Shown here: piece after piece, positions 1 through 64,000 of the stretch
Layout of the letters: every line of letters begins with the position of its first letter
Position numbering within the stretch: the first letter of the stretch is position 1
From: Owenia fusiformis
Lineage: Eukaryota; Annelida; Polychaeta; Sabellida; Oweniidae
Assembly (NCBI GenBank): GCA_903813345.2
Contig: CAIIXF020000009.1
Location: 9,854,030 to 9,918,029, forward strand
Length of the DNA: 64,000 bases
Direction: 5' to 3'
Translations under genes and position numbers: made by a program
The notes under the pieces: generated by a model
The model's input: the letters and a program-made list of their open reading frames with translations, nothing else
Databases searched by the model: none
What the model was told of the DNA's origin: nothing

Positions 1-1250
1 GTGTTGCCCAAATGATACCTTTACATTGTGTCAATGTATCGCTTATCATGTGTTGCCCAAATATGTCATTGACGCATGCCTCAACGTCGTGTCAATGTAT
101 CGTTCATCATTGCTACATTAAACATGTGTTGCCCAAATGATACCTTTACATTGTGTCAATGTATCGCTTATCATGTGTTGCCTAAATGTGTCATTGACGC
201 ATGCCTCAACGTAGTTTCAATGTGTCGTTCATCATTGCTACATTAAACATGTGTTGCCCAAATGATACCTTTACATTGTGTCAATGTATCGCTTATCATG
301 TGTTGCCCAAATGTGTCATTGACGCATGCCTCAACGTCGTGTCAATGTATCGTTAATCATTGCTACATTAAACATGTGTTGCCCAAATGATACCTTTACA
401 TTGTGTCAGTGTATCGCTTATCATGTGTTGCCCAAATGTGTCATTGACGCATGCCTCAACGTAGTTTCAATGTGTCGTTCATCATTGATTCATTAAACAT
501 GTGTTGCCCAAATAATACCTTTACATTGTGTCAATGTATCGCTTATCATGTGTTGCCTAAATGTGTCATTAATGCATGCCTCAACGTCGTGTCAATGTAT
601 CGTTAATCATTGCTACATTAAACATGTGTTGCCCAAATGATACCTATACATTGTGTCAATGTATCGCTTATCATGTGTTGCCCAAATGTGTCATTGACGC
701 ATGCCTCAACGTAGTTTCAATGTGTCGTTCATCATTGATACATTAAACATGTGTTGCCCAAATGATACCTTTACATTGTGTCAATGTATCGCTTATCATG
801 TGTTGCCCAAATGTGTCATTGACGCATGCCTCAACGTAGTGTCAATGTGTCGTTCATCATTGCTACATTAAACATGCGTTGCCCAAATGATACCTTTACA
901 TTGTGTCAGTGTATCGCTAATTATGTGTTGCCCAAATGTGTCAATGACGCATACCTCAACTTAGTGTCAATGTATCGTTCATCATTGCTACATTAAACAT
1001 GTGTTGCCCAAATGATACCTTTACATTGTGTCAATGTATCGCTTATCATGTGTTGCCTAAATGTGTCATTGACGCATGCCTCAACGTAGTTTCAATGTGT
1101 CGTTCATCATTGATTCATTAAACATGTGTTGCCCAAATGATACCTATACATTGTGTCAATGTATCGCTTATCATGTGTTGCCTAAATGTGTCATTGACGC
1201 ATGCCTCAACGTCGTGTCAATGTATCGTTAATCATGGAGTGTATTTATTT
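1..1250. repeat. Satellite array, 125-bp unit, ten copies
   Basis: The word gtgttgcccaaat recurs at 1, 126, 251, 376, 501, 626, 751, 876, 1001 and 1126, a strict 125-bp period. Each unit is a dimer of two related parts (about 49 and 76 bp), both opening with catgtgttgcc. Copies differ by a few substitutions and no large indels. The array probably continues left of the window. The 78-aa open frame at 1137-1373 is repeat read-through, not a gene. It lies in the intron 5' of the EGF exon at 1865. Confidence 0.95.
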
Positions 1251-1850
1251 ATTTATTTAACATGGTGTTGCCCAAATGTGTTCTTAATGCATACCCCGAC
1301 ATTGTGTCAGTCTATCGTTGATCATTGGGTGTATTTATTCATTAAACATGCGTTGCCCAAATGTGTTTGTTAATGCATACATTTACATTGGGTCAATTTA
1401 TCGCTGATCTTTTAGGTATATTTGTATATTAAACATTTGCTGCCCAAATGTGCTGTTAATGCATACCCCGACATTGTGTCAGTCTATCGTTGATCATTGG
1501 GTGTATTTATTCATTAAACATGCGTTGCCCAAATGTGTTTGTTAATGCATACATTTACATTGGGTCAATTTATCGCTGATCTTTTAGGTATATTTGTATA
1601 TTAAACATTTGCTGCCCAAATGTGCTGTTAATGCATACCCCGACATTGTGTCAGTCTATCGTTGATCATTGGGTGTATTTATTCATTAAGCATGCGTTGC
1701 CCAATGTGTTGCTAACGCATACATTTACATTTTGTCGATGTACTAGTATTTCTGATCATTAGGTGTATTTATTTATTCAACATGTGTTGCCTAAATGTGT
1801 TATTAGCATATATCTTTACAGGGTGTATTTATTTATAAAACATAAATTGG
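1251..1850. repeat. Diverged satellite, 172-bp higher-order unit
   Basis: Downstream of the 125-bp array the same core (tgcccaaatgtg, aatgcat, cattaaacat) is arranged with a different period. The word ataccccgac recurs at 1291, 1463 and about 1635, giving 172 bp, or two 86-bp halves. The last copies decay towards 1850. This section probably preserves an older arrangement from which the 125-bp form was derived by deletion and re-amplification; that is inference. Confidence 0.85.
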
Positions 1851-1864
1851 CGAATGTATTTTAG

Positions 1865-1984
1865 ATGCATGTGTCCATAGTCCTTGCCAGAATGGTGGTA
1901 CGTGCATGGTAACTGGACCATTTCCTGCAAATTTCACATGTGAATGCTTGCCTGAGTTCTCTGGGAACGAATGTGAAAATGCTG
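1865..1984 (+). CDS. Exon encoding one EGF-like domain
   Basis: The 120-bp exon follows acceptor tattttag and ends at donor gtaaga. It encodes six cysteines in EGF spacing, with [12 protein letters not shown] near the start and [14 protein letters not shown] at the end. Both ends are phase 1, the usual arrangement for shuffled EGF exons. The D/N-x-D/E calcium-binding pattern before the first cysteine depends on the missing upstream exon, so calcium binding cannot be judged. Confidence 0.88.
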
Positions 1985-3907
1985 GTAAGATTTCAAACGA
2001 AAATGTCGATTCCTTTTGGATTTTGAACCGCCGAGGTTTGACTTTGACACCCACTCTCTTGGATCAAGAGTGGATCTGGAAATGAAAAGGAGGAGGGGCA
2101 AAAGTGTCGGCCTAAATTCCTATAAATATGCTCAAAATTAAAGGATAATGGGCAGTAATTCTAATCTGTTTCCTAGATTGTCTAATTATGTGAGGAGGAT
2201 GAGGAGATTTAGGGCCCTGAAATTTTTCGGGCTCCTCCTGAGTGACCCCTACCCCCAGATCCGCCAATAATTTATAATATTTCCGATGAAGATATTCAAA
2301 ATTAATTTCGACAGGTTGATAAGCCAGATCAGGAATGCATATTTGTGTCACAATCAACAATTAGTTATGCTCTCGACACTTAATACAATTTTCATTCACG
2401 TTTGCACGTTGGGAAAAATCCTAGAACACTTTTTTACCATAATTATTATTTAATATTATAATTTGATATTTTACCATGCCTTGGGCCTATTCAATTTGCA
2501 AGTTTAAAGTAAACTTTCTCTTGAAAAAATAAATCATCTGGATTTGTTGAATTTTCTTGCAGAAATCGCTTACTCCCCCTCCACCTCCGTTCATTTTTTT
2601 CCGATCACTGGGCGTGGTTTTAATATACATCTCAGCGAAAGGACAGAATTAGGAAAAAGGTTCTCACACTCAAATTCTTTCAGAGAAGTTGCTGTAATTT
2701 CGTCACAATACAATTATGCATCTATTTCCAAATACTAGTGGGGCCCCGCGTATGTTGTGGCTAATGAAATATCGGTGATAGAGCAAATGTGACTGTATAG
2801 ACCCGAGCCCTCCATATTTATATTATATTTCATTTTATTCATACAATTTTGAAACACAAATCCAGGTTATGTTCTAAATTAAAGGCAGAATCAGATCTAT
2901 GGGGGTGAAAAAATTACAAGCAATGTGTACAATTTACCTACCAATCTATTCCTTACAATCTCAAATACAATGTCTCCAAAAAGATTCACAATATGTTATA
3001 AATAGGTAAAGTTACATAGATTCAAAGTGCAAAAATGCGTGAAAATGTTTAAATTCTCCCAAATAATAAGAATGGTAACCATTCTTATAGAAAAATAATA
3101 CGTTATTGTAAACATCTTTAGTTTTCCTGAAATAAAGTGTGCACTTTGGTAATTTCAAGAAAATGAGCCAGAAATATATTAAAATTGAAAAAAAAAATTG
3201 TTGGGCTGCTCGCTAGATCTGATTCTCTCTTTAATATGTACTTGCTATTAGTTCTAGATGAAGATTGTGGAGTTGACCCTACATATACTGGTGTCAAACA
3301 GCTCATGGCCGCAGATAGGAGAATATTCAGTGCGTATTGTGAACAGGGATGGTCTTATGTACTTAAGAGGGTTGATGGAAGCGAAGATTTTTACCGCACT
3401 TGGGTTGAATACCAGCAAGGCTTTGGTGGCCGCAACAATGAACACTTCATTGGGCTGGATAACCTTGCTAGTATGTTGAGGGGAAGGAGTTACAAAGTCC
3501 GATTTGACCTAACACCGTGGCCAACTAACGTCTCTACTCCTCTCACTGGCTTCGCGGAATACTCCACGTTCGACATGGCGGACGAGAGTGACAAATACCG
3601 AATCAACATCACTGGGTATTCTGGGACAGCAGGGAACGCCATGCTAGTTCAGAACGGGCAGCAATTTTCAACATACGACCGGGACAATGACGTTTCTATT
3701 TCTAACTGCGCGGTTCGTTTTAAGGGTGCCGGGTGGTACAATAACTGTCACCGTTGCAACTTGTTTGGACTGTATGCGAATGGAACACTTTGTCCCAAAA
3801 TGGGACAATGTGTCTCGTGGTTTACGTGGCCAGCACAACTTGCGCCACCGAATAGCAATAACTACGCTTCTTTTAAAGAGGCATCTATGAAGATTTATCC
3901 GATTTAG
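1865..3907 (+). CDS. EGF domain plus fibrinogen-related domain protein, 3' part of gene
   Basis: Two exons (1865-1984 and 3258-3907) join at matching phase 1 to give an EGF-like domain followed directly by a fibrinogen C-terminal (FReD) domain and a stop codon. The upstream exon also begins in phase 1, so the protein continues 5' of the window; signal peptide and N-terminus are missing. Proteins of this build are normally secreted or surface pattern-recognition lectins or matrix proteins that bind acetylated sugars or charged ligands through the FReD; that role is family knowledge and is not shown here. Introns contain satellite DNA on the left and 1.27 kb of unassigned DNA between the exons. 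A possible poly(A) signal AATAAA lies at 4490-4495. The ortholog group cannot be assigned. Confidence 0.85.
1985..3257 (+). other. Intron of the EGF-FReD gene
   Basis: Donor gtaaga at 1985 and acceptor ttctag at 3252-3257 bound 1.27 kb of AT-rich DNA. I see no further exon, no tandem repeat and no clear transposon in it. Short open frames on both strands have no recognisable domain. Confidence 0.7.
3258..3907 (+). CDS. Exon encoding fibrinogen C-terminal (FReD) domain
   Basis: A single 650-bp exon carries the whole domain, about 216 residues, normal for the family. Recognisable blocks in order: DCGVDP at the N-terminus; [20 protein letters not shown] (family pattern YC-x-GW-x(5)-R-x-DGS-x-DF); YRTW and [32 protein letters not shown] (codons 3668-3691), which is the calcium-site motif; [23 protein letters not shown] (normally WWY-xx-CH-xx-NLNG-xY). 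The second W of the WWY motif is replaced by G, and there are extra cysteines in NNCHRC and [10 protein letters not shown], so disulfides may differ from the classical two pairs. The stop is TAG at 3905-3907. Confidence 0.92.
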
Positions 3908-4017
3908 ACTAGAAAAATATTCACTGATATTTGAATGACATAACAATTAGTGAATCATATAAATGCCCAAATGCAAAGGAAATTGTAGGAAATCAGTTAT
4001 GTCATGATTGTATAATT

Positions 4018-4290
4018 GTTACAAACATTAAACATTGACGCCAGTCAAAACAATGGTGGAAATAATAATGTATCAGCACTTGGAAAAGTGTAACACTTGT
4101 TACAAACATTAAACATTGACACCAGTCAAAACAATGGTGGCTATAATATGTCAGCACTTGGAAGAGTGTAACACTTGTTACAAACATTAAACATTGACAC
4201 CAGTCAAAACAATGATGGCTATAATATGTCAGCACTAGCAAAAGTGTAACACTTGTTACAAACATTAAACATTGACACCAGTCACAAAAA
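4018..4290. repeat. Tandem repeat, 78-81 bp unit, about 3.5 copies
   Basis: The word gttacaaacattaaacattg recurs at 4018, 4099, 4177 and 4255. Units contain caccagtcaaaacaatggtg and tgtcagcacttg. The array sits just after the FReD stop codon and before the candidate poly(A) signal at 4490, so it may be part of the 3' UTR. The minus-strand 87-aa frame is repeat read-through. Confidence 0.9.
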
Positions 4291-4489
4291 ACAATGGTGG
4301 CTATTATAAAATGTCAGGACTTTGTAGTGACATAAAACAAGCATCACTTATGAGATATAACTTTATAATTTATTACATTGATTTGACAATTATATTCTAT
4401 AGTAATAATACAATTAAAATATTTGTACAAAATAACAATATTGATAGTCTTGTCTATCATTCAAGATAATTGCATTACAATTTGCATAA

Positions 4490-4495
4490 AATAAA
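4490..4495 (+). promoter_or_regulatory. Candidate poly(A) signal of the EGF-FReD gene
   Basis: An AATAAA hexamer lies about 585 bp past the FReD stop codon. No independent evidence of cleavage is visible. Confidence 0.35.
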
Positions 4496-4569
4496 TGAAC
4501 ATGCGTAGCTCTAATGAATGAAAAATGAATATAAGTCAAGGGTCAATATGCTATACTGACTGGTGACTA

Positions 4570-4749
4570 CAGGGTGTCCCAAATATATGAGATATGGATG
4601 ACAGCCACATTTATCAAGCAAACATCAATGACAAATTGTAAAGATGCCCAAATGGAACTGCCTTTAACGGAAAATGTATTATAATCATATTAGATACTCA
4701 GGACAGTTGATGTGAACTGTAATATTTTCATAACTTATGGGACACTCTG
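4570..4749. mobile_element. MITE with mariner-type ends, 180 bp
   Basis: The ends are cagggtgtcccaaa and the inverse of tatgggacactctg, flanked by TA on both sides (4568-4569 and 4750-4751). The CAGGGTG(T/G)(T/C)CC terminus recurs at 44596, 12337 (variant) and 63526 in this window. There is no coding content. Probably a non-autonomous Tc1/mariner-type element. Confidence 0.7.
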
Positions 4750-4752
4750 TAC

Positions 4753-6299
4753 ATTACTATATTTAGCAAGCAACCAACTATACACTAAAACCTGTGAAAC
4801 CCAACACCTATGCTAGCTGTGAAAAGGAATGTTTCTCATCCATGCCAGTTTCATATTTTCTCTCGCTCCAGTGACCATAATAGTCTCACACCAAGCCCTT
4901 TCAACCACCTCCCTTCAGCTACAATGTACCAGTGAATTTGGTGAAAACTTTTCCAAATTTACTTAAATTTGCTTAAATTTTGCCTTTCCTTAATTTTGGT
5001 CAAATTTAATTCATTTTTGAGGGTTTGCATGATTCCTGAGGTAGGTTCATATTTTTTCAGCCACATTTAGAGGGCTTTTCACGAACCCTCGTAACCTCTC
5101 CTGCCTACGGCCCTGTTCAGGCACTTGGTGCAAGACTAAAAATATCTCAGAATAAATAATTGTGAACCCAAATCAACAAGTACACTCCTATTGGCTAAAT
5201 GTAAATAAATTATTGGACATTTTTTTTAATTCACAAAGTGTTTACACACTATATTTACTGGTTTTTCTTGGGTACCATTAATGTTTTTCTGGTTTAGTTT
5301 TACTATCTATACAGTATACATCACATAGTTTTCTGTATATCACAAATTAATATTTCAACAAGTAAATCATGAGTCAGTTTCAATTCATCCTCCTAAGCAG
5401 GTATCCAGAATCCGTACCTCCTTCTTCCCCCTGCTATAAACAATTTGGAAGCGCCCGATTAAACTGAATCACGTGATCTAATTATGCGCAATGACTTATA
5501 CATGATTTCTGCTGCAGTGTTGTGACAGCCAATCAGATTGCAAGTTCTTAATCGGGTAAATGCTAACTGGGGGGTAAAAAGAAAGAATATACTCTGGATT
5601 TTGAAGCCCTTTGATAGGAGGATGGTTTCAATCATAACATTTTGATATTCCAATCCTTCTATTATAATACAGACATGATTAGGCTAATACATATTCTGTA
5701 AATTGGTTTAATTTGGCACTACATGGACTTAATATTTGACAAATTTACTACCTTAAGAATATTGGCAGATGGTAGTTGTATAGTGGAAATCCATTTAAAT
5801 ACAATATAATAACATGGTAATTGGGATGATAGAAACTTAAAGCACTGTTGTACAGAAATAGTGAATCGCTAAATCAGAAAAACACCAAATTAAAGCAATT
5901 TACAATAAACATATCTAGCAAACTTCACTTCTATTTCTATTATGTACTTTGATTTAGGTTGTTACTAACAGTTAGGTTGTTACTAACAGTTAGGTTGTTA
6001 CTAACAGTTGGTGACATAACGCTCACAAGCGAAACTTCCTGAAAAAATCATTTGGATGCAAACATAAATGCTCCCCACCCTCCATCCATTCCCAAAATCA
6101 TACTTAGAATCTATTTCACTATAATAATCTGCTAAATTATTTTACTACAAGTAAGGGCAAGAGAATACAATATGTCATATATTTGAATATAATTTTTAAA
6201 TATTTTAAGGATGTAAATACACCTAATTGCCCAAACCAATTCATTCTGAAGTATAAGTAGTATAAACACATTTATGTTGAATTGAATGATTCCATTTAA
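4753..6299. other. Intergenic DNA, little recognisable
   Basis: No gene is seen. 5037-5115 resembles a worn copy of the CAGGCCC-type MITE (cacgaaccc, gcctacggccctg). 5957-6010 holds three copies of a 20-bp unit, gttaggttgttactaaca. The rest is AT-rich and unassigned. Confidence 0.5.
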
Positions 6300-6591
6300 C
6301 CTCTTGACTACCCAGAATGACGAGATTTCTCGTCACCTCAGAAATGACCTTGAAACCCAGAAGGACGAGAAAATCTGTCACAAAATTTTTCACAAAAATT
6401 GCTCTTATTTGAACAATTTTCATCCAATTTACATAAAAATTGTTTTAAAATGTGTAAAAATGATATCTGCCATCTAATTTTACTAAGTTGAGCATCTAAA
6501 GTTGTATAGGTTTGTAGTAAAATGCCAAAAGGAGGCAAAATTTAGAAAATTCTCTGGTTTCAACCAATTTTAGAGCCTGGGATTCAAGAGG
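6300..6591. mobile_element. MITE with TTAA target duplication, 292 bp
   Basis: Terminal inverted repeats cctcttgactacccag and ctgggattcaagagg are flanked on both sides by TTAA (6296-6299 and 6592-6595). A TTAA duplication is typical of piggyBac and Kolobok elements. The interior has no transposase; short frames in it are chance. Confidence 0.75.
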
Positions 6592-7134
6592 TTAAAGAGC
6601 CAACAGCTGCATACCCTGCCCTCAGAAGTGAGGTCGAACGAATGCAAGGAAAAGGGTAGTACTGGCAGTTAGATGCATATAGTAAACAAGTATATGTATT
6701 GTTTATATACACTGTCACAAATAAATATGATAAAATGAGGTATGAATTATATGAATGAATCCTATATCCTATGAACACTCTCTTGAACATATTGTAATCC
6801 ACAGTACATACTTCTAAAAATAAGAATTTTGTAGTTGTAGTTTACAACTTTGACATCCAAGGGCAAAATCAAGTTGCAACAGAGAGAGTTCAATCAAAAC
6901 TCTGTTTAACCAGATTGTGGCTGATACGGAGCAGCAAATAATTTCAGCATTTTCTGAAAACAACTTAACAAGTCCGTAGCAGGTCAACTTTGACCAGACG
7001 ACATGAATTTTCTTTGATGCATCCTGTTTTGAAAACTTCTCATTGTTCTTGAATTGATTTTAGAATTACGAATAAAAGGACATAATAGAAGTTGATGAAT
7101 CTCATCATGATAAACCTGATTTTAGTAAAACAGT

Positions 7135-7665
7135 ACAATAACAGAGTACAGTACTTTAATACAGTACCATTAGTACAGTACTTTAATACAGCACCATTAG
7201 TACTGTACTTTAATACAGTACCATTAATACAGTACTATAATACAGTGTCATTAGTACAGTACTATAATACAGTGTCATTAGTACAGTACTTTAATACAGT
7301 ACCATTAATACAGTACTATAATACAGTGTCATTAGTACAGTACTTTAATACAGTACCATTAATACAGTACTATAATACAGTGTCATTAGTACAGTACTTT
7401 AATACAGCACCATTAGTACTGTACTTTAATACAGTACCATTAATACAGTACTATAATACAGTGTCATTAGTACAGTACTTTAATACAGTGTCATTAGTAC
7501 AGTACTTTAATACAGTACTATAATACAGTGTCATTAGTACAGTACTTTAATGTAGTACCATCAGTACAGTACTTTAATACAGTAATACAGTACCATTAGT
7601 GAAGTACTATAATTAAGTGCCATTAGTACAGTACTTTAATAAAATACTATCAGTACAGTACTGTG
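7135..7665. repeat. Minisatellite of acagtactttaat / acagtaccattagt
   Basis: Roughly 25-30 alternating units of tacagtactttaat, tacagtaccatta and tacagtgtcatta. The array is open in one frame for 143 codons (7092-7523) because the periods are near multiples of three; codons simply follow the repeat, giving NTVPLVQY-type blocks. I do not regard that as a gene. Confidence 0.92.
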
Positions 7666-8085
7666 GCTCATAATTTGAATGAAACTAAATATACAAGCCT
7701 ATAAAAAGTAATAAATAATCTACTGTACAAATAAAATATGTCTTATTCAATACTATTAACATAATACATAAATATTTACTACATGTACTATGAATTCAAT
7801 CTAGACATTAAATATATTTGTACCATTTCATAATATTAAAATACTAATATGTTTTTAATTTTGTACAACCCTATGTCATGTGACATAATTAAAATGATCA
7901 ACATTCTATTCAATTTAGCAATTAGCAAAAAATTGTGGAGTAAGAAATTAAATGAAGATTTCAAAGATTCATAATTATTACAATTAACAGTAAATATGAT
8001 TTGATCTAGATCAACTCAAATAGATACTGATACATGTGAATATGTTAAACACCCTATTGCAGAACTTGAATTTGTGTTGTTGCTA

Positions 8086-8268
8086 CCAGAATTGTACAAC
8101 AAAGAGGTGTTCTGTACCTTTAATAGTGTACCAGAATTGTACAACAAAGAGGTGGTCTGTACCTTTAATAGTGTACCAGAATTGTACAACAAAGAGGTGG
8201 TATGTATCTTTAATATTATACCTGAATTGTACAACAAAGAGCTGGTCTATGTCTTTAATAGTTTACCC
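8086..8268. repeat. Tandem repeat, 45-bp unit, four copies
   Basis: The word ccagaattgtacaacaaaga recurs at 8086, 8131, 8176 and (as cctgaattg) 8221, an exact 45-bp period. Being divisible by three, the unit leaves short frames open on both strands (8016-8281); these are shadows of the repeat. Confidence 0.92.
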
Positions 8269-8525
8269 TGTAGCTGAGTAAGGGATGGTGCCCAAAACTC
8301 AAAATATGTGGAAAATTAAATGGATTAGAGGGAAGGCTAGAGTAAATGACATTTTCATAAATAAAAGTAAATATTGTTTTTTGGCCTTTTGATAAGTGTG
8401 TGTGAATAGCAAATAACATATTCATTTCTAGTTAAACCATAATGGAATTAACTTTAGATTTTTCCACAATTTTCCATAATTGGCCACCGTCCCTTATGTT
8501 GATCTAGAAATCATAGAGTGATACC

Positions 8526-8731
8526 AGGCCCATAGCCAGGATTTGCCAAGTGGGGTTCTGAGTTTCCAAAATTTCCAGGGGGGTTCACATTTGACAATTT
8601 AGGCCCAAATATGGCTAAAATCACTTGAGAAGTGCTCAAAATAGTGAAAGAGTGCATGATTTCGAAAGAATTTTTGGCCAGGGGGAGGGGGTTCGCCGAA
8701 CTCTACGAACCCCCTAGCTACGGGCCTGGTG
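8526..8731. mobile_element. MITE of the CAGGCCC...GGGCCTG family
   Basis: The element begins caggcccatagccaggattt and ends agctacgggcctg, an inverted pair. The flanks share gtgatac on both sides, a 7-bp (perhaps originally 8-bp) target duplication. The interior has long G runs and the conserved words acatttgacaattt and gagaagtgctcaaaat. Other copies: 24109-24303 (inverted) and 27602-27801. The duplication length and ends suggest a hAT-type MITE. Confidence 0.8.
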
Positions 8732-9300
8732 ATACCCTATACTTAGATTGTGCATGTAGTTCTGTAAAATTAAAGTGGTTCAACCTAAAGTTCTTACCTC
8801 CAGACACCTTAATTTCTTGTTTAATCATGATGATCGTTAACTTGCATTTGTGACAAATACTTTAGGTTGGATCACTTTAATTAAACAATAAATAGAAGCA
8901 CCATAAACAGAGATGCTCACTCAAGGATAGATGATGTCAACTCATTGATAAAAATATTATCCCTCAAAGGTCATATTAATGTTCCAAGTGTATGTCACAT
9001 TGCTCTGAATATAAAGACATAGCCAATATATTGGTGAATACGCATGTAGACATAATCAAATTAGTTTGAGGGGAAGAGGTAAAGATTATTTTGTCAGACT
9101 GATATGTATTTCTTACCTTTAATTTCAAAGAAATCAATATTAAATATCATTGTCTGGGACAATGCTAAGAATATTGACCGTGTCTCACATATACAAAAAT
9201 TTAAATATTGAAGAAAAATAGAAATATTGAAGGATATCACGAGCTAGACATAATTAATTGAACATTAATTGCATAATAAACACTCCATCAAACTTAGGCG

Positions 9301-9520
9301 TATGGGGTTACTTCGTTTTAGGGCTTCTTTGACTATGGTTTTTTTGGGCCACGGCTGTAAATTCATATTTCCGAAAGTCTGCCATCTTGGATTAAGATCT
9401 AACCCATTGGAGATTTTCATTTATTTTCAAAATTTTCAAATGGCGAAAATTGAAATTATAAGGCAATGTCTAAATAGCCCCATGGTCGGAATTTTATCCG
9501 CAAAATGAGGTAACCCCATA
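9301..9520. mobile_element. MITE with TATGGGGTTAC ends, 220 bp
   Basis: The left end tatggggttacttcgtttta pairs with the right end caaaatgaggtaacccca ta read in reverse. A TA dinucleotide sits at both borders. The 79-aa frame inside (9269-9508) has no recognisable domain. Confidence 0.75.
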
Positions 9521-10336
9521 TGTCGAAATTTAATGAATGATCCTTACATCATGCAAAGTTGAATTCTTTTATTTGTGACACATTTATGATTATAGTAACT
9601 CCTTCAAAAGTTATTTATACCACTAAAAGTCTCTACAATACAACAACCCTGGCCTTTATTACTCATGAGTATTATCAAATGAATGTCAGAGCATATCAAA
9701 ATATAAGTTTCAAATTGAATCATTAGTATCAAATTTCTTCATTTCCGTGATTTATAGTTTCTGGTAAATTCAAATAACTTAAAAGTAAATCTACAATTAT
9801 TTGAACTTAGTTTCAAATTGTATTGGTCAGATTTGTCATGGATCAATATTGGAAATCGATCATTAAAACTTTCTAATATCACATAATAACAACACTAAAC
9901 TAGACCATATAGAGTTAAGTTGGTCATTCCCCTATGGAATCCATCCTCCATGCTTTCCTCTGAGGTTGGCAAATCAAAGTACTTGTTTGAGGAAAATAAT
10001 GCTGTAGCTTTTATTTTTCCATTTCTTGTAGTATTCATCCATTACTATATTTTCTTGATGTTAATGTGAATTCTCCAATTGCTCCAAGGGTATTATATTT
10101 TACTTTGATATTAATAAATTTTATAAATTCCTCTTTGATTAATTTCTCATCCACGGGGTCAATCATCGGTGATTATAACTTTAAATATACTATACTGAAC
10201 AGAGAAGTGTATTGTGACATAAGATTAGTTCACTGTGCCACACTTACAAAATATGCAATGTAGTGACATGTGAGGTGTAGTGACATATACAATGTAGAGT
10301 CAAATTCAATGTTGTGTCACACTGAAAGTATTCATT
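9521..10336. other. Intergenic DNA between the FReD and CDS genes
   Basis: Nothing is recognisable apart from AT-rich sequence. The two genes converge here, so both 3' UTRs may reach into this interval. Confidence 0.5.
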
Positions 10337-10342
10337 TTTATT
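10337..10342 (-). promoter_or_regulatory. Candidate poly(A) signal of the CDS gene
   Basis: AATAAA reads on the minus strand about 126 bp past the stop codon at 10468-10470. It would give a short 3' UTR; others farther out (near 10014) are possible. Confidence 0.35.
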
Positions 10343-10467
10343 TGCCAGTTGAAGAGAAAATCAACACTTTGGAGGATGATAATTCCAATCTTGATTTACT
10401 TTCTTTCCAGGTCTTTACTGAACAGGAATTCCTACTTTTAGACTTCACCCGAATCCTCCATTTAGAT

Positions 10468-10609
10468 TCACTGCATTGGAGGCTCCACTGGGGGTTCTTG
10501 CACAATGCCCTGAGAGGTCAATGTTTGTTTTAAAAGATTATAAAATGCCAGCTGGTCTTCAGCTTTCATGGCTAGCACGTTTTGTAAAAGTTTTGTGGGA
10601 TTTGCGACC
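10468..10609 (-). CDS. CDS2: CDS gene last exon
   Basis: The exon opens in phase 2, encodes [19 protein letters not shown] and a short Pro-rich tail (EPPVEPPMQ), and ends in TGA at 10468-10470. It matches the NPSKL block at the vertebrate C-terminus. Confidence 0.92.
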
Positions 10610-13600
10610 CTGGAAAAAATCATGGAAACATGAATAAGACATCAATTAAAAAATTTAATTTATTTAACTTAATTAAACCTTTAATTAAAAATGGAAGTGA
10701 AGATCACAAAAGAAACGTAAAATATTTGTTTATCATAAAGATATTCATGTTTGATTTCACTAAATGAAGATTAATCTGGATTTTGAAGTTCTTTTATTGA
10801 AGGCATTATAATATTCTATAAAATTAGCATGAACTTAAAAGCCTTACATAAAACAAAATGTTATCAATTATTATCTATTGTTATATATTATCTAAAACAC
10901 ATTCACTTATATTAGAATCAAGACATCAAGCTTTAAAGTGGTACATTACACTCTGTATCAGGCTTTAAACTGATACATCACACTGTATCAAGCTTTTAAA
11001 GTGATACATCACACTCTGTTAAATACCTTATAAAGCTGTAAAAATATACATGTACATAGGCACCCATGAGGAATTGACAGTCAAACCTATCCATTAGGCC
11101 ACCATGACCTGGTATGGTGTCACCAAAATCCTAGAACACACAACACTAAGCATGCAAGCATATATGATCACATTGCAACATCATGCGAGTCTATATGGTC
11201 ACACATGCACCATAATGCAAGTCTATATGGTCACACATGCACCATAATGCAAGTCTATATGGTTGCACATGCAAACACTGCGAAAGAATAGAATGGTTAC
11301 ATTGTGGACGGAATTAAAGCCTATATGGTGAAACTGGATCACAATGCAAGTCTATATGATCATTATGCATCATTATGCAAGTCCACATGGTCACTGCATA
11401 AGAACGCAAATCTATATGGTTGTACTGCATCAGAATGCATAATTATGTAAGTTGACAGGAAAGGAGGGGGTTAAACACCATGCATAGTTGCAGGTTAACA
11501 TAAATCCAAATTCAGAAATGTAATTGGGGAGCCAGAATACAGTATGGAGGTAACAGAGAAAAACAATAAGCCAAAAGGGAGACCAAAGTCAGTCTGATTT
11601 TTCAAAGGGGCTTTTGCTTTGTATGACATGAACATTTTCCAAATCTGCACTAGGTCCATAAAATTGTAATACATGAATAATATGTCTGGGGTTTTTATTA
11701 CAGAAAATATTTGTTGGTGAGAGAGAGACAATGGACCATGATGAAGCTTAGATTTTATACATGCATATCAAGCAAGCACAAGTCAATATTCTCAATAAGC
11801 CAGGAAATGGCAGGATGCTTAAGACATTATTCCCTTGTTAAAAACTTGACTGGTTTCTATGGGAATGTTTGTAACAGTTTTGATTGGGTAAGACCATAAA
11901 CTGTAAACTTTTGGAATTTGATGGAATAAGATAACAATAAGTATTCAGCACATTAAAAAAATTAAAGCATTAAAATGGTGCACACTTTACATAATAATGC
12001 TTATAAAAGAATAAAACAGATTTCTGGTCATGCTTTAACACAAAACTTAAATGGAGTGCTTTATATTTTGGCAATTGTTTTTTACAACATACATATGCCT
12101 CGTCAAGTTATTCCTTGCTTATTCCTGACATTTTCACTCTTTTTGTGTTAAGAACATGACTAGAATGGCATTCTGTTAGCAAAATAAAAAAAAACAGCAA
12201 CAGAAGACAGCGACAGCATCTGACAACCAAACAAACAAAATCATGCAAAAAATCAACCCATAATAATTCATGATAATTTATTTATGTGGGTTCTTATCTT
12301 TAATCAAAGAAGCATGGGGAATAAGAGCTTATTATACAGGATGGTCAAAAAAATGGAAACCCTGCATTTTCCTCATATCTTTGTCATTTCAAGAAACTAC
12401 TCCCTGATATTTCACACATTTGTAAAACATTGGATTTTCTATCACCCTACCATATTTTATGACCATCAGACTGATAGTCACAATTTTACAGCACTTTGAA
12501 CAACATGCTTCAGGTTTAGCCATCATCACACCGAAGGCAAACCTGCACAGTTGTCAATGACCAAAATACATCCCTCAGCAGGTATGGCCTGAATGATAGA
12601 GATGATCTCACTATTGAGGTCTGCAATTGTCCTGAAGTCATTCTTATACACTCTATCTCTACAATAGCCCCATAGGTAGGGACATTTTGGACGACATATG
12701 CAGGTTTCTCTACAGCCCAATACTAGCCACCGAGAATGTTCTTTAAAGTGCTGTAACATTATGACTATCAATCTGATGGTCATGACATTAGGTAGGCAGA
12801 TAGGAAATTGAGTGATGTACAAATGTGTAAAGTTATTTCTCAAAAAGATATTAGGAAAATGGTGTAAGGGTTTCCAGTTTCTTTGACCACCTGTATATTA
12901 TTTTCAGGGATAATAATTGCACTTTTGTCTTTTGCCAAAACCATCCTTCAAACGAAGGATCACTTATAGGGAGTTTTTCAAGGACTGCATGAATTATTAT
13001 GGGATAGGCAGCCATATTGGTTATTGAAGCATAACATTCAGGTTCAGGGCCACCTAATAAAGCAAATGGAAATAAACATGGACAAAACAGGACATTCAGG
13101 TTTGGGGCCCACCTTATAAAGCTAGAGAAATAAACATGGACAAATGAGCCCATGAGAAGTTGACAGTCAAATCTATCCATCATTCCTCCGTGACCTGGAA
13201 TCAGGTCCCCAAAATCCTAAAAATCATATCCATTTAATAATCATTTAAATGGGTGCATAATATTTATATTTGCAATTTAAGCAAACATATTTTATCCTTT
13301 ATTATATGTCTAAATTGTTTTTGATCTCTCAGAATGATAATATATTGCATCAAATTATTTTACATATAAATTTCAGATTTTTATGAAACAGATAGTAGTT
13401 CATTGAAATGTAAAAAAAAATAGTCAAACTACAATTGATCAATGTATTTATGTATTTCAGTTCGTAAAGCTAAAAAGTTTTATTGATGGTTTTAACTTTA
13501 TAAAAACATCCAGCATCTGATATACTTACTTTTATTTTAAACGCTCTTTTAAAACCACTTGCAAAAAAACCTCCAAATGGTCCTATTATAGATGCAAATG

Positions 13601-16600
13601 TTGATAGTGCAATGGTGTGAAGTGTGAATGGGTACATCTGCACTTTCATAAACTTTAAATTGTATTCTTGTGATGTAAAAGCGTGTGATCTGATGCACTC
13701 CATTGATAAAGTGCCGAGTTCATCAGAATATTCAATCGGACAAACAAAGAAGTCCCATCTCATTAAAATGTTGGAGAGCTGAAAATAAATGTACTGTTCT
13801 GAATAGCTATACACAGGCAATATAATTCGGCGACGTTTTGGCATCGAAAAAATTTGGCGCTGTTCCAGCACGTTGTGTCGACACCGTTCCGGCACTGAAA
13901 CCTTTCGACACCAAAATTTGCCACCGGACTAGTCACCGGACTAGTCAGTCCATTTGGCGAAAATTGGCACCAAAACGGTGTCGAAAATCAGATTGCATTT
14001 TGGGGGTGTAGAGAGAAATAGTGTATCCTTTGTGCAAAAAGATAATGTGTTTTGCAATCTATAGGAGAATATTTGATGATTAAAATTTTTCAACGTTTAT
14101 TTGAAAAATGGCGGGAAATTTGAATATATGAGAAATAAAAGCTGACAACTTTTTTTTGAAAACAATTTTTTCAAACATCTCTAAAATTACTATTGAAGTC
14201 AAGAACATGTAAATGAATGATAAAAACATATTCTTAAACTTTACATGAGGCCTTTAAGAGTGGTATCCTCATATAGCTTACCACAATGCCAAATATCACT
14301 GTTGCAAAAGCACCTCCTAAAAATCCTTCCCATGTTTTCTTCGGAGAGAGTTTAATGAGTGGTGTTTTGCCAAAGAAAAAGCCAAAGATGTACGCCCAAA
14401 TATCATTGCAAATAATCATGGAAACTGGAACAAGGAACCTGAAAATACAAAATACTTTTTGAAAAATAATTGAAGTCCTTTGACGATGGATGCAAAGACT
14501 TAAAGTAATGGTGTCTAAATCTCAAGTTAAATTCACAATTATTATTACCTTAATATAAATATCAGGAAAAATTAAACTACTTTTTGACCAAAATAGAACA
14601 TTTCTAGTTTCTAAAGCTTATCTTGAAGTACAATTTGAGGAGTTGTTATTTACGAATCTGATTGGGAAAGGACAAATCCAGTGATTATCTTTCATTCCAA
14701 TGGTGTAGATGAAGCTCTCTTTTAAGAAGTGAAATGAATTAGGAAAAGGGTAACATACCAGATGAGTCCTTCGAATATGTTCTGCATGATGAGATGCGAC
14801 TGTGTAACAACAATTAACAATGTTACATGGGTCCAACCAAACTGAAATAATGAACATTCAAGAAATTAGGAAACAGTTATTTTGGTTTATTTATTCATAA
14901 TATTACAGTTAAACCCGTATTTAAAGGTAGTGTAGTGTAGGTGTAGGTTACAGCGTACATTCGATACTAGTCTAGCTACGAGCCCTTTTGACCCCCCCCC
15001 AAACACCTCGCCACAAGAAAGTGTTTAATCTAGTAGAGGGGGGGGGGGTTCACAGAGTCTTGGAGAGAGAGTAATATGATATCTTAAAAGGTGATTTTGC
15101 AAGTGTTTCCATGACATTAAACTTACCAATGTGAACTGCTGAAGGTAATGTTTCTTGACTAGACTGAACACGAAGCCCACAAAACCTGCGACATACAACG
15201 AGAATGAGATGAACCTATGGTACGTCACAAATGGCTGCATGAAGTGCTGAAAAGAACAATCATTCAGTGTTATTGCATTTTTACTAAAACGACATGTAAC
15301 CTAAGTAACAGGACAGTAGAGTAACACACAGGACTTGCTAGATGATGTGTCAACAACCCCACTACCCCCCCCCCCCTATCCCCTAAGGGTTCTGCCTCAG
15401 ACAGATCACTAAATTCATTTCATTCATTAAGGCCATTAAGATCATTCAGGTTCAAATTATTACTCGCTCAAAGAACAAATATCGAAATATGAGAATACAT
15501 TTTCCAGTATATCATCTTTTTTCAGTATGGAGTTTACATTTAACCTACTAAGTGCTGAAAAGAACAATCATTCAGTGTTATTGCATTTTTACTAAAACGA
15601 CATGTAACCTAAGTAACAGGACAGTAGAGTAACACACAGGACTTGCTAGATGATGTGTCAACAACCCCACTACCCCCCCCCCCCTATCCCCTAAGGGTTC
15701 TGCCTCAGACAGATCACTAAATTCATTTCATTCATTAAGGCCATTAAGATCATTCAGGTTCAAATTATTACTCGCTCAAAGAACAAATATCGAAATATGA
15801 GAATACATTTTCCAGTATATCATCTTTTTTCAGTATGGAGTTTACATTTAACCTACTAAGATACAGAAAAACATGTTTATCATGACAAGCCTTATCTAAA
15901 TGACCGTTAATATAACTTATTCAGACAGGATTTAGACTAATTTAACAGGTAGACCATAATAATCATCTATGGATAGATGATCAATAAAATCATATACAGT
16001 AAACAATAAATAATAACAAAAAACAACTTGAATAAACACAAACAATAATTGAAAAACAATTGAAAAGAAAATAATCTTAAAACAGTAATTTCCATATTAT
16101 AATACCTGTATAAATTCATCAATGTACATATCCTAAATAAAGCACAATTTATATTAAAATATGAATCTCAATACCAGGTTCTCAAATAGAAATTCCTTGA
16201 ACCCATAACTTTAAAAGTGAAATAAAAATATCAAACATAATATGAAATCAAATGCATCATGGGCAACATTCAATTATGGGTCAGTCAATTTGTTTTCACC
16301 AAGATACATGTGGTATTTCTCATACATTCTGAAATCATAATCACAGGTTCTAAACAGACCTCAACATAATGCGAGCATTTGAGGGTCCATGTTGAGCTGA
16401 ACATACTGCCATGCTCGATAATACATATAGCACCATGCTAAAGACATGATACCATCGAGCAAGCTCACAATATCTTGAAGTCTGATTAATACCTGTGCCT
16501 ATGTTAAGTCCAAAGTAGAATTCATCAATCACTGACTCCTTGCTATACCAACATGCAAACCTAAATACTACAAAATATATTGGATGAAAAAATATTCAAG

Positions 16601-19600
16601 ACCACTCTTGCGAATGGTCTCTATGGGAACTAACCATGCCTCAGTAGACTATAATCTAAATGTGATCACCTCATTTTTTCAAACTCTCGCTCAAAGAAAG
16701 TAGAAAGGAAAACAAGGCATTAACATGCAAAATGTCGTCACCTGCAGTTTGTTACAGATGCCGAACGCCACACCGACCACCAAATGCCAAACAGTTCTGA
16801 CCTTTTATGTGAAAAATCATTCAAATCTACAGTTATCCGACAAAACGGACAAAGAGGCATCTAATTTAGTGGATAAAAACATTCCTTTAAATTAAATCAT
16901 CAACTAAATTTCAGGTAATATACCACAATCTATGTTGGGGTAAGGATTGAATGCATATTTAGTGGTATCTAACTATAGAGGTAGAAGTCTGCACCATAAA
17001 AATCAATAAATAAAAACAATAGTTACCCAGAAAGAATACTCTGACAAATAAATAATAAAATACAACAAATAACTAATAAGAATACAGGTATCTGTCCATG
17101 CTATATCACCATAGTTACTAAACGACGAGATAAATAAGAGTAAACTTGTACCTGGAGTAACCATGGAATTTCCTACAAAAAGGAAATTGGAACGTCACGA
17201 AATGATTAAGAAAAAGAATAATTACTTCCAGGGAAAGTAGCATGAACATACATGTATATGTATACGGTAGAAAAAAGCAATCCCCTAAAAACCATAAAAT
17301 ATTCAGCATATATTATTTACACTATTTCTTGTTCTACTCTTTCTCTCTGTCTAACTTCCCCAATTTATCAGATTCACTTATCAATCTAATTCTTGAGAAA
17401 GATTTGTATTCTAAAGGTAATAGAAGAGTGTGAATCTCACAATGTACCCCCTCATCCCTTTCCTTCTAAAATCTTAATTGCAATCTTGAGTTTAAGAGAA
17501 AATGAATTTGCATAATACATGGGGCTATATGCAAGACTACATCTTGACAAAATCGAGTCTAATTTTCAGCTGTCTTGTCTTGTACACTTAGAAATATGCA
17601 ACATGAAAAAAGCTATCTATTATTACAATTGATTACTACTATCTGCACATATCGGATTTTCTTGATTACAATGCTAAAAGTGGGAACATGTGTAATCACC
17701 AGTTATTGATCGAATAGTATTTCTTAAGGTGAGAACATACAGTATGATGAAGTAGCTGATATTTTTATCTCTTGAAGCATAATGAAGATGTATGGAGATA
17801 TAAACAAGTTTAATACCAATAGTATTATCAGTGATCTTCCCAGATTTTTTCACAACAGTTACATCCTAATTTCACCTGTTTTAGTCAAAATATCGCAATA
17901 TTTCGTTATTTGAGGCAGGGGGCAAACAGATTTTTGTCAGAGTGCTAACAGAATTTTGGCTGGGTACAAATAGATTTTTGGCAGGATGCAAACATTTTCA
18001 GCAGGATGTTAACAGATATTTGGCTGGTGCAAACAGAATTTCCGCAGGGTGCAGAGGCTTGTTGCTCTATTACTGGGGATATCACAGTTTGTTGAAGTGG
18101 TATACAATTACAAGCACTGCCCTGATCCAGTATTTTTGAGACACGGCTGAAGCAGTAAGACTTCTTTTTTAGCCTTTCAAACTCCAACATGTTTTATTTA
18201 TGCAAACACTTTTCAAGATGAATCTAAAAAGATGACAAAGGACAAAGGGGAAGTACATGGAGAATAGAGTGAAATGAGACCCTTTAAGACATGGTAAAAT
18301 TTAGGAATGGCAAAGGAGGCTTTAACGATAAACTCAAACTCAGAATGTTGCTCCATGTTATAAAAAGCAGGAATCAAAGACTGGTTGAAGTTTTATAAAT
18401 ATCTCAATCTACATAACATATCATCCATGCCTGGATAAAATTCCTATGAGTGAAATCATACTTCCCATACTGAACTCCAAAGAATCTGGATTTTGTTTTG
18501 GTTCAGACATTTACTATTAATAGACACACTTTGGTTTAATACACTGTACTTCGACTTAATTTGATAGCCACTTTATTTTGGCGAATTCGCCAAATTGTTA
18601 AAATCCGCCAAATTAAGTAGCCACCAAATTCCCTGGTAATTTTAGTACCATGCAAATTAGTACCATTTGTACATTGTAATATTGCAAGTCCGCCAAATTA
18701 AGTAGCTGCCAAATGTTCAAAACAGCAAATCCGCCAAAACAAGTAGCGCCAATTTAAGAAGAAGTACAGTATTCCTTTATCAATATCTGCTCCTCGAGTT
18801 CAATTAAAATATGTATTGTACTAAATAAAGCCAATGCACATTCTTCATATGTAACTAACATTTAGTTCACGCTCAAACTCCCCCAAAGGCTAAAATTGAG
18901 ATTATTAAGATTGTTTCAGTTAAAACTGTAAAATCTTCTCATTTAGTAAGAGTACAGTATTGCTCGCTCATAAGTATTCAGGGTAATAGAGGCAAAGTGC
19001 CATTTCAATATTGTTTCAGTTAAAACTGTAAAATCTTCTGATTTAGTAAGAGTACAGTATTGCTAGCTCATAAGAATTCGGGGTAATAGAGGCAAAGTGC
19101 CTTTTCAGTTAAAACTGTAAAATCTTCTGATCTAGTAAGAGTATAGTATTGCTAGCTCATAAGAATTCAGGGTAATAGAGGCAAAGTGCCTTTTCAATAT
19201 TGTTTCAGTTAAAACTGTTAAATCTTCTGAATTAGTAAGAGTACAGTATTGCTAGCTCATAAGAATTCAGGGTAATAGGGGCAAAGTGCCTTTTCAATAT
19301 TGTTTCAGTTAAAACAGCAAAACCTTCTGATTTAGTAAGAGTACAGTATTGCTAGCTCATAAGAATTCAGGGTAATAGGGCCTCGGGGCAAAGTGCCTTT
19401 TCAATATTGAATGATTCTAATAAAGACATATTGATCGATCTAGAAATATCAGATTAGGTTTTCAATAACTTAAACATCTTAGAATTTGATTAAAGGATGA
19501 TATTTTTCATGTCAAAGATTCTTTCATTTTGTGGCAATCTTTGCAAGGATGGTTTATATTAGATCAAATTATTTTACAGATTACGCTTCAATGAATCTTA

Positions 19601-22600
19601 TACAGATAAATCAGATTGGCCTTTGATAATGATAAGTCTTATCTCTGCAATCATTGATTGGGTCTTATCTCATTGAATTCATGAGAATATATGAAGATTT
19701 ATCCCATAGTTGAGGTCAAATCTGTTCACTCGTCCAGATATTAATATCAACTCGTGGATAAAAATGATATCTCTCAAAATCATAGGATATCCTATACTTA
19801 TCCAATGAATATGCTGATATTAATGTAATAGTAAATAGCAGTGATTTCTTGATAACATCATACAGAAATAGATGTTAGAGACATTGTTTGGACTTGTTTC
19901 TGTTTAAATGACATTAAATGATTTACGGCCATGCTAATGCTGGATCAATACAAAGAGTTTATTTTAGTAGAAGTCACGAATATAGAAAATATATTTATTC
20001 CCTATCCATTTTCCATGAAACAAAATCAACAGTTCTATATTATCATGATTTATAATTTTAGTTTTATCCGAATTCCTATAAAAAATGCACAAAAGAATTC
20101 AGCCTTAGGTGAGGATTAATCCATAATATAAGTACAGTGAAACTTGTCAAAGTGCAACACCTTTGGCATCTCTAAAGTGTTCCACTTGGGAGGTGTTCCA
20201 CTTATAGAGGTTCATTTAACATTAAGTCAGTTGGTTTTGGGACTCTGAAAAGTGTTCCACAAAAAGAGGTTCCACTTCAAGAGGAAATCCACTTCAAAAG
20301 GTGTTCCACCTGAGGAGGTGTTTCACTTCTGGAGGTATTCCACTTTACAGGTTTCACTGTATAGTGCATTATTATATCACTGCTAGATTTCTGATTGGTT
20401 ATTGAACAAAATGTGAAAAAGACCCTTTCTCTGCATATTTCCAATTCATGAATTCTGATCAAAGAGAATACCTATCAATGATACAATAGAATATTGCAAT
20501 CAATACATGCTGCAAAAATCATAGAATGAAAAATTTGCTTATACCTAATTTTGCAATGAACGCAATGAACTGTATTCTTTGAATGGTTATTTTAAGTTAT
20601 AAGGATGATATCGACTTAAATGTTTACAGAAGTATGATATTCCAAAATATCAATTAATTATTAACCAATCAAAATGTAGGATTCATAATAAATGTGCAGT
20701 AATTAAAATACCTACCGGTCTTGACAACAGCACTCCAAAATAGTCAATCATACTTTCTCCGAAGAAAAAGTAATTTGACGTGACCAGGAAATACCAACTT
20801 AGGGTACGGAACCACGGAAGGTCATGTGATTTGTAGACTTGGTAGCCGATTGTGATGATCTCGTGGAAACATTTGATTTGCAGCATCAGTATCTAAAATG
20901 AACAGTTTATTTGAATATTAATTTATTTCGATAAATATTTATATCCCACACATTGTTGTACATTTTTCATGTTTAGGAACTTTTGTGGCTTGCTCCTTTG
21001 ATTGATGCACTTTTTGGTTTAAAAAATTTCTTTCTTTTCCACATTTTGCTTTCTTATTTCAAATTTAGCAACCTCTGAATGAATCACTAAATTAAAAATT
21101 ACCCTCGCTTCATTTTAGGTTATGCCTGGACTAGTAAAATCAAGGTGAGTCTGTCCCTAATAATATATGTGCTTACATAATATATTTAATACATTTATGT
21201 TATATAAAATATTCTCCACTGGATTTTTTCTTAAAGGGTTCCGATTAGCATCCCGTATAAATACAATATGGCGGCTCCAGGCGAATCAACTGGATCAGTC
21301 CATTTTTAAGAAATAAGGGGAGTTCTGTAAAATCCAGTTTATTGAAATTGTCTTTGAGATAAAGTAATCCGTTTATAATGATTTTGAAAATGTTATCCAA
21401 AGAGTGATTGCGTTCAAAGAATACATGTACAACAGCCAATATAAATCCTTGTATTAGAAACCGGTTTGTCTTGCTTTGTTTCATTTGTAGGATATTTCAT
21501 ATGCCAAGCTGTGTGCTATTACGTTATGGGGAAATTTAGATGCCAATTTTTCCTTATTGTACACAAATAGAAGATCCTGAAACTTCACCCATAAATGTGG
21601 AATTGATTTGTCAAAATAAAAATCACCCTTTTATAAATGTGTCGATCTATAATATACTTATGCTATATAACAGTTAGAGGTGTTGACACAACGACCTCGA
21701 ACCTGTGAACCCTTGAGTATTATTCCGGGATCAGGCCTTTTATACTTAACGGTGAGCAACACAAGAAACGAGCGTTTGATTTGCTAAACGATATGCGTCA
21801 CCCTTTAAGTGGGTGCAAAATTCTCATCTTCACAATTCCAGTGTTCGCGTTGACGCCGTTTTTTCTAGTTTTTACGGAAATTTCAAGAGGTCGGACGGAA
21901 AAATCAGAAACAACTTACGTCCCTGGGACGCAAAGATTCTACACCACCATCAGGTAACTTTTACTGCAGCGTAGAAGTGATAAAACATGATTGTCCGAAG
22001 AATTTTCAAATCGTCTACTTCCTTGATCTCGATAATGTTTATGTCAGCAAATCTGATTGGCTACCGAAGTGTCTCAGTATATTCGCGGGGTTTCTAGTCT
22101 GAAACGCAGCATTTGATTGGCTATGGTGCCCTCCGAGTCATTCCGGAGTATACCGAAGCTGGATAATCTGTTGTACGCAAACATTAGTTTCAAAATTGAG
22201 AATTGGGATTTGTTTTTCATGATAATCTTAATTACTTCCACTAGGAACCGTTAGATATCGATCTAATGTTATACATCAATATAATTATTTAATGATAGCT
22301 CGTTTTTCATCTAAAAGTCGTCAGAGTAAGGAGAAATGTTAGAAGAAACAAAAAGTTCACGACCTTGAAGATCGCTGGTTGGTAAAATGTGAAAACAACT
22401 CTTAATTTGAATATTTCTTTCATTCATTTCGGAGAATTTTGATATAACATTAGTAAAGAATTGTGTGAAAAGGACCAAATGATAGATATTTATCGGGAGA
22501 ATGCATAGAATTACAATATATGTCATTTTTATCCCGTTTTAGCGGAAGCACTCTATTATCGCCCACTTTACTTTCACTTTATAACAAAATATGAGGGACG

Positions 22601-25600
22601 CAAAAAAAATTAGACGGGACTCACATTTTTCAAATGTGTTGCGTCCCTGGGACTCAGAAATTTAAATGGCTAGCGCGAACACTGCAATTCAGACCAAAGG
22701 AGTGGTATCGATATGGAGAACAAAAATATTTTCATCTTAAACCAATCATTGAAAACATTCTGTAAAAAAACATGGTATTTTATGTAATGTTGACTGATTG
22801 ACAACAATTTAATGCGAAAATTATTTAGAAATATTTTATATAACTGTTTTTGTTAACATTTTTTGTTTTTCTAGTGCAATTGTTTTTGCTCCTTTCTACC
22901 AACTTGAGAATGAAATAAAATGTCTTTCCCAACAAAATAGGAACAAAATAGCATATACAACATGTTTTTAGACCTCTCAATATTATAGTTATACAAAGGA
23001 ATTTTTGGTTGATTTTAAAAAAGCATTCAAAAAATAAAAACAAAATCCCCCAAAATAGATAAAAATCAAGTTAAACCTTTTATTTCATTAACAAGATACT
23101 TTTTAAAATCAACCAAAATTTCCTTTGTACAATTACAATATTGAGAGACCTAAGCATGTTGTGTTTATGTCATTTTGTTCCAATGAGGTTCGGAAAGATG
23201 TTTCATTTTACTCTGGAAACATGATATCAAGAACAAAACAAGTGTTTGATGTGTTTTCTAAAACAATATAGATGAAATTGTATATACATTTTTCCAATTA
23301 TATTGTTATCATTCAAAAGATGACCATTAAATTGACAATATGTAAAATTTTCAGATTTTTTTGATGACTGGTTTAAGAAAAACGTGTGTTCAAATGGTTC
23401 GCCATATCGATACCTATCTTTTGGTCAAAACATGACTTTTTTTCATGATTTTCCTCATTTTGAAATGGGAGCAAATGAATTTTCAGGTGGGTGAAATTCT
23501 GCTTTTTAAATCTCAGGTGGGTGCGGAGCCCACTTGCTTTAATGATCGGGAGATCACTGTATAATGCCAATATATGTATTTTGTCGAACCTGCCCTTATT
23601 CCACGGTTTGGCCATACAAACTGAGGACCTCATGTATAATATTTATAATATAATGACATATATTGAGAGTATTGACAATTCGGTACTTGACCAATCAGTC
23701 ATATTCTGATCCATATTACACATAGATATGTACATATATGTTTGCTTTATCTCATATCTTATAGACACATTGACTTTGCCTTGTTGATTTAATATTAAGT
23801 AAATACTGAAGACCCATCCAAAAATTGCTGTATTAGTCATTATATTAATCCAATATACATATTTTCTTGATATAATATACATGTACTGTCGCAGGAGGTA
23901 GCTGGAGATAAGTACACAAATGCTTTTTATGATATTTATTCTGAAAAGAATATTCACCACTCTTATGTTAACACACACAGTTTCAAGGTGGCATAAAATT
24001 GTTGACTCATTTTAGTTCGGTTGTCATCATCGTAAAATGAAAATCAGCCTGACATACAGCCCCCAAAATTAACTTATTTAACTTACAATTGAATTGCTGA
24101 TTATGTGCAATATTGCCCGAACTCTGCGAACCACCCCCCCTGACCAAAAATTCTTTCAAAATCATGCAGTTTTTCACCATTTTGAGCACTTCTCAAGTGA
24201 TTTTTAGACATATTTGGGCCAAAATTGTCAAATGTGAGCTTCCCCCTGGAAATTTCTTGAAAACTGAACCCCCCCCCTTGGCAAATCCTGGCTACAGGCC
24301 TGGATATGATGGGGTTGTGTATTAGAACGAGTCTACCTGTATAAACACCCCATCCTATAAATTGCCAATAATCCAATACGCATGTCTGAATAATTTATTG
24401 GAAACTTTACAAAACAGTTACATAGCGCAGTTACGGGCTACATTAGACCACTGGCTACTACTATGCAAAATGTCAAGACTGGCCTAGAAACCCCTCTTCA
24501 AAGGAGCTCTGAGCTCTTGTTTCTGCACTGATAAGCCCCGATTCAAAGACAAAAAGCATGCGTATCAAGTTGTAGACCATTTTGTCAAACACCATGGATT
24601 ACCTAATGCAGCAAGTAGAGAAGTCTCGCCTGAATCCATTCTGATACTCATAGCATCTTTCTGTTTCACCTGAAACATCTCAGGGCTGAGAAGAAATGAG
24701 ATGTCATGGTTTATCATGATGCCTGAATCTGGGAAATGAAATGAACAGAGATGAACAGAGTCTCAATGTCAAAATATGAGCTCTGCATTCATAATATCAT
24801 TCAGTTATAAAAGACAAATATATTTCAAGTCCAAACTATTTTGAAAATCAGCCTAATGAACGAGTATATTGTATTTTTAATGTCACAAATCGATACAAGG
24901 TGAATATTATTTGATCTTCCCAAACAACTTTTACGTCAGCTGGCACCATATGTACAGGGTGATCAATAAATAAGGTAAAGGTATCTGGCATTTTCATAAA
25001 TCCTCGGTGTAAATTGACTTTCATTAACATTAGAAATGTTTATTGGATTCTAATAGGTTAAATCTAGAACTGAATATGGAGTTTATAACATATAGTAATA
25101 ATAATGGATCAGGGAAAAAACAAATATCCCTAATATGGTCTCCAGATAAATAGAGGATATCCTATGATTTTTGAGGGATACCATTTTGGTGCCACCATTT
25201 TTATCCATGAGTGGATGCCGCCCATCTCGAGATTGGCGATATCCAAGAGTGGATAAAAATGATAGCCGAGAAAAATCATAGAATATCATATTTATCCTAT
25301 GGTTACTATTTTTGTATGGAATTAAAATAAATAGACCTAAAAGTTGATTTCTTAATTTTTTCATTTCATTTTTGTGAACTTATTTTTACAAAATGATTTA
25401 TATGACTTATATGCCTAGAAAAGACTGGTGAGAAGATTTGTTTTGTAAAATATATAAAAAAGAGAAAATTCAGTGAAAAAAAATTCTGAATTTTTTCACT
25501 GAATTTTCTTGTTTTTATACATTTTATCAAAAGTATACATTCTTTTCTAGGTACATTAGTGCACTTGTTATGCAAAACTGAGAGATGTAGACATTATGGG

Positions 25601-28600
25601 GAAGGAGTGATTAAAATTTGAAAAATAACATGTGACCCTATTGAGGGTTGCAGCAAATTTCCAAAGATGCACCCTGATCTTAACCTTTTTTCAAAATATT
25701 TTTTAAGTAGTATCCATCGGTTAAGATTGGATATCACGTCATAAGGATCAGATATGATTTTAGTGGCGCATACCAAAATTATCTGGTGTCATTATCCCCA
25801 TATTTATCTTGTATCCATCGGATAAACCAAATTATATGTCATAGCAGGGCATTTAATGTGATAAAATGTCACTACCTGGTGAGCGAGAGAATGTTGCGCA
25901 AAACTGTAAAGTACATTTACTGCATAACAAGTTTCAAAATTCTAAAAAGCCCCCTAAAAAGTTGTTGCAGTCGCACTAAAAAAATAACAAAATCCTCCAC
26001 CCAAAATCCTGAGGAGAGCTGCGTTATACCTGACTATACAAATATCTAAAAACTGGAATATTTTAATAAACTTATGACTTCGTATCTCATACTTGAGTGG
26101 GTTTAGGGTATATATCATATCTGAGGAGTGAGCAGGGTATATTGTATCACTAAAGCTCACCACCTCAGTGTTTTCCATAATGCCAAAATACTCCTGACAA
26201 TTCAATTACATGTGCCTCCGAAAATATTAAATAAAAATGGTGAAATCTTACTATTGCACAAAAAAATTAGAAAAGCCTAGAATGTTATGCAAAGTTGTGA
26301 AAAACAAGTACAAGTAATAAACAAGTTTCTAAATTTTAAAAAATAACAAAATCCTCCACCCAAAATCCTGAGGAGAGCAATACAAATATCTAAAATTTGG
26401 AATATTTCAATAAACTTATGACTTCGTATTTCACATATGCTCCCAGATAACAATTTTGGTCAAGTTGTGTTCTGATAGATAGACATTTAAATATTAACGA
26501 AACTGAAGTTTAGAACTTGTTCACCTACAGTAAACCTGGCTTAGGGAGCACTCTTTATATCCAACACTACCTTCAAAAATGTATATTTGAAGTATTTTGT
26601 TTTATTTTTGTTTATATTAGAAACATGTCACTATTTTAACTACTTTTTCCTTCAAAAATCAGGGATAATATAGAAATTCACAAGGAAGATGATTCAAATT
26701 GTGAGCCTTTGGTAAAAATTTGGGCCTATTTTTATACAATTTAAGGCTCATTTAGTACATAAGACTATTTTATAAAAATAATAACGTCCAAAATAATTGA
26801 GGTTCAAAAAACTACAACAAGTGAACTCGTTTCTTTTGAATAAATGGTTTTCAAATGTGACAGTTTCACTGTACATACAGAACAGTCTGAAACTCCAAGA
26901 TAAGGTCAACACCAAGCAAAGATAAACTTTGAAATGAAACCATAAAGCACACACCATGGTAAGTATATCCCTCCTAGAGTTTGACAATTCTAACTTGCAT
27001 GTTGGACCATGTCAATGTTTGACAATTTTCAAAAATTCAAATTTAATACCAAGAGGTCATAGTATCTAACTGGAAGTCAGTAAAGCCTTCAAGGATTTCA
27101 CTAGAATTTCTCACAACAGGCAAAATAAATGAAAACAATTTAAGCTTGGCCTATAATGCCTTTAGGCGATTGGCAAGCCATTCCATGTAAATTTAAATGT
27201 CATGAAATAAACTGATTATCATATAAAAAATTAAATAAAAATGAAAACAATAGGCAAAATTAATGGAAGTCATGAATTTAATACGGAAAAACAACAGGCG
27301 ATTTTGTTAAAACGACAAGTGAAAATCGCCTATTGCCTGCTGCTAATGAAACCCCTGGCCTTTCAGGCTTTTACATATATTGACATCATCACATTTAATA
27401 TACACATGTATGAATAATCATAAAACACCTGATGGACTTTGTTTTTGGAACTTAAATGAGTACAAAGTGATTTATAGGTCAATTTGTTTATAATATGGTA
27501 AAACTTCACAATGCCATGAACTTTGACACCAAACATTGTCAGATGAGTATGGCTTGGGTTGGTATTACCATGCAGACAAGCATACACGAGTGCCAATGGC
27601 AGGCCCATAGCCAGGATTTGCCAAGGGGGGTTCAGTTTTCTAAACTTCCCAGGGGGTTCACATTTGACAATTTTGGCCCAAATATGTCTAAAATTACTTG
27701 AGAAGTGCTCAAAATGGTGAAAAACTGCATGATTTTGAAAGAATTTTTGGCCAGGGGGGGGGGGGGGGGGGGTTCGCCCGAACCCTGGCTACGGGCCTGA
27801 GAAGTACCAATGTTAAAACCAGATGAAGAAAATGAAACATTTACGAGTACAACTATTCAAAGCAAACTATGAACTGCTTACTTTGGACTTTGGCTCAACC
27901 AACAACACAGATAAATATGAGTCGATGTTTATGTAACTGAATTGACAAAATCAAAAGTTAATTATGACAAGAGCTTAATAATCTGCAACATGCATATAAA
28001 ATTTCCCAAACGACTCACATACTTAGAACACCTTGAAATGTGAACACCTATGAACACTTTTGGCTGGTCCCAGAGGTGTTCAGATTAAACAGTTTTAGTG
28101 TATAAGTGTTCTATCATAATTTAACTTACCAAGAGTACTAATGCTAAGGGCCCCATATAAATTATAAAGCCAAAGCCGAGAATCATCACCCATGAAAATA
28201 TCCCTCGGATTATCCAATTTCTCCATCTGAAAAAGAAACAATATATCAGCTCGCGGCATTATTGCTTTGCATAGGACTCCGTAGAACAAAGGGTGGTGTC
28301 TAATAATCAATGGTTAGTTTCATTAGGGGGAGGGGATAAACGATGGTTCTTGCAAATAGTGCTGATTTTTAATATTCAAGTAAAAGACAAATCAACATTT
28401 TAAAATTTTGTTAGATGAGTGGAGGGGGGGGGGTTAAACCGTAAGGAAATTAACTTCATTTTTCCATGAATGTCAATCATTGGACACATTATCCATAACT
28501 TGTATTAATCTGAATCTGTTATGAGTTTATTTTGATATTATCAAGTATTTTGCTTTATTGAGGTGAATACTTGTCATATTTACAAATATAGGGATTATAA

Positions 28601-29884
28601 TATTATAAATGGTTCAGCATATTTGCTCCAGTTTGTGCAAATAAATCTTGAAATATTAATGTATGTATGTGTCATCTCTTTTATATATGTTATTCCTTTA
28701 ATCTCAGAGTGAGAATTCATGCATTCTATAAATCTTTGTTAATCTAATGTAATAAAAATAATAATATAATATAAATTCTTTCAATCTTAAATCGTATATC
28801 TGCTTCAAACGGGCTTATTAGCCCTTTGCAGATGACTGACACAGATAACTTAAAAGTAAAAAGTATATAAAACAGACAGACGGACAAACAAGTAGAGCAT
28901 TACAAAAGCTTATCGATGTGAGCTAAAAAATGATACCTGGGGGTCAGATCTTTTAGTGCTGAGTCAAGAACGTCGGTTGTTTTTCCTGTGTCCTGTGGCA
29001 GACTTGAAGCTGCATTCAGATCTATCATGTTATCAGGGTCTGTGATGCCCTCTTCATCCTTTGTGCTTTCTGGGTTATCACCAGTTTCTTTGGTAGGCTC
29101 ATTCTAAAAGAAGACAATTTTATGTTCATAATGATATTATCACACACATATTTCACTACTTTTTGATCCGAATTTTTTTTCTTGTTCCTCATATTTATCA
29201 ACTGTTAACTTGATAACAGACACGCATATATCCTATCCTATATATCTTATCACAGTGATATTCCTTGGCCATAGTTATCAAATTAGACAACTAAACTGGA
29301 TACCTATTTAAAAAGTTACTCGACTTTTTTTGCAAAAAAACTTTCACAAAGTAACAGTCGCATGAATTCACATTGTCGCACTTACAAAATGATTCACAGC
29401 CTAACTTCATTGCACCATCGAACTCGGTAATATTGTCCACTTAACTAAAAAACTGGGCTTGCTTTTCAACATTTCAAGCGAAAATTCTCTATGGAGCTTT
29501 TGTTTTTTCTGCAGATTTTGCAGATATATTCCCTAAATTATTGTCGCTTTTATATTTAACACAGCAAAGTAGCAGGGATGGTACTACAGGTGTAACTCCC
29601 GAGTCCGTAACTCGAGAACTCGTCAGAGCTGCCTATACATTGCCTCGAGTTGTCCTCTAGAAACTCGAAATCTATTTCAACTCGTGAGCTAGCTTTAACT
29701 ATAACCCTTTATTTGACTAGCCCATTTCTAAGGCTAAGAAATTTGAGAAAATTATCTGACACTGCTAAAGAAAATGAAAAATTGGAAAATCCACATAAAT
29801 CAACATATGTTTTCTACAATAAAACCTCACCTGATTTTGTATTTCAGATGTTCCGTCCGTTTGTCGTTGTCTTACTTCTGACAT
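10468..29884 (-). CDS. CDS2: Phosphatidate cytidylyltransferase (CDP-diacylglycerol synthase)
   Basis: This enzyme converts phosphatidic acid and CTP to CDP-diacylglycerol in the ER membrane, the precursor of phosphatidylinositol, and it is a multi-pass protein. Ten coding positions joined in phase give about 449 residues; human CDS1/CDS2 have about 445-461. Landmarks in order: MSEVRQRQ start; [11 protein letters not shown] before the first membrane segments; [124 protein letters not shown] then D-F-G-D-x-IPGHGG-x-MDRFD. The last block fully meets the CDS-family signature. The C-terminal VANPTKLLQ block aligns with the vertebrate end. The signature exon occurs twice (see the exon entries). 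CDS1 versus CDS2 cannot be decided; the single invertebrate gene is usually co-orthologous to both. Confidence 0.96.
10921..11012. repeat. Short tandem repeat beside alternative exon 9b
   Basis: Three copies of about 30 bp of gctttaaagtggtacatcaca. They lie directly past the donor of exon 9b in the direction of transcription. Confidence 0.75.
11027..11130 (-). CDS. CDS2: CDS gene exon 9, version b (alternative catalytic exon)
   Basis: A second 104-bp exon of identical length and phase encodes [11 protein letters not shown] then [12 protein letters not shown] and [10 protein letters not shown]. Acceptor ttctag and donor gtattt are intact. It differs from version a at about six residues, none of them the invariant signature residues. 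Because 104 is not a multiple of three, including both would break the frame, which argues for mutually exclusive use. Confidence 0.92.
11150..11440. repeat. Tandem repeat, ~32-bp unit, upstream of exon 9b
   Basis: About eight imperfect copies of gcaagtctatatggtcacacatgcaccataat. The array fills the intron just upstream of the 9b acceptor on the minus strand. Confidence 0.85.
11460..12330. other. CDS intron, unassigned
   Basis: AT-rich intron DNA between the two exon 9 versions. I see no exon and no clear repeat. Small frames at 11495-11899 have no domain. Confidence 0.5.
12337..12893. mobile_element. Deleted transposon with ~160-bp inverted repeats
   Basis: The left end caggatggtcaaaaaaatgg and right end ctttgaccacctg are inverted, flanked by TA on each side. 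The inverted repeats extend about 160 bp (tgaccatcagactgatagt pairs with actatcaatctgatggtca). The middle keeps a piece of transposase on the minus strand. TA borders and the protein remnant place it in the Tc1/mariner/IS630 superfamily. It lies between the two exon 9 versions. Confidence 0.8.
12529..12690 (-). pseudogene. Transposase C-terminal remnant (IS630/mariner type)
   Basis: The minus-strand frame contains [20 protein letters not shown] followed by [15 protein letters not shown]. This resembles the FLWGYLKxxVYxxxPxTIxxLKxxIxxxIxxIP tail of DDE transposases from mariner-like elements. The DDE catalytic core is missing, so it is a relic. Confidence 0.65.
13035..13150. repeat. CDS2: 58-bp tandem duplication covering the exon 9a donor
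   Basis: Two copies beginning cattcaggtt at 13035 and 13093. The right copy holds the last codons and donor of exon 9a; the left copy repeats them with changes and has a second donor-like attag/gtggcc. Confidence 0.88.
13113..13216 (-). CDS. CDS2: CDS gene exon 9, version a (catalytic signature)
   Basis: The 104-bp exon (phase 0 in, phase 2 out) encodes [11 protein letters not shown] then [12 protein letters not shown] and [10 protein letters not shown]. Acceptor tttttag and donor gtgggc are intact. It completes the H-G-G-x-x-D-R-x-D signature. A 58-bp partial tandem copy of its end and donor lies just downstream (13035-13092). Confidence 0.93.
13530..13778 (-). CDS. CDS2: CDS gene exon 8, [18 protein letters not shown] block
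   Basis: The 249-bp exon (83 codons, phase 0-0) encodes FVCPIEYSD, a variable loop, [19 protein letters not shown] and then FKRAFKIK. The last residues are the first half of the CDS signature, completed by whichever version of exon 9 follows. Confidence 0.95.
13826..13990. repeat. Imperfect palindromic element
   Basis: ggcgacgttttggcatcgaa on the left and ccaaaacggtgtcgaaaa on the right form an inverted pair around repeats of ttcgacacc and ccggactagtca. Probably a worn MITE in the intron between exons 7 and 8. Confidence 0.5.
14282..14438 (-). CDS. CDS2: CDS gene exon 7, SPKKTWEGF block
   Basis: The 157-bp exon (phase 2 in, phase 0 out) encodes [20 protein letters not shown] and [13 protein letters not shown], two of the strongest family motifs, thought to line the nucleotide/lipid site. 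Confidence 0.96.
14759..14841 (-). CDS. CDS2: CDS gene exon 6, FGWTHVTLL block
   Basis: The 83-bp exon (phase 0 in, phase 2 out) encodes [18 protein letters not shown] and NIFEGLIW, nearly identical in pattern to vertebrate CDS. Confidence 0.95.
15127..15246 (-). CDS. CDS2: CDS gene exon 5, YHRFISF block
   Basis: The 120-bp exon (40 codons, phase 0-0) contains [17 protein letters not shown] and SLVKKHY. Its acceptor lies at the left border of a perfect 308-bp tandem duplication, so a second copy of the acceptor exists upstream near 15554. Confidence 0.95.
15243..15858. repeat. Perfect 308-bp tandem duplication at the exon 5 acceptor
   Basis: 15243-15550 and 15551-15858 read identically, including a run of 12 C. 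The unit begins inside exon 5 (agtgctgaaaag) and contains the acceptor and its pyrimidine tract. It is either very recent or an assembly artefact. Confidence 0.95.
15860..17910. other. CDS intron 4, right part, unassigned
   Basis: AT-rich intron DNA. I see no exon, transposon terminus or tandem repeat in it; open frames on either strand lack domains. Confidence 0.45.
17920..18055. repeat. Minisatellite, ~30-bp unit
   Basis: About five imperfect copies of gcaaacagatttttggcagg with variants such as ctaacagaattttggctgg. Confidence 0.75.
18543..18770. mobile_element. MITE with ACTGTACTTC ends, 228 bp
   Basis: Left end actgtacttcgacttaat pairs with right end ttaagaagaagtacagt read in reverse. 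The interior repeats words such as ccgccaaattaagtagc and contains the palindrome ggcgaattcgcc. Confidence 0.75.
18911..19409. repeat. Tandem repeat, 100-bp unit, five copies
   Basis: ttgtttcagttaaaactg recurs at 18911, 19011, 19100 (shortened by about 10 bp), 19200 and 19300. Units contain gctagctcataagaattc and ggcaaagtgcc. Confidence 0.93.
20135..20359. mobile_element. TA-flanked MITE with GGTGTTCCACTT repeats, copy 1
   Basis: Ends cagtgaaac and gtttcactg are inverted and flanked by TA. The interior holds many short copies of ggtgttccactt and gaggttccactt. Related copies lie at 32118-32293 and 54938-55151, with a fragment near 28017-28098. Confidence 0.8.
20716..20892 (-). CDS. CDS2: CDS gene exon 4, [10 protein letters not shown] block
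   Basis: The 177-bp exon (59 codons, phase 0 at both ends) contains [13 protein letters not shown] and [11 protein letters not shown]. Of two possible donors, gtaggt after SRP keeps phase 0 and gives exactly the vertebrate spacing to YHRFISF in the next exon. Confidence 0.95.
20893..21670. other. CDS intron 3, left part, unassigned
   Basis: AT-rich intron. A 26-bp interval near 21119-21144 is flanked by plus-strand acceptor-like and donor-like words, but it is too short to call an exon. Confidence 0.45.
21675..21815. repeat. Dispersed repeat, inverted copy at 48160-48290
   Basis: cgagcgtttgatttgctaaa and cctgtgaacccttgag match, in reverse orientation, tttagcaaatcaaacgctcg and ctcaagggttcacagg near 48.2 kb. 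Confidence 0.75.
21838..22684. mobile_element. Inserted element with CAGTGTTCGCG ends, 847 bp
   Basis: Ends cagtgttcgcgtt and agcgcgaacactg are inverted. The flanks share caattc on both sides, a 6-bp duplication of the host repeat. Inner words acgtccctgggacgc and tgcgtccctgggact form part of the subterminal region. No transposase is seen. Confidence 0.75.
22700..23420. mobile_element. Fold-back element with ~350-bp arms
   Basis: gtggtatcgatatggagaac near the left end pairs with ggttcgccatatcgatacc at the right. The arms continue inward, e.g. caaaggaatttttggttgat against atcaaccaaaatttcctttg, with a loop near 23041-23075. Non-coding. Confidence 0.75.
24109..24303. mobile_element. CAGGCCC-type MITE, inverted copy
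   Basis: Reverse-orientation copy containing gagcacttctcaagtgattt, tttgggccaaaattgtcaaa and ending tggcaaatcctggctacagg cctg. The left end lacks a clean terminus. Confidence 0.8.
25145..25296. mobile_element. Palindromic MITE of the gataaa...tttatc type
   Basis: gataaatagaggatatccta and atcatagaatatcatatttatc are inverted ends; inner arms include tttttatccatgagtggat and atccaagagtggataaaaat. Related fragments occur near 8925-8970 and 19740-19805. Confidence 0.65.
25540..25700. repeat. Dispersed repeat shared with 31013-31170
   Basis: Both copies contain cttttctaggcacat-like start, tggggaaggagtgatt, tgaaaaataacatgtgac and gatgcaccctga in the same order and orientation. Confidence 0.75.
25905..26440. 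repeat. Direct duplication, ~365-bp spacing
   Basis: aacaaaatcctccacccaaa followed by atcctgaggagagc and later aataaacttatgacttcgta occurs at 25984-26080 and again at 26344-26430. A diverged tandem duplication in CDS intron 3. Confidence 0.8.
26441..27110. other. CDS intron 3, unassigned
   Basis: AT-rich DNA with no visible exon or element. Confidence 0.45.
27112..27356. mobile_element. GGGTTTCA-type MITE, inverted copy with insert
   Basis: Its right end gctgctaatgaaaccc is the reverse of the start of the 43398-43546 copy (gggtttcattagcagc). Words such as aacaggcgatttt and caacaggcaaaataaatgaa recur. About 95 bp near 27141-27236 are absent from the other copy. Confidence 0.65.
27602..27801. 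mobile_element. CAGGCCC-type MITE with a run of about 20 G
   Basis: Begins caggcccatagccaggattt and ends ctggctacgggcctg. Contains a long uninterrupted G run near 27755-27772. Confidence 0.82.
28130..28226 (-). CDS. CDS2: CDS gene exon 3, first membrane segment
   Basis: The 97-bp exon opens in phase 2 and encodes [18 protein letters not shown] and [12 protein letters not shown], matching the first transmembrane region of the family. It ends in phase 0 at gtaagt. Confidence 0.93.
28937..29103 (-). CDS. CDS2: CDS gene exon 2, acidic N-terminal region
   Basis: The 167-bp exon starts in phase 0 after cttttag and ends in phase 2 at gtatca. It encodes an acidic, Ser/Thr-rich cytosolic tail ([18 protein letters not shown]) that leads to the conserved RWRNW block. 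Confidence 0.88.
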
Positions 29885-30070
29885 ATTGGTCAATTATTAC
29901 AGAAAAATAATTGTAACTATCAAATAAACGATGTTATTTGCGCTGTGCAAAAGTTATCATCTGTTTATTATTTTCTGCAATGGCTGACTTCTCGCATCGT
30001 CGAAATCTCGTGGTAACCTTTAACGAGATCTCGCAGTGACCCAATATGGCAACGAAAAGTTGGATCCGTT
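29500..30070 (-). promoter_or_regulatory. 5' end region of the CDS gene
   Basis: CG-bearing words (tctcgcatcgtcgaaatctcg, aacgagatctcgcagtgac) cluster at 29990-30045 just upstream of exon 1, in otherwise AT-rich DNA. A gttgccatattgg word on the minus strand resembles a YY1 site. This could be the promoter; the transcription start is not determined. Confidence 0.35.
29831..29884 (-). CDS. CDS2: CDS gene exon 1, start codon
   Basis: It encodes 18 residues beginning MSEVRQRQ, similar to the MTELRQR start of vertebrate CDS. It ends in phase 0 at donor gtgagg. The ATG at 29884 is chosen for this similarity. Confidence 0.85.
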
Positions 30071-30834
30071 TTCAAGGTGTGGTATTTTGCCGAAATACTC
30101 CCTCTTCGAGCCAAGTACAGAATAAATGTAGGGTAAGGGAGCTTCTTTATTATACATAACGTACATATTTTGTCTATTAGTTGTAGTTTGCACTGTGGAT
30201 TTATACATTAGAATCGCCACAAACAAGCATCGAGTTTCAAACTTTATTTTCAAGGAAAGGAAAGGTTCAAAATCTATTTTGGGTAAAGGAGTAGACTATA
30301 TCCTATTTAGTCTGAATTATATTCTAGTCAGTCTGTTGGATACATACTAGGTAAAGGAGGGTGATAAAAATTGGGCAGTCAACTAGATTTGTCAACACAA
30401 AATATCAGCCAGTAAAACATGTTGTGATTTTTTTGGTGAATGAACTTGGCGGATGATGGGCAAAAGAGAATAAGATGACAGGGAGGTGACAACACTTTTT
30501 TCTATGGCGAAGGGGTGTAACGTCGACACCATTTTGGGGTAACTTCGTCATGTTGGGTAACTTCAACACCTTGTTGTTTATTTGCTCTAATTTCCGATCG
30601 AGGTAGAACCGATGTTTTTTTTCTTGCATGGATCGAGATCTATAGTGCTGATATACATGTATAATGGGTGCGTTTTCAAACTAAACAGAGTGCTCCTACC
30701 AAAATGAATTTGCCTACATACCCCTGAGACTCTTATCCGATAGATAGAATGCACAAATAAAACAAAAGTTTTGCTATTATAGGTAAAAAGCTCTCTTGAA
30801 GTTTCGAAGTGATTTTACCTGTTAATTCTGTCCA

Positions 30835-30862
30835 TGGTCCGCCATTTTTGCGGAAGTTACAC
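30835..30862 (-). promoter_or_regulatory. Alternative upstream promoter element: ETS plus YY1-like sites
   Basis: On the minus strand, aacttccgc (ETS-like) is followed by aaaatggcgg (YY1-like), the usual order at TSSs of housekeeping genes, and 22 bp later by a donor-like attaacag/gtaaaa. This could be a 5'-UTR exon of the CDS gene about 950 bp upstream of exon 1, carrying a 7-codon upstream ORF. Evidence is motif-only. Confidence 0.3.
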
Positions 30863-31012
30863 TGAAATGCAAACTCCATGAAACGAAACGAAATCACTAG
30901 AAAAAACATGGCACACATTGTGCAGCAAAGTTTAAACCAATCAGATTATTTTATTATTTTGCGCACATGAATTATTTGCTTCTGAGCACTTCCAAGCTTA
31001 CCACAATAAACA

Positions 31013-31170
31013 GTCTTTTCTAGGCACATAAGTGCATTCTTTGTGCAAACCTGGAAGATATAGACAATGTGGGGAAGGAGTGATTCTTGTTTGAAAAATA
31101 ACATGTGACTCAATTGAGGAATGCAAAAAATTTACCATCATGCACCCTGACCTTAATATCCATCATTGGT
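31013..31170. repeat. Second copy of the 25540-25700 repeat
   Basis: Contains cttttctaggcacataagtg, ggggaaggagtgattcttg and aaataacatgtgactcaatt in the same order as the 25.5-kb copy. Confidence 0.75.
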
Positions 31171-32117
31171 CCATCTTTTTTTATTTTTCAGCTTTATCCG
31201 TGAATTAGATTTATGACCTATATACTTTATACAGAAACAACCCAGTAGCATTATAACATATAAAACATTTTATATTTTGTTCCTCAGGTTTAATTTGTTC
31301 AATTGCCATTTTCAATGGATGTTTAAGTGAAATTGCTTAATGATGTTTTTTAATCGTTATCTCTGACTGAAGACACATCTCATATATAGTAGATCCGCTT
31401 CACTCTTTTCTAATGGTGAATTTCAATAACAAATAAATTTTTGGATAGAACTATACCAGAAATGCATAATTTTTTTAAAAATTGAATTACCAAAGTATTA
31501 GATAATTCATCACTCTTTTTGGTAATTCCAAAAATATGTCAATTTTACGTGAAATAAGTCTGTTTTCAAGATTTTGTAATTTTGCTGACAATTATTCTGT
31601 TTGCACTCTTATGGAAAACTGGTAGTAGGAGTAGCATCCTTATCGTAGATTTAGAACATGCTCGAGCTCATAACGTGCTGTCCGACATAGTAATGCCTGC
31701 TAGAGATCAATTCAATGTAGTCTATTGATCTATGTTCTCTAAATAGTTCTATGTTATATTGAGTCACAAGTGGTCTTCACTAGAATCAATATAATTAACA
31801 AGTAATTGTAATGCCACTCTGTTATAATAGAAGCATGCCCAGACATGTAATTCAATAAACTTGGTAATGCTATGATATTAGGAAAATCAAATTAACAGAG
31901 AATTAAGTAAAAATACATATATTTATTTGTTATTAAATTAGATATATCCTATTCATTTGCCAGCTGTGGGGTACATTTTTATTTTATTTTCTCTCAAGAT
32001 TATTGTTTTTTTATTCGTTGTAATTTATTTATTTATTCCGTCAGTGTTATGCAGTATTTTATTACTTAGTCTAAAGTGGATGATATGGATGGCTAAAAGT
32101 TCTCACATTTGGAAATA
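31171..32117. other. Intergenic, unassigned
   Basis: AT-rich DNA between the CDS and MCU genes; nothing recognised. Confidence 0.45.
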
Positions 32118-32293
32118 CAATGAAACCTGTTAAGTGGAACACCTCTAGAAGTCGAACACCTATATTAGTTGAACACTTTCAGAGTCCCAAGTTAAACTGG
32201 CTTAATGTTAATTAACCTCTATAAGTAGAACACCTTCCAAGTGGAACACTTTTTAGAGATGACAAAGGTGTTCCACTTAGACAGGTCTTACTG
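32118..32293. mobile_element. TA-flanked GGTGTTCCACTT MITE, copy 2
   Basis: Starts caatgaaacctgttaagtgg and ends ggtcttactg, with TA on both sides and internal repeats of gaacacct. Confidence 0.75.
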
Positions 32294-34650
32294 TACTTCA
32301 TATAAGATGTTAATTGTCAAGTGTGCACTCTTCAATTTTCTACGAGTTGAAATAATAATGAATTCTATAAATGAAAAAAAGCAGCAGCCCCCTCACACTC
32401 CAATTAAAATGCAGATGCTTTCTTTTCTATTTTTTTTTCTAATATATAATTGTGTATTAAAACCATGTTTACAAATTGTAATTACTACATTGAGGGACAC
32501 CTATAATGCCACTGGCGATTGGGTCCCTCATGTATGATATGTACTTTTAATGATTAATGGCAATAAAATCTCTTGATGAAAAAAAAAATGAAAAAAAGCC
32601 AATTTTGAATGATTTCTCTGCATTGTAAGTGGAAAATGAGACAATTTTGACAAAAACATTCTCAATTACTCAGGAAATTCCGCAAAAGCTATCGAAGTTC
32701 AAGAATATGCAAATTCTGTTTGGTCTCTGCAAAAATAGAAAACTTTGAGTGAATGGAGCTGAGCTCTCACATTTTGAATTGTCTACCTATCATCGCACTC
32801 TTGATCTTCTCTGCATTCATGAGAACCACTTAGTGAACTTAGATGTTGTTCATTGACTTATACAAATTCTACCTGTATATGTGGTTTAACCAACGGGGGA
32901 AGTACCCTATTTACCTATCTATACTTTCTTATCTATACTTATACTGTAGAGTTGTTTGACATTTTCAACATCTGTATCCATTATGAAACTGTGGTGATGC
33001 AGTAAATGTGAATTGTGTATTCATTTTTGATCCCTGTGATATTGATTTGAATACAGAAATTCACATTTAAATTTGATAAAAAAAAATTTGAATAAAGGTA
33101 ACTCTTTTATTTAATATTGAAGGAAATCATTTGGAATCTGTTGGTTGGTTAGATGGTTAGTCGGTTGGTTGGTTGGTCAATTTTGACAAATGTAGACATT
33201 TTCTGTAAAAATTTGCATACTTTAGCTGATTCATGAAAGGTTATTGCCAGGCTCTCCTTGAAATCTCTAATAAGGTAATGTGGGATTCACAGCAAGTATC
33301 ATCCTTTAGAATAGTGTCTCACCAAAGTATTAGATCAAGTGAGACTCTCATGAATCAGAATGGGTACCTTCAGTTAATTCTTAATCCTCAGACTTTGTCT
33401 GGAATAATTAATGCCTGTCCAACAAAAATTCTGAAATTATAAAATGTGCCAAAAAATCTCAACATGAAAAATCCTGAAAAGAGTACTCTTGTGGTGTGTA
33501 TACTATGGAAACTGAGCAATCAAGCATATGTTCGAGGGTGTAAGCAATCATCGATATCTGATGAAATTGACCAAGCTAATACTTCGGAGAGCAGTTTGAT
33601 TGACGCATATTCCAATCGAACAAGTTGTTGCATACAAATTACAATGTATCTGTATAGGCAAGAATACTCCCCAATAATCAGCAAGCATCATAAAACAATG
33701 AATAATTTTACAGCTCTTTAGGCACTACACAGAGTGTCCTTTCACTTGAAAGCACTTCAAAGCAGTCAGTCGAACAAAATCAGCGGCTGTTTTTTAGAAA
33801 ATATAGCTCTCTTATGGATGTTTTCACTGTATATAACATCCTTTCCCCTTACTGTTGTTGGGCTTTTGTAACATATGCCTAAAAACAGTGAAAGGGTTGA
33901 AATGTCCAATTCGCATGCCAGCCATCATTAAATAATCTTGAGTCAATGCAGGGTGAGAGAATTGATAGATTAGAACTCAAAGCGCTATTACTTTTAGTCA
34001 TAGTGTAATCACGATGAGCCATACTTGGACATCATTACCATTTCCTGAAATAAACATTCATTTTGATGTACTTTTTCTAAATTCAAATTTCTGAGCATGA
34101 AAAGGAAATGTAAGATTTAGACAAAGTCCAGTTTCATTGCTTCATTTTGACTAACTAAATTTTTTCAAACTGTTCATTATGAGTATCGATTATTCACAAT
34201 ACCAATTAGTTCACAGGACCACTTAAGCTTTTCTAAAGCCCCTTTGTCAGCCTTAACATCCCTTTCACACGCTTATAGTTCTCTGTGTTCACTGTCTTAA
34301 AACATCAGTCAGCAACATTGGTTTGCATCATGTAGCATAAGCAACAACAATAGGTTGAAAATATGTGATTCATAGTAAAAACATTTACTAAATTGGTGGT
34401 TTTGCTTAAAAAGAAAGGCTGAGCATTAAGTGATTGAAATTAATCTATGAGTTGCAGCTGATTGAAAATCCACTTTCACTCTGTTGAGGTTTCAAAACAT
34501 GAAGAATATTTCCACCTTTTACTATATATGATTTCCCCAGAATTTGAAAATATTTTTTTACTATAGTATTTACTATATAGTATAAAACTAGTAGTGGAAT
34601 TCCTTTCTTTTAGCTTAATTGGGTGAGTTGTTGTAATCACCTGCTTGTCT
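32294..34650. other. Intergenic, unassigned
   Basis: No gene recognised. 33136-33180 is a short (ggtt)n tract. Open frames at 32241-32537 and 33233-33721 have no domain, no targeting-peptide look and no supporting splice sites. Confidence 0.45.
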
Positions 34651-34659
34651 GTGTGTCTG

Positions 34660-35275
34660 TAAGAATCTTAGGGAATTAAAGAGCTGTATGTCCGACTGTC
34701 TGAGAATCTTAAGGAATTAAAGAGCTTTGTATCCCTCTGTCTGTCCTTATTGAGAATCTTAAGGAATTAAAGAGCTTTGTATCCCTCTGTCTGTCCTTAT
34801 TGAGAATCTTAGGGAATTAAAGAGCTGTATGTCCGACTGTCTGTCTATAAGAATCTTAGGGAATTAAAGAGCTGTATGTCCGACTGTCTGTCTATAAGAA
34901 TCTTAGGGAATTAAAGAGCTATATGTCCGTCTGTCTGTAAGAATCTTAGGGAATTAAAGAGCTGTATGTCCGACTGTCTGTTCTTATTGAGAATCTTAAA
35001 GAGGCTCTATGCCATAGGATAGCACAATCAAGACCCCTCTGGACTTTTTTGCATATTGAGTTTCACCACATATATACCCATCTACTTACCAAAGAAGAAG
35101 TCCCAAAATCCCCCTCTTTCAGTGTTAATTTTGCAATTGTGCTGGCCGATCTAATTATTTTTGAAGAAATTAATTCAATCTGAAGTTTGAAACCTATGGC
35201 ATAATGCATCTTTAAGGAATTAAAGAGCTGTATGTCCGACTGTCTGTTCTTATTGAGAATCTTAATGAATTAAGT
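34660..35275. repeat. Tandem repeat, ~46-60 bp unit, interrupted by a MITE
   Basis: About seven copies of gaatcttagggaattaaaga followed by gctgtatgtccgactgtctg. The array is split at 34996 by the TTAA-flanked element at 35000-35211, then resumes. Confidence 0.92.
35000..35211. mobile_element. MITE in TTAA target, 212 bp
   Basis: Ends agaggctctatgccatagg and cctatggcataatgcatct are inverted; TTAA lies on both sides (34996-34999 and 35212-35215). The uninterrupted repeat copies (gaatcttaaggaattaaaga) show the empty site with a single TTAA, so both borders are exact. piggyBac/Kolobok-type non-autonomous element. Confidence 0.92.
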
Positions 35276-36600
35276 TTGTCCAACTGCAAAGTACGTATTT
35301 ATTTTACTTGGCTTAGTTTTATTGACCATCATGTTTTCATATGTGTTGAACTATATAGATTAGAGCATACATGTACATGTAGCAGGTGCACATGCCATTA
35401 CTTAAATTGAATCATTGTATTATTTTCTACGATTAATCCCATTTCAGTATCAAGATCACCTATTATTATCTTATAATAGAGAAATGTCTAAAAGTACATT
35501 TGTATTGTTAATTGTTGAATTAGATTACATCAGAATCAATGGGGAATGAATATTTGCACTTTGATGATGATATCATAATTTGGTTATATTATGTATAATA
35601 TTATGAAACAAACTTGGATTGATTTGGCTCACAAGGTGATGGTGTACCGATGAAATCACCCACTTGTCCAACTGTCCTTTTGTCTATCTGTCTGTACGTC
35701 CATCCATCATAATTTGGACAAACACATTTTGGTATGAACCTTAGTTTACAAACATGCTAAATATTAAATACTCATCTTATCACCCTTTTGAAGTCTTTTT
35801 CAAATGGGTGCAACTTGAACTTCAAATGGGTGCAACTTGAACTTCAAATGGGTGCAGCACCTTGTTATTTCAATTCTAGGTAACTGATAATTACATTAAA
35901 AAGGGTGATTTGTGAAGGCTTTATGCGCCCATTGAACTATTACAAGAATTTTATGATCTTTTAAATAAATGTCAAGTATCCTATCCTGTGTGTTTTCAAA
36001 TATGTTGAAAATAAACATGTGAGGTCATATATAAGAACGGTTTAAACAATTAGAATATGTTTTATCAGGCTTTGCTCAGGTTTTAAATTGAAAATTACGT
36101 GTTTTGTTATCTTGGCTTGATTTTTGAGGGACTCAAACATTTTTGCAAGTATGTCACTACATTTCTGCTTCTGTTAATAGGGAGATTAAGCTTGCGATGT
36201 TTTTCACAACCTGAACATGAACAGAAAATATTTAAGCGAGACATTTGTATGGGCGATTGGTCATACGTGTAGGTTGGCGTTTCAATTTTATATGCAAGCT
36301 TAAACTCCCTAATATCTCCATAAAAATATAAACAAAAATTCATGTTCAGTAGTTGATAAACATTTAAGATGGGCAGATCTACTTTGTTCGGAGGAACTCT
36401 TTCTTGACCTAACATTGATCAAATAAAATGTGAAGTTCTTTTGTTGACATAAGTCGTGTTGTAACTCATATTTCTATCTTATAATGATGGAGTTACTACA
36501 TTGAACTACTACATTGTTTGTACTGGGCACATAACATTTTTTATAGATCTTTTGACTCATATGTTTATCAAAGGTAATACCCAAGCCATGATTGTTATAT
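35276..36600. other. Intergenic, mostly unassigned
   Basis: 35805-35860 has three short copies of ttcaaatgggtgcaacttgaac, related in wording to the gggtgcaa repeat family. Otherwise nothing is recognised. Confidence 0.45.
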
Positions 36601-36605
36601 TATAA

Positions 36606-36914
36606 GTTATTGAATGAATTGAAGTGCAATACAGGATATATTGTGCTCGAAAAATTCTGTATTGGAACGAGATGAAATCAAGTCCAAATACAGAATATCA
36701 AGAGCAGAATATATCCTGTATTGCACTCCAAATCATTCTATAACGTTTTTATCGTATGATCTTATGCCAATATACATTTTACTTAGGAGGTAATTCCTAG
36801 GAAATATTCTGTATTCTCTGTATTGCAACTGAGATCTGAGATCAGTAGCAATACAGATTGGTACAGCACAAACACTGACCAATCAGAGGGCTTCATCTTA
36901 CAGATCATACGATA
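36606..36914. repeat. Composite palindromic repeat, copy A
   Basis: Nested hairpins: gttattgaatgaattgaagt pairs across to 36744; ctgtattgcaactgagatct pairs with gagatcagtagcaatacag; outer words atcgtatgatc and gatcatacgat also pair. It shares gaccaatcagagggcttcat with copy B (52312-52596). Confidence 0.82.
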
Positions 36915-38110
36915 AATACATATATTGGCCTTGGAATGAGTTCCAGGTCGATTTAATTCCTGATAACATGAAATACTTTAAAGATACTGTGATGAAATAT
37001 ACAATAAAACATAAAAATCGTATGAATTGCTTATGTCTGTGATATAATCAGGTAGATACAATCCATGCTTATAAAAAATTAGTTACACAATTGTTTACTC
37101 TTCATAAGTTAACACTTTAAATGAATATAAACTTTTGATTTAGAGTTTTTAGTCAAGTGTATGAAGTAAGTCAGAAAATCATTCCATCCCATGGCCAACC
37201 CCAAGTTTGACGATTGAAGGAATTTACATTATGATATTTCATGAAGAAATAAATATATTTTAATAAAGAATAAGATAAGAATGATTCATCTAACATTCCA
37301 ATAAAACGCCACAAAGGCTCCATTTGAGATAATAAAGATCTTATCAAAATCACCTGTAAATATCAGAGGGATGTACAGATATTTGATGGGAAATCAGAGT
37401 AATGATTTGTGAGAAATGAATTCCTGCGTTGTTTTATACCAAACCCCTTTTTCAAATCAATATCAATATTATATTTCATTCTTCATAGAACATTGGTCTT
37501 TGCATAAGGTAGACCTAGTTCTGAAACGATAACCTGTATTGTAATTCAGTGATAAGGTGATAAAGAACACAAAAAATCATATATGGCAACTTTTGAATGG
37601 CAATAGCTCTATTTGTGTGTTGCTCAAGCTTATGACAGATATTGGCAATGAGTATTATTGGAATGCTTTTGATTACAGGTACTCATGAAAAACACGATAA
37701 ATAGTAATTTAGAGTATGTTCTCTACTTGGCCTGTGATGAGTTCATTTGTGATTAGACTGAGTATAGATTACATGTACGATGATATATGATCTAGGTGAA
37801 TAATATGGAACTGCAATTACTCAGATGCGAGTAGGTAGTTACCAGTTTCACCACCAGGTGGCTGATTCGGAATTCCCTAAACCTTGAATATTCTAATGAC
37901 GTAAATCAAGATTATTTCTACTCGCATCTAGGATATTTATAGTGTTTGCATAGATTGTACTCTACCCTTAAACGTGACAATGATCTATTACAGTTTCTCA
38001 TCTAATCAGATTCAGATTGCTGCATAATCATTCTCAATCTGTAAACGATCATTATGCTATCTGCCTTGTATTGTAATGTCACATCTGCAGAATAAGAGCG
38101 AAGTTGGCTT
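36915..38110. other. Intergenic, unassigned
   Basis: AT-rich DNA; nothing recognised. Confidence 0.45.
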
Positions 38111-38114
38111 GATT

Positions 38115-38210
38115 TTTTTTTATGGCAGCGGTCAGGGGTTGGTGTTCAGCACTTGGCGTTTGGCTTCTGTAGCAAATGACAGGTGGTGACATTTTTCATG
38201 TTAATGTCTT
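38115..38210. mobile_element. Short deleted relative of the 45.7-47.7 kb element
   Basis: Head-like words (ggttggtgttcagc, ggcgtttggcttctgta) lie next to the tail-like aggtggtgacatttttcatg ttaatg, with the central AGGTCA array absent. A further tail-like fragment lies at 42060-42095. Confidence 0.6.
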
Positions 38211-40507
38211 GTTTATTGAAGTAATTGTCTCCTGAAGTAATTGACCAGCAGTCTTGCCCAGTCTATTGGTAGCTATTATACCCCATGTTATAAATCAATT
38301 TGAACTCATCATTCAGTTATGTTTATTGTTCAGAATTTTTTCTCAGTCAACCAGAAAGCAGAAAGAGACATGCTTCAATAATGTTGGTCAGTACTGGGTC
38401 AACAATGACGTCCTAGAAAATGGCCATATTTGGAAAATTGTCCTTATTCTGATTGGCTCAGGTTAGCTCAGTAAGTTCAAGAGATTTCTCTAATATCTCA
38501 AACTAATGCAAAGGGCATCTCTTACTATGATGTCATAGTTTCCATGGTGATTATAATAAGATAAGAATTGTAGCTAAGACTTATCCAGAGGCTGAAACTG
38601 ACTTAAAGAGTTTCATTTGTACTTGATTCACTTCTATCCTCTAGATTTGACATTATTAAAAGACTCGCTAAATGTCAGAATAACAAATCTCCGCTAATGA
38701 CCAATATCATTGACTTGCAAAAGAGCTTTGGAATTCTTCGATCATTCAAGCACCCAGTCTTTTACTTTATGCCCATTTCACACTTTTTCACTTTAAAACT
38801 TAGAAATGACTTTTTTTGAAGATTTTGAGTGCTTCTTTGTAACTTATTTTTAACATGTTGTCGCCATGCATGGAACTCCAATTTCCTGCTTGTTTCTATT
38901 ATTGTCACTCCTGATTTTCATCGTAAAGCATAATCACTGTGCCAGTTTTCACTGACACAGGCTCTATGAAAACTTCCAGATTCCAATCATTTTAGCTATT
39001 GAATATTTTTAAGAAAGACAAACGAGAGACAGCGAAGATGTTACTAAAGTTTCTCATATATTATCTCGTTAGAATTGCATAAGCAAATATTAGAGATGTT
39101 ACGGAATAACAAAAAATTCGGAACGGTTTGGTTCGGAACATTTTGCTTCAAAAGGAAACATTTTTGGAACGGTTCGGAACAGAGTGACCGGGTGTATTAT
39201 ATCAAAATACAATTTTGGAACGGTTTGGAATAGAGTGACTGTGTGTATTAGATTAAAATAAGTTGATCGTCTAGGTCTATTTGGTTGCGAAAAGCTCTTC
39301 GAAACTCTTCAATGAGAAGGAGTGAAAAGAAGGCTAGTTTTGATGTTGATGAAGCTCTCTTTTAAAGTTTCTAAAGTACTGCATGTTTAATACACAAAGT
39401 ATTTTATCCAAAAGAACTTTTCATTAAATTTGGCTCTTAGATGGTTAGTTTTTTCAAAATAATGTCTGTGTACTTGGCAATATCTCGTATATTGTAAGAA
39501 GGGGTCATAAGAATCAGAATGACGCCTTTAGGTGAAAAAAATAAGCACAAAAAAATTCTCTGTATTTTTTAGCTCATATATTCATTTAGGCTGTCATAGA
39601 TGCTGCCCGGTCTATTTTATTCAGTTGAAACTTAACTGAATGATTACTTCAAAGTCGCATTGACATGTCTGGATAGAAACTGTGTAACCGATTGACATAT
39701 TGAATTGATGTATCTTGTTGATTATATCATCTTCAATTTATTTCCCATTTTACACTTAAGCCATGTGTTTAATATGCATTAGGCATCTTGAATGATAAGG
39801 TAGGAAGAATGTGATGTCTTTTATCCCTTTCTAGAAAAACTCAAAGTTTATAAACCATGAAATTCATTCTACGTGGCATACCTTAATCTTAAAGTCCTCA
39901 TGTAAATGAGATGAGACACGTGAAATATGAAAGGAGTAAAGGAAACAGTGGAGTAAAACATAAAAATGCAAGTTGAAATAATAATATAGAGTCTATGTGT
40001 TTATTATAGACCCCCGAATCAATTTACCCCCCCCCCCCACTCCACCACCTACAACTTCTCCCCATCCCCAGCCACCTTTTGACCCCCTCCCTGTCAAACA
40101 GTAACAGATCTAGGGCTCGAAACTCGCATTGCAATGGTAGTTAATAACTACCTTATTTTAAAGAATAGCCACCTGAAATTTTTAACAGTCGTGATTTTTG
40201 CCACCTTTCTCCAGAATAGTTATTCTTTCAACATATTTTGCTCAAAAGATTATTGCGACAAACTCCCGGGAACTGAATGGTGCTATTTTGAAAACAATTC
40301 AACATAAACCCCCGAGAAATAACTGAGATACACTCAATAAATTGAACCAAAACTAATAAATTAATTGCTTATTAGTTGGAAACTAACAATAATCTTATAT
40401 CAGAATTAAAGGTGCAACAAGTAGTGCAGAGGGGCCATTCAACGATCATGGACCAGTGTCAAAATATATTCACAGTTGGATATTTCATCAAGACTAACTA
40501 ACATATA
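38211..40507. other. Intergenic, unassigned
   Basis: 39110-39250 has two copies of a ggaacggtttggaa-type word. 40029-40044 is a C run. No gene recognised. Confidence 0.45.
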
Positions 40508-41531
40508 CGAGGGTTGATCATAAAGTTCTCATAATATGTCTCTAATTTCTTTATTTTTCAATATATTCTAATGAAATTTTCACAGAATGTGCAGCATAGA
40601 ATGCCTTATTAATTAAGCAAAAAGTATTTAGTTTAACTGAAATATTAAATAAGAAATGGTTACCATAGTAACGAGAAATCAAGGCACCCGGGGCAAATAA
40701 AAGTAATTGAGAGAATGAGCTTAATCAACCATGTATACATACATAATAAACTCTCATGAATTACCAAACATCTTAAGATTTTAACTTGAATATGTTGTAA
40801 AGTGCTTTAAGAATTAAATAAATCGATCATGTAAATTGTGTGATGTCATAGGGGTGCTTTCATGCTCCATTAGATGTGATACCAATGTCTAAGACGCAAA
40901 GCTAATGATCAGAAATGACTGAGTAAGAGGTTGCAAAAGAAGCAGACATCTTCAGAAAAATAAAAATCATACTGATAAAATGTTATGTTAAGTTTGTAAG
41001 ATCCTTTGGTCAGACTAAACATGATCTAAAACAAATATATTGCTAAGATATCAACAAAATTACACCCTGTGTGTGATCTGTACATGTTAAAAATGAACTA
41101 AAGGGGCAAAATCAATTTTCCTCAGGATGTTTGACAAAACAGTCATGGGGTCTAACAGTCACTTCAAATGAAGCATAACAATCATCCATTATGAGATCAC
41201 ACAATTCACATGACCATTATAATAGTTCACAACAGTTAAGAGCCCATATTATTTGACAATTTAATATGTTTGATAGCTTATTTGACAACTTATTATGTAT
41301 TTAAACATGGTTAATGGGGGCTATTCGAGTTAGTTTTTTTATTTGCCCCGGGTGCCTTGATTTCAAGTTACTATGGCAACCATTTCTTATCTAATGTTTC
41401 TGTTATTCTAAATATTGTTTGCTTGATTAATAAAACATTCCATGCTGCACATTCTGTGAAAATTTCATTTGAAAATATTGAAAAATAAAGAAATAAGAGA
41501 GATATTATGAGAACTTTATGATCAACCCTCG
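40508..41531. mobile_element. Mariner-like fold-back element, ~195-bp arms
   Basis: Ends cgagggttgatcataaagtt and actttatgatcaaccctcg are inverted, with TA at both borders; the cgagggttgatc end is typical of mariner. Arms run inward to ggcacccggggcaaataaaa and tttatttgccccgggtgcc. The ~640-bp centre has no recognisable transposase. Confidence 0.85.
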
Positions 41532-43397
41532 TATATCTACAAAGAAATCTCCTGGATGAACATTATTTCTGCTGATATTCCTCTCATAACGTGATGGATC
41601 TGGCTGTATGTTATTTTTGAATTTCATTAAGTATTAGAAATATACAACTACCTGAGGAGAGCAAATAACTACCCGGAAATTGGCCAGGTAGTTATTTTGA
41701 CACCAGGCGAAAATTGTGAGTGTCTGGGACTGACATCAACATTGAATTTTTTCCTCAAAATGACAAAACCCTGTTTTTGTTGAGAGTTGAAAAATAGAAT
41801 GTAAGTCAGGGTGACTCTGACATTGATAACGGATATTCTAGTCACTTTTTGTGTTAAGTTAACTGTTATTGAACCAATCTTGCTTGTATGTATCTCTTTC
41901 TCCTGGGGCTCTACAAGTCGATGATGATATAGATGTTGCCTTATTTCTGGATGTAACATGTTTTTGTTTTGAATGTTTTCTGGCTGTTTTTATTGTCAAC
42001 ACCACAAGTAGTGAAAAATTGTTTTTATCTCCAACTTTTGTGGGCTGTATCTGTAACAAATGGCAGGTGGTAACATTTTGCATGTCATGTCACTACCAAG
42101 AAGTTTAAAATATTGTTATAGCCACTAGGTTTTGTGAATGGTAGTATCAGTGTTTGGTTTTTGTAACCAATTGTTACACTTCCGAAACATCAAGGGTGTT
42201 ACATCTAGGGCGGTTAACATTTTATATGGATTAATTAACCCTTGCTATATAAAGAACTTCGGCCAAGTTCCTAGATATCTATTTCTGCATTTACAGCGTG
42301 AATTTAGTTATTACATCTCAGAGAGAGTTCATTGTTCATACTTAACACACAAGACTTAAAGTGCAGTTCTTAAGTAGGATCATAAAAAGTTGATGGAGTA
42401 ATGGATGGATAAGTGAACAGTTGTTTTATGTCACATGGGGGACTTTATAGGAAATCTTTATTACATTATATTATCATATAGGCAATATCTTCCCTTGATA
42501 TGGCTCTGCAGATGCATTGTACATGTTAATCATGTATCCCAGAATGTGTCGTAGGAGAAAATATATTATGATTCCTGAAATTGCAACAATACATGCCAGA
42601 CAAGTCGCATTTATAGAAAATTGTCATGCATTGTTATTCTTAGCTATTGGTTGATTCCAAGATTAAAAAAGTGTTGGTAAATGCAGTATTATACAGTGAT
42701 ATTTCTGATTTTTTTAAAGTTATGTTTTATTTATTAATGCTATCATTACACAATGTCCGACAATGGGCCAAGGCCATTGGCATTAGTGACCCATGTCGAT
42801 TTTCACATATACAAAGTACAATTTCTAAAATAGAGTTAGTAGGCACATAATAATCAAATAATTTCAGGCTGCTAAACACTCAACATTACAATATGTTTAA
42901 GTTAAAATGTAATATTACGCACACATCAATTATATTAAAGTTAAACATAATCTACAATCGAAAAAATAAAGTTAGAAGTTTTTGTGACTATAAGCTTGTT
43001 AGTTTCAATTTTATATGTAGAGCCACCATATAACAATGTATCTAGTTTCTCTTTTGCGTTTAGTTTGTCATAATGTGAATGTTGAAATTGGGTATCCTTG
43101 CAAGGTTGAGTGCTAGTTGCTCCTTGAGATCAAGTAATAGAGGGCAAGAAAAGAATCCCTCACCTTTTCATTGTTATTGCACTAGCCTACAGTATTATAT
43201 TTTAAAGTGCTATGTTCGTATTGGGTTCTATTCGTTGGAATGGTAAGATGTATGATATGTTCAACCTCCTTTTCAGATTATTGATATTTATGTCCTGTTT
43301 ATCTTTTACTCATCCTCAGAACAAGTTAATTGTGGCTATTAGTTTAGATTATTCTCATAGGCTTTGCGATAGTTGTGTGACAATTAAGAACATTCAA
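41532..43397. other. Unassigned DNA upstream of the first MCU exon found
   Basis: Includes a tail-like repeat fragment at 42060-42095. The missing MCU start exon could lie here, but no candidate has both a targeting-type start and a phase-0 donor. Confidence 0.4.
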
Positions 43398-43546
43398 GGG
43401 TTTCATTAGCAGCAGGCAACAGGCGATTTTCACCGGTTGTTTTCACAAAATCTCCTGTTGTTTTTAGGGACTTTTCAAATTTTCCATGCTAAATTCATGA
43501 TTTCCATGCCTGTTGTTTTCATTTATTTAGCCTGTTGTGAAACCCC
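43398..43546. mobile_element. GGGTTTCA-type MITE, complete copy
   Basis: Begins gggtttcattagcagcaggc and ends cctgttgtgaaaccc, inverted ends. Related inverted copy at 27112-27356. Confidence 0.7.
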
Positions 43547-43761
43547 TGAACATCTAGAATTTTTTAATGTTTTTGTTCAAAGAATTTGCTATTTTGCATA
43601 GAAAATTTGCACAATTTTGATTTTGGTATTTGAAGGCCTTGACTTGACAAATTCTTCTTATCTAACTGGACCAAAATGGATGTTTATCATGTGTTTCAAA
43701 AGCGTCTATCTATTCCTCTAAATTAATTCTCTTCATTTATGTACTTTTGTTACTGATATTT

Positions 43762-44248
43762 CTGAATGTGTTACAGATGTTGCTTTCTATGTCACAAATA
43801 TTGCTGTCTATGTTACAGATATTATCCTCTGTAACAGCCATTGTGCTCTTTGTTACAGATATGTCTCTATGTTACAGATATTTCTATGTGTTACAGATAT
43901 TTTTCTTTTTACAGCTATTTCTCTCTTTGTTACAAATATTTTTATATTTGTTACAGATATGTCTCTGTTACAGATATTTCTCTGTGTTACAGATATTTTT
44001 CTTTGTTACAGATATTTCTCTGTGTTACAAATATTTTTATATTTGTTACAGATATGTCTCTATGTTACAGATATTTCTCTATGTTACAGATATTTTTATA
44101 TTTGTTACAGATATGCCTCTATGTTACAGATATGTCTCTATGTTACAGATATTTCTCTGTGTTACAGATATTTTTCTTTGTTACAGCTATTTCTCTCTTT
44201 GTTACAAATATTTTATATGTGTTACAGATATTTTTCTATGTGTTACAG
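43762..44248 (+). repeat. Minisatellite made of splice-acceptor-like units
   Basis: Units of about 18-33 bp, tttctctatgttacagat. About 19 copies of gttacag, plus several gttacaa variants. The final copy is the actual 3' splice site of the MCU exon at 44249. Three overlapping frames stay open across the array (up to 257 codons); they are repeat read-through. Confidence 0.9.
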
Positions 44249-44321
44249 ATATTTCTGCGCTCAGGTCACTCACTGCTTCTTCAGAGATCACTATGTTCAT
44301 CTGCCACACCTACAACAGAAA
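44249..44321 (+). CDS. MCU: MCU exon encoding end of targeting peptide
   Basis: The 73-bp exon (phase 0 in, phase 1 out, donor gtaagt) encodes [20 protein letters not shown] then PTTE. CSS aligns with the CST of vertebrate MCU just before the VYQNG block, and the phase-1 join to 56771 creates a Ser codon and continues [10 protein letters not shown]. The assignment rests on phase, motif and position. Confidence 0.8.
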
Positions 44322-47300
44322 GTAAGTACATGTTCTCTACTTTAACATATTTGGCAATTTCTCCAGGTTATTTTCCCGTACAACATGTTTTTTCATATCA
44401 TTTTTCTAGATCAGGGTTCGTGATTGAAGGTTCAAAACATAATTGCCGAATATATTGGCGTTCCAGGGCTCTCGCTAGACTTTTACGCTGTGGAGGAGCA
44501 GCACCACAGTCTGTTAAGCTCCTACCACAACCTTTGGAAAATCATATTTGTTTCCATCGCCTAAACTTAACTGATATATGTGATAATAGCATGTACAGGG
44601 TGTTCCAAAAGTAATAGGACTGGTGCTGGCAATTTGTCAATTCTACACCGAGTGTCTTCAAATTTTCACAAATTGTACTTTGAAGTATTGGAACTAAAAT
44701 TGTAAAGTTTTAGAAAAATTGATGAAATGTGGCTAGAGTTGTGGTTACTATAGTAACATGACATAACAATACCCGGGGCAACTTTTTCATGAAGATGTAC
44801 ATTTTTGTATTCCTGAAGAAAGTGTTTAATTCACCTCTTACAATACAACATTTCTTGTTAGTTTCATTAGTTGCTTTGTTATAATGGTGTTGCTATACAA
44901 CTCAGATTCAAGTATGATTTCATGATTATAATATTTATTCAATTTCCTGGAATATCACTCTGTAGTGTATGACAGTATAATTATTGAGTTTTTGAAAAGA
45001 CCCAATTCAGAATAAGCCAGTCATCCACCTTGATAACGCGTCTGCCTGCAAGTCAGTATTAAAGACCACTGCAACTATAGAGGAGCTAGGTCCTGAGGTC
45101 TAAGACCATGAACCATACTCTTCTGATCATGTAATATCCATTTTTTTACTTGGAGAATGGAATGCTAATCAGCACGGTAAGACCTTTAAAGATGAGAATG
45201 ACGCTCTCCAAGTTGTCCAGTTGACCATGCGTGACTTGTCCTCAAATGGGTTCACTCATGTGTTTGACTCATGGAGTGGTACTCTGATCTTGTACTGACC
45301 AAAGAGGAGCCTACTTTTCAAAGTAGAGGGTACATACAACATCAAATGATAAAAGCAAATGTAATTCCCACCAGTTGTTGCATTTCAACTTTGATATGGG
45401 ATGTACAAAACTTAAAAAGTCTCTGTAAGAGTCTCTGTAACTTTCTGTGTGGAATGTTGCCCCGGGTATTGTGATGTCATGTTACTATAGCAACCATAAC
45501 TCTACCAGTGTTTCATAATTTTTGTCGAAACTTTGTAATTTTAGTTACAATACATGGAAGTACATTATGTAAAATTTTGAAGATGATTGGTGCATATTTA
45601 ACAAAATACCAGTACCAGTCCTGTTACTTTTGGAACACCCTGTAAAGTGGATAATATATACCATAATATGATTTATCATGATTGAATGGTTATTATGTCA
45701 CCACCAAAAGTGGTGACATATTGTTATGGTCTCCGTTTTTTTGTGACGGCGTCCGGCGGTTGGTGGTTGGTGTCCGGCGTCCGGCGGTTGGCGTCTGTAA
45801 CAATTTCTTACAACTTCCTATAATTTAACAAATACTGTTTAGACTGACTTCAATTTTTTTCTGAATCATCTAAATGTTCTCAGAAGTTCAAATCTGACTT
45901 TAGATTTGACATTTGACCTTCAATGACCTTCTCAAGGTCAAAAAGGTCTTTTTTCAACTTGCTTCACATTGACTCAATTTTTTTTCAAAATCATCTACAT
46001 GTTCTCAGAAATTCAAATCTGACTTTAGATTTGACATTTGACCTTCAAATCTGACTTTAGATTTGACATTTGACCTTCAATGACATTCTCAAGGTCAAAA
46101 AAGGTCAAAAAGGTCTGTTTTCAACTTGCTTCAAATTGACTAAATTTTTTTTTCAAAATCATCTACGTGTTCTCAGAAATTCAAATCTGACTTTAGATTT
46201 GACTTAAGATTTGACATTTAGCCTTCAATGACCTTCTCAAAGTCAAAAAAGGTCAAAAAGGTCTGTTTTCAACTTGCTTCAAATTGACTAAATTTTTTTT
46301 TCAAAATCATCTACGTGTTCTCAGAAATTCAAATCTGACTTAAGATTTGACTTAAGATTTGACATTTGACCTTCAATGACCTTCTCAAGGTCAAAAAAGG
46401 TCAAAAAGGTCTGTTTTCAACTTGCTTCAAATTGACTAAAAAAATTTTTCAAAATCATCTACGTGTTCTCAGAAATTCAAATCTGACTTTAAATTTGACT
46501 TAAGATTTGACATTTGACCTTCAATGACCTTCTCAAAGTCAAAAAAGGTCAAAAAGGTATTTTTTCAACTTGCTTCAAATTGACTAAATTTTTTTTTCAA
46601 AATCATCTACATGTTCTCAGAAATTCAAATCTGACTTAAGATTTGACATTTGACCTTCAATGACCTTCTCAATGTCAAAAAAGGTCAAAAAGGTATTTTT
46701 TCATCTTGCTTCAAATTGACTAAATTTTTTTTCAAAATCATCTACATGTTCTCAGAAATTCAAATATGACTTTAGATTTGACATTTGACCTTCAATGACC
46801 TTCTCAAGGTCAAAAAAGGTCAAAAAGGTCTTTTTTCAACTTGCTTCAAATTGACTAATTTTTTTTTCAAAATCATCTACATGTTCTCAGAAATTCAAAT
46901 CTGACTTTAGATTTGACATTTGACCTTAAATGACCTTCTCAAGGTCAAAAAAGGTCAAAAAGGTCTGTTTTCAACTTGCTTCAAATTGACTAAAAAAAAA
47001 TTTCAAATTCATCTACGTGTTCTCAGAAATTCAAATCTGACTTTAGATTTGACTTAAGATTTGACATTTGACCTTCAATGACCTTCTCAAAGTCAAAAAA
47101 GGTCAAAAAGGTCTTTTTTTCAACTTGCTTCAAATTGACTAAATTTTTTTTTCAAAATCATTTACATGTTCTCAGAAATTCAAATCTGACTTTAGATTTG
47201 ACATTTGACCTTCAATGACCTTCTCAATGTCAAAAAAGGTCAAAAAGGTATTTTTTCATCTTGCTTCAAATTGACTAATTTTTTTTTCAAAATCATCTAC

Positions 47301-50300
47301 ATGTTCTCAAAAATTCAAATATGACTTAAGATTTGACTTTAGATTTGACATTTGACCTTCAATGACCTTCTCAAGGTCAAAAAAGGAGGTCAAAAAGGTC
47401 TTTTTTCAACTTGCTTCAAATTGACTTATTTTTTTTCAAAATCATCTACGTGTTCTCAGAAATTCAAATCTGACTTTAGATTTGACATTTGACCTTTAAT
47501 GACCTTCTCAAGGTCAAAAAAGGTCAAAAAGGTCTGTTTTCAACTTGCTTCAAATTGACCAAATTTTTTTTTCAAAATCATCTACATCTTTTCAGAAGTT
47601 CAAATTTGACTTTACAAGTTCTCAGAAATTCAAATCTGACTTACGTAAGTTTGAACTCATAATATTGTGAGCAACTAGGTGGTGACATTTTGTCATGTTA
47701 ATGCCTTGTGTTGTAGATGTTTCCACCACACCCTAAACATTTCCTGGTGACATCTCTGCGTTCAATCTATAACCTAATAGGAAGCTCATTTCTATAAGTT
47801 CATTGCCCATAATGAAAAAATGATTTACATTGACAGCCAGTTAGGAAGCTATGAGTTTTGAGCCCTCTTTTAGATGTGATATTCTGAACCCTTTATTCAT
47901 TTGTTAATGTTAACGCATGCTTATTTATATTATTCCTTGTAAATTTTCCTCTTTCCATTAAAAAACAACCATTACTTCGAATCGAATTTAAGTTATAATA
48001 GAAAGGAGGGAACCCAGAGCGTGTGAAGACTGAAGTTGATGATTTTTCTCAGAAAGGAATTAATGAACATCCTTTTGCTGAATTTGGAATGCAGTTTGGA
48101 AGCTAAAATTGATTCACTCTTCCTGGTTCATGGTGTTAATATTATGGCTTATGGGTATTAAAGGGTAATGCATAGCGTTTAGCAAATCAAACGCTCGCTT
48201 TTGGTGTTGCTCACCATTTAGTATAAAAGACGCAATCCCGGAATGTTACTCAAGGGTTCACAGGTTGAAGTCACTTTGTTAACCCATGTCCATATATTCG
48301 AAAAACAGATTTGCAATTTTAATGATGATCAAATCAGAAGGAAGTTGAAGAAGAATCACTAGTTACTCACAGAGACATCATTATCCCATCGAACGAAGTT
48401 CGGAGGGATATAGGGAACGCCTCCGTCCGTCCGTACGTACGTACGTACGTACGTACGTCCGTCCGTCTGTCTGTCCGTCCGTCCGTCCGTCCGTCCGTCC
48501 GGGCAATAACTTAAATACCGTTGGCCCGATTTTGTTCATATTTCGTACACATATACCCTATGGGGGTAGAAGTTCTGCTCGAAAGCCGATTTTCAAAATG
48601 GCCACTCATTTCAAAATGGCGGCCATTTTAGTGACGATTTTACAGTAATTTAGGTGCAATATGTAAAACTGTAATAGCAATATGTTTTAAATGTAAAAAA
48701 ATTATAAAGGACATTAATAATGCTACAAATGTAGATATTAAAAAGCACATGGCAGCCATCTTGAAAAATGGCGGCCTTTACTCGTCATTTTACGATTTTT
48801 GCTGTAACTCAAAAAATAGTGGAGTGATTTTGTTCATATTTGGTGTGTGAATACTATAAGCATTGCACACTGTCCAAAGACACTTTTGGTAAAAGGCGGC
48901 CATTTTGAAAAATGGCCGCCATTTTAACGTATTTTACTATAACTCGAAAAGTAGTGGAGCGCTTCTGTTCATATTTGGTATGTGAATACTATTATAAGCA
49001 TGGCACACTGTCCTATGACACTTTTGGTAGAAGGCGGCAATTTTGAAAACAATTTTGAAAAATGGCCGCCATTTTAATGTATTTTACTATAACTCGAAAA
49101 GTAGTGGAGCAATTTTGTTCATATTTGGTATGTGAATACTATAAGCATGGCACACTGTCCTATGACACTTTTGGTAGAAGGCGGCCATTTTGAAAACAAT
49201 TTTGAAAAATGGCCGCCATTTTAACGTATTTTACTAATACTCGAAAAGTAGTGGAGCGATTTTGTTCATATTTGGTATGTGAATACTATAAGCATGGAAC
49301 ACCATCTATTTCTAATGATGCTTTTGGTAGAAGGTGGCCATTTTGAAAAATGGACGCCATTTTAACGTATTTTACTATAACTCGAAAAGTAGTGGAGCGA
49401 TTTTGTTCATAATTGATATGTGAATACTTTAGGCATGGCACATTGTCTAATAAAACTTTGGGGAGTAGTCGGCCATTTTTCAAAATGGCCACCATTTTTA
49501 CGTGTGTTATTTTACAAGTACGTGTGCGATTTTTCAAAAAATTTTAGAGGTGGCTACTTAAAAGCATATTATTTCTTCTGATGATAACTTGGCTAGTGAG
49601 CAACCATTTTGAAAATGGTGGCCTTTCTGGTGTGTTGTTTTATGATATTTGCGCTTCATTTGTAAAAATGCCAGCCATTTCTGTTCGATGGGATTCGCTA
49701 CGCTTTGGCGTTGCCGTTGTTCTGGTTAGAAAATAGAGATATTTGCATTGTAGATACTCCTATACTTTTGTTAAATCCAACCTTTTTTGTTCTTTCAACC
49801 TGGGATACTGGGTTCAAGATTACATAGTTGACTGTCACTTGAATTTACATTTCTCTATAGCCAACTGTACATTATCTTTGGAGAAGTTATACAGTATTTG
49901 TGAATTGGATTAGGGCTAGTTATCTGACATTGGTTTATTGTAATGTCTATCAAACATTGCAATATTATGTTATATAGGGCCCAGTGGCCTTATTATCCAG
50001 TTCAGTGCATCTCCTGGGAATGTATGCATGATTAATAATGTAAACAGATCCAGAGAATATATTCTTTGCTATGTGTCTTCGGGGACTTGTCAAGAATGCT
50101 CCGATTTATGAACCAATAGATTTTGTATAACATTTTTTTACCTCCCATTTTTTATTATGATTAAGCTGAGCCCCCAGGTGTTTGGAATATGAAATTTGAA
50201 CGGAAATATTGATGATTCATAATCATTGGTTTCACATTCCACGCATCATGTTTACAGTGGTGATTATCTCTGGTTTTATGAATAACTTTCATTTGCGACT

Positions 50301-53300
50301 CGTACGCTCCAGTGAAAAAACTAATAATATTTTGCGTAATTAGAGACATGAAAAGAATGTTGTATTAGATTACGAACTTGCGGAGTAACCAAATTACACG
50401 ATCTGGATTCTAAATAATATTAAGTCATCTGAGACATGACGTGAAGTCTTATTCGATATGGGAAGAGAGATAATCAAATAAAGATGTTTTTGATTCTCTA
50501 AAAGATAATTTGTTGAAGGTAATTGCTATAAATATCTGACAAATCAGATTTTTGACTTGATTTTGAGGGATGTCAAGATTTTGAGGGATGTCAAGTGCCC
50601 TGTTTGTTATGTGACATCGCTGAGCTTTGTAATGAAAGCATAGTCTAGAATCTAATCCTTGTACGTATATAGATTTTGTGGAATGGTCGGGCAGGTTGCT
50701 GAATACTGAATTATTATAATTAACTGAATTATTTGATTAAATATTATTAACTGAATTTTAGATACTAGTATATAAAAAGTCACAGTCCACACTACTACTT
50801 CTACAATCAATGCAATTTCTTCTATCCACATTTCTTATTCTAGCAACTTCACAAAACTATCAATTACCTATTTCATCAGAGCTACTCTACAAATATGAAT
50901 GCCAATAAAGCATATTTCCATTAATTAATCATGTTTCATTTGAGAAAAAAGCAATTTTTCTTTGAGAAAATCATGTTTGTCTAGGTGAGTTTGACCTTAT
51001 ACAATCTTAAAAGACATAGAGGTGTATGATACCTGTGCATTACGTTCTTAATTACTGAGAAAAGAAGGTTGAGAAAATAAGGCTTTTAATGAAATACAGA
51101 GTTGAAAATCTGTGAATTAGCATCCCTGCCATTAAAATCTTCATATTGAAATTAGGCAGTGAGATGATGTTTGTTAAATACAGTATACTTATTATCCCAC
51201 CAAATGAAATTCTTAAGCATATAGAGAAGCCATCTCTGTTTGTTCGTTCATTTGTCTGTCTGTCCGTGTGTCGGGGAAATAACACAAATACCAGTTGATG
51301 GATTTGGTTAAAATTTTATATGCTGATGCCTTGGAACATAGATACTATGGTCAGGAAGAATTTTTCAAGATGAATTTCAAAATTTTAAGGACATAGGATG
51401 CTGCTCAAAAATTAATTTTCAAGATGTATCATTCAATTAATTACATAATTTTGCAAGCAATATGTAAAATTGACCAACCAATCTATACCATTTCAAAATC
51501 ATTCTCTTGAAAAAGTAGAGAACACTGATGTATTATAAAAATCTAGTTTGTGTTGATGAGCTGTGATTCTATTTTTCCAATCAATTATGCATAGGAGACA
51601 AGCAATCTGTGTTCATTTACAATACGACAGTGATCTATTTCAGATTGCCAACACATGAATTACTAATGAAAGATGAACATATTGTAAATTAATTATACTA
51701 ATTATAATGCGATTAAATGACAATATGGCTCAAGATATTTATTGTATCTGTTTGTATAAGATGGAGAAGCAAAGCTAAGAAATTATCTTCTGGTTCTATT
51801 TTTAGAATGTTTTTCTGTATCTACAGTACAAGAGCCTGTTTTTAAGATTCAGTCTCTGGTAATGCTTCTTCTTATTGTTTTATTGTTAAATACAAGAACA
51901 ATCTATTTTTATGGCATTTCTATTTAATTAAAAGCATGGACTTATGTTTGATTCTAAAATTCCTCATTTATTTCACTCTTTTTCCTCAATTTTGTTTTAC
52001 AAAATCTAAGAACCTTGACTTTTTTAGTTTTGGCTAAGTTCAGCATGAATAGCCCCATCAGACTGTGTTCAAGGTAAATGTGGTGATAAATTCAGTAAAT
52101 CCCCTGTATCTGCATAAACAACCCCTTGAACAAAACTATAAAGGAATTCAGATCATTACAGACATAAAAGTTGAGAGTTGATGAAGGTATATGTACAAAT
52201 TAAAGAAAAGTCATTCCGTATTTGTGTCAGGAATTAACAACATTATCTTTGCTTCCCTATAGTCTGATAGATTTGCAAGTTAACCAAGGCTTTCCCATTA
52301 AAATAATATAAGTTATTGAATGATTTGAAGAGCAATACAGGATATATTCTGCTCGAGAATTCCGTATTGGAACGAGACGAAGTCGAGACAGAATATATCC
52401 TGTATTGCACTTCAAATCATTCAATAACGTTTTTATCATGTGATCCTCTGTATTGCTACTGAGATTGTCCCCTCCGTACCAATATTTTCTGTATTGCGAC
52501 GGAGACGATCAACGGGGACAATCTCAGTAGCAATACAGGTTGGTACAGCACAAGAACTGACCAATCAGAGGGCTTCATTTTACAGATCATACGATAACAA
52601 AATATATTGTATATGAAATCTATTGTATAGGCCCTGGGCCCTAGGAGACATCGTGAATATTACATCTATCAATATATCATAGATAACTACATTGAGGCAC
52701 AGCCTAGCGCCAAGGCTCTCTTAAAATGTGAATTCTGACTATTTTAAAGGGTAGTTGATTTATGATTGACTCTTGAGTCAGCTTTTGATGTTCGTTGGAC
52801 TGATATCTGTGGAAATGTTTCTATTTAAAAGGGTAGTTGATATATGATTGACTATAAGCCAGCTATTGATGTTCGTTGGACTATAAGGTTTGTGGAAATG
52901 TTTCGCAAACATCCAGTAACTGCCCGAGAGATGATGTCCAAATATAGACAGTTGTATGATTCATTTATAATGCTTTAACCCCTCCATCTTATAAAGTTTT
53001 AAATTGTTGATTTGTTTTCAAATCCAAGTGCCAAAAATCAATCAATGTTTTACTCTTACAATTTACCTCCAACCTCCCCTGAAGAGTTAACTTTGTTATC
53101 AACTGTTCCCGATTTTGACAACACTACACCCCTCTCAAGAAATATTAACACAATCTTGTAGAAGAATGTTGATAAAGAACAGATAATCTACCTGCTTAGA
53201 ATAGTAGCATATATCACAGATTCCAAGCCAGATCTTCCCCTTGGTACGTAATATCATACTGGCTTACCAGTATGATTTTTTATAATCCAAGATGAAATAA

Positions 53301-56300
53301 CATCAGTAGAGAAATTCAATATTATTTATGAACAGGAAGGTGTTGTATTATAATTCACAAAGAAATCTGTGTTGTGGTATATCTACTGTATACTTCAGTG
53401 ATGAAATTTATTTATTTATTTAGAAAAATATATACAACTTAACTTTGAAATAGTACAAGGGTCAGGTTCGAAAAGTTTTGCACGAAAGCTTCTCAAGAGA
53501 AGAGATTTTATTATTTTTATGTGAAATCAGCTGATTTGTTCAAGATGTTTGAAGAATAAGTTTACGGTCATTCTTTGACATAACCAAAGAAAACAAGATG
53601 CTTGAATAATACAATAATACAAATGTTTAAATTCAAGTTGACAGTTTATGTAAGTTAATCTTGCATGTTCAGTAACATTGATCTTTATGCCTTAATTACT
53701 TAAGTTAACTTTACAAAATGATATGGAGTATGGGCCATAGAGTCATTACCGTGGTTACTAGCAACCGTAAAATGTTAAGTAGTAGGTGTATATACATGAA
53801 ACTTTGACAGTGTGAGGGAATAAGACATGGACACATTCATACCAAACTATGAACAAGATTGGTCCATTATTCTCACAATGAGATATATTTGTGCAAAACT
53901 TTTTGAACAACCCTTGAATTTGAGTTGACCCTGATAAGAGTTGATCATGATCTTATTTGACCTTTAGGTCTAACTCGATCTTAGATCTGAGTCAGTTTTA
54001 GGTATCAGTCGACCTTTGGATTTAGTTGATTTCAGTAGATTTAGGTCTATCAGAGCTTCTTCAGTTGCCTCATTTCATATTGCAAATTGAATCGTAACCA
54101 CCAATTTTACTGCGGTAAATTGCATCAAAAGATTGGCCAATTTGGAATAATAGTTTCTGTTCTCATTATTTAACCATAAAGTAGAATAAGTCTGTAAGAT
54201 AAATGTTACATCCAGGTCAGTGTGATATAACTGTCGAGTTTGGATTAAAAACATAGAAGGATTGATCTTTTGCGTTAATTTGAAATTTAGATTAGGATAA
54301 GAGAATTTATGGCTCAAATGAACATTTTTTTGTATGTCTATGTATAAAAATGTAAAAATCAGATAATCAGAAATTGACTTGAATAAAGAAAATTAGAATG
54401 ATCAATTCACTAATCAAAAGATTTTGAAAAAGGCCTTCACTCATTTAAAACCAATTTGCACCCACTTGAAAATAAGAAAAATCCTTAAAAGAGGGTAATT
54501 GTCAAAATTGTGGTCAGAACTGAATTTTGCACTCACTTTGGAAGAATTCCTAAAGCTACGTTCACACCAACGGCGCTTTGATGGCGCTTTAATGCGACGT
54601 GCGAAGCGGCTTTGCACGTCGCATTAAAGCGCCATCAAAGTGCAGTTGGTGTGAATGTAGCATTAGGAGAAAACTTGTGGTAATTTAATGGTTGCTGATG
54701 GCAAATATATCAAATGCTATCCTTTCATCAAGTCTCTATAAACTCCATAAGAAGCCAACTCTATCTTGCTAGAGTCTCTGCAAGAGAAACAGAATGGAGA
54801 TGTAACTTTGGAAGCATGAGGTCACATCTCTAATGATCAATCAATGCAATAACGTTGACATTGAAATTGATTATTTTTATAAGGGATTGCTTGTTTCTGC
54901 TTCTAGCTTCTCCCATTAGACAGTTACTTATATCATACAGGCAAACCTGTATATATGAACACCTTTGTAATATGAACACCTTTCACTGTGAAAACCTCTC
55001 AATATGAACACCTCTCAATGTGAACACTTTCAGTATCAATTTTGTAATCTCCCATTGAGTCCCATGTCATAGAAATCCCTAATGTGAGCATTTGGTATTT
55101 TGAACACTTCTGACTGGTCATAATAGTGAACAGATTAGACAGGTTTTACTGTAAGCTAAATTCCAGAGAGATAAGAAAACTTAGTCTGCGTGTATCTATA
55201 TCGATTATTCAACCAGGACATGGTGGTCTCGACCACGTTTAACTTTTTCCTAATTTTTGGTATTGGTATTCATGGGGGTTGTTTGTTATATTGAATTATA
55301 GTACAGCTGTTTTTATGTAAGTTCATTTGTTAAGTTACTGTAATCGTTACAAAAATATGTATGTACTCTAAATGGATATGTTTTTTATTTTTACCTTTTT
55401 GCATTTAGATATGATAATATCCCATGTTTAAAGAGGAATTACCAGTACAGCTTTGTTGAAAAATATAAAATTTACTAAGTGTTATTGATTTTTGAGTATA
55501 TATTGAGATAGTTGTTGGTTAAAAATTGCAGCTTGTTTTTCTAAGGGAAAATATCTCATGTATTTATGTTATTTTCTTATTTGCCCCTAAATTGCTTTTT
55601 CATGGTTATGGATGAGAAAGAGGTCGTGTCAATTTCATAGTGTCTGTTTTTGCGAAATTGTTTTCATAAGAATTAGGGGTTTTATGAAGATAAAGTCATA
55701 CGCAAGTGAGGAAGTAATATAACTTCTATGCTCTGTGGAGTAAAACATACAGAGGAAGGGAGGGGACCCAGTCATCAATTAGTTTTACAAAAAATCAACA
55801 TTGAGATATTGACCTGGCCCCCAATAGGCTGTGAAGATTGTTTACTTAATCCTATTATTTTTACATTGGGTCGATATACATGTACATGTATATATATATA
55901 CCAAATATTCCATTCTATTGAGGTGAATACATGTTCATCTTTCCCTCAGTATATTTCCCGCAGCCCGAATACTCCATGGTATATACATCGACGTGGTATA
56001 TACAGTTGAAAACGAGGCTGCGGCTGGAGACTGCAGGAAACAATGAAATATACCCTAATATTTTTAATCATGTGATCGGTTCTTATCCAATGAGAAAGAG
56101 AGAAACATTTCAATGATATAATAAATCACAATATATGTTTATATGAAGGTTTCATTAATTTTCAGTGCACCATACAATAAGAAATACACATTTGACATTA
56201 AAATATTATAATGGTATCCAACATATTCTAACTGAGCTTGCACAGTGATAGAAAGATAATGTCAAGAATGCATCTGGATATCTTTTATGATCTAATTCTT

Positions 56301-59300
56301 ATCTATTCTGATCAAAAATTATTCTGAATAAGTATGTTCGATGAACAACGTACAGAGGATAGTAACTGATAAATGAACATTTCTCATCTTCCATAGACTT
56401 CATTGTTAATAACTAAGGACTCGACATTCACCTGGAAACTAAAAATATTTTGCCACCCATGAAGCAAATTTAAATTAATTTTTTGCTGCTTAATAAATGG
56501 TCAATGGCAGTCACATTGAGTTCGATAAGTATCACTATTCAAACAAGTTACCTTGAAATATCAAGATGTCATACTTATAGAACTCAATGTGACTGTCATT
56601 CACAGTTCATTAAGCAGTAGAAAATTAATTTGCTCCATGGGTGACAAAATATTTCAAGTTTCCCGGTGAATGTCGAGTCTCGCATCATACGAATGTAATT
56701 TTAGGTGATCTGTCTGCATGGTGTGACTTTATGAGCCTACAATAATATATGCTCTTTCTTTTGTTTACAGGCGTATCAATTAACTATAACAATGGTATCC
56801 CACAAATCCTTGTACCTCTACCTAGTAGGCAAGAACGTTGTCAATTCACATTAAAACCGCTAGGGAACACAGTAGGAGATTTCATACAGTATCTCCAGGA
56901 CGAGGATGGAGGAATTGACAGAGCTGCCATCTATTCAGAAGGTAGGAGATGATATTCATTTTAACACATTAGATTATTCAATTTTTTAGCCATGAAGAAT
57001 GATCTCAAATGAATACATAGTTTACTTCATCACATGACCAATATTAACCAATCAGGTTGTTGCTAAAATTGCTACTATGGTAACCAGGTTGTTGCTAAAA
57101 TTGCTACTATGGTAAGGCTTTGTTTAAAAAACCTCCTACCTCATACCCACCTACCCACGTACGTTGGACATGATACAGTCTTTGAAGGGTTCTATTTTAA
57201 AGATTTAGTTTATTTAATCTTAGTTTATGATGAATTATAGATGCATTTGTAACGACCCTCAACTACTACAGCGCAGCTGGGTTCGATTTCTACTCGGGCC
57301 ATCGAATTTAGCACACTTTCTTTCAATTTCTTTATCTGGCTTGTTGGACCTATGCTCGTGGTCGTTAGTTAGTTATTCTCCTGGGGCACCCTCGGGTCAT
57401 TACACATTACAATGCACCCATATACCTTTATTTATGGTTCTGTCATTCGTGTAGTCATAAAATAAAGCCGGTATTGTAGAAATGTTAATAATTAGAGCTA
57501 TTTTTAGATTTAAAAATCTTTAAAATTAAACCCTTCAATGACTGTATCATGTCCCACGTAGGTGGGTAGGTGGGTGTGAGGTAGGAGGTTTTTTATACAA
57601 AGCCCTATGGTAACCAGGTTGTTGTTAAAATGGCTACTATGATAACCCATTGTGACTTTACCCAGGACAATTTATTTGTTATGTACTGTCACAAGGATGC
57701 TCCAGTTAAATACCATGCTACGGTTAAATACCATAATACAATTAAATACCATGCTACGGTTAAATACCATAATACAATTAAATAACATGCTACGGTTAAA
57801 TACCACAATACAATTAAATACCATGCTACGGTTAAATACCATAATACAATTAAATACCATGCTACGGTTAAATACCATAATACAAATACCATGCTACAGT
57901 TAAATACCATACTTTCAACACTTTCAGATGGTCTACGGGTGGCTAAATGTACAGATATTGCAACTCTACTACAATCAAACTTCAGGCTAGAACTCAACGA
58001 TAGAACATATAGCGTCACCTCACCACCTATAGGTAAGAGGCAGGGAAATTACAATATGTCTCTCGATGAAATAACATTTCATTCATAGCATTGATCTTGT
58101 TCCACTTTAGTACACAATAACATGGAGATATGATGGTTTTTGTCTATTAGGGATTTTATGTAATTTTCATCAATGTAATTTTTTTAAATTTTTTATTGAA
58201 CTCAATGTAACATATTTACAGGTTGTTGTGGCTATGACCCCCAAGAGGGAGTATTAGGTGCCACATAATGTAATGGCCATAATTACCAGTAATTTAGGTT
58301 ATATCAATATTTACGCATTCTTCTGGAAAATATTTCTATTATGATTAAATGTTGACATACCATATCTCCAATTTTTTCACAAATTTTTCAAAGTTGGAAT
58401 CCCCTTAATGTAATATTGTATTGCAGGTCCTATAGATCATGATGACTTAGTGCAATTATATGATGTGAAATCTCTGCTGTCAAAACTGCATTCTACATTA
58501 AACGTGGAAGAGCACCAACTCCAAAGGGAGCGAGACCTCATTAGCAAGCTAGAAGACCTAAAGGTTGAAATTGAACCTCTAGAAAAGGTATTTTAAAACT
58601 TAAAAATGATAATAAAGTACATATATTTTGGGAGGGTGTTCAAACAAATTTGGTTTCATTTTGGATTATTCTCGATGACTTGATTTGAAAATGTTAATTT
58701 GCATTTCACTAAAAACGACATTTTTCATTCATGAAGTTTTCATTTATCCATTCCTGAAAATCGTTGTTCTTTGACAATTGTTCGCAATGGGACACTGTCC
58801 ATTATAAACACTATCCATTATAAACACTATCCATTATAAACACTATCCATTATAAACACAAATCAAATGACTTACTCATTATATTTTACCAGCTTCTTAG
58901 TGTTGTTTAGTCAAGGTACAATGAGAGCCCTCTCTTCATGGCTAGATTTATTTTTCAGGCCAAAATTATTAAAAATTCAACTATTTATTGGCTAAATTAA
59001 TAAATTATAATTAACAAAAATATAATAATGTCAATCGCCCTGAGGCATTACAGACATATTCACCAATAAAGAAAATCCATATCAGGCAGAAACTTGATTG
59101 GAAAAAGTGTAAGAGGCAAATTGTTAAATGTGAAACTGTATCATGCACATCGCTCCAAAACGCAACATGTTGACATATATTGTTTTTACATTTTCAAGCT
59201 CTAATATAAAGTTTCTGTAAGTAAAAATTTTTTTTTCTGTGTAATATCAAAGAACAATCATTTAGTTAAAAAAAATAAAAAAGTGAGTGTGGGATTTGAA

Positions 59301-60518
59301 CCCGGACCACCCTCGTGCTGAGCGAGCATTCTACCGCAGGGCTCCCAACTTATTATGAATGATGAAAGTAATTAAATGCTACTTATGTTGAATGCTATAA
59401 TTCGGAAGTGACGTCACATTCTCAATTTAGAAACCTTCCAAAAATCATATCGTCGTCGACAATCGAAGCAATTCAATTAACAATCTTTGTAATAACACAT
59501 TTATCGTGAGTATTTGTACACAAGATTTGCCCCATTTGTTCATCATTCTATAATCTTTCATTAAGCTCAAAATGATAAAGTTCACCCCCGAAACAACCCA
59601 AGATTGCGTTTTGGAGCGATGTGCAGGTTTAAGCAACGCATTTTAGAATTTACATTTATTTCAGTTGTATATTTCCTAATATGATCTTCCTGTTTATATA
59701 CATTTCCAGTCAAAACTAAATTTAGAACTATATTCTAAAAAGCGGGTCAATCGGCTAGCATGGATGGGTCTAGGAATGATGGGAATCCAGTTTGGATTGT
59801 TCGCACGTCTAACTTGGTGGGAGTACTCCTGGGATATTATGGAACCAGTTACATATTTCGCAACATACGCAACATCTATGGCGATGTTCGCATACTACTG
59901 TGTCACCAAAGAAGTAAGTATGAGTATTGAATTTGATAAAATGCTACATTAAGTTCTTAAAAACACTTTCATACAAGAGCATTTGAGGATCCTAACCAGA
60001 AATTTGGTTACTAAAGCTGTAGATAAATTGCATTCCGTGTCGTATTAAGTTATTTATTTTGCCCTTTTCTAAGCACATTATTCATGATGAAATCCAGATA
60101 TAAACAAACTTTTATGTGAATAAGTTGGTAGTTGCCTCAAGCTCCTGTACCCCCCCCCCCCTCTACACACCTTCCACAATGATGTGTTGGTGAAGTAGAT
60201 GGGGGTGAAGGTGAAGGGGGGTACAAGACTAAGAAGTTGGTGCCATCTCGCCACAAAAGCAATTTCATAAAACAATCATCTCCGTTTTTTCTTTTTTAGC
60301 CATATGAGTTTCCGATAGTTCGAGATCGTGAGTTTCTGAAGTCATTCCACAAGTCTGCTCGAACCAAACTAGACATTAACAAATACAACCAGCTAAAGAC
60401 GGCTATATATCAAACAGAGTACGATCTAAAGAGACTACGAGATCCCCTACAGGTCCATTTACCCATTAAGGAATTAGAACCAAAGAAATCACCAGAGGAT
60501 TTTAAGCCTTTGGTTTAA
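44249..60518 (+). CDS. MCU: Mitochondrial calcium uniporter pore subunit (start exon not found)
   Basis: MCU forms the calcium-selective pore of the uniporter complex in the inner mitochondrial membrane. Six exons join in phase to 310 codons and a stop; the human protein has 351 residues, so about 25-40 N-terminal residues are missing. Order: end of an Arg/Ser-rich targeting peptide ([11 protein letters not shown]); N-terminal matrix domain with [27 protein letters not shown] and [10 protein letters not shown]; first coiled coil ([20 protein letters not shown]); TM1 beginning [15 protein letters not shown]; the loop [19 protein letters not shown], which contains the DIME selectivity filter (codons 59833-59844); TM2 ([15 protein letters not shown]); and a C-terminal coiled coil ending [11 protein letters not shown]. 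All key residues are intact. MCU rather than MCUb is supported by the WDIMEP and E-rich loop. The first intron seen is 12.4 kb and full of repeats. Confidence 0.96.
44596..45642. mobile_element. Fold-back element with CAGGGTGTTCC ends, ~190-bp arms
   Basis: Ends cagggtgttccaaaagtaat and attacttttggaacaccctg-like (one change), flanked by TA on both sides. Arms run inward to ttactatagtaacatgacat, then acccggggcaac, matched by gttgccccgggt and atgtcatgttactatagcaa. The centre is non-coding. It lies just past the first MCU exon. Confidence 0.85.
45700..47710. mobile_element. Helitron-like element with a central AGGTCA-rich array
   Basis: Head: ggtgacatattgttatggtc and repeats of gcgtccggcggttggtg (45700-45800). 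Centre: about 12 units of 130-150 bp with tttgaccttcaatgacctt then ctcaaggtca and aaaaaggtcaaaaaggtct (45840-47620). Tail: ctaggtggtgacattttgtc atgttaatg (47672-47703). Head-array-tail structure recalls non-autonomous helitron-type elements of marine invertebrates; that class is inference. Confidence 0.7.
48160..48290. repeat. Inverted copy of the 21675-21815 repeat
   Basis: Contains gcgtttagcaaatcaaacgc, gttgctcacc and ctcaagggttcacagg, the reverse of the 21.7-kb copy. Confidence 0.75.
48383..49705. mobile_element. Element with cccatcgaac ends and GGCCGCCATTTT array
   Basis: cccatcgaac at 48385 pairs with gttcgatggg at 49683. After a (cgta/ccgt)n tract at 48421-48500 come about six units of 130-160 bp with tcgaaaagtagtggagcgat, tgttcatatttggtatgtga, catggcacactgtcc and ggcggccattttgaaaaatg gccgcc. 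Non-coding. A worn relative of its left end lies at 51190-51420 (tatcccaccaaatgaaattc). Confidence 0.75.
49706..52311. other. MCU intron, mostly unassigned
   Basis: Besides the worn element start at 51190-51420, nothing is recognised in this AT-rich stretch. Confidence 0.45.
52312..52596. repeat. Composite palindromic repeat, copy B
   Basis: First hairpin 52312-52428 (gttattgaatgatttgaag ... cttcaaatcattcaataac). Second hairpin 52448-52538 (ctgtattgctactgagattg ... caatctcagtagcaatacag). Shares gaccaatcagagggcttcat with copy A. Confidence 0.85.
52597..53455. other. MCU intron, unassigned
   Basis: 52744-52900 has a diverged duplication of about 75 bp (gggtagttgatttatgattg ... gatgttcgttggact). 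No gene. Confidence 0.5.
53456..53916. mobile_element. Mariner-type MITE, 461 bp
   Basis: Ends caagggtcaggttcgaaaag ttttgcac and gtgcaaaactttttgaacaa cccttg are inverted. No coding content. Confidence 0.75.
54428..54548. repeat. Truncated, reversed copy of the gggtgcaa repeat
   Basis: aaaaccaatttgcacccact and ttttgcactcacttt match the reverse of the 61788-61967 repeat. It abuts the hairpin at 54549. Confidence 0.6.
54549..54667. repeat. Near-perfect hairpin, 54-bp arms, 11-nt loop
   Basis: Left arm 54549-54602 and right arm 54614-54667 are inverted with only about five mismatches; the loop is gaagcggcttt. GC content of the arms (ggcgctttgatggcgcttta, atgcgacgtgc) is far above the surroundings. 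Probably a complete palindromic MITE. Confidence 0.9.
54938..55151. mobile_element. TA-flanked GAACACCT-repeat MITE, copy 3
   Basis: Starts caggcaaacctgt and ends aggttttactg with TA on both sides; interior repeats of tatgaacacct and gtgaacac. Confidence 0.7.
55152..56415. other. MCU intron, unassigned
   Basis: AT-rich; a short (ta)n stretch at 55889-55900. Frames at 55728-56116 have no domain. Confidence 0.45.
56419..56683. mobile_element. Fold-back element with ~117-bp arms
   Basis: gactcgacattcacctggaa, tattttgccacccatgaagc and cagtcacattgagttc on the left pair with gaactcaatgtgactg, gctccatgggtgacaaaata and ggtgaatgtcgagtc on the right. It ends 87 bp before the MCU exon at 56771. Confidence 0.88.
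56771..56941 (+). CDS. MCU: MCU exon, N-terminal domain part 1
   Basis: Starts after tttgtttacag in phase 1. Encodes [40 protein letters not shown] and [11 protein letters not shown]. Donor gtagga, phase 1. Confidence 0.95.
57050..57660. repeat. Tandem 32-bp repeat hosting a transposon
   Basis: Copies of aaccaggttgttgctaaaat tgctactatggt occur on both sides of the element at 57116-57604. Confidence 0.82.
57116..57604. mobile_element. Mutator-type MITE, ~95-bp inverted repeats, 9-bp duplication
   Basis: Left arm ggctttgtttaaaaaacctc ctacctcatacccacctacc matches the reverse of the right arm over about 95 bp. The 9-bp sequence ctatggtaa lies at 57107-57115 and again at 57605-57613. Long arms with a 9-bp duplication are typical of Mutator-like elements. 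The 75-aa frame inside has no recognised domain. Confidence 0.88.
57705..57905. repeat. Tandem 36-bp repeat just before an MCU exon
   Basis: About five copies of taccatgctacggttaaata ccataatacaattaaa. 36 is divisible by three, so both strands stay open; these frames are repeat shadows. The array ends 22 bp before the acceptor at 57927. Confidence 0.92.
57928..58032 (+). CDS. MCU: MCU exon, N-terminal domain part 2
   Basis: The 105-bp exon, phase 1-1, encodes [19 protein letters not shown] and [10 protein letters not shown]. The acceptor actttcag is 22 bp past a 36-bp tandem repeat. Confidence 0.95.
58427..58587 (+). CDS. MCU: MCU exon, first coiled coil
   Basis: Phase 1 in, phase 0 out. Encodes [20 protein letters not shown] and [19 protein letters not shown], the heptad region before TM1. 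Confidence 0.95.
58797..58862. repeat. Short tandem repeat, 18-bp unit
   Basis: Four copies of cattataaacactatc. Confidence 0.85.
59283..59350 (-). pseudogene. tRNA-Ala-like pseudogene or tRNA-derived SINE head
   Basis: The minus strand has an A-box-like agccctgcggtaga (59330-59343) and an exact B box ggttcaaatcc (59292-59302) at tRNA spacing, with an anticodon-loop-like tcagcac between (AGC if aligned to tRNA-Ala). The acceptor and T stems pair poorly, so it is not a working tRNA. It lies in the MCU intron before the DIME exon. Confidence 0.65.
59710..59913 (+). CDS. MCU: MCU exon, TM1, DIME filter and TM2
   Basis: The 204-bp exon, phase 0-0, encodes both membrane helices and the [16 protein letters not shown] loop. 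Acceptor tttccag, donor gtaagt. Confidence 0.97.
60300..60518 (+). CDS. MCU: MCU last exon, C-terminal coiled coil
   Basis: Encodes [38 protein letters not shown] and [19 protein letters not shown]; stop TAA at 60516-60518. The tail after VHLP is variable in the family. Confidence 0.96.
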   Translation, partial: PYEFPIVRDREFLKSFHKSARTKLDINKYNQLKTAIYQTEYDLKRLRDPLQVHLPIKELEPKKSPEDFKPLV

Positions 60519-61080
60519 TACAAATAGGATTCGTTTGTGTGTAAAAGTAGTGTTTAGTCCTGTTTTGAAATGTTAAATGAACCAGAACTGTGTTATATTT
60601 TCAAGGATATGATCTTAGAAAAAGCCAAATACTCTCCAAGTCTATTTACCCACTAAGGAGTTTAACATTTAGGATATTTGGAGCCCGCAGCGCAAATGAA
60701 GTGTGATATAAAGTGGAATTGGGTTATATTTTAAAGAAATGCAATCTTACAGAACAGACAGAAGCTCTCCCAAGGCCTGGTATGATATACTCATTAACAA
60801 ATTTACAAAGTACGAAAGAAATAATCTAAGGATTCTATACTAAGTTTTCAACATACATAGGATTCTTTTCATGCACACAAATGATCACAATTTTGGAATG
60901 TGAAGTGAACTGGAGTTTGGAGTCTTCATAAGGATTTCAATCTTCAAACATCAATATTGAATCGTGGACCAGTTATCATGTTATTTGAAGTCAGCTGGTT
61001 TAGATTGTCTATCTAGCTTTTAGCACCATTGAGACACCCACACCACATGCACATTTTGATGATGTTCTCTATTTCATCAC
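60519..61080 (+). other. MCU 3' UTR and flank
   Basis: AT-rich DNA after the stop codon. The first clear AATAAA I see is at 61704-61709, so the 3' UTR may be long and include the next repeat. Confidence 0.45.
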
Positions 61081-61084
61081 TCAA

Positions 61085-61520
61085 TATTACTGAGGCACAG
61101 GATTTTATCCATCTATAGTACTCAGGCACAGGATTTTATCGATCAATAATACTGACTTATCACTGAGGCATGGGGATTTTATCAAATTATAATACTGAGG
61201 CACAGGATTTTATAGACCTTAAATACCGAGGCACAGAATTTTGTCGATCTGTAATACTGAGGCACAGGATTTTATCGATTTATAATGTTGAGGCACAGGA
61301 ATTTATTGATCTATGATACTGAGGCACAGGATTTTATCAATCTATAATACTGAGGCACAGGATTTTATTGATCTATAATACTGAGGCACAGGATTTTATC
61401 GATCTATAAATCTGAGGCACAGGATTTTATCGATCTATAATACTGAGGCACAGGATTTTATCGATCTATAAATCTGAGGCACAGGATTTTATTGATCTTT
61501 AATACTGAGGCACAGGACTA
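61085..61520. repeat. Tandem repeat, ~35-bp unit, about 12 copies
   Basis: Copies of actgaggcacaggattttat cgatctataat. Possibly transcribed as part of the MCU 3' UTR. Confidence 0.92.
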
Positions 61521-61703
61521 AACATGATGAGAAGTTGGATACAAAAACATACTGAACTGGGTGCGTCATATCAGTTATAGCATAACAGCTTATTTAGTCA
61601 CTTGCATTTAGCCACTATGGGATAATAGAGCTATAGAGGTTACTTAGTGCAGTAGTGTGCTTTGGAGTCACGAGTTGTCCTCTCAAATGAGCCTTAGTAC
61701 CTC

Positions 61704-61709
61704 AATAAA
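61704..61709 (+). promoter_or_regulatory. Candidate poly(A) signal of MCU
   Basis: AATAAA about 1.19 kb past the stop codon, in the sequence ctcaataaaagc. Confidence 0.3.
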
Positions 61710-61787
61710 AGCATTGAACCCTGCGGCATATTTTATTCATTCTGCTTATAACATCACTGTGGTCTCCCCAGTATTTTTTTCTCACAG

Positions 61788-61967
61788 GTTGGGTGCAAAA
61801 TTCTCATTTTCACAATTTAGACCAAAATTGGTGAAAATATGCCAATTTTTCATATTTTTCTCAATTTCAAGTGGGTGCAAATGGATTTTCAGGAAGGTGG
61901 AAGCCTATATTCAAAATCTCAGGTGGGTGCTGCGCCCACTTGCTTTAATGCTGGGAGATCACTGTCA
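61788..61967. repeat. Uninterrupted copy of the gggtgcaa repeat
   Basis: Contains ttgggtgcaaaattctcatt, agtgggtgcaaatggatttt, gcgcccacttgctttaatg and gggagatcactgt. It serves as the empty-site reference for the split copy at 21809-23560. Confidence 0.85.
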
Positions 61968-62460
61968 CCCCTTCGTTGGGGAAATAAAAAACACTGGAAG
62001 ATGCTTCCCATGATGCTCTGTTAGTCTGTAGGTCTAGTCTTGTAGTGTTATTTTGTCATATAACCAAGAAGCTGCGAATTCCTATCAACTAGTGGAATAT
62101 ATAAATTTGTTAGAGCCACCATTCTTGTGACTGGCATTCTGCATTTATTTTCTGTTACTAATGATTATTACACTTTTGCGATAGCATGTTGTCATGTTAA
62201 TGATTTGTTCTGTTTGATTTTGAACAAGTGCAATTGTTCTTAAATATTTCCAAAGTTCGAGATTTTCCAAAAGGCAATATGTTAAACAGGGGCAATAACC
62301 AGCAATGGCTTCTGGGAGATGAACTCCTCTTAAGAATCAGAATTGAGATTTTGAGATTGATAAACATGTTCATCAAAATCTGCAAACATTTGAATTATTT
62401 TTGATGATTTTATCTCTGCTCATTATAGTGACAGAACTGTAGAACTTCATTCTTGACACC
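61968..62460. other. Intergenic, unassigned
   Basis: 62180-62205 (atgttgtcatgttaatgatt) resembles the tail of the 45.7-47.7 kb element. Otherwise nothing is seen. Confidence 0.45.
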
Positions 62461-62975
62461 CTGTATTCAAGTACATAGTACTGTATTCAAGTACATAGTA
62501 CTGTATTCAAGTGCATGGTACTGTATTCAAGTGCATAGTACTGTATTCAAGTGCATAGTACTGTATTCAAGTGCATAGTACTGTATTCAAGTGCATAGTA
62601 CTGTATTCAAGTGCATAGTACTGTATTCAAGTACATAGTACTGTATTCAAGTACATAGTACTGTATTCAAGTACAGTATTGTATTCAAGTACATAGTACT
62701 GTGTTCAAGTGCATGGTACTGTATTCAAGTGCATAGTACTGTATTCAAGTACATAGTACTCTATTCAAGTACAGTATTGTATTCAAGTACATAGTATTGT
62801 ATTCAAGTGCATAGTACTGTATTCAAGTGCATGGTACTGTATTCAAGTCCATGGTACTGTATTCAAGTACATAGTACTGTATTCACGTACATAGAACTGT
62901 ACATGTATTCAAGTACATGGTACTGTATTCAAGTGCATGGTACTGTTCAAGTACATAGTACTGTGTTCAAGTATA
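62461..62975. repeat. Minisatellite, 20-bp unit, about 25 copies
   Basis: Copies of ctgtattcaagtacatagta with g/a and tagta/tggta variants. Confidence 0.95.
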
Positions 62976-63525
62976 TAACCTACTTGAATTCCTTATGTTA
63001 GATTAGAATTACTCATTTGGCATTGGACTTTGCTGGTACATTATGTAAATATATATGGGCTATCAAGAAAGGTTATATAAATTCAAAAATCTTTTCACAA
63101 AAACATGAAAACTGAATAATAAAAAGTAGATAATATTAATGATATTTATTTGATATGACTTGCATAGCTTTTTATGTAGATAGAACTATTCACTAGTCAG
63201 TTCTCGATTATTTTATATGGTTTAAGTTGTCAGAATTTTGAATCTGAAATCACGAAGATGTATCTTCGTGATTTCATATCAGTTTTTGAAAAGTTTGTTA
63301 GATTTTCAATTTATTCATTAAACCACTGGTAAAAATGAATAATGACCAACATTTTGTGCTTCTTTTATTAGACGACATAACATTTTCAAAAAATACAGCT
63401 TTTGAACAAAATTGTTTGCATTATGGTGTTCCCTCAATTTTGTTTCTCTTCAACAGATTTCTGCTTTGCATGTATGCTCAATGACAAACTGTACATTAAT
63501 ATTGCATCAAATAAGACTGTATATA

Positions 63526-64000
63526 CAGGGTGGTCCAAAACATTTGTTAATTGAACACAAAACCTTTATTTTTCCTCTAAAATACACCAAAATTTCACTG
63601 AGCATAGTTCAGTCACTTATCTCTCTGGTGTTAAGTTTATAGGTGCAAGCCACAAAGTTAATGCATTAAACTAGTCAATGTTTGATACGACCCCCTTTTC
63701 TTAAATATACACTTGTTAATTTCGCAGCTACTTTTTCATGTATTCTTTATTTCAAAGCTTTAATGAACATGTGGATTGCTATACACATTTTATAAAATCA
63801 TATCTAGTTGACATGAGGTATTAACATCTATGGTTTACTGGAAAACTGTTGTGTTATTGTCAACTTAAGAATACCCCAAATCATTAATTTTATTTAAGAG
63901 TAGGAAAGAAAGAACATGTTAGAGGTGAGTGGTTGCATAACCCACACAGCTACTAAACTGACAAAATCATTGTTTCCACTTTTCAGTAGAGGGGAAACTG
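63526..64000. mobile_element. Left end of a further CAGGGTG-type transposon, cut by window end
   Basis: cagggtggtccaaaacattt preceded by TA resembles the termini at 4570 and 44596. The matching right end is not inside the window, so the class and length are unknown. Confidence 0.45.

Follow-up and report, generated by a model that had tools for sequence, protein, structure and literature searches.

Two homologous versions of the active-site exon in the CDP-diacylglycerol synthase gene of the annelid Owenia fusiformis are probably used in a mutually exclusive manner

Introduction

CDP-diacylglycerol (CDP-DAG) synthase is an essential enzyme and the gateway to phosphatidylinositol and cardiolipin, and its family signature is given in the accessible portion of PMC7018664 as KDX5PGHGGX2DRXD. 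In the annelid locus considered here almost the whole of this signature is encoded twice, by two neighbouring exons of a single gene. The question raised by this arrangement is whether one gene may supply the animal with two CDP-DAG synthases by exchanging a single exon and, if it does, whether the few residues that distinguish the two products have any bearing on the choice of lipid substrate. The analysis covered a window of 64,000 nucleotides (positions 9854030-9918029 of contig C9) and the 498-Mb assembly of 525 contigs to which it belongs.

Results

The minus strand of the window carries a CDP-DAG synthase gene running from 29884 to 10468. Its model was built by tblastn with a human CDS1 sequence, combined with splice sites and phases, and comprises ten coding exon positions that encode 449 amino acids, the stop codon lying within exon 10. 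The ATG, donor and phase of coding exon 1 (29831..29884) fit the model, with the start codon assumed at 29884; exon 2 (28937..29103) was placed by phase and splice sites, and exon 3 (28130..28226) by these and by tblastn. All three lines of evidence likewise define exons 4 (20716..20892), 5 (15127..15246), 6 (14759..14841), 7 (14282..14438), 8 (13530..13778) and 10 (10468..10609, stop codon included). Position 9 is occupied by two exons of 104 nt, 9a (13113..13216) and 9b (11027..11130), both with AG/GT borders and an open frame. They are separated by 1,982 nt, while the intron between exons 8 and 9a measures 313 nt and that between 9b and 10 measures 417 nt.

Whichever of the two is included, the 449-aa protein matches the PF01148 (CTP_transf_1) profile over positions 2-264 of 264, scoring 246.8 bits for the 9a isoform and 242.9 bits for the 9b isoform against a cut-off of 24, and the profile also matches each exon separately (39.7 bits for 9a, 38.8 bits for 9b). 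By the full profile match and the signature either isoform is a CDP-DAG synthase of the eukaryotic type (CTP_transf_1) with predicted activity. A search of the assembly with PF01148, in which an absent match does not prove the absence of a gene, gave five rows at the locus and one row elsewhere, on contig C3, under the family cut-off; a protein query of the assembly returned 9b, exon 10 and 9a, plus one row elsewhere at E 4.7.

Exons 9a and 9b are homologous neighbours, compatible in length and phase (0 in, 2 out), with intact splice sites and no in-frame stops, the borders being gatttttag/GAT ... AAG/gtgggc for 9a and tgttctag/GAT ... AAG/gtattt for 9b. The preliminary description of this DNA had reported just such a pair, and its coordinates, phases and splice sites were all confirmed on the minus strand. 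The likeness of the two is not due to chance (blastn E 5.8e-21): they differ at 22 of 104 nucleotides (15 at third, four at first and three at second codon positions) and at six of 34 residues, which agrees with the earlier count of about six. These are, in the order 9a/9b, L/T at site 5, M/L at site 12, L/F at 20, S/A at 24, F/Y at 25 and S/Y at 31. Of the ten coding exon positions, only exon 9 occurs in the window in two full copies; for the other nine no second copy was found there at E 0.01 or better. The similarity between 9a and 9b extends only a few bases beyond the exon borders, indicating that the duplication is old, and we regard it as highly probable that the locus is the animal's CDP-DAG synthase gene and that its exon 9 underwent an old tandem duplication.

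That the pair is an artefact of assembly or represents collapsed alleles is scarcely credible. A perfect tandem duplication of 308 bp does lie nearby (15242-15860), its two copies spanning the exon 5 acceptor and the first exon bases and leaving an identical second acceptor upstream of exon 5; it may be recent or an assembly slip. The exon 9 copies, on the other hand, are 21% divergent in sites, each has a single match in the assembly, and their similarity halts at the exon borders.

The pattern of substitutions points to selection on the pair. When 22 random changes were placed on 9a, six or fewer residue changes were obtained in 0 of 200,000 trials and a stop was present in 48%. The dN/dS ratio, a check proposed at the outset, is 0.065 (bootstrap 0-0.18, from 5,000 resamples of 34 codons in which those with unbounded dS were scored 0), indicating purifying selection; the underlying NG86 estimates are dN 0.10 and dS 1.58, the latter imprecise and close to saturation. 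A copy that had been neutral throughout would be expected from simulation to show on average 17 to 26 residue differences, and in 4,000 runs at every one of four divergences six or fewer were never reached. As these neutral-drift simulations demonstrate, both exons have been constrained through most of their joint history, which is compatible with a recent loss in one copy, given that the pair statistic averages both copies and could let a recent relaxation of one pass.

This bears on the idea that one of the exons is a relic whose use was lost lately and which decays without visible damage as yet. In the simulations with a total divergence of 1.0, a copy that drifts freely for the final 5, 10 and 20% of the time still passes in 55, 33 and 7% of runs, so a late loss is tolerated by the data, and the middling splice sites of both exons (see below) would also fit. 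But drift over the last 30% passes in 1.4% of runs and loss for half of the time or longer in just 0.05%, and the frames and all splice dinucleotides are intact in both copies. Furthermore, 9a and 9b each differ from human CDS1 at nine of 35 residues; being equally far from it, neither looks degenerate or stands out as the odd one. We hold the relic explanation to be improbable.

The frame arithmetic of the locus admits one copy of exon 9 per productive mRNA, since inclusion of both or of neither truncates the frame. The mRNA 8-9a-9b-10 meets a stop at nt 1243, as the preliminary description had anticipated in saying that joint inclusion breaks the frame; the last junction is at nt 1312, so that the stop lies 69 nt upstream of it. 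If both exons are skipped, the 8-10 mRNA stops inside the last exon, at nt 1153, and encodes 384 aa without the PGHGG/DRFD block and hence without the catalytic Asp. The full-length frame can accordingly contain just one of 9a and 9b. Such a stop ahead of the last junction is also what would be expected of a poison exon, the second copy serving through double inclusion and decay to lower enzyme output. A poison exon, however, needs no complete catalytic frame, while both exons keep one under the low dN/dS reported above, and PF01148 recognises 9a alone as well as 9b alone; this explanation is very unlikely.

Splice-site strength was scored with a model built from the gene's own sites. On this scale the donor of 9a (5.7) ranks 32nd and that of 9b (4.4) 78th among 1,037 GT sites, beating four and two of the eight constitutive donors, respectively; the acceptors (9a 3.6, 9b 4.7) rank 118th and 83rd among 949 AG sites and beat one and two of the eight constitutive acceptors. 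The predicted U1 pairing energies of the two donors (9a -8.8, 9b -5.7 kcal/mol) lie within the range of the eight constitutive donors (-5.3 to -11.6). The sites of both exons thus appear usable without being strong. Modest splice sites are frequent in regulated exons. In this one species pairing between introns did not stand out against ten shuffles: the best values for three intron pairs (-44.0, -44.2 and -38.1 kcal/mol) were each equalled or exceeded by one of the ten and were not counted as evidence.

Ahead of the 9b acceptor (11151..11484, minus strand) there are five sense-strand copies of TGCATG, the motif of Fox-1-type factors, the sites here being candidates. No denser 350-nt group exists on either of the window's strands, where the next groups have three, and none of 500 Markov resamples of the gene reached this density. 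With the shorter motif GCATG another place, at 57714, is equally rich (6 and 6), and the TGCATG copies lie inside a tandem repeat, so they are not independent. Runs of three TGCATG in a row number 1,226 + 1,212 genome-wide, versus 157 + 126 for the reversed control. An RBFOX-like exon is present in the genome as one match, 80% identical along residues 38-72 of the 78-residue query. Taken together these data give a hint, and nothing firmer, of Fox-1-type control before 9b, comparable TGCATG arrays being common in this genome.

Several repeats surround the two exons. Exon 9b is flanked by degenerate tandem repeats with a unit of 31-32 bp (10925-11019 and 11152-11439), which differ in sequence and are alike in period. 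A 58-bp tandem duplication (13034..13144, minus strand) covers the donor of 9a together with the exon's 3' end, and a 33-nt partial copy adjoins 9a. The duplicated donor was considered as a decoy and rejected: the resulting 163-nt extended exon misfits exon 10, whether alone or with 9b behind it. The frame of 9a itself continues past the donor for a total of 121 codons (12851-13216, minus strand), so that an mRNA retaining the intron would encode a long alternative C-terminus. The intron that separates 9a from 9b contains a 571-bp palindromic, MITE-like repeat copy with inverted arms and no assigned strand (12330..12900). Its search of the genome gave 1,303 first-look candidates, of which 40 were scored; the scored relatives lie on many contigs, and in direct orientation the identity of the other 39 copies scored is 87-89%. 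Judged from this identity, the palindromic repeat would be much younger than the synonymous divergence of the exons.

At the protein level exon 8 ends in ...FKRAFKIK, whose final K is the K of the signature KD; exon 9 starts at the D and contains PGHGG and DRFD. The signature KDX5PGHGGX2DRXD is whole with 9a and with 9b, so that every signature residue is kept, as claimed at first sight of the sequence. None of the six differences falls on an invariant motif residue: two (sites 5 and 12) occupy free positions inside the signature and four (sites 20, 24, 25 and 31) follow it, which upholds the earlier placement of the differences beside the catalytic site and downstream. By alignment, Asp17 of the exon corresponds to chain residue 269 of Thermotoga maritima CdsA, that is, to Asp249 at an inferred offset of 20; with this offset positions 219 and 249 are both Asp, and the Gly of eukaryotes falls at 219. 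The available text of PMC7018664 gives Asp at 219 and 249 for T. maritima CdsA and Gly at 219 for eukaryotes, and in both annelid isoforms, aligned to T. maritima CdsA at this offset, the metal-binding Asp249 is kept and Asp219 is replaced by Gly.

For comparison with bacteria, 42 CdsA loci were taken from genome contigs, of which 39 fitted the motif expression and entered the count, three being dropped. In these 39 fragments, a sample biased to Alphaproteobacteria and including near-identical rows, site 5 is Leu in 29, Ile in five, Val in three, Phe in one, Ala in one and Thr in none, and site 12 is Val in 22, Phe in seven, Leu in five and Met in five. T. maritima CdsA has Thr at site 5 and Met at site 12. 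Human CDS1 has Thr and Ile at these sites. Clustering of the four later differences on one helix face was considered and dropped: three of them lie within 40 degrees on the helical wheel (P = 0.16, not significant). Two scans of viral contigs for related loci gave none, and the scan of genome contigs returned bacterial records only.

Other features were noted in the window and the assembly. On the plus strand of the window, a 246-codon open frame (3167-3907) encodes a fibrinogen C-terminal domain (PF00147, E 1.6e-45). Short repeats of the kind CAGTACTTTAATACAGTACCATTA form a long array at 7100-7660, which is open for 144 codons in one frame and implies no gene. Eleven homeobox matches fall within 0.5 Mb at C1:17970457-18468338 and were read as a compact lophotrochozoan Hox cluster; among the 11 of 12 homeobox loci read there are presumably a Lox5, whose homeodomain is followed by KLTGP, as well as genes of Lox2/Lox4 and Post2 type. 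The annelid erythrocruorin linker family has three assembly matches above the cut-off. The Hox genes point to a lophotrochozoan, and with the linkers probably to an annelid. Searches for COX1 and for mollusc haemocyanin gave no match; as all 14 controls of the haemocyanin search were silent too, neither result bears on the phylum.

Discussion

The exon structure of this gene, the coding capacity of both copies of exon 9 and their conservation are matters of direct observation. Mutually exclusive splicing that yields two active isoforms is the likely and, in our opinion, the best reading of them, and as an explanation of the whole locus, with exons 9a and 9b giving two full-length enzymes, we hold it with considerable confidence. 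The mutually exclusive use suggested by the preliminary description stands as far as the genome can carry it, through the equal length and phase, the splice sites, the break of the frame, the purifying selection and the lack of a second family gene above the PF01148 cut-off in the assembly; as to the use of both exons in RNA, their mutual exclusion, the decay and the regulation, we infer these from the same features.

The productive mRNA would run from exon 8 through one of 9a and 9b into exon 10, and the outcome would be two full-length enzymes that are six residues apart in and just past the active-site motif. Exclusivity may not require any pairing of the RNA, for the double-inclusion mRNA would be destroyed by nonsense-mediated decay. 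Such decay could by itself account for exclusivity, on the assumption that in this animal it follows the 50-55-nt rule. An mRNA with neither exon would give a truncated protein devoid of the catalytic Asp. The middling splice sites of both exons would leave scope for a tissue-specific regulator, which may perhaps be a Fox-1-type protein acting before 9b.

Whether the two enzymes would differ in function is a separate matter. The swapped exon encodes the catalytic Asp and the beginning of the membrane helix that comes next, and the gene might in this way make two CDP-DAG synthases with different preference for phosphatidic acid; we view this as possible and rather doubtful, and a difference between the isoforms in substrate preference or rate is speculative. 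Were it true, splicing, and not gene duplication of the vertebrate style, would determine, according to tissue or condition, which acyl chains phosphatidylinositol or cardiolipin contain. Provided that the exons are mutually exclusive, there is an even chance that both are used and the isoforms are catalytically equivalent, the pair having been retained either by drift or for the control of amount, timing or place; this is opposed to the lipid-preference reading alone. Equivalence would agree with the absence of any difference at an invariant motif residue, the close PF01148 scores of the two isoforms, the freedom of site 12 among bacterial CdsA and the insignificant helix-face clustering. Against it, site 5 adjoins PGHGG and among the 39 bacterial fragments has Leu 29 times and never Thr, so that Leu versus Thr is perhaps non-neutral, although T. 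maritima has Thr; and the coq-2 precedent (PMC7434440) shows that a few residues in a swapped exon can alter the product. Two natural isoforms with six differences in one 35-residue block and the rest identical would allow a clean test of the residues that matter.

Two versions of CDP-DAG synthase per animal are also found in vertebrates, as CDS1 and CDS2, but there they are two genes, whereas here one gene has a pair of exons (PMC7018664, in its accessible text). In the same text human CDS2 is selective, human CDS1 is not, and rat CDS1 was selective in another study; as these reports on CDS1 selectivity disagree, the analogy with CDS1 and CDS2 itself rests on conflicting data. It also mentions two transcripts for Drosophila CdsA and alternative splicing of two Arabidopsis CDS genes.

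Tandem-duplicated, exclusive exons are a known architecture (PMC9741552 and PMC5740500). The human tandem duplicated exon substitutions of PMC9741552 share the architecture seen here, with a homologous region swapped, the remainder identical and mostly conservative changes; CDS1, CDS2 and cytidylyltransferase have 0 occurrences each in its main text. In line with the preliminary remark that such exons were unreported in this family, we found no report of an exclusive exon pair in CDP-DAG synthase in those papers of the open-licence literature that our searches listed; a pair annotated in a database and undiscussed in papers may exist. The duplicated exon 10 of the oyster alternative oxidase (PMC5589949, available part) is likewise tandem, lophotrochozoan and situated around functional sites; it differs in that its exons are terminal and carry stop codons, that one variant has both exons, and that its use was shown by cDNA.

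The nearest functional precedent is given by exons 6a and 6e of coq-2 in nematodes, parasitic helminths, annelids and molluscs (PMC7434440, in the portion available, as for what follows). In both systems two homologous internal exons, used one at a time in coq-2 and probably so here, would remodel the core of a membrane-bound enzyme of a lipid pathway. For coq-2 the exclusive use and the switch of product were proven by RNA and by exon removal, with RNA evidence that includes annelids and molluscs, while the CDP-DAG synthase pair is known from sequence. It would add, after coq-2, another lipid-pathway enzyme with active-site exon swapping in animals: exclusive duplicated exons are established as an architecture, and their occurrence in CDP-DAG synthase appears to be new.
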